NCBI GenBank assembly: GCA_008501735.1
Contig: QQUF01000053.1
Span: 1 to 64,000 of the forward strand
Length of the DNA stretch: 64,000 bases
Direction: 5' to 3'
Source of the DNA: Calditrichota bacterium
GTDB taxonomy: Bacteria; CLD3
Made by a program: the position numbers and the translations under genes. The notes below the pieces were generated by a model. That model did no database searches and was not told the origin of the DNA. It worked only from the letters and a program-made list of their open reading frames with translations. Below are positions 1 through 64,000 of this stretch, one piece after another; within the stretch, counting starts at the first letter, position 1, and the number at the start of each line of letters is the position of its first letter.

Positions 1-1
1 A

Positions 2-535
2 AATCTTGACACAGTGAATGAAGTCGCTCTTGAAATTAATGATTCTCTTGGTTACCCTTTCAGAGTCAGAACTTGGTACGACAACCACAGAAATCTTTTC
101 GCTTGGATGGAAATTGAGGAAATGGGAATGTTTGCCATTCTCAGTTTGATAATTGTTGTCGCTGCTTTTAACATTATTGGTTCGCTCACGATGGTTGTTT
201 TGGAGAAAACAAAAGAAATCGGAATTCTCAAAGCGATGGGAGCTTTACCAAGCCAAATTCGAAAAATCTTTGTTTTCCAAGGAATGATTATTGGCGTTTC
301 AGGGACAATTTTGGGGACAATTTTGGGATTTATTCTTTGTTGGTTGCAGAAAACTTACGAGCTAATTTCCCTTCCGGGAGACGTTTACATAATTTACGCT
401 GTTCCGATTGAAATGGAACTTCACCACTTTGCTTTTGTTTCGGTAGTTTCGATTTTACTTTGTTGGTTAGCTTCAATTTACCCTGCTCACAAAGCAGCCC
501 AATTACTGCCTGTTGAAGCGATAAATTACAATTAA
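2..535 (+). CDS. ABC transporter permease, FtsX/LolE type (C-terminal fragment)
   Basis: This is the C-terminal part of an inner-membrane permease of the MacB/LolCE (FtsX-like) family. The frame is already open at the left edge, so the 5' end and first membrane segment lie outside the window. What remains has three hydrophobic segments: one before the conserved EKTKEIGILKAMGA cytoplasmic loop, one just after it, and one before the closing PAHKAAQLLPVEAINYN tail. That loop and tail are diagnostic of lipoprotein-releasing LolC/LolE permeases, which extract lipoproteins from the inner membrane for outer-membrane sorting together with the LolD ATPase. LolD is not visible here. Lipoprotein release is the most likely role, but a MacB-like export permease cannot be excluded from a fragment. 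Confidence 0.85.
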   Translation, partial: NLDTVNEVALEINDSLGYPFRVRTWYDNHRNLFAWMEIEEMGMFAILSLIIVVAAFNIIGSLTMVVLEKTKEIGILKAMGALPSQIRKIFVFQGMIIGVSGTILGTILGFILCWLQKTYELISLPGDVYIIYAVPIEMELHHFAFVSVVSILLCWLASIYPAHKAAQLLPVEAINYN

Positions 536-562
536 TTTTTAAAAATAAGTTACTTAACTGTT

Positions 563-1885
563 ATGAAAAAAATACTCTTAATCGGTGTTGGTTTAGTCTC
601 AAAACCTCTAATAAATTATCTTTTAAATTCACCAAATATTTTTCTTACTGCAATTGACAAAAATATTTCAAATGCAGAAAGTTTGTTCCAAAATTACTCA
701 AATGGAAAACTTAGTAAACTTGATTTCGCTTTACAAAAAGATGAATTTGAAAACCTCGTTAAAGAAAATGATTTGGTGGTAAGTTTACTTCCTGCTCCTT
801 TTCACCCGAAAGTTGCGAAACTTTGTTTAAAGTACAAAAAACACCTTGTTACTTGTAGTTACGTTAGTGATGAAATGAGAGCCTTTGATGAAGAAGCCAA
901 GAAACTCGGACTTTTATTTCTGAACGAAGTTGGACTTGACCCAGGAATTGACCATATGTCAGCAATGCGAATTATTCGCAAAGTTCAAGACGATGGTGGA
1001 AAAATTGTCGATTTTTATTCTTTCTGTGGTGGAATTCCTGCTCCTGAAGCAAGTATGAATTTACTTCGTTACAAATTTTCTTGGAGTCCGAGAGGAGTTG
1101 TAACTGCTGCGATGAACGACGGAATTTATCTTTTGGAAGGCAACAAAAGAGTTGTCCCAAATGAAAATCTTTTTGCAAAAACACGATTGATTGACGTTCC
1201 TCATTTCGGTTTTCTTGAGTCTTACGTAAACCGTGATTGCTTTCCTTACATCGAAAAATACAACATTCAAGGAGTCCAAAACCTTTACAGAGGAACTTTG
1301 CGTTACCTTGGTTGGTGTGCAACTTGGAATGCTTTTCGTGAATTAGATTTAGTTGAAAACAGTGAAGAAATTGATTGCACAAACTTAACAAAAATTGACT
1401 ACTTGAGCCAAATTACAGGAATCAGAAAAGATAAACTCGAAGAATACTTACCGAAAATTCTCGGACTTGCAGATACTTCTGACGTGATGAAAAGATTAGA
1501 ATGGCTAGGATTTTTAAGTGAAGAGAAAATAGGAATTGATAAAGGTGATAAAGTCGGAATTCTGACAAGCATTTTGGAAGGTAAGCTGAAATACGAAGAA
1601 GGTGAAAGAGATATGACAATTCTTTACCACAAGTTTTTGGTAGAATACGAATCTCACAAAGAAGAAATCACTTCGACTTTACTTGACTACGGAAATCCGA
1701 ATGATTTAAAAAGTATGGCAAAACTTGTTGGTTTGCCTGCAGGAGTTGCAGCTCGTTGCATCGTTGAAGGGAAAATCGAAGCAAAAGGTGTAAGAATTCC
1801 TGTAACGCCAGAAATTTACAATCCGATTTTAGAAGAACTTGAAAATAGAAATGTGAAATTTATCGAAGAGAGCAGAAGAGTTTAG
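563..1885 (+). CDS. Saccharopine dehydrogenase (L-glutamate forming) family protein
   Basis: The 440-residue protein belongs to the saccharopine dehydrogenase/reductase family, which interconverts saccharopine and 2-aminoadipate semialdehyde plus glutamate in lysine metabolism. The N-terminus holds a Rossmann nucleotide-binding turn, GVGLVSKP at residues 8-15. The family motif EVGLDPGIDHM lies near residue 120, and the C-terminal lobe ends with the typical RIPVTPEIYNPIL segment. Length matches the family. It starts with ATG and has no clear Shine-Dalgarno site, as is common in FCB bacteria. It lies 27 bases after the permease gene and converges with the acetyltransferase gene with only 3 bases between stops. 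The direction of the reaction (lysine breakdown or synthesis) cannot be told from this window. No other saccharopine-pathway gene is adjacent; dapB nearby points to diaminopimelate-route lysine synthesis. Confidence 0.85.
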   Translation: MKKILLIGVGLVSKPLINYLLNSPNIFLTAIDKNISNAESLFQNYSNGKLSKLDFALQKDEFENLVKENDLVVSLLPAPFHPKVAKLCLKYKKHLVTCSYVSDEMRAFDEEAKKLGLLFLNEVGLDPGIDHMSAMRIIRKVQDDGGKIVDFYSFCGGIPAPEASMNLLRYKFSWSPRGVVTAAMNDGIYLLEGNKRVVPNENLFAKTRLIDVPHFGFLESYVNRDCFPYIEKYNIQGVQNLYRGTLRYLGWCATWNAFRELDLVENSEEIDCTNLTKIDYLSQITGIRKDKLEEYLPKILGLADTSDVMKRLEWLGFLSEEKIGIDKGDKVGILTSILEGKLKYEEGERDMTILYHKFLVEYESHKEEITSTLLDYGNPNDLKSMAKLVGLPAGVAARCIVEGKIEAKGVRIPVTPEIYNPILEELENRNVKFIEESRRV

Positions 1886-1888
1886 GAA

Positions 1889-2383
1889 CTAATTCTCTTT
1901 TACGAACTGCAAAAGTTCCTTTTGGTTAATTTCAATTTTTCTTTCAAATTGCATTCCGATTTTTTCAATTATTCGTATTGAGCCAATGTTTTGAGGGTAA
2001 GCAATACTGACAATTCTTGGGAATTTAAATTTATTAATTCCCATTTCTAAGACTGCTTTTGCAGCTTCGGTTCCAAAACCTTGATTCCAAAACTTAGGCG
2101 AATATCTCCAACCAAAATCTATTTCGTTGTTATAATTTGCAAAACCACAGAAACCAATCAATTCGCTAGTCTCTTTGGTTTCAACTGCAAATCTTGACCA
2201 ACCAAGTTCAGAATAATTTTTTATGCAATTTAAAATGTAATCTTGGGCTTCTTTGTAAGTTTGAGTTTTACCATTTCCAAGGAATCTAACGACTTCTGAA
2301 TCAGCAACAATTTTTGCGTAATCGGGAATGTTTTGTAAAGAGAAAGTTCTAATAAAAAGTCTATCTGTTTCAACTAAAATCAT
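1889..2383 (-). CDS. GNAT-family N-acetyltransferase (RimJ/RimL-like)
   Basis: This 164-residue protein is a GCN5-related acetyltransferase of the RimJ/RimL-like subfamily. It opens with the typical ETDRLFIRTF strand. The acetyl-CoA binding region reads WNQGFGTEAAKAVLEMG, matching the Q/R-x-x-G-x-G/A loop, and the NIGSIRIIEKIGMQFE segment is the usual final helix and strand. Proteins of this type acetylate N-terminal or side-chain amines of proteins or small molecules; the substrate here is unknown. The gene is last in a tight minus-strand run after ligA, the HEPN protein and the small protein, 3 bases downstream of the latter, so it is probably cotranscribed. No terminator is visible after it. 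Confidence 0.85.
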   Translation of the reverse strand: MILVETDRLFIRTFSLQNIPDYAKIVADSEVVRFLGNGKTQTYKEAQDYILNCIKNYSELGWSRFAVETKETSELIGFCGFANYNNEIDFGWRYSPKFWNQGFGTEAAKAVLEMGINKFKFPRIVSIAYPQNIGSIRIIEKIGMQFERKIEINQKELLQFVKEN

Positions 2384-2386
2384 CGG

Positions 2387-2608
2387 TTATTTTTTATTTG
2401 ATTTTTTAGAAAGCCTCTCATTTCCACGTTTGTAATTTCCTGTGAGCCTTGCCATAATTTGTTGAAGTTCTGCGAAGTCAAGAGTCTCAATTTGGCTTTT
2501 AAATTTCATCGCTTGTTTTCCACGCAAAGTCGTTGCAGTGAGTCCGTTGTGTCTGATTAAAACATCACCGTTTTTGTAAATTTGGTAAGTGAAATTAAGG
2601 TCTTCCAT
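2387..2608 (-). CDS. Small conserved-looking hypothetical protein
   Basis: This short basic protein (73 residues from the chosen start) is not assigned to a named family. It begins MEDLNFTYQIYKNGDV and ends in a lysine-rich RLSKKSNKK tail; the middle holds TTLRGKQAMKF and MARLTGNYKRGN. A longer GTG start at 2644 is possible, but the ATG at 2608 is preceded by AGGAG at 2621-2625 (12-base spacing) and leaves only a 14-base overlap with the upstream HEPN gene, so I prefer it. The charge and small size suggest a nucleic-acid-associated or ribosome-associated role, but that is a guess. The overlap with the HEPN gene makes translational coupling likely; it could be a partner or modulator of that protein. 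Confidence 0.6.
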   Translation of the reverse strand: MEDLNFTYQIYKNGDVLIRHNGLTATTLRGKQAMKFKSQIETLDFAELQQIMARLTGNYKRGNERLSKKSNKK

Positions 2609-4154
2609 TGTTTTCAATTTCTCCTGACATTTCTTGTCTAACACAAAAAGTATAACTAAAAATGGCAGCTCTAGTCAATTGCAATAAATGCTTTGCTTTT
2701 ATTGCAAAATCAGATTCTAGAACACACTCTCCAAATAGTGAACCACTAATTAAATCTAACTCTTCCTGAGTAGTCGTTAACGAAAAGACCCCATGTTCAA
2801 GTTGGTTTCTCCATTCTTTATAAAAACCAAACTCTCCATTTTTTTTATTTAAATCACAAGCAATACTGTATAATGCTGTAAGATGGATATTTTTTATTGA
2901 GTTTAACTTTTCCCATCTTTGACATAGTTTTTGCAAATTTCTCTCCTTTTTCCAAAATGACTCAAAGTAAACATTTTCATTTTTACCTTTTTGAATTTCA
3001 AAGAGATAACAAATTCCCTCTGCAATCTTATCAAGGATTCCAAAACAAATTCTAAAACTTGTTCTTAGTTTTTCTGCTTTTGTACCATAAAGAGTTCCAC
3101 TTTTACCAAATGTTTCATAGTGAAGATTATCTTCCAATTCTTGAGTTTTATATTCATAAAACATTTCTCTAGCTAATGAAAATTCAGATTTAACTCTATT
3201 TAATAATTGTTCTAAATGAACAACCTTATCACTTTTAGTAATAAAGCCTGAATAACCAATCATTAAGTCATCGTATTTTGCTCCATTGCACTTACAGTAT
3301 AGTCCATGTTCCGAAAGACTTAAGAAGTTGTCCAAATAGAATCTAATTTTAGGAGAGTGGTTTAAATACTCTATCTTATTTAATTCTTCTTCTTTTTTAA
3401 AATCTAAAGAGTCAATATCATAATTCTCATTTTTTAATTTAGAGATACAAATTTGCATTGCGAGTTTGATGTCACTTCTACAATTCTGAGGGAAAGAGTT
3501 TTCATTTTTAATTAAATCATACAAGGAATAGGTTTTAATAAGTAGAAAAATAGTTATTTTAATATTTGTCTGGCTTTGAAGCCTAAAAAGTCTGTTAGCC
3601 TTTGCAAGTATTGCGTGAGGAAATTTTTTATTAGACAGCAAAACAGTATCATAAAGTTGTAAGGATTCGACAATCCTGCCAGAGTTGGAAAGGTTGTTTC
3701 CTAAATTGGTTAAAATATTTAAGTCAGAATTTTTCAGAGTTTGTAAATTAATCTTTTTAAAAGCTTTCAAAAAAGATTCTTTGGAAGGAAATAATAAATC
3801 CTTAACTATTTCAAGTTTGGGAAAATAATTTAGGTTTTTCTCAACTTTTGTCTCAAAAAGTCCTTGTTGTGCATTTCCAATGCAATATTCAAATCTATCT
3901 TCTGAAATATATTTTTTGAGTTCTTCTCGGTATTGTGCAAATAAAGATAAACCAATTTCTATGATTTCCTCATTACTTGATTCACAACCAACGTCTATAA
4001 AGCCACTAGCAATTCCATCTAATAAGTAAAAATCTTTCTTTGGAGATTTTAAAAATTTAATTTTTTGATTCTCTAAAATTTCTAATGCATCAGAGTAAGC
4101 TTCATTGTTTAATAATGAGTCTATTTTCAGGTTAAGTAATTCAGCTTCTTTCAT
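2595..4154 (-). CDS. HEPN-domain protein, LA2681-like, with helical N-terminal region
   Basis: This roughly 519-residue protein has a helical, TPR-like N-terminal half and a C-terminal HEPN domain resembling the LA2681-like HEPN family. The key evidence is RNQLEH near residue 450, an exact R-x4-H HEPN ribonuclease motif, set in a helix ending a hydrophobic four-helix region. Proteins with this motif often act as RNases in toxin-antitoxin or anti-phage systems. An in-frame TTG at 4178 overlaps the ligA stop; the ATG at 4154 gives the more conventional start, and no strong ribosome site favours either. The gene sits inside the dapB-ligA run and overlaps the next small gene by 14 bases. Its base composition is even more AT-rich than ligA, hinting at a later insertion. 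RNase activity is inferred, not shown. Confidence 0.7.
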   Translation of the reverse strand: MKEAELLNLKIDSLLNNEAYSDALEILENQKIKFLKSPKKDFYLLDGIASGFIDVGCESSNEEIIEIGLSLFAQYREELKKYISEDRFEYCIGNAQQGLFETKVEKNLNYFPKLEIVKDLLFPSKESFLKAFKKINLQTLKNSDLNILTNLGNNLSNSGRIVESLQLYDTVLLSNKKFPHAILAKANRLFRLQSQTNIKITIFLLIKTYSLYDLIKNENSFPQNCRSDIKLAMQICISKLKNENYDIDSLDFKKEEELNKIEYLNHSPKIRFYLDNFLSLSEHGLYCKCNGAKYDDLMIGYSGFITKSDKVVHLEQLLNRVKSEFSLAREMFYEYKTQELEDNLHYETFGKSGTLYGTKAEKLRTSFRICFGILDKIAEGICYLFEIQKGKNENVYFESFWKKERNLQKLCQRWEKLNSIKNIHLTALYSIACDLNKKNGEFGFYKEWRNQLEHGVFSLTTTQEELDLISGSLFGECVLESDFAIKAKHLLQLTRAAIFSYTFCVRQEMSGEIENNGRP

Positions 4155-4174
4155 TTCATTTCTCAAATTATTTA

Positions 4175-6987
<2,813 letters not shown>

Positions 6988-7047
6988 TTTAAATTCCTAA
7001 TTTATCTCCTCCTTTTTAAAGTAGGAGAATTAAAGGGTGTTTAGTTC

Positions 7048-8277
7048 CTAATTTTTAGCTAACCAACTTTTTGGGTTTTGTTTCTTTCGGTCTTTCCAAA
7101 CTTCAAAGTGGAAAATTCCTCCCGAAGAAATTTGTGATTCTTCAACAGTTCCAACTTTTTCGCCTGCTTGAATGTAAGTGTCTTTTACCACAGAAATATT
7201 TGTTACGTGAGAATAAACAGTGTAAAACCCGTCGTCGTGGTCAATGATAATTGTGTTTCCGTAACCTCGCAAGTAAGTTAGTAAAATTACTTTACCACTT
7301 GCAACTGCTCTTACGTTTGCACCAACTTTTGTTTTTATGTCAATTCCTGGATTTTCAGTAATTGTTAGTAGTTTTGGGTCTTTGTGTTGTCCGAAACCTC
7401 TAACAATTTTTCCGCTAACTGGCCAACTTAATTTACCTTTATTTTTGCTAAAAGAACCAATCGCAGAGAAGAATTTTTGCCTTTCTGATTTCTGACCTTT
7501 TTTGCCTTTTTTAGCTCTTTCTTCCGCTTCACGTTTAGCCCTTTCGATTTCTGCTAAACGAATTTTTTCTAATTGGTCAATGATTCCCTCAAGTTGTTCG
7601 GCGGCGACTTTTTTGTCTTCGATGTCTTTTGCTAAAAACTCTCTGTCTTTTTTAATTTTTTGCAGAACTTGTTTCTTTTTCTGCCTTTTGGAAAGAAGAG
7701 ATTTTTCCTCAAAAGCCTTTTCAGCTATGACTCTCTTTTTCTGAACAACTTCTGTTTCGAGTGAAACTTTGTCCGTAGCAATTTGAGACTTAATTTCAGA
7801 AATCTTCTCAATGTTTTTACGGTCTTCTTCTGAAAGTAGAAATAAAAATTTTAGCCTTCTAAGTGATTCTGGAAAAGATTCGGAAGTTAGAAGAAGTTCA
7901 AGCTCATTGAGTCTTTTTGTTTTTTGAATAAAACTAAGTCTCTTGGCAAAAATCTCACGTCGTTTCTTAAGTTCTTCCTCCGAGTTTTTGAGTTTAGTTT
8001 TGAGGCTACTAATTTCAATTTCTTTATTCTTTTTCTCTTGTTCAAGGTTGGCAATTACTTGGCTCAAAAGCCCGATTTGTTCTTTGTAATTTTCGAGGGC
8101 TTTAATTTCTGAGGCTTCTAGTTTCTTTTGTTCTTTTAGTTTCTTCTCAAGGGATTTGATGGAGTTTTTGAGGTTCTGTAATTCGGATTTATTTACGTCA
8201 ATTTTCTTTCGCGTATTTTGTGCGAATGCACTTTGGAGCAGTAAAAACATCAAAAGAATTTTGACAAAAGTTTGCAT
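7048..8277 (-). CDS. EnvC-like murein hydrolase activator (degenerate LytM/M23)
   Basis: This is a 409-residue secreted protein with a signal peptide ending SAFAQ, a long charged coiled coil over residues 25-260, and a C-terminal LytM (M23) domain. The metal ligands appear degenerate: the HxGxD position reads NPGID (309-313), so the first histidine is Asn, and the HxH motif reads IFH, leaving only H390. Coiled coil plus inactive LytM is the hallmark of EnvC-type proteins, which activate cell-wall amidases at division sites instead of cutting peptidoglycan themselves. A residual hydrolase activity is less likely. It lies downstream of aspS in the same direction, with a palindromic repeat between them. 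Confidence 0.9.
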   Translation of the reverse strand: MQTFVKILLMFLLLQSAFAQNTRKKIDVNKSELQNLKNSIKSLEKKLKEQKKLEASEIKALENYKEQIGLLSQVIANLEQEKKNKEIEISSLKTKLKNSEEELKKRREIFAKRLSFIQKTKRLNELELLLTSESFPESLRRLKFLFLLSEEDRKNIEKISEIKSQIATDKVSLETEVVQKKRVIAEKAFEEKSLLSKRQKKKQVLQKIKKDREFLAKDIEDKKVAAEQLEGIIDQLEKIRLAEIERAKREAEERAKKGKKGQKSERQKFFSAIGSFSKNKGKLSWPVSGKIVRGFGQHKDPKLLTITENPGIDIKTKVGANVRAVASGKVILLTYLRGYGNTIIIDHDDGFYTVYSHVTNISVVKDTYIQAGEKVGTVEESQISSGGIFHFEVWKDRKKQNPKSWLAKN

Positions 8278-8300
8278 TAATAATGACTAATGATTAATGG

Positions 8301-8350
8301 AATGTAGAGAACAAAAATGTAGGGAACAAAAATCTTTGTTCCCTACATTT
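8301..8350. repeat. Palindromic intergenic repeat, copy 2, with a tandem partial copy
   Basis: A 16-base inverted repeat (AAATGTAGGGAACAAA at 8315-8330, its complement at 8335-8350, loop AATC) shares its core with the palindrome at 6213-6242. An extra half-copy with one mismatch, AATGTAGAGAACAAA, lies directly beside it at 8301-8315. The hairpin lies 17 bases past the aspS stop and could also help end aspS transcription. Confidence 0.85.
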
Positions 8351-8366
8351 TTATAATTCATAATTT

Positions 8367-10133
8367 CTAATTCTTAATTCTCAAACCGAGTTGGTCAAGT
8401 TGTTCTTCTGAAACATTGGAAGGAGAACCGTCCATTGGAGAAGAAGCACTTACAGTTTTTGGGAAAGCAATCACATCTCGAATTGCATCAACGTTGCAGA
8501 ATTGTGCAACTTGTCTGTCAAGTCCGAAAGCAATTCCTCCGTGTGGTGGAGTTCCGTACTTCAAAGCGTCAAGTAAAAATCCAAATTTTTCACGAGCTTC
8601 CTCTTCGGAAAGTCCAATCAATTTGAATAATTTTTCTTGAACTGAATTTTGGTGAATCCTGATACTTCCACCTGCTGCTTCGTGTCCGTTCCAAACGAGG
8701 TCGTAAGCTCTTGCTCTCACTTTCAACGGGTCAGAATCCATCAGTTCCAAATCTTCCGTCAAAGGAGCTGTGAAAGGGTGATGTCTTGCAACAAATCTTT
8801 CGTCTTCTTCGCTGTATTCGAGTAGTGGAAATTCAGTTACCCAAAAAATTGAGTCTTTAGATTCGTCGATTAAATTCATCTCTTTTGCAATTTTCAGTCT
8901 GAGTTCGCCTGTTGCAACTTGTGCAGTTTCAGTTTGGTCAGCGACGAGCAAAATCAAATCACCTTGTTCGGCACTAAAAGTGTCAAAAACTCTTTGCATC
9001 AGTTCTTCACTGAAAAATTTCTTAATCGGTGAGCTAAGTTGTTCCCCAAGTTTGAAATAAGCAAGACCTTTGACTTTGAATTTTTTGGCGTAATCGGTAA
9101 GTTCGTCAAGTTTTTTTCTTGAAAAAGTTGCACCGCCTTTGACACAAATTCCTGTTACAATTCCACCTCTTTCTTTTGTGTCTTTGAAAACCTGAAAATC
9201 TGATTCACAAACTAAATCTGTAACTTCACTAAGTTCCATTTCAAATCTTGTGTCGGGTTTGTCCGACCCAAAACGGCTCATTGCTTCTGCAAAAGTCATT
9301 CTTGGTAATGGGAGTTCAAGCTCTGTATTTCTAAATTCTTTGAACAATTTTTTCATCAAACCTTCTGTTGTTTCTTGAACATCAATTTCGTCAACGAAAG
9401 ACATTTCAACATCAACTTGGGTAAATTCGGGCTGTCTGTCGGCACGTAAATCTTCGTCTCTGAAACACTTCACAATTTGAAAATATTTGTCGAAACCTGC
9501 GACCATCAAAAGTTGCTTGTAGGTTTGTGGCGATTGTGGCAAAGCATAAAATCTGCCATTGTGCATTCGACTTGGAACAAGAAAATCTCTCGCACCTTCT
9601 GGAGTTGATTTCATCAAAATCGGTGTTTCAACTTCTACAAAATTGTTTTGTGAAAAATAATTTCTTGCAATTTGGTAGTATTTATGGCGAGTTACGATGT
9701 TGTTTTGGAGTTTTGGAGTTCGTAAATCTAAGTAACGATATTTCATTTTTGTGTCTTCGTGAATGTCGTCTGCTGCTGAAATCTCGAAAGGAGTACTTTC
9801 TGCTTTGTTCAAAATCTCAAGTTTTGAAATATAGATTTCGATTTCACGAGTTTGCATTTCCTTGTTTTTGCCCGGTTCAGGTCGTGCTGTAACTTCACCT
9901 TCGATTGCGATTACAAATTCTGAGCGAACTGTTTTTGCAAGTTCATAGAGATCAGAATCAGCAGTTTCGGGATTTACAACAACTTGTGTCATTCCAAAGC
10001 GATCTCGAAGGTCGAAGAAAATTACTCCACCTAAATCTCGTCGTTTGTGAACCCAACCGTTTAGAGTTACTTTTTCGCCTGAGTCTGAAAGTCTTAACTC
10101 ACCGCAGTTGTGAGTTCTTTTTAGGAATGACAT
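8367..10133 (-). CDS. aspS: Aspartyl-tRNA synthetase, bacterial type
   Basis: This 588-residue class II synthetase charges tRNA-Asp (or tRNA-Asp/Asn). It has the N-terminal OB anticodon-binding domain (GWVHKRRDLGGVIFFDLRDR), class II motif 2 (KCFRDEDLRADRQPEFTQVD), the GAD insertion that marks the bacterial type, and motif 3 (HGGIAFGLDR). Length matches bacterial AspS. GGAG lies 10 bases before the ATG. A hairpin followed by a run of T lies in its leader (see 10173-10204). Whether it is discriminating or non-discriminating cannot be told without checking for asparaginyl-tRNA synthetase and GatCAB in the genome. Confidence 0.97.
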   Translation of the reverse strand: MSFLKRTHNCGELRLSDSGEKVTLNGWVHKRRDLGGVIFFDLRDRFGMTQVVVNPETADSDLYELAKTVRSEFVIAIEGEVTARPEPGKNKEMQTREIEIYISKLEILNKAESTPFEISAADDIHEDTKMKYRYLDLRTPKLQNNIVTRHKYYQIARNYFSQNNFVEVETPILMKSTPEGARDFLVPSRMHNGRFYALPQSPQTYKQLLMVAGFDKYFQIVKCFRDEDLRADRQPEFTQVDVEMSFVDEIDVQETTEGLMKKLFKEFRNTELELPLPRMTFAEAMSRFGSDKPDTRFEMELSEVTDLVCESDFQVFKDTKERGGIVTGICVKGGATFSRKKLDELTDYAKKFKVKGLAYFKLGEQLSSPIKKFFSEELMQRVFDTFSAEQGDLILLVADQTETAQVATGELRLKIAKEMNLIDESKDSIFWVTEFPLLEYSEEDERFVARHHPFTAPLTEDLELMDSDPLKVRARAYDLVWNGHEAAGGSIRIHQNSVQEKLFKLIGLSEEEAREKFGFLLDALKYGTPPHGGIAFGLDRQVAQFCNVDAIRDVIAFPKTVSASSPMDGSPSNVSEEQLDQLGLRIKN

Positions 10134-10172
10134 TTTGTAAAATCTCCGTTTTAAGATTCGAGTTTCTAAATT

Positions 10173-10204
10173 AAAAAAAGGCGAGAAAACAAAGTTTCCG
10201 CCTT
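10173..10204 (-). promoter_or_regulatory. Terminator-like hairpin in the aspS leader (possible attenuator)
   Basis: Read on the minus strand, AAGGCGGAAAC pairs with GTTTTCTCGCCTT (one bulge) and is followed by seven T, 39 bases before the aspS ATG. A separate terminator already ends the upstream shell-protein gene at 10304-10339. This second one is therefore either a backup or an attenuator. A weak promoter-like TTGACA lies about 30 bases upstream of it. No T-box or leader peptide is evident. Confidence 0.45.
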
Positions 10205-10303
10205 AGGTTTTGCAAAATTTAATCAAAAATTAATTGTGTCAAAGAATTTTTAAGGGCTGAGTCAAGATGAAAATTAGAAGAAATAAAATAGGTAGGTTTT
10301 AAA

Positions 10304-10339
10304 CGCAAAAAAGCACCTTTTAAAAGAAAAAGGTGCTTT
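10304..10339 (-). terminator. Rho-independent terminator after the BMC shell gene
   Basis: A 12-bp stem (AAAGCACCTTTT / AAAAGGTGCTTT) with a six-base loop is followed on the minus strand by six T. It lies 30 bases past the shell-protein stop. Confidence 0.85.
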
Positions 10340-10368
10340 AAAATTATCTAGAAAATTTCTTTATGAAA

Positions 10369-10656
10369 TTATTTCTTTGCATCTCTTTTAGGGAGAATAG
10401 CTTCGACATCAGTGTGAGGTCTTGGGATTACGTGAACAGAAACGAGTTCTCCAACTCTTTCAGCGGCAGAAGCTCCTGCATCAGTCGCTGCTTTAACAGC
10501 TCCAACATCACCTCTAACCATAACTGTTACAAATCCACCGCCAATTGTTTCTTTTCCAATAAGATCCACTTTTGCGGCTTTTACCATTGCGTCAGCTGCT
10601 TCAACTGCACCAACAAGTCCTTTTGTTTCAACCATTCCTAAAGCGTCAAGAGACAT
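10369..10656 (-). CDS. Bacterial microcompartment hexameric shell protein (BMC-H, PduA/EutM-like)
   Basis: This 95-residue single-domain BMC protein would form hexagonal tiles of a microcompartment shell. It begins [20 protein letters not shown] and has the pore loop KETIGGG (residues 35-41) followed by [19 protein letters not shown], very close to PduA/EutM/CcmK-type hexamers. The C-terminal [12 protein letters not shown] segment is also canonical. The ribosome site GGAGG is unusually strong for this window, fitting an abundant structural protein. No other shell protein, pentamer or encapsulated enzyme gene is nearby: the neighbours are aspS and purE. It is bounded by its own terminator, so it is a stand-alone transcription unit, probably serving a BMC locus elsewhere. 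Confidence 0.93.
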
Positions 10657-10663
10657 AAAAATT

Positions 10664-10668
10664 CCTCC
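10664..10668 (-). promoter_or_regulatory. Strong Shine-Dalgarno site of the BMC gene
   Basis: GGAGG sits 7 bases before the ATG. Most genes in this window have weaker purine stretches or none, so this marks the shell protein for high expression. Confidence 0.8.
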
Positions 10669-10783
10669 AGCGAAATTTGTATTTTAAATTTATTAATTTC
10701 TAATTTACTAAGGCTTAAAAATTAAGTTAAAAGATTGATTTATCAAATTAAAAAGTGAATAAATCTAAATCGTACTTTTTGAC

Positions 10784-11242
10784 TTAAAGTTTGCAACCCA
10801 TAGCTTTGAATTCTTTGAGTTTCGCTTTGACGCTAGAGTTACCTATTCCAATAATTTGTGCTGCAAGAACAGCTGCATTTCTTGCTCCGGCTTTCCCGAT
10901 TGCAACAGTTGCAACAGGAACTCCTGCAGGCATTTGAACGATTGAGTGAAGTGCATCAACTCCGTTCAAAGCACTTCCTTCAAGAGGAACGCCAATTATT
11001 GGTAAAGTTGTAAAAGAAGCCATAACTCCAGGTAAATGTGCTGCCATTCCAGCTCCACCAATCAAAACTGAAAATCCATTTTCTTCTGCACTTTTTACGA
11101 AATCTGCACATTGGTCAGGATTTCTGTGAGCGGAAATTACGTGAGTTTCACTTTCGATTCCAAACCAGTTAAGGTAAGTTTCACAATTTTTCATTACTTC
11201 AAGGTCGCTTGTGCTACCCATTAAAATTCCAACTTTTGCCAT
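10784..11242 (-). CDS. purE: N5-carboxyaminoimidazole ribonucleotide mutase PurE
   Basis: The 152-residue protein is class I PurE, which converts N5-CAIR to CAIR in purine biosynthesis. It shows the ILMGSTSDLEVM N-terminal phosphate-binding region, the catalytic SAHRNP motif, and GAGMAAHLPG. The usual GVPLEGSALNGVDALHSIVQMP and GKAGARNAAVLAAQI segments follow. Length is typical. AAGGAA precedes the ATG. PurK is not adjacent in this window, though the class I enzyme normally needs it. It lies just downstream of the toxin-antitoxin pair in the same direction and upstream of the shell-protein gene. Confidence 0.96.
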   Translation of the reverse strand: MAKVGILMGSTSDLEVMKNCETYLNWFGIESETHVISAHRNPDQCADFVKSAEENGFSVLIGGAGMAAHLPGVMASFTTLPIIGVPLEGSALNGVDALHSIVQMPAGVPVATVAIGKAGARNAAVLAAQIIGIGNSSVKAKLKEFKAMGCKL

Positions 11243-11265
11243 TATTTTTTCCTTGTTTAAAATAG

Positions 11266-11661
11266 CTAAAGGTTAATGTTTTCGATTTTATCTAAAATAA
11301 ATTTAAGATTCATTTCAAATGATTCAATAATTTCACCGTTTGGTAAATGTTTGTGGTGGGGGAAAGAATCAAGTTTCTTTGCTCTTGGGTCTTGAGCATT
11401 GTCAAATCTAAAAATAAAATTTATTTGGGTTCTAAAATTGTAAGCATACTTTAATTTCCTAAAACCAAAATTATTTATTTTCACGAACTCTTTGAAGTCA
11501 AGTATTGAGTCATTTCTGAAAATAAGTTTCCCAGAAATAAAAACAGTTTCCGAACTTTTCTTATCGAAAGTTAATTCATAGTTTGCGAGATTTACGCAAT
11601 TCTTAATCTCAGTTTCGACTTCGATAATGTAATCATCAATATTCAAACTCAATTTCCTCAA
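11266..11661 (-). CDS. TumE-like toxin candidate (DUF6516-type)
   Basis: This protein of about 131 residues resembles the TumE/DUF6516 toxin family: an N-terminal beta-rich region, then YNFRTQINFIFRFDNAQDPRAKK followed by SFPHHKHLPNGE near residue 105, the histidine-containing signature of these proteins. There is no ATG. The longest reading uses TTG at 11661, but another TTG five codons in (11646) has GAGG 9 bases upstream and may be the true start. It overlaps the upstream small gene by 11-26 bases, the tight coupling expected of a toxin following its antitoxin. The biochemical target is not known from sequence. Family assignment is from recalled motifs and moderately sure. Confidence 0.65.
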   Translation of the reverse strand: MRKLSLNIDDYIIEVETEIKNCVNLANYELTFDKKSSETVFISGKLIFRNDSILDFKEFVKINNFGFRKLKYAYNFRTQINFIFRFDNAQDPRAKKLDSFPHHKHLPNGEIIESFEMNLKFILDKIENINL

Positions 11662-11908
11662 GAGCTTCTAAATTAGTTTTTAACTCTTTTAAAATCTCTT
11701 CTTCGCCTTCCCATTCAATCAATTCCATATCGTCAACTTTGCCAAAAAGCGAACTTGTATCAAGAGCATTGTATTTTTGTCTAAATGCTTCAATCTTTCT
11801 AGTAGTTCTTGAAATTGCATTTTTCAAAATGGCAATTTCTGTGAAAATCGCTTCTTTGACTTTTGTTTTAGTCCAAGAATTATCGGTTTCCAAAATTAAT
11901 TTTGTCAT
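11636..11908 (-). CDS. Putative antitoxin or partner of the TumE-like protein
   Basis: This 90-residue protein is probably largely helical, with an acidic C-terminus (ALEEIEFEY) and a basic first half. It has a coiled-coil-like stretch around residues 25-50 and no recognisable DNA-binding domain. AAAGG lies shortly before its ATG. Position is the main evidence: it is the first gene of a two-gene unit, its 3' end overlaps the TumE-like gene, and a terminator separates it from aconitase upstream. Those features fit an antitoxin. It does not look like the helix-turn-helix TumA partner, so the pair may be a variant. The function is inferred from context only. Confidence 0.55.
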   Translation of the reverse strand: MTKLILETDNSWTKTKVKEAIFTEIAILKNAISRTTRKIEAFRQKYNALDTSSLFGKVDDMELIEWEGEEEILKELKTNLEALEEIEFEY

Positions 11909-11926
11909 TTGAAACCTTTCTTGTTT

Positions 11927-11959
11927 AAAAAGAGGTTACAAGCCAAAACTTGTAACCTC
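11927..11959 (-). terminator. Rho-independent terminator after aconitase
   Basis: An 11-bp perfect stem (GAGGTTACAAG / CTTGTAACCTC) with a six-base loop is followed on the minus strand by five T. It separates aconitase from the toxin-antitoxin pair. Confidence 0.88.
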
Positions 11960-11975
11960 AAAAGAATTGAGATTT

Positions 11976-14216
11976 TTATTCGCTTAAAGAATTCAAAGCA
12001 CTTCCTGCTCTGAACCAAACGAGTTGTTCGTCTGTCATTGTTTGGTTAAACATAATTTCGTAAGTCGAACCGTCTTCTTTTGTGAAAACTCCTTTGACTT
12101 GTTTACCCGGAGTCAAATTCGCTAAGTCAACGAAACTTACTCTGTCAGTTTCACCGATTTTTCCGTAGTCCGAAGAATCTGCGAAAGTCAAAGGTAAGAT
12201 TCCTTGTTTTTTGAGATTCGCTTCGTGGATTCTTGCGAAAGAACGAACAGCCACAACTTTGATTCCCAAAAATCTTGGACACATTGCTGCGTGTTCACGA
12301 CTTGAACCTTCGCCGTAATTTTCGTCTCCAAAAATCACAGTTCCGCCAACTGCTTTGTAAGCTCTTGCGAGGTCAGGGAACTTCACACCTTTTTCACCTG
12401 TCAAAACATTTGTTCCGTGTCCGATTTCACCTGTGAAAGAATTCACTCCGCCTGCAAGCATATTTTCAGAAATGTTTGTCAAATGTCCTCTGAAACGCAA
12501 CCAAATTCCACCCGGTGAAATGTGGTCAGTTGTTGTTTTACCTTTTGTTTTAACGAGAATCGGTAAATTTGTGAAATCTTTTCCGTCCCATTTGTCGAAA
12601 GGCTTGAGAAGTTCGAGTCTTTCCGATTCAGGGTTCACAATCACTTCAACTTGACTTCCGTCTTCAGCTGGAGAAATTAAACCGTCGCTTGTTTGAACCA
12701 AACCTTGTTCAGGAAGTTTTGGTGCTTTTGGAGCGTCAAGTTTGAACTCTTTTCCGTCTGAACCAATCAGAGTGTCAGTTGCAGGATTGAAGTTTGTTTT
12801 TCCTGAAATTGCCATTGCAGTTACGAGTTCAGGTGAAGTTACAAAAGCTAAAGTTTCAGGGTTTCCGTCGTTTCTACCGACAAAATTTCTGTTGAAACTT
12901 GTGAAGATTACGTTTGTTTCGCCTTTTTTAATACTTGTTCTGTCCCATTGACCAATGCAAGGTCCACAAGAATTTGTGAGTAAAGTTGCACCTGCGTCAA
13001 TGATTTTGTCTAAGATTCCATCACGTTTGATTGTTTCGTAAACTTGAGTAGAACCCGGAGAAAGCATTAATTTTGTTTTTGGCTTAATTCCGTGAGCTTT
13101 TGCTTGGCTAAGAATTTCTGCCGAAGCGTAAAGGTCAGAGTAAGAAGAGTTTGTGCAAGAACCAATTAAACAAGCTGAAACATCTTGGGGCCAGTTTTCT
13201 TTTTCTGCTAATTTCCCGAAGTCCTTGACTTGAGTGATTCTGTCAGGAGTAAAAGGTCCTGCGAAAGAACCGCCGAGTTTGTCAAGATTAATTTCGATAA
13301 TTTCGTCGTAAACTTTTTCAGGATTTGTGTAACAGATTTCATCAGGTTGTAAAATGTCTTCAACTGATTTTGCCCAATCGGCATCTTCGTTTCTTCCGAT
13401 ATTTCTTAGGTAAGCGTCCATTTCGTTGTCGTAAACAAAAACGGAAGTTGTTGCACCGAGTTCTGCACCCATATTTGTAATTGTTGCTTTTTGAGTTGCA
13501 GAAAGTGAATTTGAGCCTTCGCCAAAATATTCGACGATTTTTCCTGTTCCACCTTTTACGGTTAATTGTCTGAGCATTTCAAGAATTACGTCTTTTGCAG
13601 AAGCCCAACCAGAAAGATTTCCAGTGAGTTTTACACCGACGAGGTAAGGATTTGTTGTTTCCCAAGCAAGTCCAGCCATAACTTCGGCTGCATCAGCTCC
13701 ACCAACTCCAATTGCAATCATTCCGAGTCCGCCGGCATTTGGTGTGTGCGAATCAGTTCCAATCATCAAACCGCCTGGAATTGCGTAATTTTCAAGAACA
13801 ACTTGGTGAATGATTCCTGAACTTGGTTTCCAAAAACCGATTCCGTACTTGTTTGCTGCTGAAGCTAAGAAATCGTAAACCTCTTTGTTCACGTCTAAAG
13901 CTCTTTTCAAATCTGCATCTGCTCCGTCGCGAGCTTGTAACAAGTGGTCGCAATGGATTGTTGCAGGAACTTGGGTTTTGCTTCTTCCTGCTTGGATAAA
14001 CTGTAAAACAGCCATTTGAGCAGTTGCGTCTTGCATTGCAACTCTGTCAGGGAAAAGTTCGATTTGGTCTTTTCCGCGACTCAAGTTTTCGTTGTAGGTC
14101 TTTTGACCTTCGTGCAAGAAAAGAATTTTCTCTACGTAAGAAAGTCCTCTTCCGAGTTTTGTGCGTTTTTCATTCAAGATTTTAGTGGCTTTCGCCCTGT
14201 CGAATGGATAAGTCAT
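11976..14216 (-). CDS. acn: Aconitate hydratase (mitochondrial-type aconitase)
   Basis: This 746-residue enzyme isomerises citrate and isocitrate in the TCA cycle and carries a 4Fe-4S cluster. It is a single-chain aconitase of the mitochondrial/AcnA-like branch. The three cluster cysteines are visible in GSCTNSS and CGPC. Substrate regions include TIHCDHLL, IGTDSHTPNAGGLG and the C-terminal swivel domain with GDENYGEGSSREHAA. Length is close to the mitochondrial enzyme (about 750-780). AAAGGAA precedes the ATG. It is transcribed away from the HNH gene and ends at a clear terminator, so it is probably monocistronic. Confidence 0.96.
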   Translation of the reverse strand: MTYPFDRAKATKILNEKRTKLGRGLSYVEKILFLHEGQKTYNENLSRGKDQIELFPDRVAMQDATAQMAVLQFIQAGRSKTQVPATIHCDHLLQARDGADADLKRALDVNKEVYDFLASAANKYGIGFWKPSSGIIHQVVLENYAIPGGLMIGTDSHTPNAGGLGMIAIGVGGADAAEVMAGLAWETTNPYLVGVKLTGNLSGWASAKDVILEMLRQLTVKGGTGKIVEYFGEGSNSLSATQKATITNMGAELGATTSVFVYDNEMDAYLRNIGRNEDADWAKSVEDILQPDEICYTNPEKVYDEIIEINLDKLGGSFAGPFTPDRITQVKDFGKLAEKENWPQDVSACLIGSCTNSSYSDLYASAEILSQAKAHGIKPKTKLMLSPGSTQVYETIKRDGILDKIIDAGATLLTNSCGPCIGQWDRTSIKKGETNVIFTSFNRNFVGRNDGNPETLAFVTSPELVTAMAISGKTNFNPATDTLIGSDGKEFKLDAPKAPKLPEQGLVQTSDGLISPAEDGSQVEVIVNPESERLELLKPFDKWDGKDFTNLPILVKTKGKTTTDHISPGGIWLRFRGHLTNISENMLAGGVNSFTGEIGHGTNVLTGEKGVKFPDLARAYKAVGGTVIFGDENYGEGSSREHAAMCPRFLGIKVVAVRSFARIHEANLKKQGILPLTFADSSDYGKIGETDRVSFVDLANLTPGKQVKGVFTKEDGSTYEIMFNQTMTDEQLVWFRAGSALNSLSE

Positions 14217-14418
14217 TATAAATTTTTCCTTTCGGTAGGAATTTTAGAATATAAATAATTTGTAGCTTCTCAAAATATATTGGAAGAGATTTTTATGCAA
14301 GAAAAATCGTAAGAATGTTTAAGGGAAAGAACTTAACCGAGGTTTTAAGTCTTTTAAACTTCTCTTCTTATTGAAGTTTCTTTAAGTTTTAAAAATGACA
14401 TTCTAAGGAAGAATAACA

Positions 14419-14994
14419 ATGGAAAATTCGAAAAGTGAAATAATTAAGCAAGTTTGCGATGCAATTTCGGGAGATGGAGTTGTTAAAGCAAAATCAATCT
14501 TGGCAAAGAACTACCCTTTTGAAGCTTTTGTAAAGTCAATTCGGAGTTACACTAAAAAACAAATGATAAGAGTATTTCTCAGAGATGGATTTATTGATAG
14601 GTATTCAGGAGAAAGATTGATTTTTCCTCCTGTTTTACGTTTGATTTCTAACCAAATACCTAAAGAATTTCCATATCATCCTTATTGGAAAATGTCAGAA
14701 TGCCACATTGCTTACTGGCAACTATCACCTACAATTGACCACATTGTTCCAATTTCAAGAGGTGGAATTGATGAAGAAAGTAATTGGGTTTGTACTTCAC
14801 AACTAAAAAACAGTGCGAAGTCAAATTGGCTTTTAGAGGAATTAGGTTGGGAACTTTACAAATCTGGAAATTTGGAAGAATGGGACGGAATGCTTTCGTG
14901 GTTTATAAAATTTATGGAGGAGAATCCGAAAGACAAGGAAGATAATTTTCTAAACTCTTGGTATAAAACAGCAGTGAACACATTTAAGGAATAG
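14419..14994 (+). CDS. HNH endonuclease
   Basis: This 191-residue protein has an HNH nuclease core: TIDHIVPISRGGIDEESNW (residues about 111-129) supplies the first histidine pair and the Asn, followed by LKNSAKSNW as the final helix. DRYSGERLIFPPVLRLI before the core is a recurrent element of this HNH group. No fused DNA-binding or restriction domain is seen. AAGGAAG lies 8 bases upstream of the ATG. The gene stands alone between the divergent aconitase gene and a convergent FG-GAP gene whose stop is 4 bases away. It may be a defence nuclease, a prophage relic or a selfish element; the sequence does not distinguish these. Confidence 0.85.
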   Translation: MENSKSEIIKQVCDAISGDGVVKAKSILAKNYPFEAFVKSIRSYTKKQMIRVFLRDGFIDRYSGERLIFPPVLRLISNQIPKEFPYHPYWKMSECHIAYWQLSPTIDHIVPISRGGIDEESNWVCTSQLKNSAKSNWLLEELGWELYKSGNLEEWDGMLSWFIKFMEENPKDKEDNFLNSWYKTAVNTFKE

Positions 14995-14998
14995 CTTT

Positions 14999-16195
14999 TT
15001 ACTCTTCCAACTTAAAAAGATGTGGAAAATCTACATTTTCTTGTTCGTCGTGAGAGCAACCACTAACACAAGCGAAGTTTTGGAAGACTGAAACCGTTGC
15101 TCCGAAATGACAATCGTCGCCACCTTTTTCACTTCTAAGTTTTTGGCTTTGAATCCACTTTCCATTTTTCAATTTGAAAACGTAAGCGGCTCCTGATTCG
15201 TGTCCTTTGTCGTCGTCTCTGTAAGCTCCGAGAATTATTGTTTCTCCAAAAAAATCTGCCGAGACTCCAAATCTGTCGTTGTAGTTTCCGTCTTCGGCAA
15301 CGATTTTTGAGTGAAGTTTCCAAGTTTCATTTTTTCTTTCAAAAACGTAAGCTGTTCCCGAATTCTTTTCATTTCCGTCTCCGAAGGCTGCACCAACAAC
15401 TGCAAAATTTTCGCTCAAACTTACAGCACTGCTAAAAGCATCACCTTCGAGAATTTCGTCAACTGTTAGTTTTGCTTCTTGAACCCAAGTCCCATTTTCA
15501 TTTCTAAAAATGTAAGCCGCTCCCGATTCTGTTGTCTCGTCAAATTTTCCAATTGAGCTAACAATCAAACGATTTCCAAAAATGTTCAATTTATTTCCAA
15601 AAGCCTCTTCGGACTGTGGGTCTTTTGGAAAGATTTTTTGTTTTTGTGTCCAAACTCCGTTTTCTTTTTCAAAAAGATAAACTGCTCCAGTCCAATAACT
15701 TTTTTCTGAATCGTGTGGAGCTCCAATCGCAAGAATTCCGTTTGAAATTGAAATCGCTCGCCCAAAATTTTGCCCTCTGTAAAAATCATCTGCAAATATT
15801 TTTTGTGTTTGCTTCCAAATTCCGTTTTCTTTGGAAAAAGCGTAAACTGTTCCGCAAGTTTCTCCGAGTGCTTTGTCTCTGTAAGCTCCGACGAAAATTT
15901 CATTTCCTTCGATTGCAACGCTGAAACCAAAGTCGCTGACTGGTGCAACATCTTCGACAACAATTTTTTGCTCAAACTTGTAACTTTCACCGTCTCTTGA
16001 AAAGACTAAAACTGAGCCTAAAACTTCTCCGTTGACAGTGTCACTAACTGCACTGATTGCGATTAAATTTTCCTTTAAATCAATTGAAGAGCCAAAACCG
16101 TCACCATCAAAACGGTTGTTATCGTGAATTTTGACTTGTGAAAAGGCTATTTGAAAAATTAAAAGAAAACTAAGAATGAGATTAATTTTTATCAT
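14999..16195 (-). CDS. Secreted FG-GAP repeat protein (predicted seven-bladed propeller)
   Basis: This is a 398-residue exported protein with a signal peptide (ILSFLLIFQIAFSQ) and about six complete repeats plus one partial repeat of the form GxAYVFxxxNGxWxxxxKL, spaced roughly 52-60 residues. Examples are SGAAYIFRNENGTW and SGTAYVFERKNETW. The repeat number and spacing fit a seven-bladed beta-propeller. Such proteins bind extracellular ligands or mediate adhesion. There is no visible T9SS or dockerin tail, since the chain ends PHLFKLEE, so it may stay periplasmic or be released. No neighbour explains its role. Confidence 0.85.
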   Translation of the reverse strand: MIKINLILSFLLIFQIAFSQVKIHDNNRFDGDGFGSSIDLKENLIAISAVSDTVNGEVLGSVLVFSRDGESYKFEQKIVVEDVAPVSDFGFSVAIEGNEIFVGAYRDKALGETCGTVYAFSKENGIWKQTQKIFADDFYRGQNFGRAISISNGILAIGAPHDSEKSYWTGAVYLFEKENGVWTQKQKIFPKDPQSEEAFGNKLNIFGNRLIVSSIGKFDETTESGAAYIFRNENGTWVQEAKLTVDEILEGDAFSSAVSLSENFAVVGAAFGDGNEKNSGTAYVFERKNETWKLHSKIVAEDGNYNDRFGVSADFFGETIILGAYRDDDKGHESGAAYVFKLKNGKWIQSQKLRSEKGGDDCHFGATVSVFQNFACVSGCSHDEQENVDFPHLFKLEE

Positions 16196-16358
16196 TTGTT
16201 TCGATTCTCTCGTTTGGTGAAACTATTGGTGAACTTTCTAACCCTAAAGTTAATAAAAGTTGTAATAATTTTTATTAAACCTGTCAAAAAAAAGAAGACG
16301 TTCTAGAAACGGAAATTTCAACTAAAGGGGAAAAATTGGGAAGTTTTGAATTGTCATC

Positions 16359-16395
16359 AAAATAACCGATAGCATTTTTTTAGGAACGCTATCGG
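16359..16395 (-). terminator. Terminator after the formiminotransferase-cyclodeaminase gene
   Basis: An 8-bp stem (CCGATAGC / GCTATCGG) with a 14-base loop is followed on the minus strand by TTATTTT. It lies 12 bases past the stop codon. Confidence 0.75.
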
Positions 16396-16406
16396 CAAAA
16401 TAAAAA

Positions 16407-18074
16407 CTAAATGTGTTGTTTGACAGTTGCAAGAGTTTTGTCTTGAAGAATGTTTGCTTTGGCAGAAAGCTCTTTTGCCTTTGTCATTACTTCATTTTCA
16501 AAATCTGCGTCTTTGAGGTCTTTGAGATTAATTTGCACGTTCAAGAAAGCTCCTTCGAGTCCAGCTTTTGCGACTAAAGCACCAACTCCTGCATCCGAAA
16601 CAGAGCTTTTGTTTCCATTTCTTGCCATTTCTTCACAAATTTCCAAAGCACTGAAACAAGTTTCCATTACTCTTAATGGAACGAGAATCGCATTTTTAGT
16701 TGCGTTTTCAATTCCTTTAAGTCGAGTTGCTTTTTCGTCTGCTGTGGATTTTGGAAGTCGAATTGCTGCAATGATTTGGTTAAAAGCGTCAGTGTCTTTG
16801 TCAACAAGTTGCAAAAGTTCATCTTTTAGTGTTTGACCTTTCACAGCAAGTTCGTTCAAACGTGGTCTGTTTGCTTTGAATTCTTTTTTGACAAAAGTTA
16901 GGTTCGCAACCATTGTTCCGAGAGCTGCTCCAAGACTTCCTGCGAGAGCCGAAATACTTCCTCCTCCGGGAGCGACTGAGTCCGAAGCAGTTTCGTTTGC
17001 AAATTCTCTCAAGTCCATTTTAACGAGGTTGCCTTTGCGTGGGAAAACCATAAATTCGATGATTTTTTTGTCAGGGTCAAATTCGGTGAGTTCGTCAAGT
17101 CCGAGAGATTTTATTGCAATGTGAATCAATTCCTCTTCCGAAACTCCAAGTGAACTTCCTTGTTTTGCCAAGTAGTGATTTCCTGCGGCAAGAATTGCGT
17201 CTTTTGGAATCAAACCAACTAACTCACTTCCTGTAACTCGAAGTCCTCGTTTTTCTGCTTGTCTGCAAACTTCATCAAAAACTGCGTGAATAGAAGTGAT
17301 TTTGTAATTTGTAAAATTCATCGAAAGTTGAGCAACTCCGTACTCATCAATGTACCAACCAACTCCTTTAAGTTCTTTGAAAATTCCTGGAGCAAAAACG
17401 TGTTTACCATTTTCGTCAAAAACAAAATTTCCTTTTTCGTCCCTTGCCCAACGACCTTTTTCACGAATCCCTTTTGCAATGTCGTGAGCTTTTGCCTCAC
17501 TTCTTGTGTTCAAATTAATGTTGTAAGCAATCAAAAATTCACGAACTCCAATCACCGTTGCACCAGCTCTGCTGTGGAATTTTGCAGGACCAAAATCAGG
17601 TTTCCATTCAGGTTTCTTTAATTTCTCAGGAAGTGCTTCGTATTCGCCTGCACGAATTTTTGCGAGGTTTGTTCTTTCAGGAGATTTCGCAGATTTCTCG
17701 TAAAGGTAAACAGGGATTTCGAGTTCTTCACCGACTCGTTTGGCAAGTTTTTCGGAAAGCTCAATACATTCTTCCGTTGTTACTCCACTAATCGGAATCA
17801 AAGGACAAACGTCAGTTGCTCCCATTCTTGCGTGAGCTCCTGAATGTTTCGCCAAATCAATTACTTCCGATGCCTTTTTGATTGCTTGAAAAGCCGCTTC
17901 AACGACTGCATTTGGTTCACCGACAAAAGTTACAACAGTTCTGTTTGTTGCATTTCCCGGGTCAACGTCAAGCAATTTTACACCGTCAATTTCTGTAATT
18001 TTAGCAGTAATTTGGTTAATTACGTTTAAGTCTCTTCCTTCCGAAAAATTCGGAACGCATTCAATTAATTTCAT
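16407..18074 (-). CDS. ftcD: Bifunctional glutamate formiminotransferase / formiminotetrahydrofolate cyclodeaminase
   Basis: This 555-residue fusion carries out the last steps of one histidine degradation route: it transfers the formimino group from formiminoglutamate to tetrahydrofolate and then releases ammonia. Residues 1 to about 330 are the formiminotransferase, with ECVPNFSEGRD at the N-terminus and KHSGAHARMGATDVCPLIPI. The C-terminal cyclodeaminase starts near residue 355 and contains DSVAPGGGSISALAGSLGAAL. The fused layout matches the animal enzyme; many bacteria carry separate proteins. No hut genes are adjacent. It has its own terminator and is divergent from thpR. Confidence 0.95.
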   Translation of the reverse strand: MKLIECVPNFSEGRDLNVINQITAKITEIDGVKLLDVDPGNATNRTVVTFVGEPNAVVEAAFQAIKKASEVIDLAKHSGAHARMGATDVCPLIPISGVTTEECIELSEKLAKRVGEELEIPVYLYEKSAKSPERTNLAKIRAGEYEALPEKLKKPEWKPDFGPAKFHSRAGATVIGVREFLIAYNINLNTRSEAKAHDIAKGIREKGRWARDEKGNFVFDENGKHVFAPGIFKELKGVGWYIDEYGVAQLSMNFTNYKITSIHAVFDEVCRQAEKRGLRVTGSELVGLIPKDAILAAGNHYLAKQGSSLGVSEEELIHIAIKSLGLDELTEFDPDKKIIEFMVFPRKGNLVKMDLREFANETASDSVAPGGGSISALAGSLGAALGTMVANLTFVKKEFKANRPRLNELAVKGQTLKDELLQLVDKDTDAFNQIIAAIRLPKSTADEKATRLKGIENATKNAILVPLRVMETCFSALEICEEMARNGNKSSVSDAGVGALVAKAGLEGAFLNVQINLKDLKDADFENEVMTKAKELSAKANILQDKTLATVKQHI

Positions 18075-18236
18075 TTTTTATTCCTTAAGGTTTTAATTTC
18101 TTGCAAAGTAGATTTTTGAAAACCAAATTTAATAAGATTTAGCAAATTTCTAAAGAATTAAGAATTTATGAAAGGATAAAGATTTGTAAGAACAAAACTT
18201 TTCTTTTCCACTTTGCCATTAAATTTAAATCTAAAA

Positions 18237-18770
18237 ATGAAAAGACTTTTTATTGCAATTGATTTTCCCGAACAAATTAAGCAAAGACTTTCGCAACTTT
18301 GTTACGGTTTGAAAGGTGCTCGTTGGATTCCGACAGAACAATTTCACATTACTTTGAAATTTATCGGAGACACAAACGAAAGAGATTTTGTTGAAATTCA
18401 AGAAGCCTTGCGTGAAATTGAAGTTCCGAGTTTCGAACTAAAACTTAAAGGATTAGGTTGTTTTCCACCACGAAAAGAGCCGAAAGTTCTTTGGGTTGGA
18501 ATCGAAAAAAATGAATCTTTGCTAAGACTTCGCAATAAAGTTGAAAGAACTTTGGCACAAATTGGAGTAGAGCGAGAGCAAAGGAAATTTTCGCCTCACT
18601 TAACTCTTGCACGACTGAAAAACACAACAAGCGGACAAATCGGAAATTTCATTGCAGCAAACGGACTTTTTCAAACGGAATCAATTCCGATTTCAGAATT
18701 TCATCTTTACTCAAGTGTCTTGACGGAAAAGGGAGCAATTCATAAAATTGAAGAAACTTATTTCCTTTAA
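18237..18770 (+). CDS. thpR: RNA 2',3'-cyclic phosphodiesterase ThpR (2'-5' RNA ligase family)
   Basis: This is a 177-residue 2H phosphoesterase. Both catalytic HxTx motifs are present: FHITLKF and FSPHLTLARL. Family members open 2',3'-cyclic phosphates or join RNA halves in vitro; the cellular role is uncertain. The ATG of MKRLFIAIDF is taken as the start because the family begins there; the frame extends further upstream only through a TTG. It is divergent from ftcD and followed by the VWA gene after 64 bases. Confidence 0.93.
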   Translation: MKRLFIAIDFPEQIKQRLSQLCYGLKGARWIPTEQFHITLKFIGDTNERDFVEIQEALREIEVPSFELKLKGLGCFPPRKEPKVLWVGIEKNESLLRLRNKVERTLAQIGVEREQRKFSPHLTLARLKNTTSGQIGNFIAANGLFQTESIPISEFHLYSSVLTEKGAIHKIEETYFL

Positions 18771-18834
18771 AAAACAACTTCTAATCCGTAAATTCGTCAA
18801 CTTTCAAATCTCTATCGGTAAACATTAGGAAATT

Positions 18835-20997
18835 ATGTCTTTTGGAAATATTTTTTTAGAACTGAACCCAGGGTTTTGGGTTTTCATTCTTTGCGTTTTA
18901 GGGGCAATTGGTTTCAGCATTTTTGCTTACCAAACAACGATTCCACCTGTCTCGAATGCGAAAAGAATCATTCTTTCAACTCTTCGTGCTTTAGCTTTAA
19001 TCGTAATTTTATTTTTGGCTTTCGAGCCTGTTCTAAGCTACAAATTTGAAGAAGTTGAAAAGCCTTTGACTGTTGTGCTTTGGGATAATTCCGAAAGTAT
19101 GAAAATCAAAGATTCCAAGTTTGAGCGTGAAACTTTGGTCAAGGAACTTTACAACAAAAGTTTGCCCGAAGCACTAGACGGACTCGAATTTCTTTCTTAC
19201 ACTTTTGACACTGACTTGAACGCTAAAGACAGTTTGCTAAACCTCAAAGGTCAAGGAACAGACCTTACAAACGCACTTCAAAAAATCTCCGAAGAGTTCT
19301 CAGAAGCGAATTTACGAAACATTGTTTTGGTTTCAGACGGAGTTAGCAACTTAGGCTTTTCTCCCGAACAGTTTGCGAAGACTTCTAAAGTTCCGATTTT
19401 TACTGTTGGAATTGGAGACTCAAGTGTTCAAAAAGATGTTTTGGTTAGTGAAGTTGTTACAAATGAAGTTGTTTATCTCGAAAACAAAACTCCTGTTGAT
19501 GTAACAATCAAAGCTGCAGGTTACAAAAATCAGAATGCAACCGTTTCCCTGAGTCGTAACGGAAACGTTCTTGAAACACAAAATGTTCTTCTTGGTGATG
19601 ACAATTTTGAAGGGAAAATCAAATTCACTTTTATTCCTGAAAAAGAAGGAATTGAAAAATACACAGTCAAGGTAACCGAGTTTGGTGATGAACTTACAAC
19701 TGTGAACAACTCCTCAAATTTTACAGTCAAAGTCTTAAAATCTAAGTTGAAAATTTTGATTGTTAGTTCCTCACCGAGTCCCGAAGTTTCATTTTTGAAA
19801 AGGGCTTTGGAGACGAACAAGGATTTTGAGGTCGAACTCTTTCTTCAAAAAACACGAAGCACTTTTTACCAAAAAGATTTGCCTGACTTTGAAAAAACAG
19901 ATTGTTTGGTCTTTGTGAATTTTCCGAACTCAACAACTCCCGCAAATTTTCTAACAACTTTAGAACAGAATTTGGATAAATTCAAAACACCTTTACTTTT
20001 CATTAATGGAAACTCAGTTGATTTTGGTAAGCTAAAATCATTTGAAAAATTTCTTCCTGTTAGTGGAGTAAGAGTTGTTTCAAACCGTGAAGAAGAAGTT
20101 CTTCCCAAACTCACTGAGCAAGGGCTTTCTTCAGTTCTGACGAGAGTTTCGGATTCGAGAAATGAAACTTCCGAAGCCTACTTTGAACTTCCACCGACAT
20201 TTTATAAACCGATTAGTTTTGGAGTAAACCCTTCGGCAAAATCGTTGTTAGAAATTGATTTTCAAAGAAGTTTGGTTCAGCCTGATAGAGTAACCTCATC
20301 TCTTATTTTGACTTTAAAAAATCCTATTAGAAAATCACTTTGGATTGGAAATTACGGGCTTTGGAAATGGAATTTTCAACTTTGGAATAGTAGCAAAAAG
20401 AATCCTGTTTATGAGACATTTTTTACAAATGCTGTGAAGTGGTTGACAACAAAAGAAGACTCTAAAACCTTACGAGTTACTACGAACAAAAAGATTTACT
20501 CGAATGGTGAAAAAATACTTTTTTACGCACAAACTTACGACCAAAACTTTAATCCGCTTTCTGGTGCAGATGTTAGAGTTGTTGTTAAGAACGAGGAGTT
20601 TGAGCAGGAAGTAATTTTGGAAGAAATAGGCAACGGACGTTATGAAGGAGATTTGAAAGGAGTTCCTGGAGGTGATTACAAATTTGTTGGAAAAGCGATT
20701 GCAGGCGACACGGATTTGGGAGAAGACAAAGGTGAATTTAGTGTCGAGGAAAAAGGAATCGAATACTTGCAAACTCGAATGAATAACCAACTTTTGCGAA
20801 AAGTTTCTCACAATTCAAACGGCAAATTTTTCACTTACGAGAACGTCGGTGAAATCCGTGAGAATCTTGACCTCACAGAAAGAGTCACTGAAAGCACTGA
20901 AGAAATAGAACTTTGGAACAAAATCTGGCTTTTGGTTTTAGCGATTTCACTTCTTAGTATTGAGTGGTTTATCCGCAAACGTAGTGGAATGGTTTAG
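18835..20997 (+). CDS. Membrane protein with VWA-like domain (BatA-related)
   Basis: This 720-residue protein has two N-terminal membrane segments (about residues 12-32 and 45-64), a von Willebrand A-like domain and a C-terminal membrane anchor (WLLVLAISLLSIEWFI). The metal-ion site looks complete: DNSES matches DxSxS, then GTDL and VSDG. The central region resembles the glutamine-amidotransferase-like fold often found in such envelope proteins, followed by a beta-rich domain near residues 540-640. Family members are common in Bacteroidota and Planctomycetota and are poorly characterised; BatA/BatB-like proteins are linked to envelope stress and MoxR ATPases, but no MoxR gene is nearby. AGGA lies 6 bases before the ATG. 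Confidence 0.8.
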   Translation: MSFGNIFLELNPGFWVFILCVLGAIGFSIFAYQTTIPPVSNAKRIILSTLRALALIVILFLAFEPVLSYKFEEVEKPLTVVLWDNSESMKIKDSKFERETLVKELYNKSLPEALDGLEFLSYTFDTDLNAKDSLLNLKGQGTDLTNALQKISEEFSEANLRNIVLVSDGVSNLGFSPEQFAKTSKVPIFTVGIGDSSVQKDVLVSEVVTNEVVYLENKTPVDVTIKAAGYKNQNATVSLSRNGNVLETQNVLLGDDNFEGKIKFTFIPEKEGIEKYTVKVTEFGDELTTVNNSSNFTVKVLKSKLKILIVSSSPSPEVSFLKRALETNKDFEVELFLQKTRSTFYQKDLPDFEKTDCLVFVNFPNSTTPANFLTTLEQNLDKFKTPLLFINGNSVDFGKLKSFEKFLPVSGVRVVSNREEEVLPKLTEQGLSSVLTRVSDSRNETSEAYFELPPTFYKPISFGVNPSAKSLLEIDFQRSLVQPDRVTSSLILTLKNPIRKSLWIGNYGLWKWNFQLWNSSKKNPVYETFFTNAVKWLTTKEDSKTLRVTTNKKIYSNGEKILFYAQTYDQNFNPLSGADVRVVVKNEEFEQEVILEEIGNGRYEGDLKGVPGGDYKFVGKAIAGDTDLGEDKGEFSVEEKGIEYLQTRMNNQLLRKVSHNSNGKFFTYENVGEIRENLDLTERVTESTEEIELWNKIWLLVLAISLLSIEWFIRKRSGMV

Positions 20998-21002
20998 AAA
21001 CT

Positions 21003-21032
21003 AAAAAACCTCTTACAAATTGCAAGAGGTTT
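21003..21032 (-). terminator. Terminator between convergent VWA and dockerin-protein genes
   Basis: A 9-bp stem (AAACCTCTT / AAGAGGTTT) with a nine-base loop is followed on the minus strand by a T run that partly overlaps the stem. It best serves the minus-strand secreted protein, but lies 9 bases past the plus-strand stop and may act both ways. Confidence 0.75.
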
Positions 21033-21100
21033 CGGGGGTTCTTAAATGTTTGGTCAGTACTAAGGTTAAAAAAGGTTAGTGGAAAAGAAAAAAGGTTTTT

Positions 21101-22189
21101 TTAGTTGTTACACTCTACAGGGAAACATTGGATAGTTCCATTTAGTTTTTGTAAAATTAATGAAGCATCTTTCGGCGTAAGCATTCTGTCACCATCAACA
21201 TCTGCTACAAATTGTTGTGAAACGTTAAGGTTAATACATTGCGTTGAATGATTTAAAATTAGTTTAGAATCACCAACATCAACTTGATTTCCAATAAAAT
21301 TTATCACTTCACCATTACAAGTAATGTTTCCATCTTCGTCGAAAATATTTCCATAAAGAAACTGAGTTTGGACAGGTTTCGCGATAATCAAAACAAATTG
21401 ACCAGTTACCTGCGGAACATTAATCAAAGTTGCTTTATCTTCTGGTATTGAACTGAATGAGTTCAAAGTACTGTCACTTGCGTAGTAAGTTGACCATATT
21501 CCAGGAAGAGTCGCAAAAATTTTGTATTTACCTTCTTGCAAATTTTGGATATTGAAGAATACAAAAGTGCTAGTTCCATCATACGGCGTTCTGGAAAAAC
21601 CAAACTTTGAATTGTTTGCAACCATTTGTCCATTTGTCAAAATACTATCGCTTTGTGCAATTATCCAAAGTTCTGGTGGAACTATTGTATCTGCCCCAGC
21701 TACTCCATTTCCTATCTTTTGTAAAGCAATCAATGAATCAAAATTAGCAATTTGTGGTGGAGAAGTACTTGTAATCGAAAGAGCTCCCTGAATTGCGTAG
21801 ATTGATGAAGCTGTTTTGTTTAACGGACTAAGGTTAAAGTCTAAAGTGTCAATGAGCGTTGAAGAACTTTGCACGTCAATTGACAAAGATTCATTCCAAC
21901 TTAAAGAACTTGGATAAAATGTTCCAAGTAAGTTCCCTGCGAGGTCGGCAGCAGAAATATAATATTCACCCGTATCAACATTGGTTAACGAAAAATTACC
22001 CAATGAATCACTTAGAACTTGGTTTACTTCAGAAGGGACTCCAACCGTATTGATTCTTTTGTAAACCGTTACTGCCGCTCCTGCAACAGGATTTCCCGCC
22101 AAATCCGAAACCGAACCTGATAGTGTTGCCGAGAGGCTTGTTTCAAAAAATAGAAACAATACAAAAAATGTTAGTAAGCTTACACGCAT
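21101..22189 (-). CDS. Secreted protein with carboxypeptidase-regulatory-like domain and dockerin-like C-terminus
   Basis: This is a 362-residue exported protein. After a signal peptide (LFLFFETSLSA) comes a carboxypeptidase-regulatory-like beta domain: LSGSVSDLAGNPVAGAAVTV, then DSLGNFSLTNVDTGEYYISA. The middle is beta-rich and unassigned. The C-terminus is a dockerin-like calcium-binding module: a degenerate first repeat, then ADVDGDRMLTPKDASLILQK and a short FPVE tail. The same closing module ends the M36 peptidase encoded at 36821-39910, which suggests a shared surface-attachment or sorting function. No cohesin is visible in the window. It is transcribed alone, with a terminator downstream. 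Confidence 0.75.
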   Translation of the reverse strand: MRVSLLTFFVLFLFFETSLSATLSGSVSDLAGNPVAGAAVTVYKRINTVGVPSEVNQVLSDSLGNFSLTNVDTGEYYISAADLAGNLLGTFYPSSLSWNESLSIDVQSSSTLIDTLDFNLSPLNKTASSIYAIQGALSITSTSPPQIANFDSLIALQKIGNGVAGADTIVPPELWIIAQSDSILTNGQMVANNSKFGFSRTPYDGTSTFVFFNIQNLQEGKYKIFATLPGIWSTYYASDSTLNSFSSIPEDKATLINVPQVTGQFVLIIAKPVQTQFLYGNIFDEDGNITCNGEVINFIGNQVDVGDSKLILNHSTQCINLNVSQQFVADVDGDRMLTPKDASLILQKLNGTIQCFPVECNN

Positions 22190-22293
22190 TTTAATGCCTC
22201 TGAGTTTTGCTTGATAAATACTTCAAAATTAATGCCAAAAATGTAAACTAGTGTTAAAGGTAACCTAAGGTTGTTTTAGAAAGATTCTGATAC

Positions 22294-25200
22294 TTATTCT
22301 ATGCCACCTTTGGCATTTATGATTTTATAATCTTTCTTTTTACGTTGAAAAGTTCTTTTAGGAAGCCCTGAAAGAGTAGAAGCTTTTTCAATGTTCCAGT
22401 CTGCACGATTTAGGTAGTGAATTATCAAATTCCGCTCAAATTTACTGACTAAGGTTCTTAAATCACCAGTCTTTTCTTGAAGGGAAACGGAGTCTGGCAT
22501 TGAGGAAAGTTTGCGTAGTTTCTCTGGTAAGTGCTTAATCTCAATTTCATCTTCATTACAAAGAACAACAGCTCTTTCGATAATATTTTCGAGTTCCCTT
22601 ACATTTCCCTTCCAAGAGTGGTAGGTAAGTGCATCAATGACAGGTTCACTTAACTTTTTTATATTTTTTCTGTTCATTCTTTTTGTGAAAATTTTCAAGA
22701 AATGCTCAGCCAGAAGTGGAATGTCATCGATGCGTTCAGAAAGGCTTGGAGTCTTAATCTTTATCACATTAATTCGGTAAAAAAGGTCTTCTCTAAAGTT
22801 ACCTTTGGTAACTTCTTCTTCAAGATTTTTGTTTGTTGCACAGACGAATCGAACGTCAATTTTTATTGGTCTCGAGTCACCAACTTTTGTGATTTCTCTT
22901 TCTTGCAAAACCCGCAAAAGTTTAACTTGCATTAATTGAGACATCTCTCCAATTTCGTCAAGAAAAATTGTGCCATTGTTGGCGTGTTCAAAAATCCCTT
23001 CTTTGTCCCTAATTGCTCCTGTAAACGAGCCTTTAGTGTGTCCAAAAAGCTCACTTTCCAAAATTGATTCAGGTAAAGCTCCGCAGTTCACAGCCACAAA
23101 TGGAAATTTATTTCTAATCGGGTCATTGTAGTGAATCGCCTTTGCGACGAGTTCTTTACCAGTTCCACTTTCACCTTCAATGAGAACTGTAACAGGAGTT
23201 GCAATTATGCTTTCCAAAAGCTGGAAAATTTCAGCCATTTTGGGACTCTTGCCAATAATCTTACTGAATTTGTAGTTAGAAGTAACTTCCTGTTTGAGTG
23301 TTTTGTTTTCAATAAGTAGGTTTGAGTGTTGTTTGGAATTTTCCAAAGCAATTACTGCAAGGTTTGCAAAAGACTCCAGAAACTCAACGTCTTCGTCGGT
23401 AAAAATGTGCTCAAAATCTCTACTGTCAACGTAAAGTGAGCCGATTACTTTTTCACCTTTGGAGTAAAGTGGTGTGCAAATTAGAGACAAAGATTGAAAA
23501 TTTGCGATGCTCTCAACTTGGCTAAACCTAAAATCTTCGTGAACATTTGGGCAGAAAATTGTCTTCACTTTTTCAATTGATTCTTTTACAACTGTCGAGC
23601 TAAAGTCTCTGTCTTCTTTGGTGAGCTGCCAACTTGCTTTGGTTTCGAGTTGGTTGTTTTTGTCTGTCAGAATTACCAAACCTTGCTCCGCTCCAAGTGT
23701 AACAACGAGCAAATTTAAGATTTCACTTAAAAGTTGGTCTAATTCCAAAATTGAATTTATTTTTTGGCTGACCTCAAAAAGGATTTTTAATCTTTCACCT
23801 GAAAGGTTCATTTTAACCTGTTTAGTTGGTAATTCTTCTTTCTTTGGTGTGTTAGAATTGGCACTATTTTTTAAACTACTTAAAATACTTTTGTCAATTT
23901 TGACACACTGGTTTTTTATCTCTAAGGCTCTTAAAGGGGAACCTTTTGTTTTCTCTAATTGATAAAGTAGTGCCAAAAATTGCACTTTCAAAATTGTTTT
24001 TTGTTCGTATTCTGAAATTTTTGATTCAAGGAACCTACGACACTCTTGAACTTGGTTTTGTTCTAACAAAAATTTTGCTTGCTGAACGAGTAAGCCAACG
24101 AGTTGCTTTTCTTGATTCTGCTTTTTTGCAATTTCAATTCCTCGTTCCACAAAACTTTCGGCTTCGTGAATTTTTCCCGACTCTTTGTAAATTTCGCTTA
24201 GTTTGAGATAAATTTCCGAGTGTTTTTCACGATTTTCCGCTTTGTTGTAGAATTGAAGTGCATGAAAAAAGGCATCTTTACTTTTAAAGAAATTCTCTAA
24301 TTTTTGCTCAATTTCTCCAACAAAAAAGTAAGCTTCACCAACTTCAGCATAATTTTTAATTTCAATTTTTAACTCAATTGCCTTTTCAAAAAACTCTCTT
24401 GAACTTTCAAATTCAGTTTTCAAAAAATAAATTTCTGCGATGTTGCTCAAAAGGTTTGCAGTTTGATTTTTATCCGCAAGTTCTTCTTGAATTTTTAAGG
24501 CTTGTTTGAAGTAGTCAACCGAAGTTTGAAGGTCATTTTTGAAGTAAAAAAGAACTCCCAAATTTGTAAAAGAAAATGCCATTTCTCTTCGGTTGTCCAT
24601 TTGTTTCTTAAGCTCAAGGCTCTTTAAATGGAAATTCTCCGAAAGCTCCCATTTACTTTGTTTCCGATAAAGTTCGCCCAAGTTGTTGTAAACAAGTGGA
24701 AGGTGAGCGAGGTCTCCGATTTCAAGAAAAATCTGCTCGGAGTCCTTGTAAAATTTTTCTGCTTTCTCGAACTCTCCAAGCAAATCATTCAAACTTCCAA
24801 GGCTGTTTGAGACAAGAGCAACTTTGAGTTTGTTACCAAATTTATCGGCAAGTTTAAGGCTTTGCGAAAAATATTTTTCTGCTTCTTCAAATTTTCTTTG
24901 GTAAAATTTTACTTCGCCTGCGAGACTAAAAATTGTTGGAATTTCAGGGTCTTTGGAATTTAAGTCTAAGAAACTTTTGCAAGTATCTTCTGCTTCTGAG
25001 AAGTTTGAAAGGTAGATTTCGATTTGAGTAAGACTTGAAACAGATTTGAGCGAAGGACTTTTTTCTAACAAATTTTTGAAAATACTTTTTGCTTCTTCGT
25101 AGTTTCCTTCACGTTGAAAAGCTAAACCTTTTTGGTAGGAATTAGGTTCGTTTTTGAGAATTTCAATCGCTTCCTTGTTCTTCCCTAAGGCAAGTAAAAA

Positions 25201-27108
25201 ATCTGCAAAATCTTCTTTAAATTTGGCTGTAACAAATCTTTTGACACTTAAAGCCTGTCTGTAAAAAATTTCTGCTAACTCAAAATTTTTCTCATTTGAC
25301 ATTTTTTGTGCAGCGTAAAAGCTAACTTCAAATTTACGTTTTGAGTCTTTTGAGTTTGCTAAGTGGAACGCTTCAAACTCTGGATTTTGTGGAAATCTTT
25401 CCTTTGCAAAATCAGCAAGTCGGTCATTTTTAAGAGTTATAATTTGCTCGGAAACAAAACTTCTAAGTCCTTGATTTTCAATTTTGAATTTACCTTTTCG
25501 GGAAGAAAAAATTCTTTTAGAAAGAAGACTCTGCAAAGTGCTTTCATTAAAATTTTCCTCAAAGGTTTTAGCCAAAAGTCTAAGAGTGTTTTCGTCAAGT
25601 TCAAGTTCCCAAAGGCAGGCAAGTTTGAAAGATTCTTTTTCGTTTTCGTTCAGCGATTCCCAAAGAAGCAAATTAGCTTCCTCTAAAAATGGTTTGAAGT
25701 TGAAGGTCTCAAATTTTTTGTGGTTAAATTCTAATCCAATTTCAGAGATTTTAAGAACTTCATTTTGGAAGAAAATTTCAATCAGAAGTCTGTTCTGGCT
25801 TGGATTTCCAACGGTTAGTTTGAAAAGGCTTTCATTAAAATTTTGAATCTTTTCAGGAAAAGTGTAAAGAATTTCACAAATTTGCTTAGTGTGTTCTTCA
25901 AAATTTAAATTTTGTAACTCAAAGTTAAAGTCTGTATTCTTTAACTTTTGAGAAGTTTCAAAACAAATTAAAAGTCTAAGTTCAGGGACAGTTCTTTGCA
26001 AAAAGTCTAAAAGTTTTTGAGTTTTGTCATCGAACTTTTGAGTAAAGTGGAAAAGGATTTTAGACTTAAGATTTACCAAAAAATCTTTAATTCTGAAAAA
26101 TGTGTTAATCTCATTTTCGGGCGTTTCAACTTCAATCGTAAGAGAACTTAAAGACTCGAAACTTGGGTTTTCAAAATTCTGAATTTTAGCTTGAATTTGA
26201 GCTTGTTTTTTGGCTTCCTCAAAAAGTTTTGTCTTTCCAGCTCCTTTTGTTCCGAAAATATTTACGGTTGTAATTTTTTCCAATCTTAAAATTGAATTTT
26301 TAAGAGTTTCAAGTTCGGCTTCTCTTCCGAAAATTTTGCTTTCGCCCGTAGCAAATTCGAGTGTTTTCGGGAGAATTTTTGCCAAACGGTAAACTAAATC
26401 CGAACTACTTTGAAGCCTTGCAGTCGGCTTCTTTTCCAAAAGTTGCAAAATCAAACTTGCTAAAGAATCAAAAACTTTTGAATTTATTTCTTGGGGATTC
26501 TTAGGCTTTTGGGAAATGTGAGCTTTTAGAACTTCGGTAATTTTTCCGTCAAAAGGAGTTTGGTTTGTGAACATTTTGTAAAGAAGACAACCAAAAGAGT
26601 AAAGGTCAGCTTTCTTGTCAACTTTTCGCTCTTGCAAAATTTCGGGAGCGACAAAGAAAATGCTTCCTTGTTTCGCCGTTGTTGAAGACTTGGAGCTAAA
26701 ACCAAAATCAAGAATTTTAGGATTCCCTTTTGAGTCAAAGAGAATGTTTTCAGGTTTTAAATCGAAATGAGTAACGTCGTTTGAGTGAATGTAGTGAAGA
26801 CCTTGAGCAATTTTTAGTGCAACAGAAATTCCAGTTTCAATTTTAGTAGAAAAATCAAGACTTTTGCTTTCCAAAAGTTCCATTGTAAAAAAACTTTCGG
26901 AGTCTGAAAAACCGTAATCGAAAACACTGCAAACGTAAGGGTGATTGAGCTCTTTTAAAATTGAAAATTCTTGTTTGAGTTCTTCGGAGTGAACTTTTAG
27001 AATTTTTAATGCAACTTCGTTCTGCGAAAAAGTGTCAAGAACTTTGTAAACAGTTCCGCTTCCGCCCGAACCGAGTTTTGAGAGAATTTTATACCTGTTT
27101 CCAATCAA
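22294..27108 (-). CDS. Giant signal-transduction protein: Ser/Thr kinase, ATPase, TPR, GAF, sigma-54 activator, Fis HTH
   Basis: One 1604-residue chain carries a eukaryotic-type kinase (K35, DFG 134-136, APE 154-156), with the HRD motif reading HFD at 114-116. An ATPase with Walker A GTKGAGKTK (286-294) follows, then a long TPR array (about 600-1085) and a GAF domain (about 1105-1260). The C-terminus is a sigma-54 activator domain (Walker A 1312-1319, GSFTGA loop 1360-1365, Walker B FLDEIG) and a Fis-type helix-turn-helix. It should sense a signal through GAF/TPR and open sigma-54 promoters. The start is TTG, 3 bases after the dioxygenase stop, with no ribosome site, so translation is probably coupled. 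Its DNA target is unknown. Confidence 0.93.
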   Translation of the reverse strand: MIGNRYKILSKLGSGGSGTVYKVLDTFSQNEVALKILKVHSEELKQEFSILKELNHPYVCSVFDYGFSDSESFFTMELLESKSLDFSTKIETGISVALKIAQGLHYIHSNDVTHFDLKPENILFDSKGNPKILDFGFSSKSSTTAKQGSIFFVAPEILQERKVDKKADLYSFGCLLYKMFTNQTPFDGKITEVLKAHISQKPKNPQEINSKVFDSLASLILQLLEKKPTARLQSSSDLVYRLAKILPKTLEFATGESKIFGREAELETLKNSILRLEKITTVNIFGTKGAGKTKLFEEAKKQAQIQAKIQNFENPSFESLSSLTIEVETPENEINTFFRIKDFLVNLKSKILFHFTQKFDDKTQKLLDFLQRTVPELRLLICFETSQKLKNTDFNFELQNLNFEEHTKQICEILYTFPEKIQNFNESLFKLTVGNPSQNRLLIEIFFQNEVLKISEIGLEFNHKKFETFNFKPFLEEANLLLWESLNENEKESFKLACLWELELDENTLRLLAKTFEENFNESTLQSLLSKRIFSSRKGKFKIENQGLRSFVSEQIITLKNDRLADFAKERFPQNPEFEAFHLANSKDSKRKFEVSFYAAQKMSNEKNFELAEIFYRQALSVKRFVTAKFKEDFADFLLALGKNKEAIEILKNEPNSYQKGLAFQREGNYEEAKSIFKNLLEKSPSLKSVSSLTQIEIYLSNFSEAEDTCKSFLDLNSKDPEIPTIFSLAGEVKFYQRKFEEAEKYFSQSLKLADKFGNKLKVALVSNSLGSLNDLLGEFEKAEKFYKDSEQIFLEIGDLAHLPLVYNNLGELYRKQSKWELSENFHLKSLELKKQMDNRREMAFSFTNLGVLFYFKNDLQTSVDYFKQALKIQEELADKNQTANLLSNIAEIYFLKTEFESSREFFEKAIELKIEIKNYAEVGEAYFFVGEIEQKLENFFKSKDAFFHALQFYNKAENREKHSEIYLKLSEIYKESGKIHEAESFVERGIEIAKKQNQEKQLVGLLVQQAKFLLEQNQVQECRRFLESKISEYEQKTILKVQFLALLYQLEKTKGSPLRALEIKNQCVKIDKSILSSLKNSANSNTPKKEELPTKQVKMNLSGERLKILFEVSQKINSILELDQLLSEILNLLVVTLGAEQGLVILTDKNNQLETKASWQLTKEDRDFSSTVVKESIEKVKTIFCPNVHEDFRFSQVESIANFQSLSLICTPLYSKGEKVIGSLYVDSRDFEHIFTDEDVEFLESFANLAVIALENSKQHSNLLIENKTLKQEVTSNYKFSKIIGKSPKMAEIFQLLESIIATPVTVLIEGESGTGKELVAKAIHYNDPIRNKFPFVAVNCGALPESILESELFGHTKGSFTGAIRDKEGIFEHANNGTIFLDEIGEMSQLMQVKLLRVLQEREITKVGDSRPIKIDVRFVCATNKNLEEEVTKGNFREDLFYRINVIKIKTPSLSERIDDIPLLAEHFLKIFTKRMNRKNIKKLSEPVIDALTYHSWKGNVRELENIIERAVVLCNEDEIEIKHLPEKLRKLSSMPDSVSLQEKTGDLRTLVSKFERNLIIHYLNRADWNIEKASTLSGLPKRTFQRKKKDYKIINAKGGIE

Positions 27109-27111
27109 CTT

Positions 27112-28059
27112 TTACTTTAGGAGCATCATTTTTTGAGTTTGAGAAAACTTTCCTTTTTCATTCTCAACTTCAATTTTGTAAAAATAAAGTCCGTTTGCAC
27201 TTTTTCTACCTTTTGAGTCTTTTCCATTCCAAGCAGCGTTGTGATAACCAGAACTTTTAGTTCCATTTTCTAAAACGGCGACAGTTTTCCCCATTTCATT
27301 GAAAACGATGAGTTTTACTTTTGAAGTTAAAGGAAGCGAGTAACGAATTGTAGTTTCGGGGTTGAAAGGGTTCGGATAATTTTGGTGAAGCACAAAAAAG
27401 TCAGGTTTGAGTTCTTCGTCGTTAATTCCAACGGTTGCCATTGTGTTCATTTTTATGTCAAAAGTTCCGTACAAATCATCGCCTTGAGTTGTCAAAGGAA
27501 TTATTCTTTCAGCAGCAGAAGGGTCGGAAGCCCAAGGGTCAATTGAAATGTAAGGGTCATTTTGAAAGTAAAGTTGAGTAACAAGAATTGTGTTGTCAGG
27601 AGTTACAACTCGAAAGTGAATGTGAGCAGGTCGGAAGTTTGCTCCGTTCAAATAAAATCCAGGTTTAATAGATTCAAAACCATAATTTCCTTGTGCGTCA
27701 GTAAGCATTTGTCCACGTAAATTGTAAGGGTTTGTGCTTGCTGGAGTGCATTGTTCAAAAACACTGTAACAACCAGAATCATTAGCTTGCCAAACGTCAA
27801 CAATCGCTCCTTGAACAGGGGTTATGCAGTCGTCAGCGTAAACTTTGCCTGAAATGAAAAGTCGAGTTCCGGGTTCAGAAGTGTCAGCTAAAACGTTCGT
27901 CGTTGGCGAACCTGCGGAAAAGAAAGGTCCTTGAATGTCGCTTGTTGTCAAATCGCAGTCGTCAGCTAAAAGTAACTTCGGAGCAATCATTGCTGAAAGT
28001 CCCGTTACGGCACTCAGTTTCAAAAATTTTCTTCTGTCTAAATTGTTGTTAGAATTCAT
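27112..28059 (-). CDS. Intradiol ring-cleavage dioxygenase-like protein with Tat signal and T9SS sorting domain
   Basis: This 315-residue protein starts with a twin-arginine signal (DRRKFLKLSAVTG). The central domain matches intradiol dioxygenases: QGPFFSAGSP, VDVWQAN, NPYNLRG, PGFY and RPAHIHF, which hold the expected iron ligands (two Tyr, two His). Family enzymes cleave catechol-type aromatics; exported versions may act on lignin- or humic-like phenolics. Residues from about 225 on form a type IX secretion sorting domain with HQNYPNPFNPETTIRYSL, ending in MMLLK. Tat export combined with a T9SS tail is unusual. The gene precedes the giant regulator by 3 bases, so the two are probably cotranscribed. 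The substrate is unknown. Confidence 0.85.
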   Translation of the reverse strand: MNSNNNLDRRKFLKLSAVTGLSAMIAPKLLLADDCDLTTSDIQGPFFSAGSPTTNVLADTSEPGTRLFISGKVYADDCITPVQGAIVDVWQANDSGCYSVFEQCTPASTNPYNLRGQMLTDAQGNYGFESIKPGFYLNGANFRPAHIHFRVVTPDNTILVTQLYFQNDPYISIDPWASDPSAAERIIPLTTQGDDLYGTFDIKMNTMATVGINDEELKPDFFVLHQNYPNPFNPETTIRYSLPLTSKVKLIVFNEMGKTVAVLENGTKSSGYHNAAWNGKDSKGRKSANGLYFYKIEVENEKGKFSQTQKMMLLK

Positions 28060-28397
28060 TTCAAAGCTTTCGTTAGTTGTGGATTTTTTTTAAAGACCTG
28101 ATTTTAAAACTTACACTATTTTTTGCAAAAAGTTTAGAGTAAATCTAAAGTTCCAACGCAAGAACATTGGAGTAATTGCAAATTTTTTGGAAAAATTAAG
28201 TGTTATGATGACTCAAAACTGGTTTTACTTAAGAAGAGAAAAACCGAACCACAAAAGACACAAAAAAAAGAAGTTTCAGAGGCACCGCCGTGCGTCTATA
28301 CGCAGTTTGTTTTTTGAAAAATGGAAAATCTTAAAAATATCCGAACTATTTCTAAGAAATTAACTTTGCATAAAATCAATTCTTAATTTCAAATTCT
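28060..28397. other. Intergenic region between asparaginase and dioxygenase genes
   Basis: This 338-base gap has no convincing coding frame. It holds a candidate promoter for the dioxygenase gene at one end and purine-rich low-complexity sequence. A short GC-rich patch around 28281-28307 contains a small hairpin (TGCGT, loop CTAT, ACGCA). No tRNA, repeat or terminator was recognised. Confidence 0.5.
28101..28128 (-). promoter_or_regulatory. Candidate promoter of the dioxygenase-regulator unit
   Basis: On the minus strand TTGCAA and TAAAAT are separated by 16 bases, 42 bases before the ATG. It resembles a sigma-70 promoter but is not exact. In such AT-rich sequence the chance of a false match is high. 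No sigma-54 type GG-N10-GC site was noted here. Confidence 0.3.
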
Positions 28398-29372
28398 TTA
28401 AAAGTTTGGTGTAATTTTTCCGACTTCAACTCCTGCGTGGTTTTTGAGAATTCCAGAATCTCCGTTCAGCCACTCGTTTAGTTGTGCATCGCTTAATGCA
28501 CCAAATTTGTGAAGGACTTTTGCCAAAACAATCGGAATTGCTCTTGACGAACCGTCAGAAATTTTCAATGCAATTCCAAAACTGTCCTTCCCATTTGAAA
28601 CTCCAAGACAACCAATCCCTTCTGCACCACCTTTTGAAACTATTTTTGAAGGACACATTTGCATAATTTGCGTGTCGAATCTGTCTGTTCCAGCTACAAA
28701 TTCAGGGTGCTTTGTCATTGCTTCAAAAACAATTCTTAAGTCGTCGGTTTTATGCTCAGCAAGTTTTGCAAAAGCCAAAGCCATTTTGTTCAGAGGCAAG
28801 TAGAAAACAGGGAAACTGCAACCGTCAACAGCTGTTGAAATTTTAGGCTCTTCCGTTACCTCGCACAAGATTTTTTTGATTTCAATTTGTGTGTTAGAGT
28901 TTGGTTCAAGGTAGTTTTCGGTGTTCCAATTGTTGAAAACTGTAAAAGCTAAAGCCCCAGAATGTTTTCCACTGCAATTGTTGTGAATCGCTGTGATTGG
29001 CGTTCCTGCTTCACGAATTTTTTTCAAAGTCGGTTTATGACCAGGAGAATGGATTCCGCATTTTAAGTTTTCGATTCCAAGTCCGATTTTATCGAGAATT
29101 TTTTGAACGGTTTCAGTGTGGAAACTTTCTCCACTGTGAGAAGCACACATTACTGAAAGTTCGGGCAAAGTAAAATCATACTTTTGGTAAGCACCCGTTC
29201 TGATTAAAGGCAAAACTTGGAAAGGCTTTGCGGAAGAACGAAAGTAGGTTTTAAATTCAGGATTACCTTGTGAAAAAAGAATTTTTCCTTGTGAATTGCA
29301 AACTACCAAATCACCAAAGTGAATACTCTCAATTTCATCACCTCTGTAAATATTTGCTAAGATTTCGGGCAT
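28398..29372 (-). CDS. Asparaginase (PF06089-type, Rhizobium-like)
   Basis: This 324-residue protein belongs to the asparaginase family typified by the Rhizobium etli enzyme, distinct from the AnsA/AnsB group. It hydrolyses L-asparagine to aspartate and ammonia. Diagnostic segments are FRSSAKPFQVLPLI near residue 43, MCASHSGE and HNNCSGKHSG, the last two carrying the presumed catalytic Ser, Lys and zinc-site residues. No signal peptide is seen, so it is cytoplasmic. It is divergent from the DUF4837 lipoprotein gene, with a 153-base gap that must hold both promoters. Confidence 0.9.
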   Translation of the reverse strand: MPEILANIYRGDEIESIHFGDLVVCNSQGKILFSQGNPEFKTYFRSSAKPFQVLPLIRTGAYQKYDFTLPELSVMCASHSGESFHTETVQKILDKIGLGIENLKCGIHSPGHKPTLKKIREAGTPITAIHNNCSGKHSGALAFTVFNNWNTENYLEPNSNTQIEIKKILCEVTEEPKISTAVDGCSFPVFYLPLNKMALAFAKLAEHKTDDLRIVFEAMTKHPEFVAGTDRFDTQIMQMCPSKIVSKGGAEGIGCLGVSNGKDSFGIALKISDGSSRAIPIVLAKVLHKFGALSDAQLNEWLNGDSGILKNHAGVEVGKITPNF

Positions 29373-29525
29373 TTATTTTCCACCTAAGTTTAAAGTCAAA
29401 AATTGGATTTCAATTTATTAAATTTTTTGAAAAATTATTCGATTCTTTTAGGCGACAAGAATCGGACTTTTTTTGAAGCAAAACTTTTTTAACTTCTCAA
29501 ATTAAACTAAAAAAGACTTCGAAAA

Positions 29526-30536
29526 ATGAGATTTCTAACTTTACTAATTTTTATTCTTTTTATTGGTTGTGATGGCGAAATTCCGAAACGAGACACTCTT
29601 GGACCTCACGACCAAATCCTTGTAATTGCAGATTCTTCCGATTTTGTAAAAACGAAAAAAGCACTTGAAAAATCTTTGGAAGCGGAAGTTCTCCTTCCTG
29701 CACCAGAAAAATTATTCACACTGAAATTTATGCCTCTTGAGAAATACGAACGTTACAAGCGGTGGCAAAATATTTTGATTCTTTCAATTCTAGACGAAGA
29801 AGGGAAAGCCGACGGTTTTGTGAAAAGTGTCCTTTCGGAGGAAGCACAGCAAAAAGTTACAAACGGCGAAGTTTTTCTTGGGATTCAAAAAAATATTTGG
29901 ACTAAAAATCAAGGACTCGCTTACTTAGTCGGGAAAGATGCAAAAAGTATTTCTGAATTTTTGGAATTGAATGGAGAAAGACTTTTGGAGGCTTTCTTGG
30001 AAGTTCAGAAGCAACAACTTCTTTACGTAATGTTTAAGGTTGGTGAGCAAGATGAGATTTCGGAAGAACTTTGGGAAAAGTTCGGTTGGAAAGTGAGAGT
30101 GCAGTTTGATTACGTTGTTGCAAATGCTGACGAGGACAATGATTTTGTTTGGCTTAGGAGATTTTACCCTGACAGATTTTTGAGTGTTAAATCTTTTGAA
30201 GGAACGGGAACTGAAAATTATTCACCAGAATTTTGGATAAATCTTCGCAATGAAATTGGTGTAAAATATCACCAAAGTTCAGAAGTTGACACTTTGCACA
30301 CAACAGCAGAGAAAGTGGATTTTCTTGGCTACCAAGCGACGAAACTTACAGGACTTTGGGCAATTCGTAAAGACCTTGTTGGAGGACCTTTTCGGTCTTA
30401 CTGTTTTTTTGATGCAAAAGCTCAAAAGTATTTTCTTGTTGACCTTGCAGTTTTTGCACCCGGCGAAGCCAAAAAGAATTATCTTACGCAACTCGAAATT
30501 ATAGCTTCAACATTCGAAGCAAAACCAATTAAGTAA
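29526..30536 (+). CDS. DUF4837 family lipoprotein
   Basis: This 336-residue lipoprotein has a lipobox ending LFIGC (Cys15). It matches the DUF4837 family, seen mainly in Bacteroidota and relatives: LGPHDQILVIAD near the N-terminus, a central WLRRFYPDRFLSV region, and a C-terminal half with RSYCFFDAKAQKYFLVDLAVFAPG. The function is unknown. It is likely anchored to the inner or outer membrane facing the periplasm. The next lipoprotein gene follows after 30 bases in the same direction, so the two are probably cotranscribed. Confidence 0.82.
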   Translation: MRFLTLLIFILFIGCDGEIPKRDTLGPHDQILVIADSSDFVKTKKALEKSLEAEVLLPAPEKLFTLKFMPLEKYERYKRWQNILILSILDEEGKADGFVKSVLSEEAQQKVTNGEVFLGIQKNIWTKNQGLAYLVGKDAKSISEFLELNGERLLEAFLEVQKQQLLYVMFKVGEQDEISEELWEKFGWKVRVQFDYVVANADEDNDFVWLRRFYPDRFLSVKSFEGTGTENYSPEFWINLRNEIGVKYHQSSEVDTLHTTAEKVDFLGYQATKLTGLWAIRKDLVGGPFRSYCFFDAKAQKYFLVDLAVFAPGEAKKNYLTQLEIIASTFEAKPIK

Positions 30537-30566
30537 CTTTATTTAGAAGCACGATTTAGGATTTTT

Positions 30567-31970
30567 ATGTTTACAAAATATTTTTGTTTATCGCTTTTCG
30601 TTAGTTTGTTTTTATTCGCTTGCGATAGTACAGAGTTTGAATTTGCTACAACTGACTTTGAAAATGTCGAACTTGAATTAGTTGAATTTGTCGCAGATTC
30701 TTCAAATTTTTACACCCCCGAAGATGTTGACGGAAGAGGAAACGGCGACTTTCATTTTGTAGGTGCTTTTAACGACTACAAGACAGCAACTTTGTTCAAG
30801 TTTAATTCTGTTTCAATTTTAGAAAGCGACACCGTTTTTGTCGATTCAATCTTTTTTAGATTCTATGCTGAAGATTTTTATTACCGCAGAAACGCTTTTC
30901 AAGCAGAAACGCTTTCAGACACAAGTGCTTTCCCACTCAAACTTTACGAATATCCTGACAATGAATGGGAAGAAGAAAGTTTAGTTTGGAGTGATTTGGA
31001 CACTGACGTTGGAAGTATGAACTTCCTTCAAAATTTCGTAATGGACACAAACTCAGATTCAATTCTTTTCGTTGGGGATTCGCTTTACTCTGGAACAGAT
31101 TCTGCAACAGTAAAATCAAGCACAAGGTTTAAACAATTTAGTTTTAGATTTTATGAAGGTTTACTTAACCAATTAATTGACAGTACTTCGACAGAACCTC
31201 TTTCATTTTTACTTTATACAGAGGAAGGTGCAGCAAAATTTGCTCGTGCAATCACTTCGGTTGAAAACGGTGGTTTGGGTTCTGAAATCAATAGCACGAA
31301 TTATTTGAATTTTGGCGTTCCAAGTTTAGAAATCTATTTTCACACGGTAAACGTTTCTGACGCTGATTCCGTAACAATTTTCCCAACAGAAGACACTTTT
31401 GTTGTAACAGGTCCAACGGAAGTAGAGAGTTCAGAACATTTTTGGGTTGGTAATGGTTCAGATGAAACAGTGAAAAGAGGGAATCTGTTCTTTGATTTAT
31501 CGAAAAATCCAAATGATGGTTCGGAAATTGACACAACAGTTAGAGTCGTTAGAGCTGAAATTTCATTGACTTTGGACGAAACTTTGAGCCAAAGACTTAT
31601 GATTTCTCCACAAATCCCTGAAGATGGAGAAGATGAAAGTTTGCTGTCGATTCTGACGCTTTTTAGGAATGACACCGAAGACACAACGCTAACAGTTAGT
31701 ATTTCGCAAAGCAAAGGCATTTTTCCACAAATCACTGATTCTTCAAAAATAAAACTTGAAATGATTTTTGACGGTGATTTACAAAACGATAGGTTTAGTA
31801 ATTTTATGCAAACAATTCTCGGAGACTCTCAAGCTAAGTTTCAATTTAGAATTACTTCTGACGAGTCGGATTTCTCGCAGTTTGCATTCTTTAACCAAAA
31901 TGCTTCGGAAGAATTAAGACCAAAAATCAGAATTTTCTTTGCAAAACAGCCCGAAGTAAAATTTGAATAA
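30567..31970 (+). CDS. Predicted lipoprotein, possible DNRLRE/CBM96-like domain
   Basis: This 467-residue protein has a lipobox LFAC (Cys19) and is otherwise beta-rich and acidic. Segments such as FVDSIFFRFYAEDFYYRR, LKLYEYPDNEWEEESLVW and a late ELRPKIRIFF resemble DNRLRE/CBM96-like carbohydrate- or surface-binding domains, where paired beta sandwiches end in a P-x-L-x-I-x-F strand. Two such sandwiches could be present, since a second P-x-L-x-I-x-F strand (PSLEIYF) occurs near residue 253. The assignment is tentative and no catalytic motif is seen. A terminator hairpin begins 8 bases after its stop. Confidence 0.65.
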   Translation: MFTKYFCLSLFVSLFLFACDSTEFEFATTDFENVELELVEFVADSSNFYTPEDVDGRGNGDFHFVGAFNDYKTATLFKFNSVSILESDTVFVDSIFFRFYAEDFYYRRNAFQAETLSDTSAFPLKLYEYPDNEWEEESLVWSDLDTDVGSMNFLQNFVMDTNSDSILFVGDSLYSGTDSATVKSSTRFKQFSFRFYEGLLNQLIDSTSTEPLSFLLYTEEGAAKFARAITSVENGGLGSEINSTNYLNFGVPSLEIYFHTVNVSDADSVTIFPTEDTFVVTGPTEVESSEHFWVGNGSDETVKRGNLFFDLSKNPNDGSEIDTTVRVVRAEISLTLDETLSQRLMISPQIPEDGEDESLLSILTLFRNDTEDTTLTVSISQSKGIFPQITDSSKIKLEMIFDGDLQNDRFSNFMQTILGDSQAKFQFRITSDESDFSQFAFFNQNASEELRPKIRIFFAKQPEVKFE

Positions 31971-31974
31971 TTTT

Positions 31975-32733
31975 TTAGAAAAGCCGATTAATATCGGCTT
32001 TTCTTTTTTGTAGCATCGCCAAAATCCAAAAGACTGCAATTCCTGCAAAAATGTGTTTTAAAGTGTGTCCGCTAAAAATGAAAAAATTAAAAATTTCATT
32101 GTCGAGGTGTTCACAGATTTTTGAAATCCCATAAAACAAAATGACTCCTCCAAAATATTTTCCTTCCGAAGCCTTTGACTGAAAAATCCCAAGAATCACC
32201 AAAGCCAAAATTATCGGCAAAAACTGAACGAGAATGTAGGGTCGCAAATCTCCTGAACCAATTTGCTCCGTCCAAGCCCAATAAAAAACACTTCCGATTC
32301 CAAAAAGTAAAAATGGAATCCAGCTTCTTAGTCCAAATTTCTCGTTAACTCTTTCGGTCAAAAGTGCCGAAAGAAAAGATGTGAAAGCGATTGTCATCGG
32401 AAGTCTGTCCCAAACGAGAGTTTCAGTTGTCGGAGCAAAATGGTAGTAAGCAGAACCAAAACCTGTCAACAAAACTCCAACGAAAAATCCCAAATGTGGT
32501 AACAGATTTTTGTCTTTTGAGACTTTCGGAAGAATGAAAATTGAGCTAAGTAAGCCAATCAAAACAAAAGGCAAATTTGAAACAACGTCCCAAAAGTTAG
32601 GAATTCCAAAAATCAATCTTTGGTCGGCGAAGTTGTGGTAATCAGTTGGCTGTGGGATTTTGGGAAGGAAGAAAACAGCGATAAAAGAAAGAAGTGAGAG
32701 AGCGAGAAGAATTTGGACTTTGTAGTTCTTCAT
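31975..32733 (-). CDS. Ceramidase-like (CREST family) membrane protein
   Basis: This 252-residue protein has about seven membrane segments. It resembles bacterial alkaline-ceramidase-related proteins of the CREST membrane hydrolase superfamily. Candidate metal-binding residues are in the pattern expected for the group: YYHFAP and VWDRLPM in the N-terminal half and GHTLKH near the C-terminus. The opening IPNFWDVVSNLPF is typical of these bacterial homologues. Members hydrolyse amides or esters of membrane lipids; the substrate here is unknown. It starts 1 base after the upstream metallopeptidase gene, so the two are likely coupled. The last codons lie inside a bidirectional terminator hairpin. 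Confidence 0.75.
   Translation of the reverse strand: MKNYKVQILLALSLLSFIAVFFLPKIPQPTDYHNFADQRLIFGIPNFWDVVSNLPFVLIGLLSSIFILPKVSKDKNLLPHLGFFVGVLLTGFGSAYYHFAPTTETLVWDRLPMTIAFTSFLSALLTERVNEKFGLRSWIPFLLFGIGSVFYWAWTEQIGSGDLRPYILVQFLPIILALVILGIFQSKASEGKYFGGVILFYGISKICEHLDNEIFNFFIFSGHTLKHIFAGIAVFWILAMLQKRKADINRLF
31978..32009. terminator. Bidirectional terminator overlapping a coding end
   Basis: A perfect 11-bp stem (GAAAAGCCGAT / ATCGGCTTTTC) with a TAAT loop is followed by six T on the plus strand; on the minus strand the stem runs through the ceramidase-like stop and is followed closely by AAAAAATTATT-type sequence. The hairpin encodes the last residues (DINRLF) of the minus-strand gene. Confidence 0.88.
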
Positions 32734-32734
32734 T

Positions 32735-35464
32735 TTACAAGTAAGGATTTAGTAAGAAATTTACTTCAATCAGAAATTCACTGCCTTTGCCTTTGGAAAT
32801 TTCTTTGCCGTAAAGCAGACGAGTTACGACAGGTGCTTTTCCGAAAATCCAGTAAGTGAAACCAAAACCTCCGCCAACTGTCTTTTGAATGTAATTTGGT
32901 GAATTGTTTACAGGTTCTTGGTCAATTCTAGGTTTGTAAGTAAAGTCTCCGAATGATTTTCCTGCACTGAAAAATCCGGCAAGGTTGAATCGGTTGAAGT
33001 AAAAATATGGGTGTAAAGGTTGGAAAGTTCCGATTCCTGTCCAATCGGTAAAATCATTGAGAATTCCTGTGAGCGAGTAGTTTAAGTCAAAAGTTGTCGA
33101 AGTTGTGCCCTTGCCCGAAAGACTTTCTTTTGCACCGACTAAAGGCTTGAAGTAGTAAAGTCCGTTGGTCAAATCTTCATCGAAAGTTTGTTCCCCAAAA
33201 CGGTAGTTCAGAAGGTTTTGCCAACGCAGAAAGAAATTAGTCTCACCAATTCGGAAGTAGTTCAAAGTTCGCAAGTTTGCTTCTGTAAAATCAACTCTGT
33301 TCGCAAGTTTTGGTAAAGAGCTTTTGACTCGGAAAGTTGCGTAAAAAGTCGGGTCGAAATTTGCGAAACTGAGACCAACTGTTCCGATTCCATTTTTTCC
33401 TTCAAGGATTGGCAAAGTTGGCTCGTTGTTTTTTGAATCCGAAACCTCAAGACTTGACCAAAGAAACCAACTTCGCCTCAAATTTTGTTGTGAGTTAAAA
33501 AGTTTACTGACTACGAAAGTTGCACCGATTTTGTCGTAAGTCTCTTCTTGGAGAATTTTGGATTCATTCTTAAAAAGCACACTTCTTCTTTTTTGGAAAA
33601 AATCCAAAGTCAGAGTCGGTAAAAAATGCCTTGAACTGTAAGCGACGTTGAAATTTCCGAAAGCGTTTCCTAAACCTACGTTTGTCCAAATGAAATTTTT
33701 AATCAAAGGGTCAAAAGCTAAAACCGAAGTTTGAAAACCTTCGGGATTTGAAGTGAAAGCCAAAACTCTTGGGCGAAATTCTTTGAACGAATTGTAGCCT
33801 TTGGTTTTTCCTTTTTGAGTTTCACTAATTTTTTTTTCAAACGAAATCTTGTTTTTGTAAGGGTCGAAACTTTCGTAACTCGAAATTTGAGTTTCTTCAA
33901 TCGGAATTTTGTAAGCACTTGAGCCTTTCGGTCTGTCGTAAGTGATTACCCAAACGGAGTCTTCGTTTGCCGATTTTGAAGGATTGAAAATTCCGTAAAA
34001 ACTGTTCGTGAGGAATTTTGTTTTACCTGTCAAAATATTTTTTTCTTTAAGGTTCGGGATTCCTGTTTCGTAAGAAACGTAAATTATTGTTGAGTCATTT
34101 TTCCAAAATCCGTCTCGTGCTTCTTCTTTAGGTTCAGTGATTTTTTCGTAAAATTTGGCAATTCCTCTTGAACCGTCTTTTTCTACAAAACTATAAATGA
34201 ATTGCCTACCAAGACTTTGCGGAGAAAATTTTGTCGGAAAATCTGTTAATAGGTAAGGAGTTGCTCTTTCTTTTTCTAATTCAAAAATTTCACTTTTGCC
34301 TGAACTACTTTTGGAAAATAAAATACTTTTTCCATAAAAAATCGGGTCGCTTGCCCTTTGTCCGAAAGTTATTTGAGTTTTAGTTTCGGTTTTTAAATTG
34401 TAGTGAAAAATGTCGTGGGTGTAACTTCCGTCTTTCGCAAAGTAAAATTTTGAGTAAAGAATTTCGTTTCCGTCTTTGCTCAAGTCAAAGTAAGGTTCAA
34501 CGTCAAGGTCAATTTCTTTTCCGTTTGCAAAAAGTTTGCTTTGCCAAACACTTTGATTTTCGATTTTGACAAAAGCCAAAGTCTTTTTCGTCTCACGAAC
34601 TCCAAGAATCAAACCGTTTTCTTTAAGCCTTCTTCCTTTTAATTTTTTTGGAAAATTTTCTTTTTCAGCTTGAATTTTAGGTTGAATTTCTGCTTTCCAA
34701 AGGTCGAACAAATCGTCTTCCCAAATTCCGATTGAACGTTTTAAAGTCCAACTGAAATTTATCGGGTTGAGCTTGTGCTGTCGGAGAATTTCTTTGAGTG
34801 CTTTTTTGCCAAACTTTGAAACGATGAAACGGATTAAGCTGTGTCCTTGTTCGTAAACAAGTCGTGAGTTGATTCTTCCTGTTTCGGGAAAACCACCCAT
34901 TTTTTGACGAGTTAAAAGGCAATTTTTATCGAATGAATTTCGGAGTAAAAGTTCTCTTTGGGTCTCCCATTTTTCACCTTCAAATTGTGCGATTCCTTCT
35001 GTGAACCAAGCAGGAATTGTAAGAAGTGCTGCGTATTCCCACAAGTTCAAAGGGTCAAAATTCATTGCGTGAAAAGTAACGATGTGAGTGAATTCGTGTG
35101 CGACAAGTCCTTCAAGCCATTTTTCATTTCCTGCCGTTAAACGCTTGGGATTTGCAGTGTCTAGGTAAATGTAATGTCCGACAGGATTCGCAAGTCCGTT
35201 TGAAAAATCTTCAAAAGATGAAACGATGATTGATGTTTTACGTGGCGGAAAAGTTCCTAAGTCTGTGCAAATTGAGTCGTAAACCGATTCTGCAATGTCT
35301 GCTACTTCCCAAGCAACTGTTTCGGCTGAGTCGTGAAAAACGATTTTGAAGTGTTCGGTTTCAAAAGTCTGCCAATTCAAGTGTGCAAAGTTATGGTTAG
35401 GAGTGATTTGTGAGTGTGAAATTGAAAATGAAGTGAAAAAGATTAACAGAATAAGAAATGGCAT
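32735..35464 (-). CDS. Secreted zinc metallopeptidase with TolB-like propeller and C-terminal beta-barrel
   Basis: This 909-residue protein has a signal peptide (FFTSFSISHSQ), then a peptidase-MA-like (gluzincin) domain: HEFTH at residues 123-127 with E156 in FTEGIAQFEGE as the likely third ligand. The middle (about 270-530) is a TolB/PD40-like propeller, and the C-terminal third is rich in alternating beta strands and closes with FLIEVNFLLNPYL, an outer-membrane barrel-type ending. This architecture is known in Bacteroidota and relatives but is poorly characterised. It probably sits in the outer membrane with its peptidase in the periplasm. It precedes the ceramidase-like gene by 1 base. Confidence 0.82.
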   Translation of the reverse strand: MPFLILLIFFTSFSISHSQITPNHNFAHLNWQTFETEHFKIVFHDSAETVAWEVADIAESVYDSICTDLGTFPPRKTSIIVSSFEDFSNGLANPVGHYIYLDTANPKRLTAGNEKWLEGLVAHEFTHIVTFHAMNFDPLNLWEYAALLTIPAWFTEGIAQFEGEKWETQRELLLRNSFDKNCLLTRQKMGGFPETGRINSRLVYEQGHSLIRFIVSKFGKKALKEILRQHKLNPINFSWTLKRSIGIWEDDLFDLWKAEIQPKIQAEKENFPKKLKGRRLKENGLILGVRETKKTLAFVKIENQSVWQSKLFANGKEIDLDVEPYFDLSKDGNEILYSKFYFAKDGSYTHDIFHYNLKTETKTQITFGQRASDPIFYGKSILFSKSSSGKSEIFELEKERATPYLLTDFPTKFSPQSLGRQFIYSFVEKDGSRGIAKFYEKITEPKEEARDGFWKNDSTIIYVSYETGIPNLKEKNILTGKTKFLTNSFYGIFNPSKSANEDSVWVITYDRPKGSSAYKIPIEETQISSYESFDPYKNKISFEKKISETQKGKTKGYNSFKEFRPRVLAFTSNPEGFQTSVLAFDPLIKNFIWTNVGLGNAFGNFNVAYSSRHFLPTLTLDFFQKRRSVLFKNESKILQEETYDKIGATFVVSKLFNSQQNLRRSWFLWSSLEVSDSKNNEPTLPILEGKNGIGTVGLSFANFDPTFYATFRVKSSLPKLANRVDFTEANLRTLNYFRIGETNFFLRWQNLLNYRFGEQTFDEDLTNGLYYFKPLVGAKESLSGKGTTSTTFDLNYSLTGILNDFTDWTGIGTFQPLHPYFYFNRFNLAGFFSAGKSFGDFTYKPRIDQEPVNNSPNYIQKTVGGGFGFTYWIFGKAPVVTRLLYGKEISKGKGSEFLIEVNFLLNPYL

Positions 35465-35520
35465 TTAAAAAGTTCTTTGGTAGTTAAGAATGTTAAAATT
35501 TCAGGAGGGCTAAGATTCGT

Positions 35521-35943
35521 TCAAAAAGACATTGTTTTAAAACAAATAAAAGTTCCAAATAAGGCAATAATTATTCCCAAAACTTTTGCTGTAAGTATTG
35601 ATTTTTTCATTCCAATCATTTTGACGGTTTCAGGTGTTACAAAAGGGAAGAGATAACAAAGAATTCCCATAAGAACTAATCCTAAACTTAGAAAATAAGG
35701 TGAGATAGACTTTGGTAGAACTAATACAAAAACAAAAGCAAAGCTTAGAGAGATTACAGCAATTAAAAACTTATTTGCATATTTTTCTGCAAATTTGTAA
35801 AAACTCAAAAATTCCTGTTCAAATTCAGGTAAAACGTAAACAGTTTCAATTTTTTTGGTATTCAAATTTTTTACTTCTAACTCTTTTAAGTTTTCGTTTT
35901 TTTGATTTGACCAAATACATTTTTTGTGCATTTTCTCTTCCAA
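35521..35943 (-). CDS. Small membrane protein of unknown function
   Basis: This 140-residue protein has a hydrophilic N-terminal third followed by three to four hydrophobic segments from about residue 58 on (FLIAVISLSFAFVFVLVL, YFLSLGLVLMGILCYL, VLGIIIALFGTFICF). The N-terminus has one cysteine in HKKCIWSN but no complete zinc-binding set. I do not recognise a family. An internal Met at position 5 could be the start. It is upstream of the metallopeptidase gene in the same direction (56-base gap) and divergent from the tonB-like gene. Confidence 0.6.
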   Translation of the reverse strand: MEEKMHKKCIWSNQKNENLKELEVKNLNTKKIETVYVLPEFEQEFLSFYKFAEKYANKFLIAVISLSFAFVFVLVLPKSISPYFLSLGLVLMGILCYLFPFVTPETVKMIGMKKSILTAKVLGIIIALFGTFICFKTMSF

Positions 35944-36038
35944 GAAACTGAGAAGCTGATAATTAATAATTTTTCAGTGAATTTAATTTAGCTTTTTTAG
36001 TTTAAATTCCAAATTTAGTTTTTTAAAAGAACTCAGAC

Positions 36039-36719
36039 TTGAAACTTATACAAAATCCAAAATCAAATCTCAAACTGTCTTACAAAAAGCGTCTTGAGCA
36101 AAGTTACATTTTTGCCTTAATTTTGGTTATTGTTACTTTCTTGGTCTTCCAAAAAAATACCTCGCAGACTAAGAATTTTGAGCTTCTGCAAGAGATTCCA
36201 ATTGAAGCAATTTGCTTACTTGTTCCTCCGAAAACTAAAGCTCCAAAGCCAATCAATAGACCTAAAAAGCCTTTTACAAAATTTATTGCTTCTGCCGATT
36301 CTGAGTTACTCGAAAAGGAAGAAATCTTTGATGAAGTGATTAAAATTGAATTTGAAGAGATGCCTAATTTTGTTCCGCAAATTATTCAAACTCCAAAAAG
36401 GAGCTATGAAAATAGGCTTAAAGTTGTTGGCTACGAAAACCAAAAACTCAAAAAAGGTTTGGCAAAAGCTGTTGCATTGAATTTGGATTATCCGAGAAGT
36501 TTTAGACAAGCAGGGATTGAAGGGAAAGTGAAAATTAAGTTCGATGTGAACTCAAAAGGAAAACCTTTAAATTTTCAAATTCTTAACGACCCTTCAGAAG
36601 GACTTTTAGCAGAATTAGCTTTTGAAGCAGTTAAGAAAATTAAGTTTCAGATTTTACTTTTGGAAGGTGAAGAATTTATAAAAGACGTTGAGTTGGTTAC
36701 AACCTTCAATTTGCGTTAA
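36039..36719 (+). CDS. Energy transducer TonB-like protein
   Basis: This 226-residue protein has one N-terminal membrane anchor (about 24-39), a proline/lysine-rich stretch (PPKTKAPKPINRPKKPF) and a C-terminal TonB domain with YPRSFRQAGIEGKVKIKFDV, the typical YP...GxxGxV pattern. TonB passes the energy of the proton gradient from ExbBD to outer-membrane receptors. ExbB/ExbD and a TonB-dependent receptor are not in the window. The start codon appears to be TTG, with no ATG upstream in frame. Confidence 0.88.
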   Translation: MKLIQNPKSNLKLSYKKRLEQSYIFALILVIVTFLVFQKNTSQTKNFELLQEIPIEAICLLVPPKTKAPKPINRPKKPFTKFIASADSELLEKEEIFDEVIKIEFEEMPNFVPQIIQTPKRSYENRLKVVGYENQKLKKGLAKAVALNLDYPRSFRQAGIEGKVKIKFDVNSKGKPLNFQILNDPSEGLLAELAFEAVKKIKFQILLLEGEEFIKDVELVTTFNLR

Positions 36720-36729
36720 TTTTTCCTTT

Positions 36730-36759
36730 TTGACTTAGCTTTGGAATTTAGTTTATTCT
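36730..36759 (+). promoter_or_regulatory. Candidate promoter of the M36 peptidase gene
   Basis: TTGACT and TATTCT are separated by 18 bases, about 60 bases upstream of the peptidase start. It resembles a sigma-70 promoter and lies just past the tonB-like stop. The sequence is AT-rich, so support is modest. Confidence 0.4.
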
Positions 36760-36820
36760 TTTTCGTTTTTTTTACGACCACAACCTTACCTTATTAGAAA
36801 TTAACCTCAAGGAGAAAATC

Positions 36821-39800
36821 TTGAAAATAATCTTAACTCTTTTTTGTTTGTTTGTAAGTTTTGAGGCATTTGCTTTTGCACCTGAACCTCACAACGAGAC
36901 AGGAAAAATTTTCCCAATTCAAGCAAATTTTTCACACCACAATCAAGCTAAGCAGCAAGAACTTTTGAAATCTCAAGTTTGGCAAAACTTCACACGAGGC
37001 AAACAGAACTGGGTCGCAATTTTTGATGAAAATTCAGGACTTCCTGAAAAGGCATTCGGAAAACCTTTTGCAGGGAATTGGAGCAGAATAGTCAACGAAA
37101 AAAATGCGGAAACAGTCGCTTGGGATTTTTTGAATTCAATCAAAAATGAATTTGGGTTAGAACTTTCGCAATTCAGTTTCGCAGTTACAAATAATTGGTT
37201 AGGCGACTACGCAGTTTTTTACAAACAATTCGTAAACGGTTTCGAGGTGCTTGATTCAAAAATGTTTGTTGTTTTGACGGCTGACGGAAAGGTTGCAAGA
37301 TTTGGTTTCTTGATGGGAAAAGACAGAGTTTTTTCAACTGATTTTGCACTTACGACAAAAGAAGCGGAGTTTTTCGCTCCAATTGGTTTAGTTGGCTTTG
37401 ACGAAAAAACCGATAAAATTACTGTCGAAAATGAGTTTGTTTACGTTCCAGTTTATGGAAAAGACACTGAGATTTTGGATTACAAACTCGCTTACAATTC
37501 TTTAGTTCCTGTTTCAAAACATTACGGAAATTGGCAGACTTACATTGACGCAAATTCAGGCGAAATTCTTCGCCGTTTTAACACAGTGCATTTCGGAACA
37601 ATTGATGGACAAATCACAGGTGATACAGAACTTGTGAATCCTCAGAGCATTCCACAAGTTTTCCCTTACAAACATTTGCGAATGAGCATCAACGGCGATT
37701 TTGTTACTACAGATTTACAAGGGAATTTTGCTTACACGACAACGACTTCAGGACCACAACAAGTTAGCATTCCGTTGCAAGGAACTTGGGTTAGAGTGAG
37801 AAATTCGCAAAATGGAAACCAAACTCCAACTTTGAATTTAACAACCGTAACTGACAACGAAACTGTAAACGTAAATTTGGACTCAGGAAGTTCAACCTTT
37901 AGCGAACGAGATGGATTTTTTCACACAAACGTAGCTCACGATTTTATCAAAGGAATTGACCAAACTTTCACTGGTGTTGACTACTCAATGAATTGCAACG
38001 TTGAGCTTAACGGTTCTTGTAATGCTTTTTGGAATGGAAGTTCGATTAGCTTTTTTAGAGCTGGAGCAAGTGGAGGAAGTCAATGTCCTTCGATTTCAAG
38101 AATTGCAGGAGTTGTTTACCACGAATACGGTCACGGAATTAATTCAACTCATTACAGTCCTTTTGGAATGCCTGGCGATATGCACGAAGGAATTGCAGAT
38201 TACACAGCAGCAACAATTGAAAATCAGCCTTTAGTCGGAGTCGGATTTAACGGACCAAATTCTTTTCTAAGGAACATTAATAATCAAAATCAATATCCTG
38301 ATGACATCGTTAATGAAGTTCATTACGACGGATTAATTATTGCTGGAGCTTTGTGGGATTTGAGGCAGTTAGTTCCTGTTTCAAGAGCAGATTCTCTTCA
38401 CCACTTTGCTCGTTACGGAAAAGCAGATAGTTTCTTTGATTACTTTGTTGACTTAATCACTTCTGATGATAATGACGGTGATTTGACGAATGGAACTCCT
38501 TATTCTGACGAAATTTTTGAGGCTTTTGGTAAGCACACAATTTCTTCTGATATTGAAATTACTCACGACAAAATTCCTGACACAGAAGATTCGCAAAATG
38601 CTTATCATTTTACAGCAGATTTTCAGACGAATATTTTTGGAATTGGAATTAATGTCGCTCAGTGTAGTATCTTTTACTCTATTGACGGAGGTGCAAACTT
38701 TTCCTCTGCTCCGATTACAAATTTGATTTCAACAATGTTTGAAGGACAAATTCCCGCACAACCAAGTGGAACAACAGTTTCTTATTATATTAAAGCACAA
38801 GACGTTTTGAGCCTTGTTGTTACTGAACCAGAAGACCCAACAACAGAACTTCTTACATTTTTTGTAGGTTCTGACCAAGTTGAGCCAGAACTTTCAGTCG
38901 AAATTCCATTTAAAAGTACAATCGAAAACACAGGTCTGATTTCACAAAAAAGCATAGTTAATGCTTTTGATAATTTAGGGCTTCAAGGTGTAAACTTTGC
39001 GACTGGTTTAGTGCATCACAGAGTCGGAATAGGAAGTTTCCAAACAAACTCAATTACTCAACTTTCTGACACATCGTTTTCCGCTGAAATTGATTTGGGA
39101 AGCAATTCCTACCAAATTGGCGATGTTGTTGAATATTTTTTTACAGTTGACGACGTTGCGTTAACGCCAAACACAGGAAGACTTCCACAAGATCCAAATG
39201 AATTTCTGACTTTTACAGTTTCAAATGTCGAAACAGTTGAAGGTTTTGAAGACGGAATAGCTAAATGGAATTTGGACGCTCCTTGGGTGATTTCGAATCA
39301 ACAGTCTTATTCGGGAGATTTTTCTCTTGATGAAAGTCCTGGTACAGGTTACAACGACAACGCAAACGTTAGTGCAACTTTGCTTGATGGTTACAATCTT
39401 TCTGGTTACACTGTCGCTGATAACGTAAAACTAACTTATTGGGCAAGGCATTTTTTGAAAATTGGACACGATGATTTTCTTTTTGTAGAAGTTACAACTG
39501 ACAACTGGCAGAATTTTACAAAAGTTGATACACTTTCTGGACCTTCAAGTTGGAAACAACACGTTGTTTCGCTTAGTCCTTTTGTCGGAAATCCGGACGT
39601 TAAATTTAGGTTTAGGCTTGTAACTGACGGAGTTGGAAACGGACCTGCAACGAATCCTTTTGGTGTAATCTTAGATGAAATCAAATTGCGAGTTGACGGA
39701 GTTATTGTTTATGGAGATGCAAATGAAAACGGAATTCTTGAAGAAATTGATGCAGATTTAGTTTTGGAGTCGGTTGTAAAAAACGTTAATTTCGTGCCTG

Positions 39801-39910
39801 AACAAAAAGTTGTAACTGACGTTGACGGAGACGGTTTTGTTCGAGTAAACGACGCAAGTTTGATTTTGCAAAAAGCTAAAGGATTGATTAATAAATTCCC
39901 AATTGAGTAA
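36821..39910 (+). CDS. Secreted M36 (fungalysin-type) metallopeptidase with dockerin-like C-terminus
   Basis: This 1029-residue exported protein has a signal peptide (LFCLFVSFEAFA), an FTP-like propeptide over about residues 45-240, and an M36 catalytic domain. The zinc site is HEYGH at 434-438 with E456 in MHEGIADY. Beta-rich modules follow, then a C-terminal dockerin-like pair of calcium loops (GDANENGILEEIDADLVLE and DVDGDGFVRVNDASLILQK) and a FPIE tail. The tail matches the end of the protein encoded at 21101-22189. It likely degrades extracellular protein while held at the surface. The start is TTG, fixed by AAGGAG at 36809-36814 with 6-base spacing. Confidence 0.9.
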   Translation: MKIILTLFCLFVSFEAFAFAPEPHNETGKIFPIQANFSHHNQAKQQELLKSQVWQNFTRGKQNWVAIFDENSGLPEKAFGKPFAGNWSRIVNEKNAETVAWDFLNSIKNEFGLELSQFSFAVTNNWLGDYAVFYKQFVNGFEVLDSKMFVVLTADGKVARFGFLMGKDRVFSTDFALTTKEAEFFAPIGLVGFDEKTDKITVENEFVYVPVYGKDTEILDYKLAYNSLVPVSKHYGNWQTYIDANSGEILRRFNTVHFGTIDGQITGDTELVNPQSIPQVFPYKHLRMSINGDFVTTDLQGNFAYTTTTSGPQQVSIPLQGTWVRVRNSQNGNQTPTLNLTTVTDNETVNVNLDSGSSTFSERDGFFHTNVAHDFIKGIDQTFTGVDYSMNCNVELNGSCNAFWNGSSISFFRAGASGGSQCPSISRIAGVVYHEYGHGINSTHYSPFGMPGDMHEGIADYTAATIENQPLVGVGFNGPNSFLRNINNQNQYPDDIVNEVHYDGLIIAGALWDLRQLVPVSRADSLHHFARYGKADSFFDYFVDLITSDDNDGDLTNGTPYSDEIFEAFGKHTISSDIEITHDKIPDTEDSQNAYHFTADFQTNIFGIGINVAQCSIFYSIDGGANFSSAPITNLISTMFEGQIPAQPSGTTVSYYIKAQDVLSLVVTEPEDPTTELLTFFVGSDQVEPELSVEIPFKSTIENTGLISQKSIVNAFDNLGLQGVNFATGLVHHRVGIGSFQTNSITQLSDTSFSAEIDLGSNSYQIGDVVEYFFTVDDVALTPNTGRLPQDPNEFLTFTVSNVETVEGFEDGIAKWNLDAPWVISNQQSYSGDFSLDESPGTGYNDNANVSATLLDGYNLSGYTVADNVKLTYWARHFLKIGHDDFLFVEVTTDNWQNFTKVDTLSGPSSWKQHVVSLSPFVGNPDVKFRFRLVTDGVGNGPATNPFGVILDEIKLRVDGVIVYGDANENGILEEIDADLVLESVVKNVNFVPEQKVVTDVDGDGFVRVNDASLILQKAKGLINKFPIE

Positions 39911-39931
39911 TTTGTAACTTAGAGCGTGAAG

Positions 39932-39981
39932 CCCGCAAGAAGCCGTGCAACCCGCAAATTCTTAATTCTTAATTCTTAATT
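39932..39981. repeat. Short tandem and direct repeats upstream of livF
   Basis: CCCGCAA occurs twice (39932-39938, 39951-39957) in a short GC-rich patch. It runs into three perfect tandem copies of AATTCTT (39957-39977) plus a partial copy. The livF ATG follows 7 bases later with no ribosome site. The repeat may be a slippage-prone tract. Confidence 0.7.
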
Positions 39982-39988
39982 TTTTAAA

Positions 39989-40699
39989 ATGCTTAAAGTT
40001 CAAAATTTAGAAGTCTCTTACGGTGCGATAAATGCCATTCAAGGAATTTCTTTGGAAGTTCCAAAGGGCAAAATTATTACTTTAATTGGTGCAAATGGAG
40101 CAGGAAAAACAACAACTCTTAGAACAATTTCAGGGATTGTAAAATCGAAATCTGGTCAGATAATTTTGGAAGGTGAAGAGATTTCCAAATTAGCACCTCA
40201 CAAAATTGTAAAAGCTGGAATTGCACAAAGTCCTGAAGGCCGCCTTGTTTTTGCGAATTTGACGGTTGAGGAAAATTTGAAAATGGGAGCTTACTTGATT
40301 GAAGACAAAGTAAAAATTAAGGAAACAGAAGATTACATTTTTGAAATTTTTCCAAGGTTAGCTGAAAGGTGTTCGCAAGCTGCAGGAACTTTGAGTGGTG
40401 GAGAACAACAAATGCTCGCAATCGGCAGGGCTTTGATGAGTCAGCCGAAACTTTTGCTTTTGGACGAACCTTCACTTGGAATTGCTCCAATTCTTGTACA
40501 GACAATTTTTGAGAAAGTTGTTGAAGTTAACAAAGAACTTGGAGTTACAGTTTTGCTTGTTGAACAGAATGCTCGTCTTGCTCTTAAAATCTCGGATTAC
40601 GGTTACGTCTTGGAAACTGGAAAAATTATCCTTGAAGGTAATTCTACGGCATTAGCTGAGAATGAGGAAGTACAAAAAGCTTACTTAGGAATTGCCTAA
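39989..40699 (+). CDS. livF: Branched-chain amino acid ABC transporter ATP-binding protein LivF
   Basis: This is a 236-residue ABC ATPase of the LivF group, one of the two ATPases of high-affinity branched-chain amino acid uptake. Walker A is GANGAGKTTT, the signature is LSGGEQQM, and Walker B is LLLLDEPSLGI. QSPEGRLVFANLTVEENL and the LVEQNARLAL H-loop region are characteristic of LivF. None of livG, livH, livM or livK is adjacent, so it is separated from its complex or serves a related HAAT-type transporter encoded elsewhere. No Shine-Dalgarno is seen and AT-rich repeats directly precede it. Confidence 0.9.
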   Translation: MLKVQNLEVSYGAINAIQGISLEVPKGKIITLIGANGAGKTTTLRTISGIVKSKSGQIILEGEEISKLAPHKIVKAGIAQSPEGRLVFANLTVEENLKMGAYLIEDKVKIKETEDYIFEIFPRLAERCSQAAGTLSGGEQQMLAIGRALMSQPKLLLLDEPSLGIAPILVQTIFEKVVEVNKELGVTVLLVEQNARLALKISDYGYVLETGKIILEGNSTALAENEEVQKAYLGIA

Positions 40700-40768
40700 A
40701 AGGTACTAAATTCCTAACTTGAATTTGGCTTTAGAAAATTTAATTTTAACAAAAAATTAGGTGATAAA

Positions 40769-41863
40769 ATGTTTGCAGTGATTATGGCAGGAGGTTTTGG
40801 AACACGTTTTTGGCCACGAAGCAGAAAAAGAACTCCAAAACAATTTTTAGATATTTATGGTGGAAAAACAATGATTCAACAAACTTTAGATAGGTTCGAA
40901 GGTTTGGTCTCTGGTGAAGATTCTTTCATTGTTACAAATGCAATTCAAGTTGGAATGCTTAAGGAGCAAATCGGTTCTTACAAAATTCCTGACAAAAATA
41001 TTATCGCTGAACCAATGGGAAGAAACACTGCTCCTGCAATCGCACTTGCTGCACTTTTTATCAAAAAATACTCACCTGAAAAATTGAACGAAACGATGGT
41101 TGTTTTACCTTCAGACCATTTGATTACAGATTTTGACACCTTTAGAAAGAATTTAAATTTTGCTTCTGAAATTGCACAGAAAACAGGTGACTTGGTTACT
41201 TTTGGAATTCCACCAACTTTTCCTGCAACAGGTTACGGTTACATTCAAAGGACAGAAAATGATTTGGACTTTGACACTGACAATTCTGCTTTTAAAGTTA
41301 AGGCTTTTGCTGAAAAACCAAATTATGCTACAGCAGAGAGGTTTTTAGAATCTGGAGAATTCTTGTGGAACAGTGGAATGTTCGTTTGGCAAGTCAGTAG
41401 GATTTTGGAAGAATTAGAAAAATATATGCCAGCCACAATGGAAGTTTTGAATAGAATTTTAGACGAAATTGGAACTGAAAAACAAGACGTTGCAATCCTT
41501 GAAGCTTACACGAAAATTAAAGGTGAGTCAATTGATTACGGTGTTATGGAAAAATCTAGAAATATTTCTGTTGTTACTGCTCAATTTGATTGGAACGATT
41601 TAGGAAGTTGGAAAGAAGTTTATACCGAAGGCGAAAAAGACGAACAAGGAAATGTGAAACTTGGAAACGTGAAATTGATTGACACGAAAGATTCTCTTTT
41701 CTATCACTCAGACCCGAAAAAAATGATTGCTGCAATTGGTGTTGAAAATTTGCTTGTTGTTGATACAAAAAATGCACTTTTGGTGTGCAATAAAAATAAT
41801 GCTCAAGACGTTAAAAAGATTGTCGAAGCACTACAAGAAGAAAGTCGAGAAGAGTATCTGTAA
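40769..41863 (+). CDS. manC: Mannose-1-phosphate guanylyltransferase
   Basis: This 364-residue enzyme makes GDP-mannose from mannose-1-phosphate and GTP for polysaccharide synthesis. The nucleotidyltransferase signature is AVIMAGGFGTRFWPRSR with the PKQFL motif, followed by EPMGRNTAPAIALAA and the sugar-binding FVEKP-like FAEKPN. It lacks the C-terminal cupin isomerase domain of the bifunctional AlgA/ManC type, so it is monofunctional. AGGTG lies 6 bases before the ATG. It heads a plus-strand run leading to polysaccharide export genes, which supports a role in exopolysaccharide or O-antigen supply. Confidence 0.93.
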   Translation: MFAVIMAGGFGTRFWPRSRKRTPKQFLDIYGGKTMIQQTLDRFEGLVSGEDSFIVTNAIQVGMLKEQIGSYKIPDKNIIAEPMGRNTAPAIALAALFIKKYSPEKLNETMVVLPSDHLITDFDTFRKNLNFASEIAQKTGDLVTFGIPPTFPATGYGYIQRTENDLDFDTDNSAFKVKAFAEKPNYATAERFLESGEFLWNSGMFVWQVSRILEELEKYMPATMEVLNRILDEIGTEKQDVAILEAYTKIKGESIDYGVMEKSRNISVVTAQFDWNDLGSWKEVYTEGEKDEQGNVKLGNVKLIDTKDSLFYHSDPKKMIAAIGVENLLVVDTKNALLVCNKNNAQDVKKIVEALQEESREEYL

Positions 41864-41881
41864 ATTTTGAAAGAAGAATAA

Positions 41882-42865
41882 ATGTTTTTGAAAAAGTTTT
41901 TAACCACACTTACAGTTGGAATTTTAGCTACAACAACTTTAGCTGCGGGTAAATTTGGAGATGAATTTTACTCGAATGGAGTTGGAGCAAGAGCATTGGC
42001 TTTGGGAGGAGCTTTTGTTTCGTTTGAAGGTGATGTGAATTCTGTTTTTTGGAATCCGTCTGGAATTGCAAAAGTCCGTTCGTTCGGAGTTTCTGTAATG
42101 CACGCAGAAAAATTTGGTGGCGAATTAATGTTTGACCATTTTTCAGTTCTTTATCCAGTGAGTGATTTTACTTTTGGGTTTTCCTACGTTCGTTCAAGTG
42201 TTGACGGAATTCTTGACACGAGAAATGGAAGTGTAACTCGGAACTCAGATGGACAAATCACAAACATTGATTTTACAAACATCAGTGAATTCTCAGACAC
42301 TGACCAACTTTTCAATTTCGCTTTTGGAAGAGAGTGGAATGAAAAACTTGCCGTTGGTGCAAATTTTAAAGTGATTCACCGTTCAATTGCTGAATTTTCG
42401 GCTAATGGTTTTGGAATTGATGTTTCAGGGCTTTACAAAATCCGTGAAAATTGGCGAGTCGGAGCAAACCTTCAAAATGCAACAACTACAATTGTAAGTT
42501 GGGACAAAGGTGCTTCTAAAGAATACATTCGACCACTTTTGAAAGTTGGAACCTCTTACGATTTGATGAAAAACAGAAATCGTTTTACTTTTGCACTTGA
42601 TGCAGATAACCGCTTCGAAGGAAGAGATTATTCTTCACAAGTTAGCTTAGGTGCTTTGAGTTTGGATTTCAGAATTGGTGTTGAATATTCTTTTGCAGAG
42701 TTAGTTTTTTTGAGGTTTGGAGTTGATGATGTTGAGCGTTTGAATTTTGGTGCTGGATTTAAGATTGCAAAGTATTTCACAGTTGATTACGCAGTGTCTG
42801 AAGGTGGTCAAAGCGAAAATTTAGGACGTGCCCACAGATTTAGTTTGAACTTCCTTTTAAATTAA
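41882..42865 (+). CDS. PorV/PorQ-family outer membrane protein
   Basis: This is a 327-residue outer-membrane beta-barrel protein with a signal peptide (ILATTTLAAG). It matches the PorV/PorQ (UPF0164) family: GVGARALALGGAFVSFEGDVNSVFWNPSGIA is the diagnostic N-terminus (here split over residues 33-64), followed by alternating beta strands ending HRFSLNFLLN. PorV-type proteins shuttle T9SS cargo to the attachment complex; relatives also serve other export roles. It lies 18 bases after manC and ends at a hairpin. The role could be in T9SS or in polysaccharide export next door. Confidence 0.85.
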   Translation: MFLKKFLTTLTVGILATTTLAAGKFGDEFYSNGVGARALALGGAFVSFEGDVNSVFWNPSGIAKVRSFGVSVMHAEKFGGELMFDHFSVLYPVSDFTFGFSYVRSSVDGILDTRNGSVTRNSDGQITNIDFTNISEFSDTDQLFNFAFGREWNEKLAVGANFKVIHRSIAEFSANGFGIDVSGLYKIRENWRVGANLQNATTTIVSWDKGASKEYIRPLLKVGTSYDLMKNRNRFTFALDADNRFEGRDYSSQVSLGALSLDFRIGVEYSFAELVFLRFGVDDVERLNFGAGFKIAKYFTVDYAVSEGGQSENLGRAHRFSLNFLLN

Positions 42866-42891
42866 AAATTACAGTTAATTTATTTCTTTTA

Positions 42892-42927
42892 AAAATTAGG
42901 GTTTAAATAAGTCCAAACCCTAATTTT
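42892..42927 (+). terminator. Terminator after the PorV-like gene
   Basis: A 13-bp stem (AAAATTAGGGTTT / AAACCCTAATTTT) with a ten-base loop lies 26 bases past the stop. The trailing T run is within the stem and short, so termination may be partial. Confidence 0.7.
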
Positions 42928-42977
42928 CCCTATCTGTTTTTTCCAAAATTTAAACATTCTTATATGAATTAAATTTC

Positions 42978-43006
42978 TTGACTTGCAAATGTAAGTTAGC
43001 TATTTT
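42978..43006 (+). promoter_or_regulatory. Candidate promoter of the response regulator and export genes
   Basis: TTGACT and TATTTT are separated by exactly 17 bases, about 48 bases upstream of the response-regulator ATG and just past a terminator. It is the best sigma-70-like match noticed in the window and would drive the response regulator and the polysaccharide export genes. Confidence 0.5.
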
Positions 43007-43053
43007 CGTGAAACAATTTACTTCACACAACATTCAAAAGGTAGAAAAGTAAG

Positions 43054-43437
43054 ATGACCTCACCGAAATGCATCTTAATTGTTGACGATGAACCCGAAAT
43101 TAGAGAAGTTTTAAGTACGTATTTAGTTACGAAAGAGAATTACTCTGTTGAAGAAGCAGGCGATATTCGAGAAGCAACTGATGTTATACGCAAAACACGA
43201 GTAGATATTGTCTTTTTAGATATTCAACTTCCAGGTGTTCACGGAATCGAAATTCTCAAAGTTCTAAAAAAAACTGATAAGAGTATTAAAGTTGTGATGA
43301 TGTCTGGTTATGCAACAGAAGAAATTGCAAAAGAATCCTTAGAAGAAGGTGCTTTTGATTATCTAAGAAAACCTTTCGAACTTTCCCAAATTGACAGAAT
43401 ATTAGCATCTATCGAAATATCCGATATGGAAGTATAA
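43054..43437 (+). CDS. Single-domain response regulator (receiver)
   Basis: This 127-residue CheY-like receiver has no output domain. The phosphoacceptor Asp56 sits in FLDIQLPG, the acidic pair is D11-D12, Ser84 occupies the switch position and Lys106 is in LRKPFE. No histidine kinase is nearby, so it must take its signal from elsewhere. It lies 53 bases upstream of the export lipoprotein gene, behind a good promoter, which suggests it controls polysaccharide export by protein contact. Stand-alone receivers next to Wzc-type genes are plausible allosteric regulators, but that is inference. Confidence 0.93.
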   Translation: MTSPKCILIVDDEPEIREVLSTYLVTKENYSVEEAGDIREATDVIRKTRVDIVFLDIQLPGVHGIEILKVLKKTDKSIKVVMMSGYATEEIAKESLEEGAFDYLRKPFELSQIDRILASIEISDMEV

Positions 43438-43489
43438 TTTCCTCGGAAAATAAGTAGTCAAGTAACAACAAATTTAACTTTAGTAGCAA

Positions 43490-46117
43490 ATGGCAATTAA
43501 TTTAAAAGAAAAGATTTTACTCTCTTCTTTACCTATTTTACTTTTGGGTTGCCAAAGCGGTAAAATGCCAAATTACTTTTGGTCGTATGAAACTGGTCCG
43601 ACCAATGCAGGTAATTACCACAGTGTAGCAACTGGTGATTTTAATTCCGACGGTAACTTAGATATTGTTGGTGGTAATTTTAATCCTGGTGGAATTCTTG
43701 TTTGGTATGGCAATGGTAATGGAAGTTGGAACGAAGTTAATACACCTTCAGATTTAGGTGATATTAGGGACTTAGCTTGCGGAGATATAAATAATGACGG
43801 CTTTGACGACATTATTTGTACATCTTTTGGTGATGCTAAGGGAGTTAGGGTTTTCCTTTCTAATGGAGATGGAACTTGGAGATTAGCTGCTTTCCCAACT
43901 GAAAAGGGAACTTTTGAAGGTCTTGAAGTTGCGGATATGAATTACGATGGGAATCTTGATGTTATTGCAGCAAATACTTCTTCATCTGGGCAAAGTGATG
44001 GTGGTGTTAATGTTTGGTTTGGAGACGGGAAAGGAAGATTTTCAAAAAATTATGGTCCTCAATCAACAGGTGTTTACCGAGATGTCGCAATTGCAGATTT
44101 TAATAATGATGGAAAACTTGATATAGTTTCGACACGTTGGGGAGTTGACGGAGAAGTAAAGGTTTGGTACGGAACAAATCGTGCTGAATGGTATGCAGGC
44201 TCAAGCCCAGAAACTGTCGGTAGCTTTATTGGAGTTACAACAGGCGATTATGATGGCGACGGAAGAATTGATATTTGTGCTACTGCTTACCACGAAGGTG
44301 TTTACCTTTGGTATCAAGACGAAAATGGAAAATTTACAGAACCTTGTAGGCTTTTAGATTATGGACATTGGTGGGAAGTTCAATCAATAGATTTAGACTT
44401 TGACGGAGACCAAGACATAGTTACAACCTCATTTGGTGAAGATGGAGTTAAGATTTTTAGAAATGATTGGAAATGTGATTGGCACGATTGGAGTAATCTG
44501 ATTGACTCGGAGAAAACTTATTATGGGCTTACCTATGGCGATTTTAATAATGATTCAAGACCTGACTTAGCTGCTGCTAATTACAGCCAAGGTGTTCACA
44601 TTTGGTTACAAGTTTATGATGAAAATCGTTATGATTCAGGACCACCAAGACCTGTTGAAACAGATTCTTTAGATTTGTGGTTTATCGAAAAAGGGACTGC
44701 AACTTATGGTGAGACAGTTTACAGTGTCTTCTTTGATACTGGAATTGCTGACATTCGTCCTGACCAAGAGCCAATTTTGGAGAAAGTTGCTCAAGTCATT
44801 AATAAGTATCCGAATAGTAAAGTTACTTTAGAAGGACACGCAGATTTCAGAAATATTAATACGACTGAGTATCCAAGTAACTTAGAACTTTCTGAGGCAA
44901 GAGGGAATGCTGTAAAAGATGCTTTGATGCCACGACTGAAATCTCAAAGAACAAGATTTATTGGTCCAGTTGGTTGGTCTGATACAAGACCAAAAGTCTT
45001 TGACCCAAATGCTCCAGAAGAGTTGCAACTTAACAGACGTTGCGATATTATTATTGAAAAGGTCAAAAGAACTCCTGATTACGAGTATTTGCAACGAGTA
45101 AATAAATTTGAATACGCAGATTCTTTAGATGTTGGAGTTATTGACGAAGACTTGTTGCTTGGAGAAACTTCTAAACCAAAAGGGCTTCATAATGCAACTC
45201 TTGACCCTTACCAAAATAAAGTATTTACTAAAGCAAGTGGAATCCCTGAATACATCATTGGCTCTTTAGATGTTTTAAATATCATAATTTGGACAGGTTT
45301 GGATAAAAAGGAATTTGAAGTAACGGTTGGAAATTCAGGCGATGTTTTTATTCCGAATGTTGGGGATGAAAAATTTTATGTAAAAGGTAAAACTTCTACT
45401 CAAGTCGAAAATGAACTTTACGAAATTTTGGAAAGTGTTCTCAAAAAACCAAATGTTGAAGTTGACGTAAAATATTATTTCGCTCATCAATCTTCAATTC
45501 TTGGTGAAATTCGTGATACTGACGATGATGACACAGGTCCAGGACGTTATCCTTTGACAGGTCGTGAAACACTTTTAGACTTCATCTCGAATCACGGAGG
45601 TCCAACGAAAGATGCTGATTTAACTCAAATTCAAGTTATTCAGGAAAATGGACAATCTCTTTATTTTAACCTTTGGGCAACAATTGTAGAAGCAGATATT
45701 ACTCAAAACCCAGTTATGGATGCAAATCAAATAGTTTTTATCCCTTCTCTTACTACGAGTAGTAGATTTGTCTTCGTTTTTGGCGAAGTCAATAATCCGG
45801 GTTTAATCGAAATCAAAGAATCAAGCGGTTTACCTCTTATTGAATGTATCGCTCACGCAGGTAATTTTACTCGTGAAGCATTACAAAGTGATATCAGAAT
45901 TATTCGTGGTGATATTGATAAACCAAACATACTTGAAGCAGATATTCACAAATTGCTTAAGGAAGGTGATTTTAGTCAAAATGTGAAACTCTTTGATAGA
46001 GATATTGTTTTTGTTCCGCAAACGACTTATTCTTCAACGACTGAATTTATTAATTCGTTGAATCCGACTTTGTCTTTGTTGCAAACATTCTTCCTCGTAA
46101 ATCAGGTCTTTAAGTAA
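43490..46117 (+). CDS. Fusion lipoprotein: FG-GAP propeller, OmpA domain, Wza-type polysaccharide export domain
   Basis: This 875-residue lipoprotein (lipobox LLGC, Cys21) combines three modules. Residues about 40-380 hold seven FG-GAP/VCBS repeats with calcium loops such as DFNSDGNLD and DYDGDGRID, enough for a seven-bladed propeller. Residues about 400-525 are an OmpA-like peptidoglycan-binding domain (LEGHADFR, then ELSEARGNAVKDAL, then NRRCDIII). The C-terminal third is a polysaccharide export (Wza/Poly_export) domain from EYIIGSLDVLNIIIW, followed by SLBB-like regions (SILGEI, FVFGEVNNPGLIEI). It should form the outer-membrane polysaccharide channel of the system, with the Wzc-like partner 21 bases downstream. 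No ribosome site is seen. Confidence 0.9.
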   Translation: MAINLKEKILLSSLPILLLGCQSGKMPNYFWSYETGPTNAGNYHSVATGDFNSDGNLDIVGGNFNPGGILVWYGNGNGSWNEVNTPSDLGDIRDLACGDINNDGFDDIICTSFGDAKGVRVFLSNGDGTWRLAAFPTEKGTFEGLEVADMNYDGNLDVIAANTSSSGQSDGGVNVWFGDGKGRFSKNYGPQSTGVYRDVAIADFNNDGKLDIVSTRWGVDGEVKVWYGTNRAEWYAGSSPETVGSFIGVTTGDYDGDGRIDICATAYHEGVYLWYQDENGKFTEPCRLLDYGHWWEVQSIDLDFDGDQDIVTTSFGEDGVKIFRNDWKCDWHDWSNLIDSEKTYYGLTYGDFNNDSRPDLAAANYSQGVHIWLQVYDENRYDSGPPRPVETDSLDLWFIEKGTATYGETVYSVFFDTGIADIRPDQEPILEKVAQVINKYPNSKVTLEGHADFRNINTTEYPSNLELSEARGNAVKDALMPRLKSQRTRFIGPVGWSDTRPKVFDPNAPEELQLNRRCDIIIEKVKRTPDYEYLQRVNKFEYADSLDVGVIDEDLLLGETSKPKGLHNATLDPYQNKVFTKASGIPEYIIGSLDVLNIIIWTGLDKKEFEVTVGNSGDVFIPNVGDEKFYVKGKTSTQVENELYEILESVLKKPNVEVDVKYYFAHQSSILGEIRDTDDDDTGPGRYPLTGRETLLDFISNHGGPTKDADLTQIQVIQENGQSLYFNLWATIVEADITQNPVMDANQIVFIPSLTTSSRFVFVFGEVNNPGLIEIKESSGLPLIECIAHAGNFTREALQSDIRIIRGDIDKPNILEADIHKLLKEGDFSQNVKLFDRDIVFVPQTTYSSTTEFINSLNPTLSLLQTFFLVNQVFK

Positions 46118-46138
46118 AATTAGAAGTGGTAGTTTAGT

Positions 46139-48478
46139 ATGGCACAATATGATTTAAATTTAATTGAAACCTTACGGTCGCTTGAAAAACGTTGGAAAGT
46201 AGTTGCTGCTTCAATTTTTATCATTGCAATCGCAGTTTGGTTTATGACCGAAGATCCTCCTCCTTATTACATCGCTTCTGCAAGTGTAAAAATTACTCAA
46301 TACAACACAATCACAAGTGCTGTATTGAAGGATAATTCTTTTGTTTCACGTAGGACGGATAATTTGGAAACCCACTCTAAGGTACTTTCGAGCAATAATT
46401 TGCTGATTTTACTTGCAAAAAAAATGGGTTACATAGAAAGAAATAAAACGGTTGAAGAAATTGCAGACAACCCAAAAGACCTTGAGCAAATTCGTAGAAT
46501 GAGAGAGATAATTTGGAATGAGAAAGAACCTAAAACTAATATTATCAAAATCTTCTCAAAATCTTTTGATAGAAAAGAATCAATAAAACTTGCTAATGGT
46601 TTAGCTGACATTTTTAAGCAATACAACATTGACGAAGCGAATAATCAAATCGTTGAGACTAGAAAATTTATTGAAACTCAAACAATAGATTTCAGAAAAA
46701 AACTTGACGAACAAGAAGGACAGATGAACACTTTCATCTCTGAGCACATTGATAACATCAGTTTAGGGGAAGATGAACTTTATGAAGTCCAAAAAGAACT
46801 CACACGAATCAATGCGATTATTAGTAGTCTCCTTCCACAGCTCCAACAACTTGAGTATCGTTTAAGTAGCGGAAACCTAAATTACATTGATTGGGTTACA
46901 GTTGACTTAGGTAATAACGATATGAGCCTTGAAATGCTCAATCAAGAAGTTTTGGGTTTACAGTTAAAGAAAATTCAGTTATTGATTTATCATAAACCAG
47001 AATCTCCTGAAGTCCTTGATTTGGAATACAGAATTAATACTTTAATCCAAAATATGGCAAAAGAATACAGGAGTATTTTTGATAATTTAGTCGAAAGACG
47101 TGAAGAACTTTTACTTAAACTTAACATCATTCCAGCAAATGATGCAGTCTTGCAAAAATTGAGACGTGAAACTAATCTTTTAAAAGATACTTATGCAAAA
47201 TTTAGAAATGAACTGCAATCTGCTTATATTCGTGAGTCGGAGAAAATAGTTGAAGTTTCGGTTCTTGAAGAGGCTGCTGACCCAACGGAAATTAAAGACA
47301 CTACTCGTTGGCAAAAAACATTTCTTGGAGCAATTGTAGGGCTGATCCTTGGTGTTGTTTTGGCTTATCTTTTTGAAACGTTTGATACGTCAATTGACAG
47401 AGTTGAAGATGTCGAAACTTACATTGGAGTTCCAGTTCTTGGAACGATTCCGCATATTAATGTTGAAGAGACAATTGAAAAAATGGTTGCAATGCATCCA
47501 GACTCCGAAACTAATAAGAACCTGAAGTACTACGCGAGTTTGGTAACTCATTACCAGCCCAAATCTGCTGTTTCAGAGAGTTATAGAAAAATTCGTACTA
47601 ACCTTGACTTTATCAAACTTCAAAGAGAAGGTAAAGTTTTTATGGTAACAAGTACGACTCTTGACGAAGGTAAAACTACTTCGATTGCAAATCTTGCGGT
47701 AACAATGGCTCAAATGGGGAACAAAACTTTATTGATATCTTGTGACTTTAGACGTCCAAGTGTTTACCGACTTTTCGGAATTGATAGAGAACCTGGGTTG
47801 ACTAATGTTTTGCTCGGAAATTATCAGTGGGAAGATGTTCTTCGTGGAATTACAGATGTTTTTATGGGTGATATGATTATGCTTGAAGAAGTAATTACCA
47901 ACCCTGGACTTGATAATTTAAATATAATTACTGGTGGAAGTATTCCTGCAAATCCATCTGAGCTTCTTGCTTCAAATGAGATGTCTAACTTTCTCGATAA
48001 AATGCGAGATGAGTTTGATATAATTTTGATTGATGCTCCTCCTGTTTTACCTGTAACTGATGCGGCAATTTTGGCTAACAAAGTTGATGGAATTATTATG
48101 GTTTACCAAGTAAGCAAAGCTGCAAGAACATCGTTGAAACGAGCCGTGAATCACTTACAGAACGTTAACGGAGATGTTTGGGGAGTAATTCTTAATGACG
48201 TTGCATCTGAAATCGGAATCTTCTCAGAAGACAAAGATTACTACACAAGATACTACACGGAAGCAACTCCAACCGATGATTCACTTGTCGGTCTGATTAC
48301 TTTCAAGGCAAAAGAAATCTATGGAAAAGTTCAGGGTAAATTCAAAGACAGTCAAGCCGAAGGTAAGATATCAGATGGCTCAGACAAGGTTCTTGGATTT
48401 TTCGATAAAATCTTTAGTCCTTTCCCTTCCAAAAAGAAAAAAGATTCAGAAGATGAAGATGACGAGTTTAAAGTTTAA
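46139..48478 (+). CDS. Polysaccharide co-polymerase with BY-kinase domain (Wzc-like)
   Basis: This 779-residue inner-membrane protein sets chain length and powers export of a capsule or exopolysaccharide. It has a Wzz domain with membrane segments near 20-36 and 396-412, a periplasmic coiled coil between them, and a C-terminal bacterial tyrosine kinase. The Walker A region STTLDEGKTT (505-514) keeps the lysine but lacks the usual proline. Walker A' is ISCDFRRP (D536) and Walker B is ILIDAPP (D632). A tyrosine cluster (Y701, Y702, Y705, Y706) is the likely autophosphorylation site. It lies 21 bases after the Wza-type lipoprotein gene, as expected for partners. Confidence 0.93.
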   Translation: MAQYDLNLIETLRSLEKRWKVVAASIFIIAIAVWFMTEDPPPYYIASASVKITQYNTITSAVLKDNSFVSRRTDNLETHSKVLSSNNLLILLAKKMGYIERNKTVEEIADNPKDLEQIRRMREIIWNEKEPKTNIIKIFSKSFDRKESIKLANGLADIFKQYNIDEANNQIVETRKFIETQTIDFRKKLDEQEGQMNTFISEHIDNISLGEDELYEVQKELTRINAIISSLLPQLQQLEYRLSSGNLNYIDWVTVDLGNNDMSLEMLNQEVLGLQLKKIQLLIYHKPESPEVLDLEYRINTLIQNMAKEYRSIFDNLVERREELLLKLNIIPANDAVLQKLRRETNLLKDTYAKFRNELQSAYIRESEKIVEVSVLEEAADPTEIKDTTRWQKTFLGAIVGLILGVVLAYLFETFDTSIDRVEDVETYIGVPVLGTIPHINVEETIEKMVAMHPDSETNKNLKYYASLVTHYQPKSAVSESYRKIRTNLDFIKLQREGKVFMVTSTTLDEGKTTSIANLAVTMAQMGNKTLLISCDFRRPSVYRLFGIDREPGLTNVLLGNYQWEDVLRGITDVFMGDMIMLEEVITNPGLDNLNIITGGSIPANPSELLASNEMSNFLDKMRDEFDIILIDAPPVLPVTDAAILANKVDGIIMVYQVSKAARTSLKRAVNHLQNVNGDVWGVILNDVASEIGIFSEDKDYYTRYYTEATPTDDSLVGLITFKAKEIYGKVQGKFKDSQAEGKISDGSDKVLGFFDKIFSPFPSKKKKDSEDEDDEFKV

Positions 48479-48490
48479 AAAAGTTATTTG

Positions 48491-50116
48491 ATGGATTTAA
48501 ACGAACTTGTCGGAAATGTTCCGGGTGGAATATATTTATTAATTTCACCCATTTTGGTTCTTTGCTTAATCACTTTCATTTTAATTAGATTAAAATCTTT
48601 TCAAACTCACTATCTCATTCTTGGCGGCTTAGTTGCCTGTTTAATTTGGGGATACAAATTTTATGAGTTGAGACAAGATTATCCGCCGACTCCAGACCCA
48701 AAACGCATTTTAGTTTTCCCTTTCAACAATTTTGAGCAAGATAAAAATTGGCTTCCTTTTGCTTTTTGGGAAAAAATAATCCGAGATTTAAACCGAAAAA
48801 CTGATAGAAATTGGATTGTTTACAATTCGGATTCGATTTTTGAATCTTTTGACTCAAGGTTTTTTGCTTCTCAAGATTACCGCAAAAAGTTTGCCGAACT
48901 TGTAGATGCTGACATTGTCGTTTACGGAATTTTAGTTCCAGATTCTTCCGAATATCTTGGAGAAATTTCTTTTAAAATCGTGGAAGGGACAGAAAAAGAT
49001 TTTGAGCCTTTTTTGCTTAACAAAAATAATTTTACAAAACTGACTGACGAGTTTGCTGAAAAAATTATTTCAGAAGCAAAAATTGAAAATGAAAATCCGA
49101 AATTTGAAGACGAAATTGAAAAATTTTATTCTTTACCTTTACCACTTGAAAGCTATTACCAAGCTAAAATTCTTTTTAAAGAAAATAAAATTGACTACGC
49201 AAAGACTTTAACAAATGAGCTTCTCCAAACCTTTCCGAATTTTCCTCCAGCTTTGATTTTACTTGGAGAAATAAATCTACAAATTACTTACAGAGATGTT
49301 CGAAAAGATCTTCGAGGAATGGATGTTTACTACAAAGAAGGCAGAACTATTCTGCGAAAACTTTTTGAGAAAGTACCAAATTCTTTGGATTACTGGTTCT
49401 TTAAAACACAATTCCATACGACCTACAAAGAATGGACGACAGTTGAAGAATATTTAAAATTGTTGTTTGAGAAAACTTTAAGTGACGCAAGATTTTATCG
49501 AATTTTGTACAATCTTGCTCCGTTTCGGTGGGAAAATTTTGAAAAGATAAGGGTTCACAACTACCCAGAAATTTTGGAAAAATTAGTTTTTCTTGACCCT
49601 GCTTCAATTAGCTACAGAATTCTTTTTACCGATTTTTACTTGGAAAAGAACCTGCTTGACGATTATCAAACGAATATTAAAAAGAGCCAAAAAATTATTG
49701 AAGAAGCGAGTCAACTTCGTTCAAATAATGTTCCGATTTTAATGCGTTTGGGAAAAGTTTACTTGCATAAAAATGAACTTGAAAAAGCACTTGAAAATTA
49801 CCACAACGTTGTTTCTTTAGATTCGACAATTTCAGATGCTTACTATAATTTGGGCATTGCTACTTTTCAAAAAAGAAGATTTAAGGAGTCGGAGAAGTTT
49901 TTATTAAAAGCCATTCAAATGACAAAACACTTGGATTCTTACTTTTATCTTGCAGCACTTTACAATGAAACCGAAGATAAGGAGAATGCTCTTAAAGCAA
50001 TAAATAAAAGAATTCTTTTAAGTCCAGGACCTTCTGACCTTTATATAGAAAATGCAAGACTTTATAAAGATCTAATTCTTTCTAAAAGTACAAAACCTAC
50101 CGAATTACCTTATTAA
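48491..50116 (+). CDS. Membrane-anchored TPR protein of the export cluster
   Basis: This 541-residue protein has two N-terminal membrane segments (about residues 13-55), then a domain starting KRILVFPFNNF that resembles the fold found before TPRs in adenylate-cyclase-like and TolB-like proteins. The C-terminal part holds several TPRs, for example AYYNLGIATFQKRRFKESEKF. A TTG lies one codon upstream, but the ATG is the more likely start. Its function is not known; position immediately after the Wzc-like gene (12 bases) and before the operon terminator suggests a scaffold in polysaccharide assembly. Confidence 0.75.
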   Translation: MDLNELVGNVPGGIYLLISPILVLCLITFILIRLKSFQTHYLILGGLVACLIWGYKFYELRQDYPPTPDPKRILVFPFNNFEQDKNWLPFAFWEKIIRDLNRKTDRNWIVYNSDSIFESFDSRFFASQDYRKKFAELVDADIVVYGILVPDSSEYLGEISFKIVEGTEKDFEPFLLNKNNFTKLTDEFAEKIISEAKIENENPKFEDEIEKFYSLPLPLESYYQAKILFKENKIDYAKTLTNELLQTFPNFPPALILLGEINLQITYRDVRKDLRGMDVYYKEGRTILRKLFEKVPNSLDYWFFKTQFHTTYKEWTTVEEYLKLLFEKTLSDARFYRILYNLAPFRWENFEKIRVHNYPEILEKLVFLDPASISYRILFTDFYLEKNLLDDYQTNIKKSQKIIEEASQLRSNNVPILMRLGKVYLHKNELEKALENYHNVVSLDSTISDAYYNLGIATFQKRRFKESEKFLLKAIQMTKHLDSYFYLAALYNETEDKENALKAINKRILLSPGPSDLYIENARLYKDLILSKSTKPTELPY

Positions 50117-50238
50117 AATTCTTCTTTTTATTTAGTTCTGACAAGATAAAACTAATTATAAAGAAGAATCTTAAGCCCCAATTCTAAATTATTTAAAAAG
50201 TTGCTTCTTAATAAAAAAAATATTATTTTATTGGGCTT

Positions 50239-50273
50239 AAAAGTGGACACTCTCTCAAAAGTCCACTTTTTTT
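50239..50273 (+). terminator. Terminator of the polysaccharide export operon
   Basis: A 10-bp perfect stem (AAAAGTGGAC / GTCCACTTTT) with a twelve-base loop runs straight into a T run. It separates the TPR gene from the rimP operon. Confidence 0.9.
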
Positions 50274-50297
50274 GTTTGTAAAAAACAGGAAAACAAA

Positions 50298-50741
50298 ATG
50301 GAAGAAATTAGAAACTTTCTTGAAAGTAATTTAAATGAAGAAAGTGGTCTATTTTTAGTAGAATTTAATTTTCTCAAAAGTAATAGATTGCTGAAAATTT
50401 TTATCGATTCTGTCAAAGGTGTAACCATTGACGATTGTGCAAAGATTGCCCGCAAATTATCTGCTTTTATTGACGAAAATGAGAACTTAGTCCCACAGGG
50501 TTTTAAGTTTGAAGTCTCGTCTCCAGGGATTGAATATCCTTTGTCTCTTCCATTTCAATTTGAAAAAAATATTGGTCGAAATGTAAGTTTGAAATTTAAA
50601 GAAGATGATGAATTGCAGATTATCACAAATCTTAAATTGACTGATTTTAAAAACGGAAAAGCATTTTTTCAGACCAAAAAGAAAGAATTTGTTTTAGGCT
50701 TAGAAGAAATAGTCGAAGCAAAAGTAATTGTTGAATTTTAA
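50298..50741 (+). CDS. rimP: Ribosome maturation factor RimP
   Basis: This 147-residue protein is RimP, needed for 30S subunit maturation. Characteristic segments are LLKIFIDSVKGVTIDDCAKIAR in the N-terminal domain and the FEVSSPGIEYPLSLPFQF motif leading into the Sm-like C-terminal domain. It is the first gene of the conserved rimP-nusA-infB-rbfA-truB-ribF run, 21 bases before nusA. GGAAAA precedes the ATG. Confidence 0.92.
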   Translation: MEEIRNFLESNLNEESGLFLVEFNFLKSNRLLKIFIDSVKGVTIDDCAKIARKLSAFIDENENLVPQGFKFEVSSPGIEYPLSLPFQFEKNIGRNVSLKFKEDDELQIITNLKLTDFKNGKAFFQTKKKEFVLGLEEIVEAKVIVEF

Positions 50742-50762
50742 TGTTTTAAGGATAAGAATTAA

Positions 50763-52115
50763 ATGAACGCTGAAATTTTTGATGCAGTTAACGCAATTGC
50801 AAGAGAAAAAAATATTGGTAAAGATAAGATTAGCGAAATCATCAAAGAGATTTTTATGACATTGATAAAAAATCGCTACAGATTTCCAGATACTTTTGAT
50901 GTAATCGTAAACCCTGAAAAGGGCGAAGTTGAGATTTTTCAAGAAATGGAAGTTGTTGAAGAAGTGATGGACCCAGAATGGGAAATTGGACTTGAAACCG
51001 CACAAAAAGATGATCCAGATTATGAAGAAGGTGATACTTACGTAAAATTTGTTGACCCAAGTTCTTTCGGAAGAAGAGAAATTATTAAGGCTAAACAAGC
51101 ACTTAAACAAAAAATCCGTGACATTGAAAAAGAATTAATTGCTGAAGAATATCAAAGAAGAGTCGGTGAAATTATTGTTGCCGATGTAAGCCAAGTGAAA
51201 CACAGTAAAGTAATTTTGAATTACGATAAAATTGAAGCTGTTTTGCCTGAAAGTGAGCAGATTCAAAATGAAAGAATGAAACGAGGTCAATCACTTCGTT
51301 GTGTAATTCTCCGTGTTGATGAAACTCCAAGAGGTCCAGAAATAATTGTTTCAAGAACTGATAATTCATTTTTGATTAGACTTTTTGAACTCGAAGTTCC
51401 TGAAATTCTTGATGGGATTATCGAAATTAGAGGAGTTGCAAGAGAACCAGGAATGAGAGCGAAAATTGCTGTTGAGTCAACTGACAGAAGAATTGACCCT
51501 GTTGGAGCTTGCGTTGGACAACGTGGTGTAAGAATTCAATCAATTGTTCGTGAACTAAACGGTGAGAAAATTGACATCGTGCCTTGGGACGCAGACATTA
51601 CAAAATTTATCTCAAATTCTATGGGAGCTGCAAAACCAATTGACGTAAGAGTTAGCACTCAAACGAGAGAAGCAATTGTAGTCGTAGAAGATGACAACGT
51701 TGCAGTTGCAATTGGTAAGAATCGCCAAAACGTTGATTTAGCTTCCAAACTAACAGGCTTTGATATTTCAATTCAATCAACTTCTGAACGTAAGAAAACT
51801 CTCAAACTTGAAATTCCTGATGAAAGAGAAATTCTTGAAAGTTTTGATGCTGTCGGTGACGATGAATTTGACGAATTTGGAGGAGAAGTTCAGGATGAAG
51901 AATATTACGAAGATATTTATTTAAAAGACATCGAAGGTCTTGATGCTGATTCTGTTCAGAGACTTTTGGAGCACGAGATTGAAACGATTGACGATGTTTT
52001 AAATTACACTAAAGAAAAGTTTGTTGATTTAGGGGTTTTAAGCGAAGAAGATGCCGAAAAAATCTATGATGCAATTGATGAACTTTACGGTGATTTTGAT
52101 GAGGAAGACTACTAA
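50763..52115 (+). CDS. nusA: Transcription termination/antitermination factor NusA
   Basis: This 450-residue protein binds RNA polymerase and nascent RNA to control pausing, termination and antitermination. It has the N-terminal RNA-polymerase-binding domain (AIAREKNIGKDKI), an S1 domain (about residues 135-200), two KH domains (around DPVGACVGQRGVRIQSI and VAVAIGKNRQNVDLA) and a short C-terminal helix-hairpin-helix region (LKDIEGLDADSVQRLLEHEI). Position after rimP and before infB is canonical. AAGGAT precedes the ATG. Confidence 0.96.
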   Translation: MNAEIFDAVNAIAREKNIGKDKISEIIKEIFMTLIKNRYRFPDTFDVIVNPEKGEVEIFQEMEVVEEVMDPEWEIGLETAQKDDPDYEEGDTYVKFVDPSSFGRREIIKAKQALKQKIRDIEKELIAEEYQRRVGEIIVADVSQVKHSKVILNYDKIEAVLPESEQIQNERMKRGQSLRCVILRVDETPRGPEIIVSRTDNSFLIRLFELEVPEILDGIIEIRGVAREPGMRAKIAVESTDRRIDPVGACVGQRGVRIQSIVRELNGEKIDIVPWDADITKFISNSMGAAKPIDVRVSTQTREAIVVVEDDNVAVAIGKNRQNVDLASKLTGFDISIQSTSERKKTLKLEIPDEREILESFDAVGDDEFDEFGGEVQDEEYYEDIYLKDIEGLDADSVQRLLEHEIETIDDVLNYTKEKFVDLGVLSEEDAEKIYDAIDELYGDFDEEDY

Positions 52116-52172
52116 AACTTAGTCTCTTCAATTAACTTTTATTTGATTTTAGTAAATTTTACAGGAGCATAA

Positions 52173-54947
52173 ATGCCCGAAAAAGTAAAAAAAATAAGAC
52201 TGTTTAAATTAGCAAAAGAGTTTAACGTCGGACACGAAACTCTCTTTGAACAATTAAGTGGCTTCGGTTTCGAAGACCTTAAAATCAATTCAGCAATTGA
52301 GTTCAATGAGAAATTGGAAGACACTTTACGCAAACTCGCTACTACTAATTCAGTAGATTACGATTCTCTATCTTTTGTGAAAAAGACAAAGTCTCCTGAC
52401 GCAAAATCGGAAGAAGCTCCAAAGCTTGAGGAAAAACAAAGTAGTCGCTACGATAAAATTTTGAAACAAGTCCACGAGCAGGCAATAAAGTTCAAAGAAG
52501 AGACAGACATTCAACCAAAATCTTCCCCAAAAACAGCACGTAAAAAAGTTCAAGAACCTAAAAAGGAAACTCCTAAAAAAACTGAAATTTCTAAACCAGT
52601 TCAGGAAGAAACAAAACAAAGAACTACGAAAACGGAAGTAGAAACGAAAAAAACAGAGCGTTTTAGCCAGTCTGAGGAATACAAAAAGGAAAGAGAAAGT
52701 CGAAGAGCTAAAACTGAAAACCCAAAACGCCAAAAACGTGTTGAAGGTAAAAGAGAAGAAATTCAGAAAAAAGAATACCGTCCTGCTGAAAGAAATTCCG
52801 AAAGACCAAGAAGAACCGATTCAAGGCAATCTGAACAAGACCAAATTCCATCTGGGGTTCCTCCTGAGTCAGCAAAACCTATTACTCGTACATTTGGAAA
52901 TAAAAAAGACGATAAATTTAAAGACTCTACAGATGCGAAACCGAAAACTGGATTTAGAAAAGATAAAGAGAAAGGTCGTAACTTTAAATTTGCAAGTACA
53001 GCAGCAGCTTTAGAAGCGAGTGAGTCTGCTGGAAGACGTAAGAAGAGAAAGAAAAAAAATAAAGTTGACCAAGCTAACGTTTCTGCAAACATTAAAGAAA
53101 CATTGGCAAGAATGAGCGATACTTCTAAGCGTAAAAAACATAAAAAAGAAGTAAAATCTGTAGAAGAGGGTATCGAACAAGAGGAAAATGTAATTCGCGT
53201 TAGTGAATTTATTTCAGCTTCTGAGTTAGCTGCAATTATGGAAGTTGACGTAACTGAAATTATCACAAAATGTTTTTCTTTAGGTTTGATGATTACAATC
53301 AACCAAAGACTTGACCTTGATACGATTACTTTGCTCGCTGATGAATTTGGATACAAAGTCGAAACAATGGAAGAATATGAAGTCGGCGAAGTTTTTGAAG
53401 AAGAGGAAGAAGAAGATGAAAGTCTTTTAGAAGATAGACCACCAATTGTTACAGTAATGGGTCATGTTGACCACGGGAAAACTTCTTTGCTTGACTATGT
53501 TAGAAAAGCAAATGTTGTAGCTGGTGAAGCAGGTGGAATTACGCAACATATTGGAGCTTATGAAGTGGAAATGGCTGATGGTCATAACATTACTTTCTTA
53601 GATACTCCAGGACACGAAGCGTTTACGGCAATGCGTTCAAGAGGTGCTCAAGTAACTGACATTGTAATTTTAATTGTTGCTGCTGATGATTCTGTGATGC
53701 CACAAACTGTGGAAGCAATTCATCACGCACAAGCTGCGAATGTTCCAATAGTAATTGCAATTAATAAAATCGATAAAGAAGGTGCGAACCCAGAAAAGAT
53801 TAAAACACAACTTTCTGAAAAAGGTCTTTTAGTCGAAGAATGGGGTGGAAAATATCAAGCACAGGAAATTTCAGCAAAATCAGGTTTGAATGTTGACAAG
53901 CTCCTCGAACTTGTTGCTCTTGAAGCAGAAGTTATGGAACTCAAAGCGAATCCAACTAAACGTGCCCAAGGAATTGTAATTGAAGCTGAACTTGATAAAG
54001 GTCGTGGACCTGTTGCAACTGTTTTGATTACTAACGGAACTTTAAAGATTCAAGATTCTTTTGTCTGTGGTGCGATTGCAGGAAGAGTTAGAGCAATGCT
54101 TGATGAACGTGGAAATACTGTTACAACAGCTCCTCCTTCTACTCCTGTTCAGATTCTTGGTTTCGAAGGTGTCCCACAAGCTGGTGATAAATTCGATGTT
54201 ATGCCTTCTGATAGAGAAGCAAGAGAAATTGCTACCAAAAGAAATCAACTAAGACGTGAACGCCAGTATCATCAAAATAAAATTGTAGTAAGTCTTGATG
54301 AGATATCACAAAAAATTAAGCTCGGAATGATTAGAGAACTTCCAATTATCATTAAAGGTGATGTTGACGGCTCTGTTGAGGCTTTAGCTGACTCTTTACA
54401 AAAAATCAGCACAGATGAAGTTGCAGTTAAAATTATTCACAAAGGCGTTGGTGTGATTACCGAAGCAGATGTTTTACTTGCCTCAACTTCTGGTGCAATT
54501 ATTATTGGTTTCCAAGTTAGACCGAATGTAAAAGCTCGTGAAGTTTCAATGCGTGACCAAGTTGATATTAGGCTTTACAGAATTATTTACGATGCAATCA
54601 GTGAAGTTAAAACTGCTCTTGAAGGTCTTCTTGCACCAACGCAAAAAGAAGAAATTCTCGGTTTTGTAGAAATTAGAGATACTTTCAAAGTACCTAAAAT
54701 TGGGACAATTGCAGGTTGTCACGTGATGAGCGGAAAAGTAAATCGAAATTCCAAAATCAGAGTTGTACGTAACGACGCAGAAATTTACGATGGAACAATC
54801 TCTTCGCTTAAACGATTTAAAGATGACGTGAAAGAAGTTGCTACAGGCTTTGAGTGCGGAATTGGAATTGCGAATTTTGACGACGTAAAACCTGGCGATG
54901 TTTTGGAAGTTTACCATATCATTGAAATTAAAAGAAAACTTACTTAG
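52173..54947 (+). CDS. infB: Translation initiation factor IF-2
   Basis: This 924-residue GTPase brings initiator tRNA to the ribosome. The N-terminus has an IF2-N-like module (IRLFKLAKEFNVGHETLFEQ), then a long lysine/glutamate-rich linker (about 75-325) and a second IF2-N module (IRVSEFISASELAAIMEVDV). The G domain shows GHVDHGKTS, DTPGHEAF and NKID, followed by domains II-IV. CAGGAG lies 7 bases upstream of the ATG. The charged linker produces long antisense reading frames that are not genes. Confidence 0.97.
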   Translation: MPEKVKKIRLFKLAKEFNVGHETLFEQLSGFGFEDLKINSAIEFNEKLEDTLRKLATTNSVDYDSLSFVKKTKSPDAKSEEAPKLEEKQSSRYDKILKQVHEQAIKFKEETDIQPKSSPKTARKKVQEPKKETPKKTEISKPVQEETKQRTTKTEVETKKTERFSQSEEYKKERESRRAKTENPKRQKRVEGKREEIQKKEYRPAERNSERPRRTDSRQSEQDQIPSGVPPESAKPITRTFGNKKDDKFKDSTDAKPKTGFRKDKEKGRNFKFASTAAALEASESAGRRKKRKKKNKVDQANVSANIKETLARMSDTSKRKKHKKEVKSVEEGIEQEENVIRVSEFISASELAAIMEVDVTEIITKCFSLGLMITINQRLDLDTITLLADEFGYKVETMEEYEVGEVFEEEEEEDESLLEDRPPIVTVMGHVDHGKTSLLDYVRKANVVAGEAGGITQHIGAYEVEMADGHNITFLDTPGHEAFTAMRSRGAQVTDIVILIVAADDSVMPQTVEAIHHAQAANVPIVIAINKIDKEGANPEKIKTQLSEKGLLVEEWGGKYQAQEISAKSGLNVDKLLELVALEAEVMELKANPTKRAQGIVIEAELDKGRGPVATVLITNGTLKIQDSFVCGAIAGRVRAMLDERGNTVTTAPPSTPVQILGFEGVPQAGDKFDVMPSDREAREIATKRNQLRRERQYHQNKIVVSLDEISQKIKLGMIRELPIIIKGDVDGSVEALADSLQKISTDEVAVKIIHKGVGVITEADVLLASTSGAIIIGFQVRPNVKAREVSMRDQVDIRLYRIIYDAISEVKTALEGLLAPTQKEEILGFVEIRDTFKVPKIGTIAGCHVMSGKVNRNSKIRVVRNDAEIYDGTISSLKRFKDDVKEVATGFECGIGIANFDDVKPGDVLEVYHIIEIKRKLT

Positions 54948-54962
54948 ACTGAAAAAGAACTT

Positions 54963-55328
54963 GTGGATAACATAAAAAAAGCACGTGCAGAAAATACCTT
55001 TTTGAGGGAAATTACTGCCATAATTCGTGAAAGAGTAAGTGACCCCGATGTTGGTTTTGTAACTATTCTCAGGGTGAAGATTAGCAAAGATGGAAAATTT
55101 GCCAAAATCTATTACAATGCACTTGGAGACGATAAATCTCGTAGGAAAACTCAAAAAGCCTTAACTCGTTGTGCAAAATTTATTCAGTTTGAAATCGGTA
55201 AAAAAATTCGTGCGAGAAACATTCCACACCTAAGTTTTTTTCTTGATAGGAATTTAGATTATGCGATGAGAATGGAAGAAATTTTTAACAAAAATATAAA
55301 AGAAGATTCCGAAGACTCGGATAACTAA
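54963..55328 (+). CDS. rbfA: Ribosome-binding factor A
   Basis: This 121-residue KH-fold protein helps mature the 16S rRNA 5' end and cold adaptation. It shows FLREITAIIRERVSDPDVGFVTI, VSKD-like VKISKDGKFAKIYY and the C-terminal RARNIPHLSFFLDRNLDYAMRMEEIF segment typical of RbfA. The start is GTG, 15 bases after the infB stop. An acidic tail closes the chain. No DHH-family nrnA gene is found between it and truB. Confidence 0.93.
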   Translation: MDNIKKARAENTFLREITAIIRERVSDPDVGFVTILRVKISKDGKFAKIYYNALGDDKSRRKTQKALTRCAKFIQFEIGKKIRARNIPHLSFFLDRNLDYAMRMEEIFNKNIKEDSEDSDN

Positions 55329-55365
55329 AACTTTCTATTTTTTCAAACTCAAGGAAATTTCAAGT

Positions 55366-56052
55366 TTGTCAGACTATGCCAACGGAAGAACTCTAAATAT
55401 TTACAAACCTGAAAATTGGACTTCTTTTGATGTTGTTGCCAAACTTAGAAATATTCTAAGAATCAAAAAGATTGGCCACGCAGGAACTCTCGACCCTTTT
55501 GCAACAGGAGTTCTTGTTGTCTGCACAGGAAAAGCAACCAAACAAATTAATACATTCGTTGACACTAAAAAGGAGTACGTCGGGACAGTCGAATTCGGCA
55601 AAACAACTGACTCTTTTGATGTAACGGGAAAAATTACGAGTGAGTCTTCAACGGAAGAATTGACTTTAGAAAAGATTCAAGAAATTTTACCTGAATTTAG
55701 AGGTGAGATTCTCCAAACTCCGCCAATGTTTTCCGCAAAAAAGATTAAAGGTAAAAGACTTTACAAACTTGCTAGAAAAGGAATCGAAGTTGAAAGACCA
55801 CCTGTGCAAATCACGATTTTCGAACTTGAAATCTTAGAAGCAAATCTGCCTTTTGTAACTTTTAAAGTTGTTTGCTCAAAAGGAACTTACATTCGTGCTT
55901 TAGCAGACGATATTGGAAAAAGATTAGGCTGCGGGGCTTACTTACAAAAATTAGTTCGTACTAAAGTAGGCGATTTTAGGGTTGAGGATAGCATTACAAT
56001 CGAAAGTTTAATCGAACAGGTAAAAGATGAAAATTCTAAAGAATCTGTCTGA
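55366..56052 (+). CDS. truB: tRNA pseudouridine(55) synthase TruB
   Basis: This 228-residue enzyme makes pseudouridine-55 in the T loop of tRNAs. The catalytic motif is GHAGTLDPFATGVL with Asp43; VGTVEFGKTTDSFD and the CSKGTYIRALADDIG motif are also present. It is somewhat short because the C-terminal PUA-like domain is missing. The start is TTG with AAGGAA upstream. Its end overlaps ribF by 26 bases, so the two are translationally coupled. Confidence 0.94.
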   Translation: MSDYANGRTLNIYKPENWTSFDVVAKLRNILRIKKIGHAGTLDPFATGVLVVCTGKATKQINTFVDTKKEYVGTVEFGKTTDSFDVTGKITSESSTEELTLEKIQEILPEFRGEILQTPPMFSAKKIKGKRLYKLARKGIEVERPPVQITIFELEILEANLPFVTFKVVCSKGTYIRALADDIGKRLGCGAYLQKLVRTKVGDFRVEDSITIESLIEQVKDENSKESV

Positions 56053-56953
56053 GCTCGAAAATTTTACAGATAAAACTGCTCTTACTGTTGGTACTTTTGA
56101 TGGAGTTCATCTTGGACACAGACTATTACTTGAAAAACTTTCCCAAAAAGCAGAAAGAAAATTTCTAAAAACAGCTTTAGTTACCTTTTCGCCACACCCA
56201 CAAGAAATCCTAAAAAATAAGAAAAAGCCAATAGGGCTTCTTAGTAATTTCGAAGAGAAGGTTTTCCTTCTTGAGAAAACAGGACTTGATATACTTTTTG
56301 TAATTCCGTTCAGTTTGGAATTTGCACAAACTTCGGCAGTAGATTTTTGCAAAAATTATTTAATCCAGGGCTTAAACGCTTCAGAAATAATAGTCGGTTA
56401 TGACCACGCTTTTGGCAAAAATCGAGAAGGAAGTCTCCAAACATTAAAAGATTTGTCAGTAGAGTTCGATTACGGAATTGAACTTGTAGAAGAATTCAAT
56501 TTAGAAGGACACAAAGTAAACAGTACAACAATCCGAAAATTGATTGCTGAGGATAATTTACAGAAAGTAAATCAACTTCTTGGTTATGAATACCTAATTT
56601 CAGGAAAAGTCACCAATGGAGACCAAAGAGGAAGAGTTTTAGGATTCCCAACTGCGAACTTGAAAATGAACCCAAACAAACTTTTACCAACAGACGGAGT
56701 TTACGCTGTAAGAGTGGCTCACAAAAGTAAAGATTACAACGGAGTCTTAAACATTGGCTCACGACCAACGTTTTACGGACAAAGTCGTTCGGTAGAGGTC
56801 TTCATCTTTGATTTTGATGAAGAAATTTATGGAGAAAATTTAAGATTGAGTTTAGTAGAAAAAATCAGAAGTGAAAAAAAGTTTGATGGTATCGAAGAGT
56901 TGAAATCCCAAATTCAAAAAGATGTTGTATTGGCAAAAAAAATAATTTTGTAA
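56027..56953 (+). CDS. ribF: Bifunctional riboflavin kinase / FAD synthetase RibF
   Basis: This 308-residue enzyme converts riboflavin to FMN and then FAD. The N-terminal adenylyltransferase domain has LTVGTFDGVHLGHRLLL and VGYDHAFGKNREG; the C-terminal kinase domain has GRVLGFPTANL and GVLNIGSRPTF. The ATG lies inside the truB reading frame with AGGT upstream. It ends the conserved translation operon; rpsO, which often follows, is absent here and a toxin-antitoxin pair comes next. Confidence 0.95.
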   Translation: MKILKNLSELENFTDKTALTVGTFDGVHLGHRLLLEKLSQKAERKFLKTALVTFSPHPQEILKNKKKPIGLLSNFEEKVFLLEKTGLDILFVIPFSLEFAQTSAVDFCKNYLIQGLNASEIIVGYDHAFGKNREGSLQTLKDLSVEFDYGIELVEEFNLEGHKVNSTTIRKLIAEDNLQKVNQLLGYEYLISGKVTNGDQRGRVLGFPTANLKMNPNKLLPTDGVYAVRVAHKSKDYNGVLNIGSRPTFYGQSRSVEVFIFDFDEEIYGENLRLSLVEKIRSEKKFDGIEELKSQIQKDVVLAKKIIL

Positions 56954-56984
56954 CTTTCAACTCAACACTTTTAGGAAAATAAAA

Positions 56985-57281
56985 ATGTTTGAATTTGAAA
57001 AATACCAAACAGAAATAAATAAGATTTGCAAAAAGTATGATGTTTTAACTCTTACAGCGTTTGGTAGTTCTCTTTCTGATAATTTTAAAGTTGACAGCGA
57101 CGTTGATTTTTTATTGGAATTAGATAAAGCTGAAAACGGTCTTGTAAGGTATATGAAAATCAAGTTTGAGTTGGAAAAATTATTTACACGTCCTGTTGAT
57201 ATTGTGATGCCAAAAGCTATAAAGAACGAGCGAATAAAAAATTATATTTTTTCGAGGACAAAGAAAATTTATGAGGCATAA
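56985..57281 (+). CDS. mntA: MntA-type nucleotidyltransferase antitoxin (MNT domain)
   Basis: This 98-residue minimal nucleotidyltransferase contains the exact motif GS-x10-DxD: G27-S28 and D39/D41 in VDSDVDFLLEL. In the known system, MntA AMPylates and so silences the HepT toxin. AGGA precedes the ATG. It is 31 bases after ribF and overlaps the HEPN gene by 11 bases, the standard antitoxin-first order. It may be read through from the ribF operon, since no terminator lies between. Confidence 0.9.
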   Translation: MFEFEKYQTEINKICKKYDVLTLTAFGSSLSDNFKVDSDVDFLLELDKAENGLVRYMKIKFELEKLFTRPVDIVMPKAIKNERIKNYIFSRTKKIYEA

Positions 57282-57609
57282 CCATTTAGTGTGTGTTGAA
57301 GACGCTATTCACGCTTGCGAATTAATTTTGCAATTCACATTAGGAATGAGAGATTCTGATTACTACAAAGATGTAAAAACGAAAGCGGCTGTTGAAAGGC
57401 AATTTGAAATAATTGGTGAGGCTCTTAATAGGATAAAAAAGATTGACATTAGCTTGCTTGAGAGAATTGATAATTGGGAAGAAATCATAGGCTTTAGAAA
57501 TGTAATTGCTCACGGATACGACATTGTCGAAGATGAAATTGTGTGGGAAGCGATTAATAAAGATATTCCAGTACTTCTTAATCAGTTAAATGAGCTTCTT
57601 GATTGCTAA
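57271..57609 (+). CDS. hepT: HepT-type HEPN toxin
   Basis: This 112-residue all-helical HEPN protein carries the R-x4-H-x-Y active site: R76, H81 and Y83 in FRNVIAHGYD. HepT toxins are RNases, in some cases cutting tRNA, and Y83 is the tyrosine expected to be AMPylated by MntA. GAGG lies upstream of the ATG. Its stop overlaps the zorD stop on the other strand by a few bases, so the pair and the Zorya operon are tightly abutted. Confidence 0.9.
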   Translation: MRHNHLVCVEDAIHACELILQFTLGMRDSDYYKDVKTKAAVERQFEIIGEALNRIKKIDISLLERIDNWEEIIGFRNVIAHGYDIVEDEIVWEAINKDIPVLLNQLNELLDC

Positions 57610-60600
57610 AATCTATTAATTCGTAATTTTTCTAAACTGTGAATTTCACTCATAAATATTCTATTTTCCTTGACCAATTCTAAAAGATTTTCCCGAGTTA
57701 TAAGTTTAACAGAGTTTGAACTAGCAAGTTCAATTGCTTGTGCCGTAAACTCACTGTTTGTTAAAGCAACTAACTGAAATGTTTTAAGGTATTTCTCTTT
57801 GTAAAATCCTTCTGCTTTTAATATTTCTCCAATACAAGAATCACTTACAATATTTATAGATTGCTTTATCTGAATTAAAAGATTTTTATTTTCTGAGAAA
57901 CAAACTAAATCCGCACCTTTATCTTTGCTCTTTGGAGTAAGTTTTGCTTCATAATTATTTTTCCGCATTAGCACTCCAATTGCTGCTTCGAATAAAAATG
58001 GGTCAAGATTATCTATTTCTTCAATTGTTAAGGGCTTATTTTCAATGTCTTTAGGTACATCTTGTTTTTCTAAATCGGAAAATAATTCCATTGGTGTAAC
58101 TTCGATTCTCTCGGTTGGGAACAAAGATGCACTTGCCAAGTCCGTTTTTCTCAAAAGAAGTTTGTCTAATTTTTCGTCAAAAGTTTCAAAAGTTGATGAG
58201 GTGCTAATTGGAAAATAAATGAAAACATCTTTTTCTTGTCCAATTCTATAAACTCTGTCTGTTGCTTGTGCTTCTTTTGCTGGATTCCAATGTCTTGTGT
58301 AATGAATTACGTGATTTGCTTCCGTAACATTTAAGCCATAACCTGCGGCAATTGGTGACATAATTATTACGTTAAAACCACTTTTGCTTTGAAATTTATC
58401 AATTGTTTGTTGGCGAGTAAGAGTTGCTTTCGTTGAACTTGTAGGAGTGTCTCCGTTTATTATTTTTACTTTGATTCCAAACTTTTCTTCTATGACTTGT
58501 TGAAGCAATAATTGAGTTTTTTTTAAGTGAGTGAAGATGATTACCTTTTCATTCAATTGCTCAATCTTTTCTAATTGTTCAATTGTGAGCATTAATTTCG
58601 CTGACTTTGTAATTAATTGGTCTGCAGAAAGATTTAGAAAATTATTATTACTATGAGCAATCATTGGGTGGTCGGAAATATCTCTTAAAGCAGATAAAAT
58701 ATTTAAAATATTGTTCCTGTTATTTTCCTCAAAGCCTTTGGTTCTGTTTGACTCTTCTAAATATTTTGCTTTTTGTTCGTTAGGCATTTCCATTTCTAAT
58801 TTGACTATATTTTTATTTGGTAAACCTTGAAGAATATTTTTTTTCATTCGTCTAATAAAAAATATCCCAATTTGACTTCTTAGTTTTTCTCCAAGCGCTC
58901 TAATATCTGTATCTTCGTCTTGTAAAGGATCTTGATAAATTTTTGCAAAATCTTTACAACTTCCAAGTAGTCCGGGAATTAGAAAATCTGTTAAGCACCA
59001 CAAATCAACAAGTGTGTTTTCAACAGGAGTTCCAGTCGATGCAATTTTGAAATCTGCTTTTAATGCTTTTGCTGAATTGGTTACAAGAGTTCCTGGTGAT
59101 TTTATTCTTTGTGCTTCGTCCAAAGCACAAATTGCCCAATTTATTTTACCAAATGATTTTTGGTTTATTCTTAGAGTCTCATAATTTGTTAAAACAATAC
59201 TTTCACTACCTAAAGAATCTATCTGAGTTGATTTTTTTTCTTTTCCATAAAATCTTATGATTTTTTGCCCGTTTGAAATAAATTTGTTAAACTCATTTTC
59301 CCAGTTTTCTAAAATTGAAATCGGAGCTACAATTAAGTAAGGTTTTTTCGACTTCATATTTTTTTCGTAGTGCCAAGCAATGAATGCGAAAATTTGTAAG
59401 GTTTTCCCAAGTCCCATATCATCAGCTAAAAGTCCTCCACGATAATTTTCTCTTTGAAGTGATTGTAACCAAGTAATCCCTTCTATCTGGTGTTCAAGTA
59501 ATGTTAAATTTTCATTTAAATTCTGTGGTTGCTCAAAATAGAAATTCAGATTTGTTTCTAAGAATTCCTTCTCTTCAAATTCAATTAAATCTACATTCTC
59601 GTGAATGAGTAGAACAGTTTCTTCACCAATATTTTTAATAGGTTCTTTAGATTCATTTTGTTTTTCTGCAAAGGAAATCATTTTCTCTGCTTGTCGGATA
59701 GGAATTTCTGTACCCTTAAAAACCACACTTTTTCTATCACTTTGCTTAGCTTCTTCGGTAAGTTTTTTAATTTCTTCTAAGTCTTCTTTTTTAAGTGAAA
59801 TTTTTACTCTCTCTTCTGGGCTTTTTTCAACAATAAAACCCGGAATCCATTGTGTTTTGTAAATGGTTATGAACGGATAAAATCTTGGTTTGTAAAATCC
59901 TATCCCGAAAACTCTTTCACTAAAATCATCAAGATTTATTATTTCGGAATCAACAAAATCTTGAGGCTGGTTAAAGAAATTTTCTTTTTCTTCACCACTT
60001 ACTCTTTTTAGCCTTTTAATCTTTTCAAGCTCAGTCTTTTGCTCTTCTGTGAAAACGATTCTTTCTCTTTTTCCACCTAAATTAGAAAGTGAGTAAATGT
60101 TTTTAGGTTGTGGGAAGCGGTCAAATTTTTTCTGGAAAGGTTTGTTGTTTTCGTCTTCAAGTTCAGGCATTACAGAAATTGAATCGTCGTCAGTTTGTTT
60201 CAAGTCTAAAGAGATTTTTTCAGGAGTAAAAACATTTTCATTTTCAAGGTAAGAGTCCAAAATCGCTTGACATTCTTTAGCAAGATTTTTGATTTTTGCA
60301 AAATTGATAAAATTTACGTTAGATTTTTTTTCTAATAATTGGTTGTGTTCTTCAACTGCCTCGCAAAGTTGAAATTGTTCATCACTTAAAAGGTATTTTG
60401 TTTCTTGGGATACTTCTTCTAAAAGACAACCTGTTCTTTTGGCGTTTAAAGGCAAACCTTTTGAATGTTCTACAAATTCCAAATTAAAGTGAAAGTCATT
60501 TTGTCCCAAATCTGAGATACTTAAAATTCTAATGTCGAAGGGATAAAATTCAGGTAAACCAAGAAGTTGCAAATCAATGTGTGAAAGTCGATAAAATTCT

Positions 60601-60740
60601 TCTAATGGAATTTCAATTTCTTTTTCGAGTTCAAAGGCTTGTCCGTTGTCGAGTAGTTCTTGAATAATTTTTGAAGAAATGCTCGATTCGTTCAGAATTT
60701 CTTTTTTACAAAGAACCGAATGCACTGTGAATGAAAACAT
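57606..60740 (-). CDS. zorD: Zorya defence protein ZorD (Snf2 ATPase with C-terminal Mrr-like nuclease)
   Basis: This 1044-residue protein is the effector of type I Zorya. A helicase core of the Snf2 type spans about residues 410-860: ADDMGLGKT (439-447), DEAQ (541-544), STGTP, and motif VI QATDRVYRIGQ (825-835). The N-terminal 400 residues are charged and regulatory-looking. The C-terminus from about 913 is Mrr-like, with E918, D944 (GADL) and Q957/K959 (QIKQ) as the candidate E-D-QxK nuclease site. ZorD is thought to be released to degrade phage DNA when the ZorAB motor senses infection. It is 1 base after zorC. Confidence 0.93.
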   Translation of the reverse strand: MFSFTVHSVLCKKEILNESSISSKIIQELLDNGQAFELEKEIEIPLEEFYRLSHIDLQLLGLPEFYPFDIRILSISDLGQNDFHFNLEFVEHSKGLPLNAKRTGCLLEEVSQETKYLLSDEQFQLCEAVEEHNQLLEKKSNVNFINFAKIKNLAKECQAILDSYLENENVFTPEKISLDLKQTDDDSISVMPELEDENNKPFQKKFDRFPQPKNIYSLSNLGGKRERIVFTEEQKTELEKIKRLKRVSGEEKENFFNQPQDFVDSEIINLDDFSERVFGIGFYKPRFYPFITIYKTQWIPGFIVEKSPEERVKISLKKEDLEEIKKLTEEAKQSDRKSVVFKGTEIPIRQAEKMISFAEKQNESKEPIKNIGEETVLLIHENVDLIEFEEKEFLETNLNFYFEQPQNLNENLTLLEHQIEGITWLQSLQRENYRGGLLADDMGLGKTLQIFAFIAWHYEKNMKSKKPYLIVAPISILENWENEFNKFISNGQKIIRFYGKEKKSTQIDSLGSESIVLTNYETLRINQKSFGKINWAICALDEAQRIKSPGTLVTNSAKALKADFKIASTGTPVENTLVDLWCLTDFLIPGLLGSCKDFAKIYQDPLQDEDTDIRALGEKLRSQIGIFFIRRMKKNILQGLPNKNIVKLEMEMPNEQKAKYLEESNRTKGFEENNRNNILNILSALRDISDHPMIAHSNNNFLNLSADQLITKSAKLMLTIEQLEKIEQLNEKVIIFTHLKKTQLLLQQVIEEKFGIKVKIINGDTPTSSTKATLTRQQTIDKFQSKSGFNVIIMSPIAAGYGLNVTEANHVIHYTRHWNPAKEAQATDRVYRIGQEKDVFIYFPISTSSTFETFDEKLDKLLLRKTDLASASLFPTERIEVTPMELFSDLEKQDVPKDIENKPLTIEEIDNLDPFLFEAAIGVLMRKNNYEAKLTPKSKDKGADLVCFSENKNLLIQIKQSINIVSDSCIGEILKAEGFYKEKYLKTFQLVALTNSEFTAQAIELASSNSVKLITRENLLELVKENRIFMSEIHSLEKLRINRF

Positions 60741-60741
60741 T

Positions 60742-62175
60742 TTATACTCCGAGTTTTTCTTTTAACCAAGATTCCAATCTTTCTTCCCAAACACCGTGAA
60801 GGTGAACAAATCTTCCTTCATCGTAAAATTCTAAAGTTCCTGCTTGAACTAAATTTTCAAATTGAAAGAAAATCACCAAATCTTGTTTGGCAACACTTTG
60901 AAAACTTCCATTCCAATAGGAAGTTATTCTTTCAAAATCAGGAAATCTCGGATTATTACTTTTGCAAACTTGTGTTGCACCCGAAGCATAACCTCCAAAT
61001 TCTATAAACTTGTAATTTTTTATTCCAAAAATTATCGCACAACTTCCTTTCCCACCACCTTTTAAAATTCCAAGTCTTTCTTTAAAAGATGAATCTATTC
61101 TTTCGTCATTTCTGATTTCACTGTAATAAATGTCTGGACAAACAAAAATTTTGTCAATTCTAATTACTTTTAAATACTTTTCCCAAAATTCCTTTCTATC
61201 AGTGTCTTGGACAATTTTACCGAAGAAAATGTCCATTATTTTTTCGGTAATCCAGTAATTTAGAATGTCTTTAGCCTCTTCTAAATCTCGCTTTTCATTT
61301 TCAGAAAAGAAAGTATTCGATGACCATTTGCTTTCGTAAGTTGGATCACCAATTTTCTCGTAAGCAAATTGTCTGATTTCTTCTTTCTCAAACACAGTTC
61401 CAAATTCATTTGCCCAAATTATTATTTTAGCCAAACACTTTTTCAGTGAAGTTTGGTTTTTATTTTGCTCCAAAAAATTAAAAATAGATTCAAAGTGGAG
61501 CTCAAAATCTTCCTCTCGAATTTTTTGGTAAGTGTAAGAAACAATAAATTCCGAGAAGTAACTTGTAGAAAGGTAATTTTTAATTTGTGGATTATTTTCT
61601 TGAAAATCTTGTAAGTCAATTTCCGAGTTTACAACTTCTTGAGCCCAAACACTCGCACCATTACAGTTAAAGAAATAATTAGATTTATCTCTCAAGAATT
61701 TGATTCTTTGATTTCTGTTTTGATTTTCTTGAATTTTAGTTCGTAAAAATGAGCGTAAAATTGTTGAGTTCCTCTTGTCTTCCCAAATTTCAAGAAGAGT
61801 AAAAAATAAGCCGTAAATAAACCGGTAATGCCAATTTGTTTTAAATAAATCTATTGCAATTTTTAATAAATTTGAGTCTTTGGCAATTGCAGTAAGATGT
61901 TCAGTGGAAAAAGTTAGAATCAAAGAGAACTTTTTTAAATTTCTTCTTTCTGAGTAAAACTTCCCTCTTTCTTTTTTGTTAATAAATTTTCGGTAATAGA
62001 ATTTACTGTCTCGAAAAGAAATTTCTTCTATCGGGGGAGTTTCGCCATTTTTAATTATTGTTCCCAGTACACGAACTGCCTCCTTGACTTTATCTATTGT
62101 CTCTTTTTTAATGAAATGGTTGACATTTCTAAGTCTTGCCGTTTGTTGTGTTAATTCATTTAGTTCTTCAATCAT
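60742..62175 (-). CDS. zorC: Zorya defence protein ZorC
   Basis: This 477-residue protein fits ZorC by position and by its EH-signature-like C-terminal region (about residues 290-400): ILNYWITEKIMDIFFGKI, then DRKEFWEKYLKVI and the late YKFIEFGGYASGATQVCK. The N-terminal half is helical with no catalytic motif. ZorC binds DNA in studied systems and is thought to relay the signal from the ZorAB complex to ZorD. Its ATG overlaps zorB by 8 bases. I see no alternative family. Confidence 0.82.
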   Translation of the reverse strand: MIEELNELTQQTARLRNVNHFIKKETIDKVKEAVRVLGTIIKNGETPPIEEISFRDSKFYYRKFINKKERGKFYSERRNLKKFSLILTFSTEHLTAIAKDSNLLKIAIDLFKTNWHYRFIYGLFFTLLEIWEDKRNSTILRSFLRTKIQENQNRNQRIKFLRDKSNYFFNCNGASVWAQEVVNSEIDLQDFQENNPQIKNYLSTSYFSEFIVSYTYQKIREEDFELHFESIFNFLEQNKNQTSLKKCLAKIIIWANEFGTVFEKEEIRQFAYEKIGDPTYESKWSSNTFFSENEKRDLEEAKDILNYWITEKIMDIFFGKIVQDTDRKEFWEKYLKVIRIDKIFVCPDIYYSEIRNDERIDSSFKERLGILKGGGKGSCAIIFGIKNYKFIEFGGYASGATQVCKSNNPRFPDFERITSYWNGSFQSVAKQDLVIFFQFENLVQAGTLEFYDEGRFVHLHGVWEERLESWLKEKLGV

Positions 62176-62872
62176 TGTTCTTGAGGCTTAATTTTAAAAG
62201 TTCATCGATTCTCTTTTCTGCATCAGTTCTAACTCGAAACTCAACTCTTCTCGAAACAGCTTTATTCTCAATTCCATTTTCAAAGACTAATTTGCTTGAA
62301 GATAGACCGTTTGCAGTAATTTTTCCACGACACCAATCTTTTAAATCTTTTTCATCAATTTGTAAAAGTGAAAATTCTAAAACTGCTCTCGTTCTATTTT
62401 GTGAAAGTTCCATATTATAAAAATAGGCTTTGTCTTCTTCAACTTGAAAACTCCATTCGCTTGAAGTATGACCTTCAATTCTTATTTCTTCAATAGCATC
62501 TCTAAATTTTTGTTCACTTAAAACGTTAATGTAACGAGGGAAGAAATCTGTCAGAATTTCCTGAAATTTATTTGACAATTTATAATCTCCTTGCTTAAAT
62601 AAAATATCAGGCGTGTGAAACATAAAAGACAAAGTCAAACTATCAATTTCGGCTCCCCATTTGGGTAAATCTTCTTTGAACTCTAAGAAAAGATTGTTGT
62701 AAAGTTCTCTTTTTATTTCAACGTATTTTTCAGCAATATTAACTTTTTCCTCTGTCTCTTTCTCTAATCTTAGCAAAGTTGAGGAAAGAAGGAGAACAAA
62801 GATTAAAAGTAAAGCCGCCATCAAATCGCCAATCGAAAGAGCAAAAGCATTTTCTTCTTCATACTTTTTCAT
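62168..62872 (-). CDS. zorB: Zorya defence protein ZorB (MotB-like, OmpA domain)
   Basis: This 234-residue protein has a single N-terminal membrane helix (about 17-33). The conserved Asp16 in SIGDLMAA just before it is the MotB-type proton-path residue. The periplasmic part is an OmpA-like peptidoglycan-binding domain: RIEGHTSS (131-138), LSQNRTRAVL (156-165) and SRRVEFRV. ZorB pairs with ZorA to form a motor anchored to the wall. It overlaps zorA by 1 base (stop and start share an A) and zorC by 8 bases, so the operon is translationally coupled. Confidence 0.9.
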   Translation of the reverse strand: MKKYEEENAFALSIGDLMAALLLIFVLLLSSTLLRLEKETEEKVNIAEKYVEIKRELYNNLFLEFKEDLPKWGAEIDSLTLSFMFHTPDILFKQGDYKLSNKFQEILTDFFPRYINVLSEQKFRDAIEEIRIEGHTSSEWSFQVEEDKAYFYNMELSQNRTRAVLEFSLLQIDEKDLKDWCRGKITANGLSSSKLVFENGIENKAVSRRVEFRVRTDAEKRIDELLKLSLKNND

Positions 62873-64000
62873 CAGTTTGCTCTTCTTATTTTCTCAAAAA
62901 TACCCGTAAATTCTTCTGTTGTTTCACTCAGTTCTTCAACACTTGTTGCAAGAATTTTTGATGCTTTAGACAATTGTTCTGAAAATTCAGACAAATACTC
63001 GTTCAAATTTTCTCTAGTAATATTTTGGTAATCACTCAATCCTGTGTTTAATTGGTTAAAAATCCCTCCGAGTTTTTCTTCTATCGTTGAGAATTGGGTA
63101 ACGTAATTTGCCCCTAAGTTTTTTGCTTCTTCAAGAGATTTTTGAATTTCATTAATTGTTTGTTTATTAATTTTCAAAAACTCTTCTGATTGTTTGTTCA
63201 AAATATTAGTTGCACCTTTAAGGCTTTCGGAAGTTGAATCAAAATTTTCAGAAGTAGTTTTTAAACTTGTAGAAAGAGATTTGAATTCAGATAAACTCCC
63301 ACTTAAACCGTTAATGTTGGAATTCAAAGTTTTAATCAAATTTTGTCCTTCTTGGAAACTTTCCTTAGACTTCTCAATTAACTCTTCGACTTGCAACGTA
63401 ACATCTGATTCACCTTCGATTAATCTTTGAATCGTTTTTTCCAATTTTTCAATTGTCTCTAAAGTTTTGGTTTGAACTTCGTTGCTTGAGTTAATCAAGT
63501 TTTTTTCCTGTAACTCAACTACTTTTTTAAAATCTTCTGCTATGGACTTGAAAATCCCTTGAATCATTTCTGCATTTTCAGAAGCCGTTTCATTGGCTTT
63601 CGTGGTTGAATTCGAGAAATCCTCTTTTAGAGCTCTAATAATTTCTCCAAAATTATTAGCCAAATTATCGAAATGAGCCTGCATTTTTTCAATACTTTTA
63701 GGTAAATCATTTAATGATTTTACAGTTTCTCCCAAAGTCTTAGAAATATTTTCAAGTTCTGAGGTCGTTTCGCCTGTTAATGATTTTTTAAAATTCTCAA
63801 TTAATTCTTGCATTGAGTCTTTTAATTCTTGTATCGCTTCTTGCAGAACTTTTTCGGCAGATTCAGATTTTGTTGCTTTTAAGTCTTCAACTGCTTGAGT
63901 AAGTTTATTCAAAGCAGGAATTACTTGTTCATTAAAAACTTTAGTAAAGTTACTTCCTAAGATTGTTCCAATGCTTTCAATAGTTTCTGTTGAAATTTGA
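62872..64000 (-). CDS. zorA: Zorya defence protein ZorA, C-terminal tail (partial, runs off the right edge)
   Basis: About 376 residues of the C-terminal tail are visible; the MotA-like membrane part lies beyond the edge, since the frame stays open to the last base. The visible part is one long helix-rich, heptad-like tail (VKSLNDLPKSIEKMQAHFD, KTTSENFDSTSESLKGA) with few hydrophobic blocks, as expected for the long cytoplasmic tail of ZorA. Position upstream of zorB and the shared operon support the assignment. An isolated tail would otherwise resemble a coiled-coil or chemoreceptor protein. Confidence 0.85.
   Translation of the reverse strand, partial: QISTETIESIGTILGSNFTKVFNEQVIPALNKLTQAVEDLKATKSESAEKVLQEAIQELKDSMQELIENFKKSLTGETTSELENISKTLGETVKSLNDLPKSIEKMQAHFDNLANNFGEIIRALKEDFSNSTTKANETASENAEMIQGIFKSIAEDFKKVVELQEKNLINSSNEVQTKTLETIEKLEKTIQRLIEGESDVTLQVEELIEKSKESFQEGQNLIKTLNSNINGLSGSLSEFKSLSTSLKTTSENFDSTSESLKGATNILNKQSEEFLKINKQTINEIQKSLEEAKNLGANYVTQFSTIEEKLGGIFNQLNTGLSDYQNITRENLNEYLSEFSEQLSKASKILATSVEELSETTEEFTGIFEKIRRAN

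Follow-up and report, generated by a model that had tools for sequence, protein, structure and literature searches.

Wza-type translocons, octameric outer-membrane channels that export polysaccharide together with a PCP partner, are held at the outer membrane by a lipid and a C-terminal helix, and their periplasmic Poly_export ring is directed towards a co-polymerase. Wza and Wzc together form a trans-envelope channel of 360 Å (PMC12881504). A survey of OPX proteins defined the Wza_C segment and divided the family into classes, including Class 1, which has a median length of 378 aa, and GfcC-containing classes, among which 2C and 2D carry the GfcC module ahead of Poly_export (PMC9603273). The two published OPX surveys searched describe either Poly_export, SLBB, GfcC, and Wza_C modules or short, beta-barrel-bearing OPX proteins, and neither OmpA nor FG-GAP appears in their main text. 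A search of open-access full text likewise returned no paper joining FG-GAP with Wza or polysaccharide export, and a description may exist elsewhere.

The window examined here, a stretch of 64,000 nucleotides from a Calditrichota bacterium (assembly GCA_008501735.1, contig QQUF01000053.1, positions 1 to 64,000), encodes a known channel type combined with a conserved N-terminal module not found described in open-access literature. The initial annotation knew of no described system with FG-GAP, OmpA, and OPX parts in one protein, and the combination is indeed absent from the open-access literature searched.

Domain architecture of the fused protein

The gene (43490-46117, +) consists of one reading frame of 875 aa with an ATG start and no internal stop. 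FG-GAP_3, OmpA, Poly_export, and SLBB/SLBB_2 each pass their curated Pfam cut-offs within this one frame. The extent and the domain reading given in the initial annotation are right. Its proposed lipoprotein start was also recovered: a signal peptide with the lipobox LLG-Cys21-Gln (43490..43552, +) was called by pattern (LLGCQ) in a regex scan of the sequence, and the lipobox Cys is an invariant column in an alignment of five fused proteins from five phyla.

Seven FG-GAP repeats follow (residues 31-386; 43580..44647, +), with FG-GAP_3 matching in seven stretches (E 3e-40), and are predicted to form a seven-bladed beta-propeller from Pfam, a loop scan, a low-confidence model, and a profile match. 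Calcium-type loops of the pattern Dx[DN]x[DN][GS] begin at residues 50, 99, 149, 203, 253, 301, and 351, a spacing of 48-54 residues, and the seventh loop ends in Ser rather than Gly. An AlphaFold model of the full protein, built on an alignment of three sequences, has a mean pLDDT of 42 and does not resolve the OPX part; at this low confidence it predicts 28 strands across residues 29-376. The propeller is of the calcium-blade kind and putatively calcium-binding. Its profile matches CRTAC1 (5e-13) and integrin alpha chains, and it has the Dx[DN]xDG loops and the seven-repeat propeller in common with FG-GAP/calcium-blade propellers such as those of integrin alpha, Psathyrella velutina lectin, PilY1, and CRTAC1. 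Unlike these, it is joined to a bacterial outer-membrane exporter and belongs to a family of its own.

The OmpA C-terminal-like domain occupies residues 412-523 (44723..45058, +; Pfam match at 414-502, E 1.6e-10) and aligns with MotS (9ljk), TssL (4b62), and Acinetobacter baumannii OmpA (3td3) in the PDB. It has a significant sequence match to the OmpA_C-like peptidoglycan-binding domains of A. baumannii OmpA, Pal, MotB/MotS, and TssL, with which it shares the GHxD and LSxxR residues, and it shares with Pal the setting in an outer-membrane lipoprotein. In contrast to all of these, the domain here lies mid-chain in an export-channel subunit.

The OPX core begins with Poly_export (PF02563, residues 586-660; 45245..45469, +), which matches at E 4e-12 with 46.5 bits against a cut-off of 28. 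Two SLBB domains come next (residues ~670-842; 45497..46015, +), supported by the alignment to Wza and by two stretches each of PF10531 and PF22461 (SLBB/SLBB_2, E 5e-16), which end at residue 842. A phmmer alignment to E. coli Wza (PDB 2j58) spans residues 612-862 (E 3e-17) and extends to chain residue 342 of 2j58, thereby covering 17 of the 34 Wza_C residues. The survey calls Wza_C where homology covers at least 10 of the 34 residues in 2j58 326-359, and relies on HHpred rather than the phmmer used here (PMC9603273). The corresponding C-terminal segment (residues 846-875; 46025..46114, +) is Wza_C-like and predicted to be an outer-membrane helix from the 2j58 alignment and the low-confidence AlphaFold model, which places helices at 850-856 and 860-874. 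By sequence, the amphipathicity of the helix is modest.

The protein thus shares with Class 1 OPX (E. coli Wza) the Poly_export domain, the SLBB domains after it, the Wza_C-like tail, an adjoining Wzc-type autokinase, and a lipoprotein signal, which is a feature of most but not all Class 1 members. Class 1 is restricted to export, SLBB, and Wza_C modules, whereas here ~540 additional residues lie between the lipid and Poly_export. Because the FG-GAP propeller and OmpA precede the core, the protein is filed as a variant of Class 1 rather than an ordinary member. Class 2 OPX (KpsD, GfcC-containing) resembles it in having an OPX core plus an added module, but the addition there is GfcC, which was not detected in the window protein, and here it is FG-GAP and OmpA.

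Distribution and relationships of the fusion

The initial annotation named an assembly error joining separate genes as one case that would undo its reading. In G001, a genome of the same family, the gene is present at 67-69% identity and is split only at contig ends, a situation that could mimic separate genes; nothing else was found that would speak for an artefact. One of its contigs (C6) has the signal peptide, propeller, and OmpA, another (C18) has OmpA and OPX, and they share 499 bp of the fused gene at 96.4% identity. Uninterrupted frames of 838-845 aa with the same domain order occur in G099, G386, G387, G388, and G158, and these independent genomes already refute the error, leaving its chance negligible. 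As a separate observation, the overlap between the G001 contig ends (L021/L022) is merely 96.4% identical over 499 bp, which indicates mixed strains in that assembly.

An OmpA-OPX profile was used to search a broad sample of 386 genomes, and the long frames among the best OPX hits were then read, with phyla taken as the ranks given by the genome collection. The complete combination of FG-GAP, OmpA, and OPX occurs in nine genomes from three phyla, FG-GAP with OPX in the absence of OmpA in seven genomes from two phyla, and OmpA with OPX in the absence of a propeller in two genomes (G080 and G350). In phylum-wide searches, fusions are present in 2 of 9 genomes of the window's phylum, 6 of 8 in the phylum of G099, and one of two in the phylum of G158, where the second is cut at a contig end. 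The phylum of G145 has six fusions and one partial among 18 genomes, and several of its genera lack the OmpA domain. The propeller-bearing G221 was recovered with its OmpA-OPX sisters G080 and G350. The protein of G099 (841 aa) matches window residues 16-528 and 565-864 with 36% end-to-end identity, and that of G158 (838 aa) similarly matches over both the N-terminal and OPX parts. The N-terminal domain order recurs in G001, G099, G386, G387, G388, and G158, with all three domain kinds confirmed by Pfam in G387 and G388, while G145 (763 aa) and G221 (760 aa) have the propeller and OPX only. The architecture is therefore rare but not unique. The initial annotation, which knew of no description, agrees with the open-access papers searched, but the protein is no lone oddity: five phyla have homologous fusions or simpler forms.

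The tree of OPX cores (48 rows) has a branch with 99/99 support that places every fused member of the family, whether with propeller, OmpA, or both, on the same side. Seven unfused-looking rows lie there too, among them G296, which is truncated at a contig end. A single-origin clade of fused cores was mildly rejected by the AU test (p 0.025 for propeller fusions and 0.045 with OmpA fusions included), although this is not decisive because the groups were named after the tree had been seen and several branches are long. Taken as it stands, the rejection would imply repeated domain loss, or fusions that were exchanged or remade.

The fused propellers form one family. They score 287-568 bits, and free FG-GAP propellers reach no more than 155; part of this gap is due to the profile, for which six of the fused proteins were used. 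They also lie together on one side of a branch, with weak support (61/52). Genomes G386 and G387 also encode a free lipoprotein propeller related to the fused one. Free-standing lipoprotein propellers of this kind lie at L089 (1399-2784, -) and L090 (1405-2649, -), in genomes that carry the fusion.

A scan of genome contigs selected OmpA-only patterns and, among full relatives, named only bacterium isolate SJ803, the record with the G001 gene; a scan of viral contigs returned propeller matches, none of them spanning the OPX part. A different OPX fusion was observed at L071 (3762-6203, +; 814 aa), in which Pfam places TPR repeats and AMIN domains ahead of Poly_export, and the protein at L072 (1511-3943, +; 811 aa) clusters with it in the tree of OPX cores. 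AMIN domains, too, are of a wall-binding type, and the AMIN-OPX fusion in L071 suggests that wall tethering of OPX proteins may have arisen more than once. An AMIN-like N-terminus considered in L007 was dropped as it had no Pfam call.

Gene neighbourhood

A gene for a Wzc-like polysaccharide co-polymerase/tyrosine autokinase of 779 aa (46139..48478, +) starts 21 bp downstream of the fused gene, with NCBIfam TIGR01007 above its cut-off and Pfam matches to Wzz, GNVR, and AAA_31. The Wzc-like partner anticipated in the initial annotation is accordingly encoded next door, and such a gene adjoins the 3' side of the fused OPX gene in nearly all loci that include that stretch; G158 has no adjoining co-polymerase. 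Beside the OmpA-less fusions at L112 (1031-4246, -) and L113 (6506-9766, +), the Wzc-like co-polymerases are 1072 and 1087 aa long, about 300 aa longer than that of the window.

A stand-alone receiver domain (43054..43437, +; Pfam Response_reg, 6e-31) lies 52 bp upstream of the fused gene. Co-conservation with this response regulator, put forward as a check in the initial annotation, extends only to the same-family genome G001, hence it is no general partner. The block of response regulator, fused OPX, Wzc-like, and TPR genes, the last at 48488..50116 (+; Pfam TPR), is kept in G001, and the genes upstream of the block differ. A PorV/PorQ-family gene (41882-42865, +; NF033709 above cut-off) suggests a type IX secretion lineage; it was rejected as a partner, being absent upstream in G001.

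No Wzy, flippase, or glycosyltransferase gene was identified in the scanned part of the window. In G388 a Wzy_C gene comes after that of the co-polymerase, and so it does in G080, where the match is just under the Pfam cut-off. The window genome encodes three OPX proteins, the fused one and two ordinary ones, and has four Wzy_C matches elsewhere. One ordinary OPX gene is clustered with a Wzy_C gene and a 760-aa ORF.

Other genes of the window include one for a 1604-aa protein combining a Ser/Thr protein kinase, TPR, GAF, and a sigma-54 activator with a Fis-type HTH (22294-27108, -), an intradiol-type dioxygenase with a FlgD_ig/CHU_C type IX secretion tail (27112-28059, -), and a secreted-looking protein of 1029 aa (36821-39910, +) in whose translation a zinc-protease motif, HEYGHG, and a dockerin-like pair of calcium repeats at the C-terminus can be read.

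Proposed function and alternatives

The window protein is probably a Class-1-like (Wza-type, OPX) outer-membrane translocon subunit with an N-terminal periplasmic extension comprising a wall tether and a propeller crown. Homology to Wza that reaches into Wza_C and the conservation of the Wzc-like gene across phyla argue for this role. The lipid on Cys21 would keep the protein at the outer membrane, the C-terminal helix would be part of the membrane pore, and the Poly_export and SLBB domains would form periplasmic rings towards the Wzc-like co-polymerase of the adjoining gene. Given the Wza-type topology, the domains between the lipid and Poly_export should be periplasmic and lie around the channel, where OmpA would bind peptidoglycan and so hold the trans-envelope channel in place within the wall. 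The propeller would serve as an outer crown and scaffold, most likely binding glycan (the growing polymer or the wall) or partner proteins. Such a glycan- or protein-binding role is likely because a sugar-binding lectin and integrins are among the related propellers, and the exact ligand is a guess. Points against this reading are the low confidence of the structure model, the scanned part of the window with no Wzy, flippase, or glycosyltransferase gene, the co-polymerase missing beside the G158 gene, and, as discussed below, the variation of the OmpA domain among relatives.

In A. baumannii OmpA, an Asp/Arg pair binds diaminopimelate (PMC6572160), and Asp452 (GHAD) and Arg471 (LSEAR) of the window protein align with this pair in 3td3. 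Because both residues are present, the OmpA domain of this protein is best read, from its sequence, as a tether to the wall. The Arg is retained in all relatives compared. The Asp is still found in the window protein and in G001 and G388, and is replaced by Gln, Ser, Glu, or Gly in G099, G386, G387, G389, G158, G080, and G350. Since most relatives have lost it, anchoring may not be family-wide, and the tether may be weakened or lost in them. The peptidoglycan anchor of the initial annotation is thus plausible for the window protein, but may not extend to the family as a whole. These replacements, and the propeller-OPX proteins of G221 and several genera of the G145 phylum that have no OmpA domain, would also fit a vestigial domain, or one that acts as a spacer or in assembly and anchors nothing, with the propeller as the conserved functional addition and OmpA lost where unneeded. 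We regard this as unlikely, if a serious alternative, as the intact pair in three proteins and the Arg in all of them speak against it, as do G080 and G350, which retain OmpA with OPX and have no propeller.

Two other arrangements appear less probable still. The protein may be a non-exporting scaffold that binds wall and glycan, uses OPX-type domains, and works alongside one of the genome's two ordinary OPX proteins; these proteins, the Wzy_C gene and 760-aa ORF clustered with one of them, and the scanned stretch around the fused gene, which has no Wzy, would suit such a division. However, the fused gene has its own Wzc-like kinase gene, kept across phyla, and the Wza_C-like segment is present, so that a scaffold of this kind seems improbable. 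Surface-exposed lipoproteins exist, and the propeller might face outwards, serving as an adhesin or covering the pore like a lid. Propellers with integrin-like calcium blades are commonly found outside the cell (PMC3123361), which would agree with that placement. Yet the propeller is flanked by the N-terminal lipid and a domain of the peptidoglycan-binding type, whose place must be the periplasm. Poly_export, periplasmic in Wza, comes next, and for the propeller to be outside, the chain would have to cross the outer membrane one extra time. The adhesin role raised in the initial annotation is disfavoured by this position between lipid anchor and wall-binding domain, and a surface propeller is the least probable of the functional readings.

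Returning to the translocon reading, a bolder and more tentative extension is that these proteins represent an old and hitherto undescribed translocon class, common to several uncultured phyla, whose channel is fastened to the wall and in which a calcium-dependent propeller ring handles the polymer or sites secretion. To our knowledge, the known Wza and Wzc parts do not explain what positions a channel that runs from the inner membrane through the wall to the outer membrane, or what stabilises it in the peptidoglycan. A subunit with its own wall-binding domain makes the positioning of the channel in peptidoglycan directly testable, and the natural deletion variants, lacking either OmpA or the propeller, allow the role of each domain to be told apart. 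The published OPX classes have missed such large N-terminal modules of uncultured lineages.
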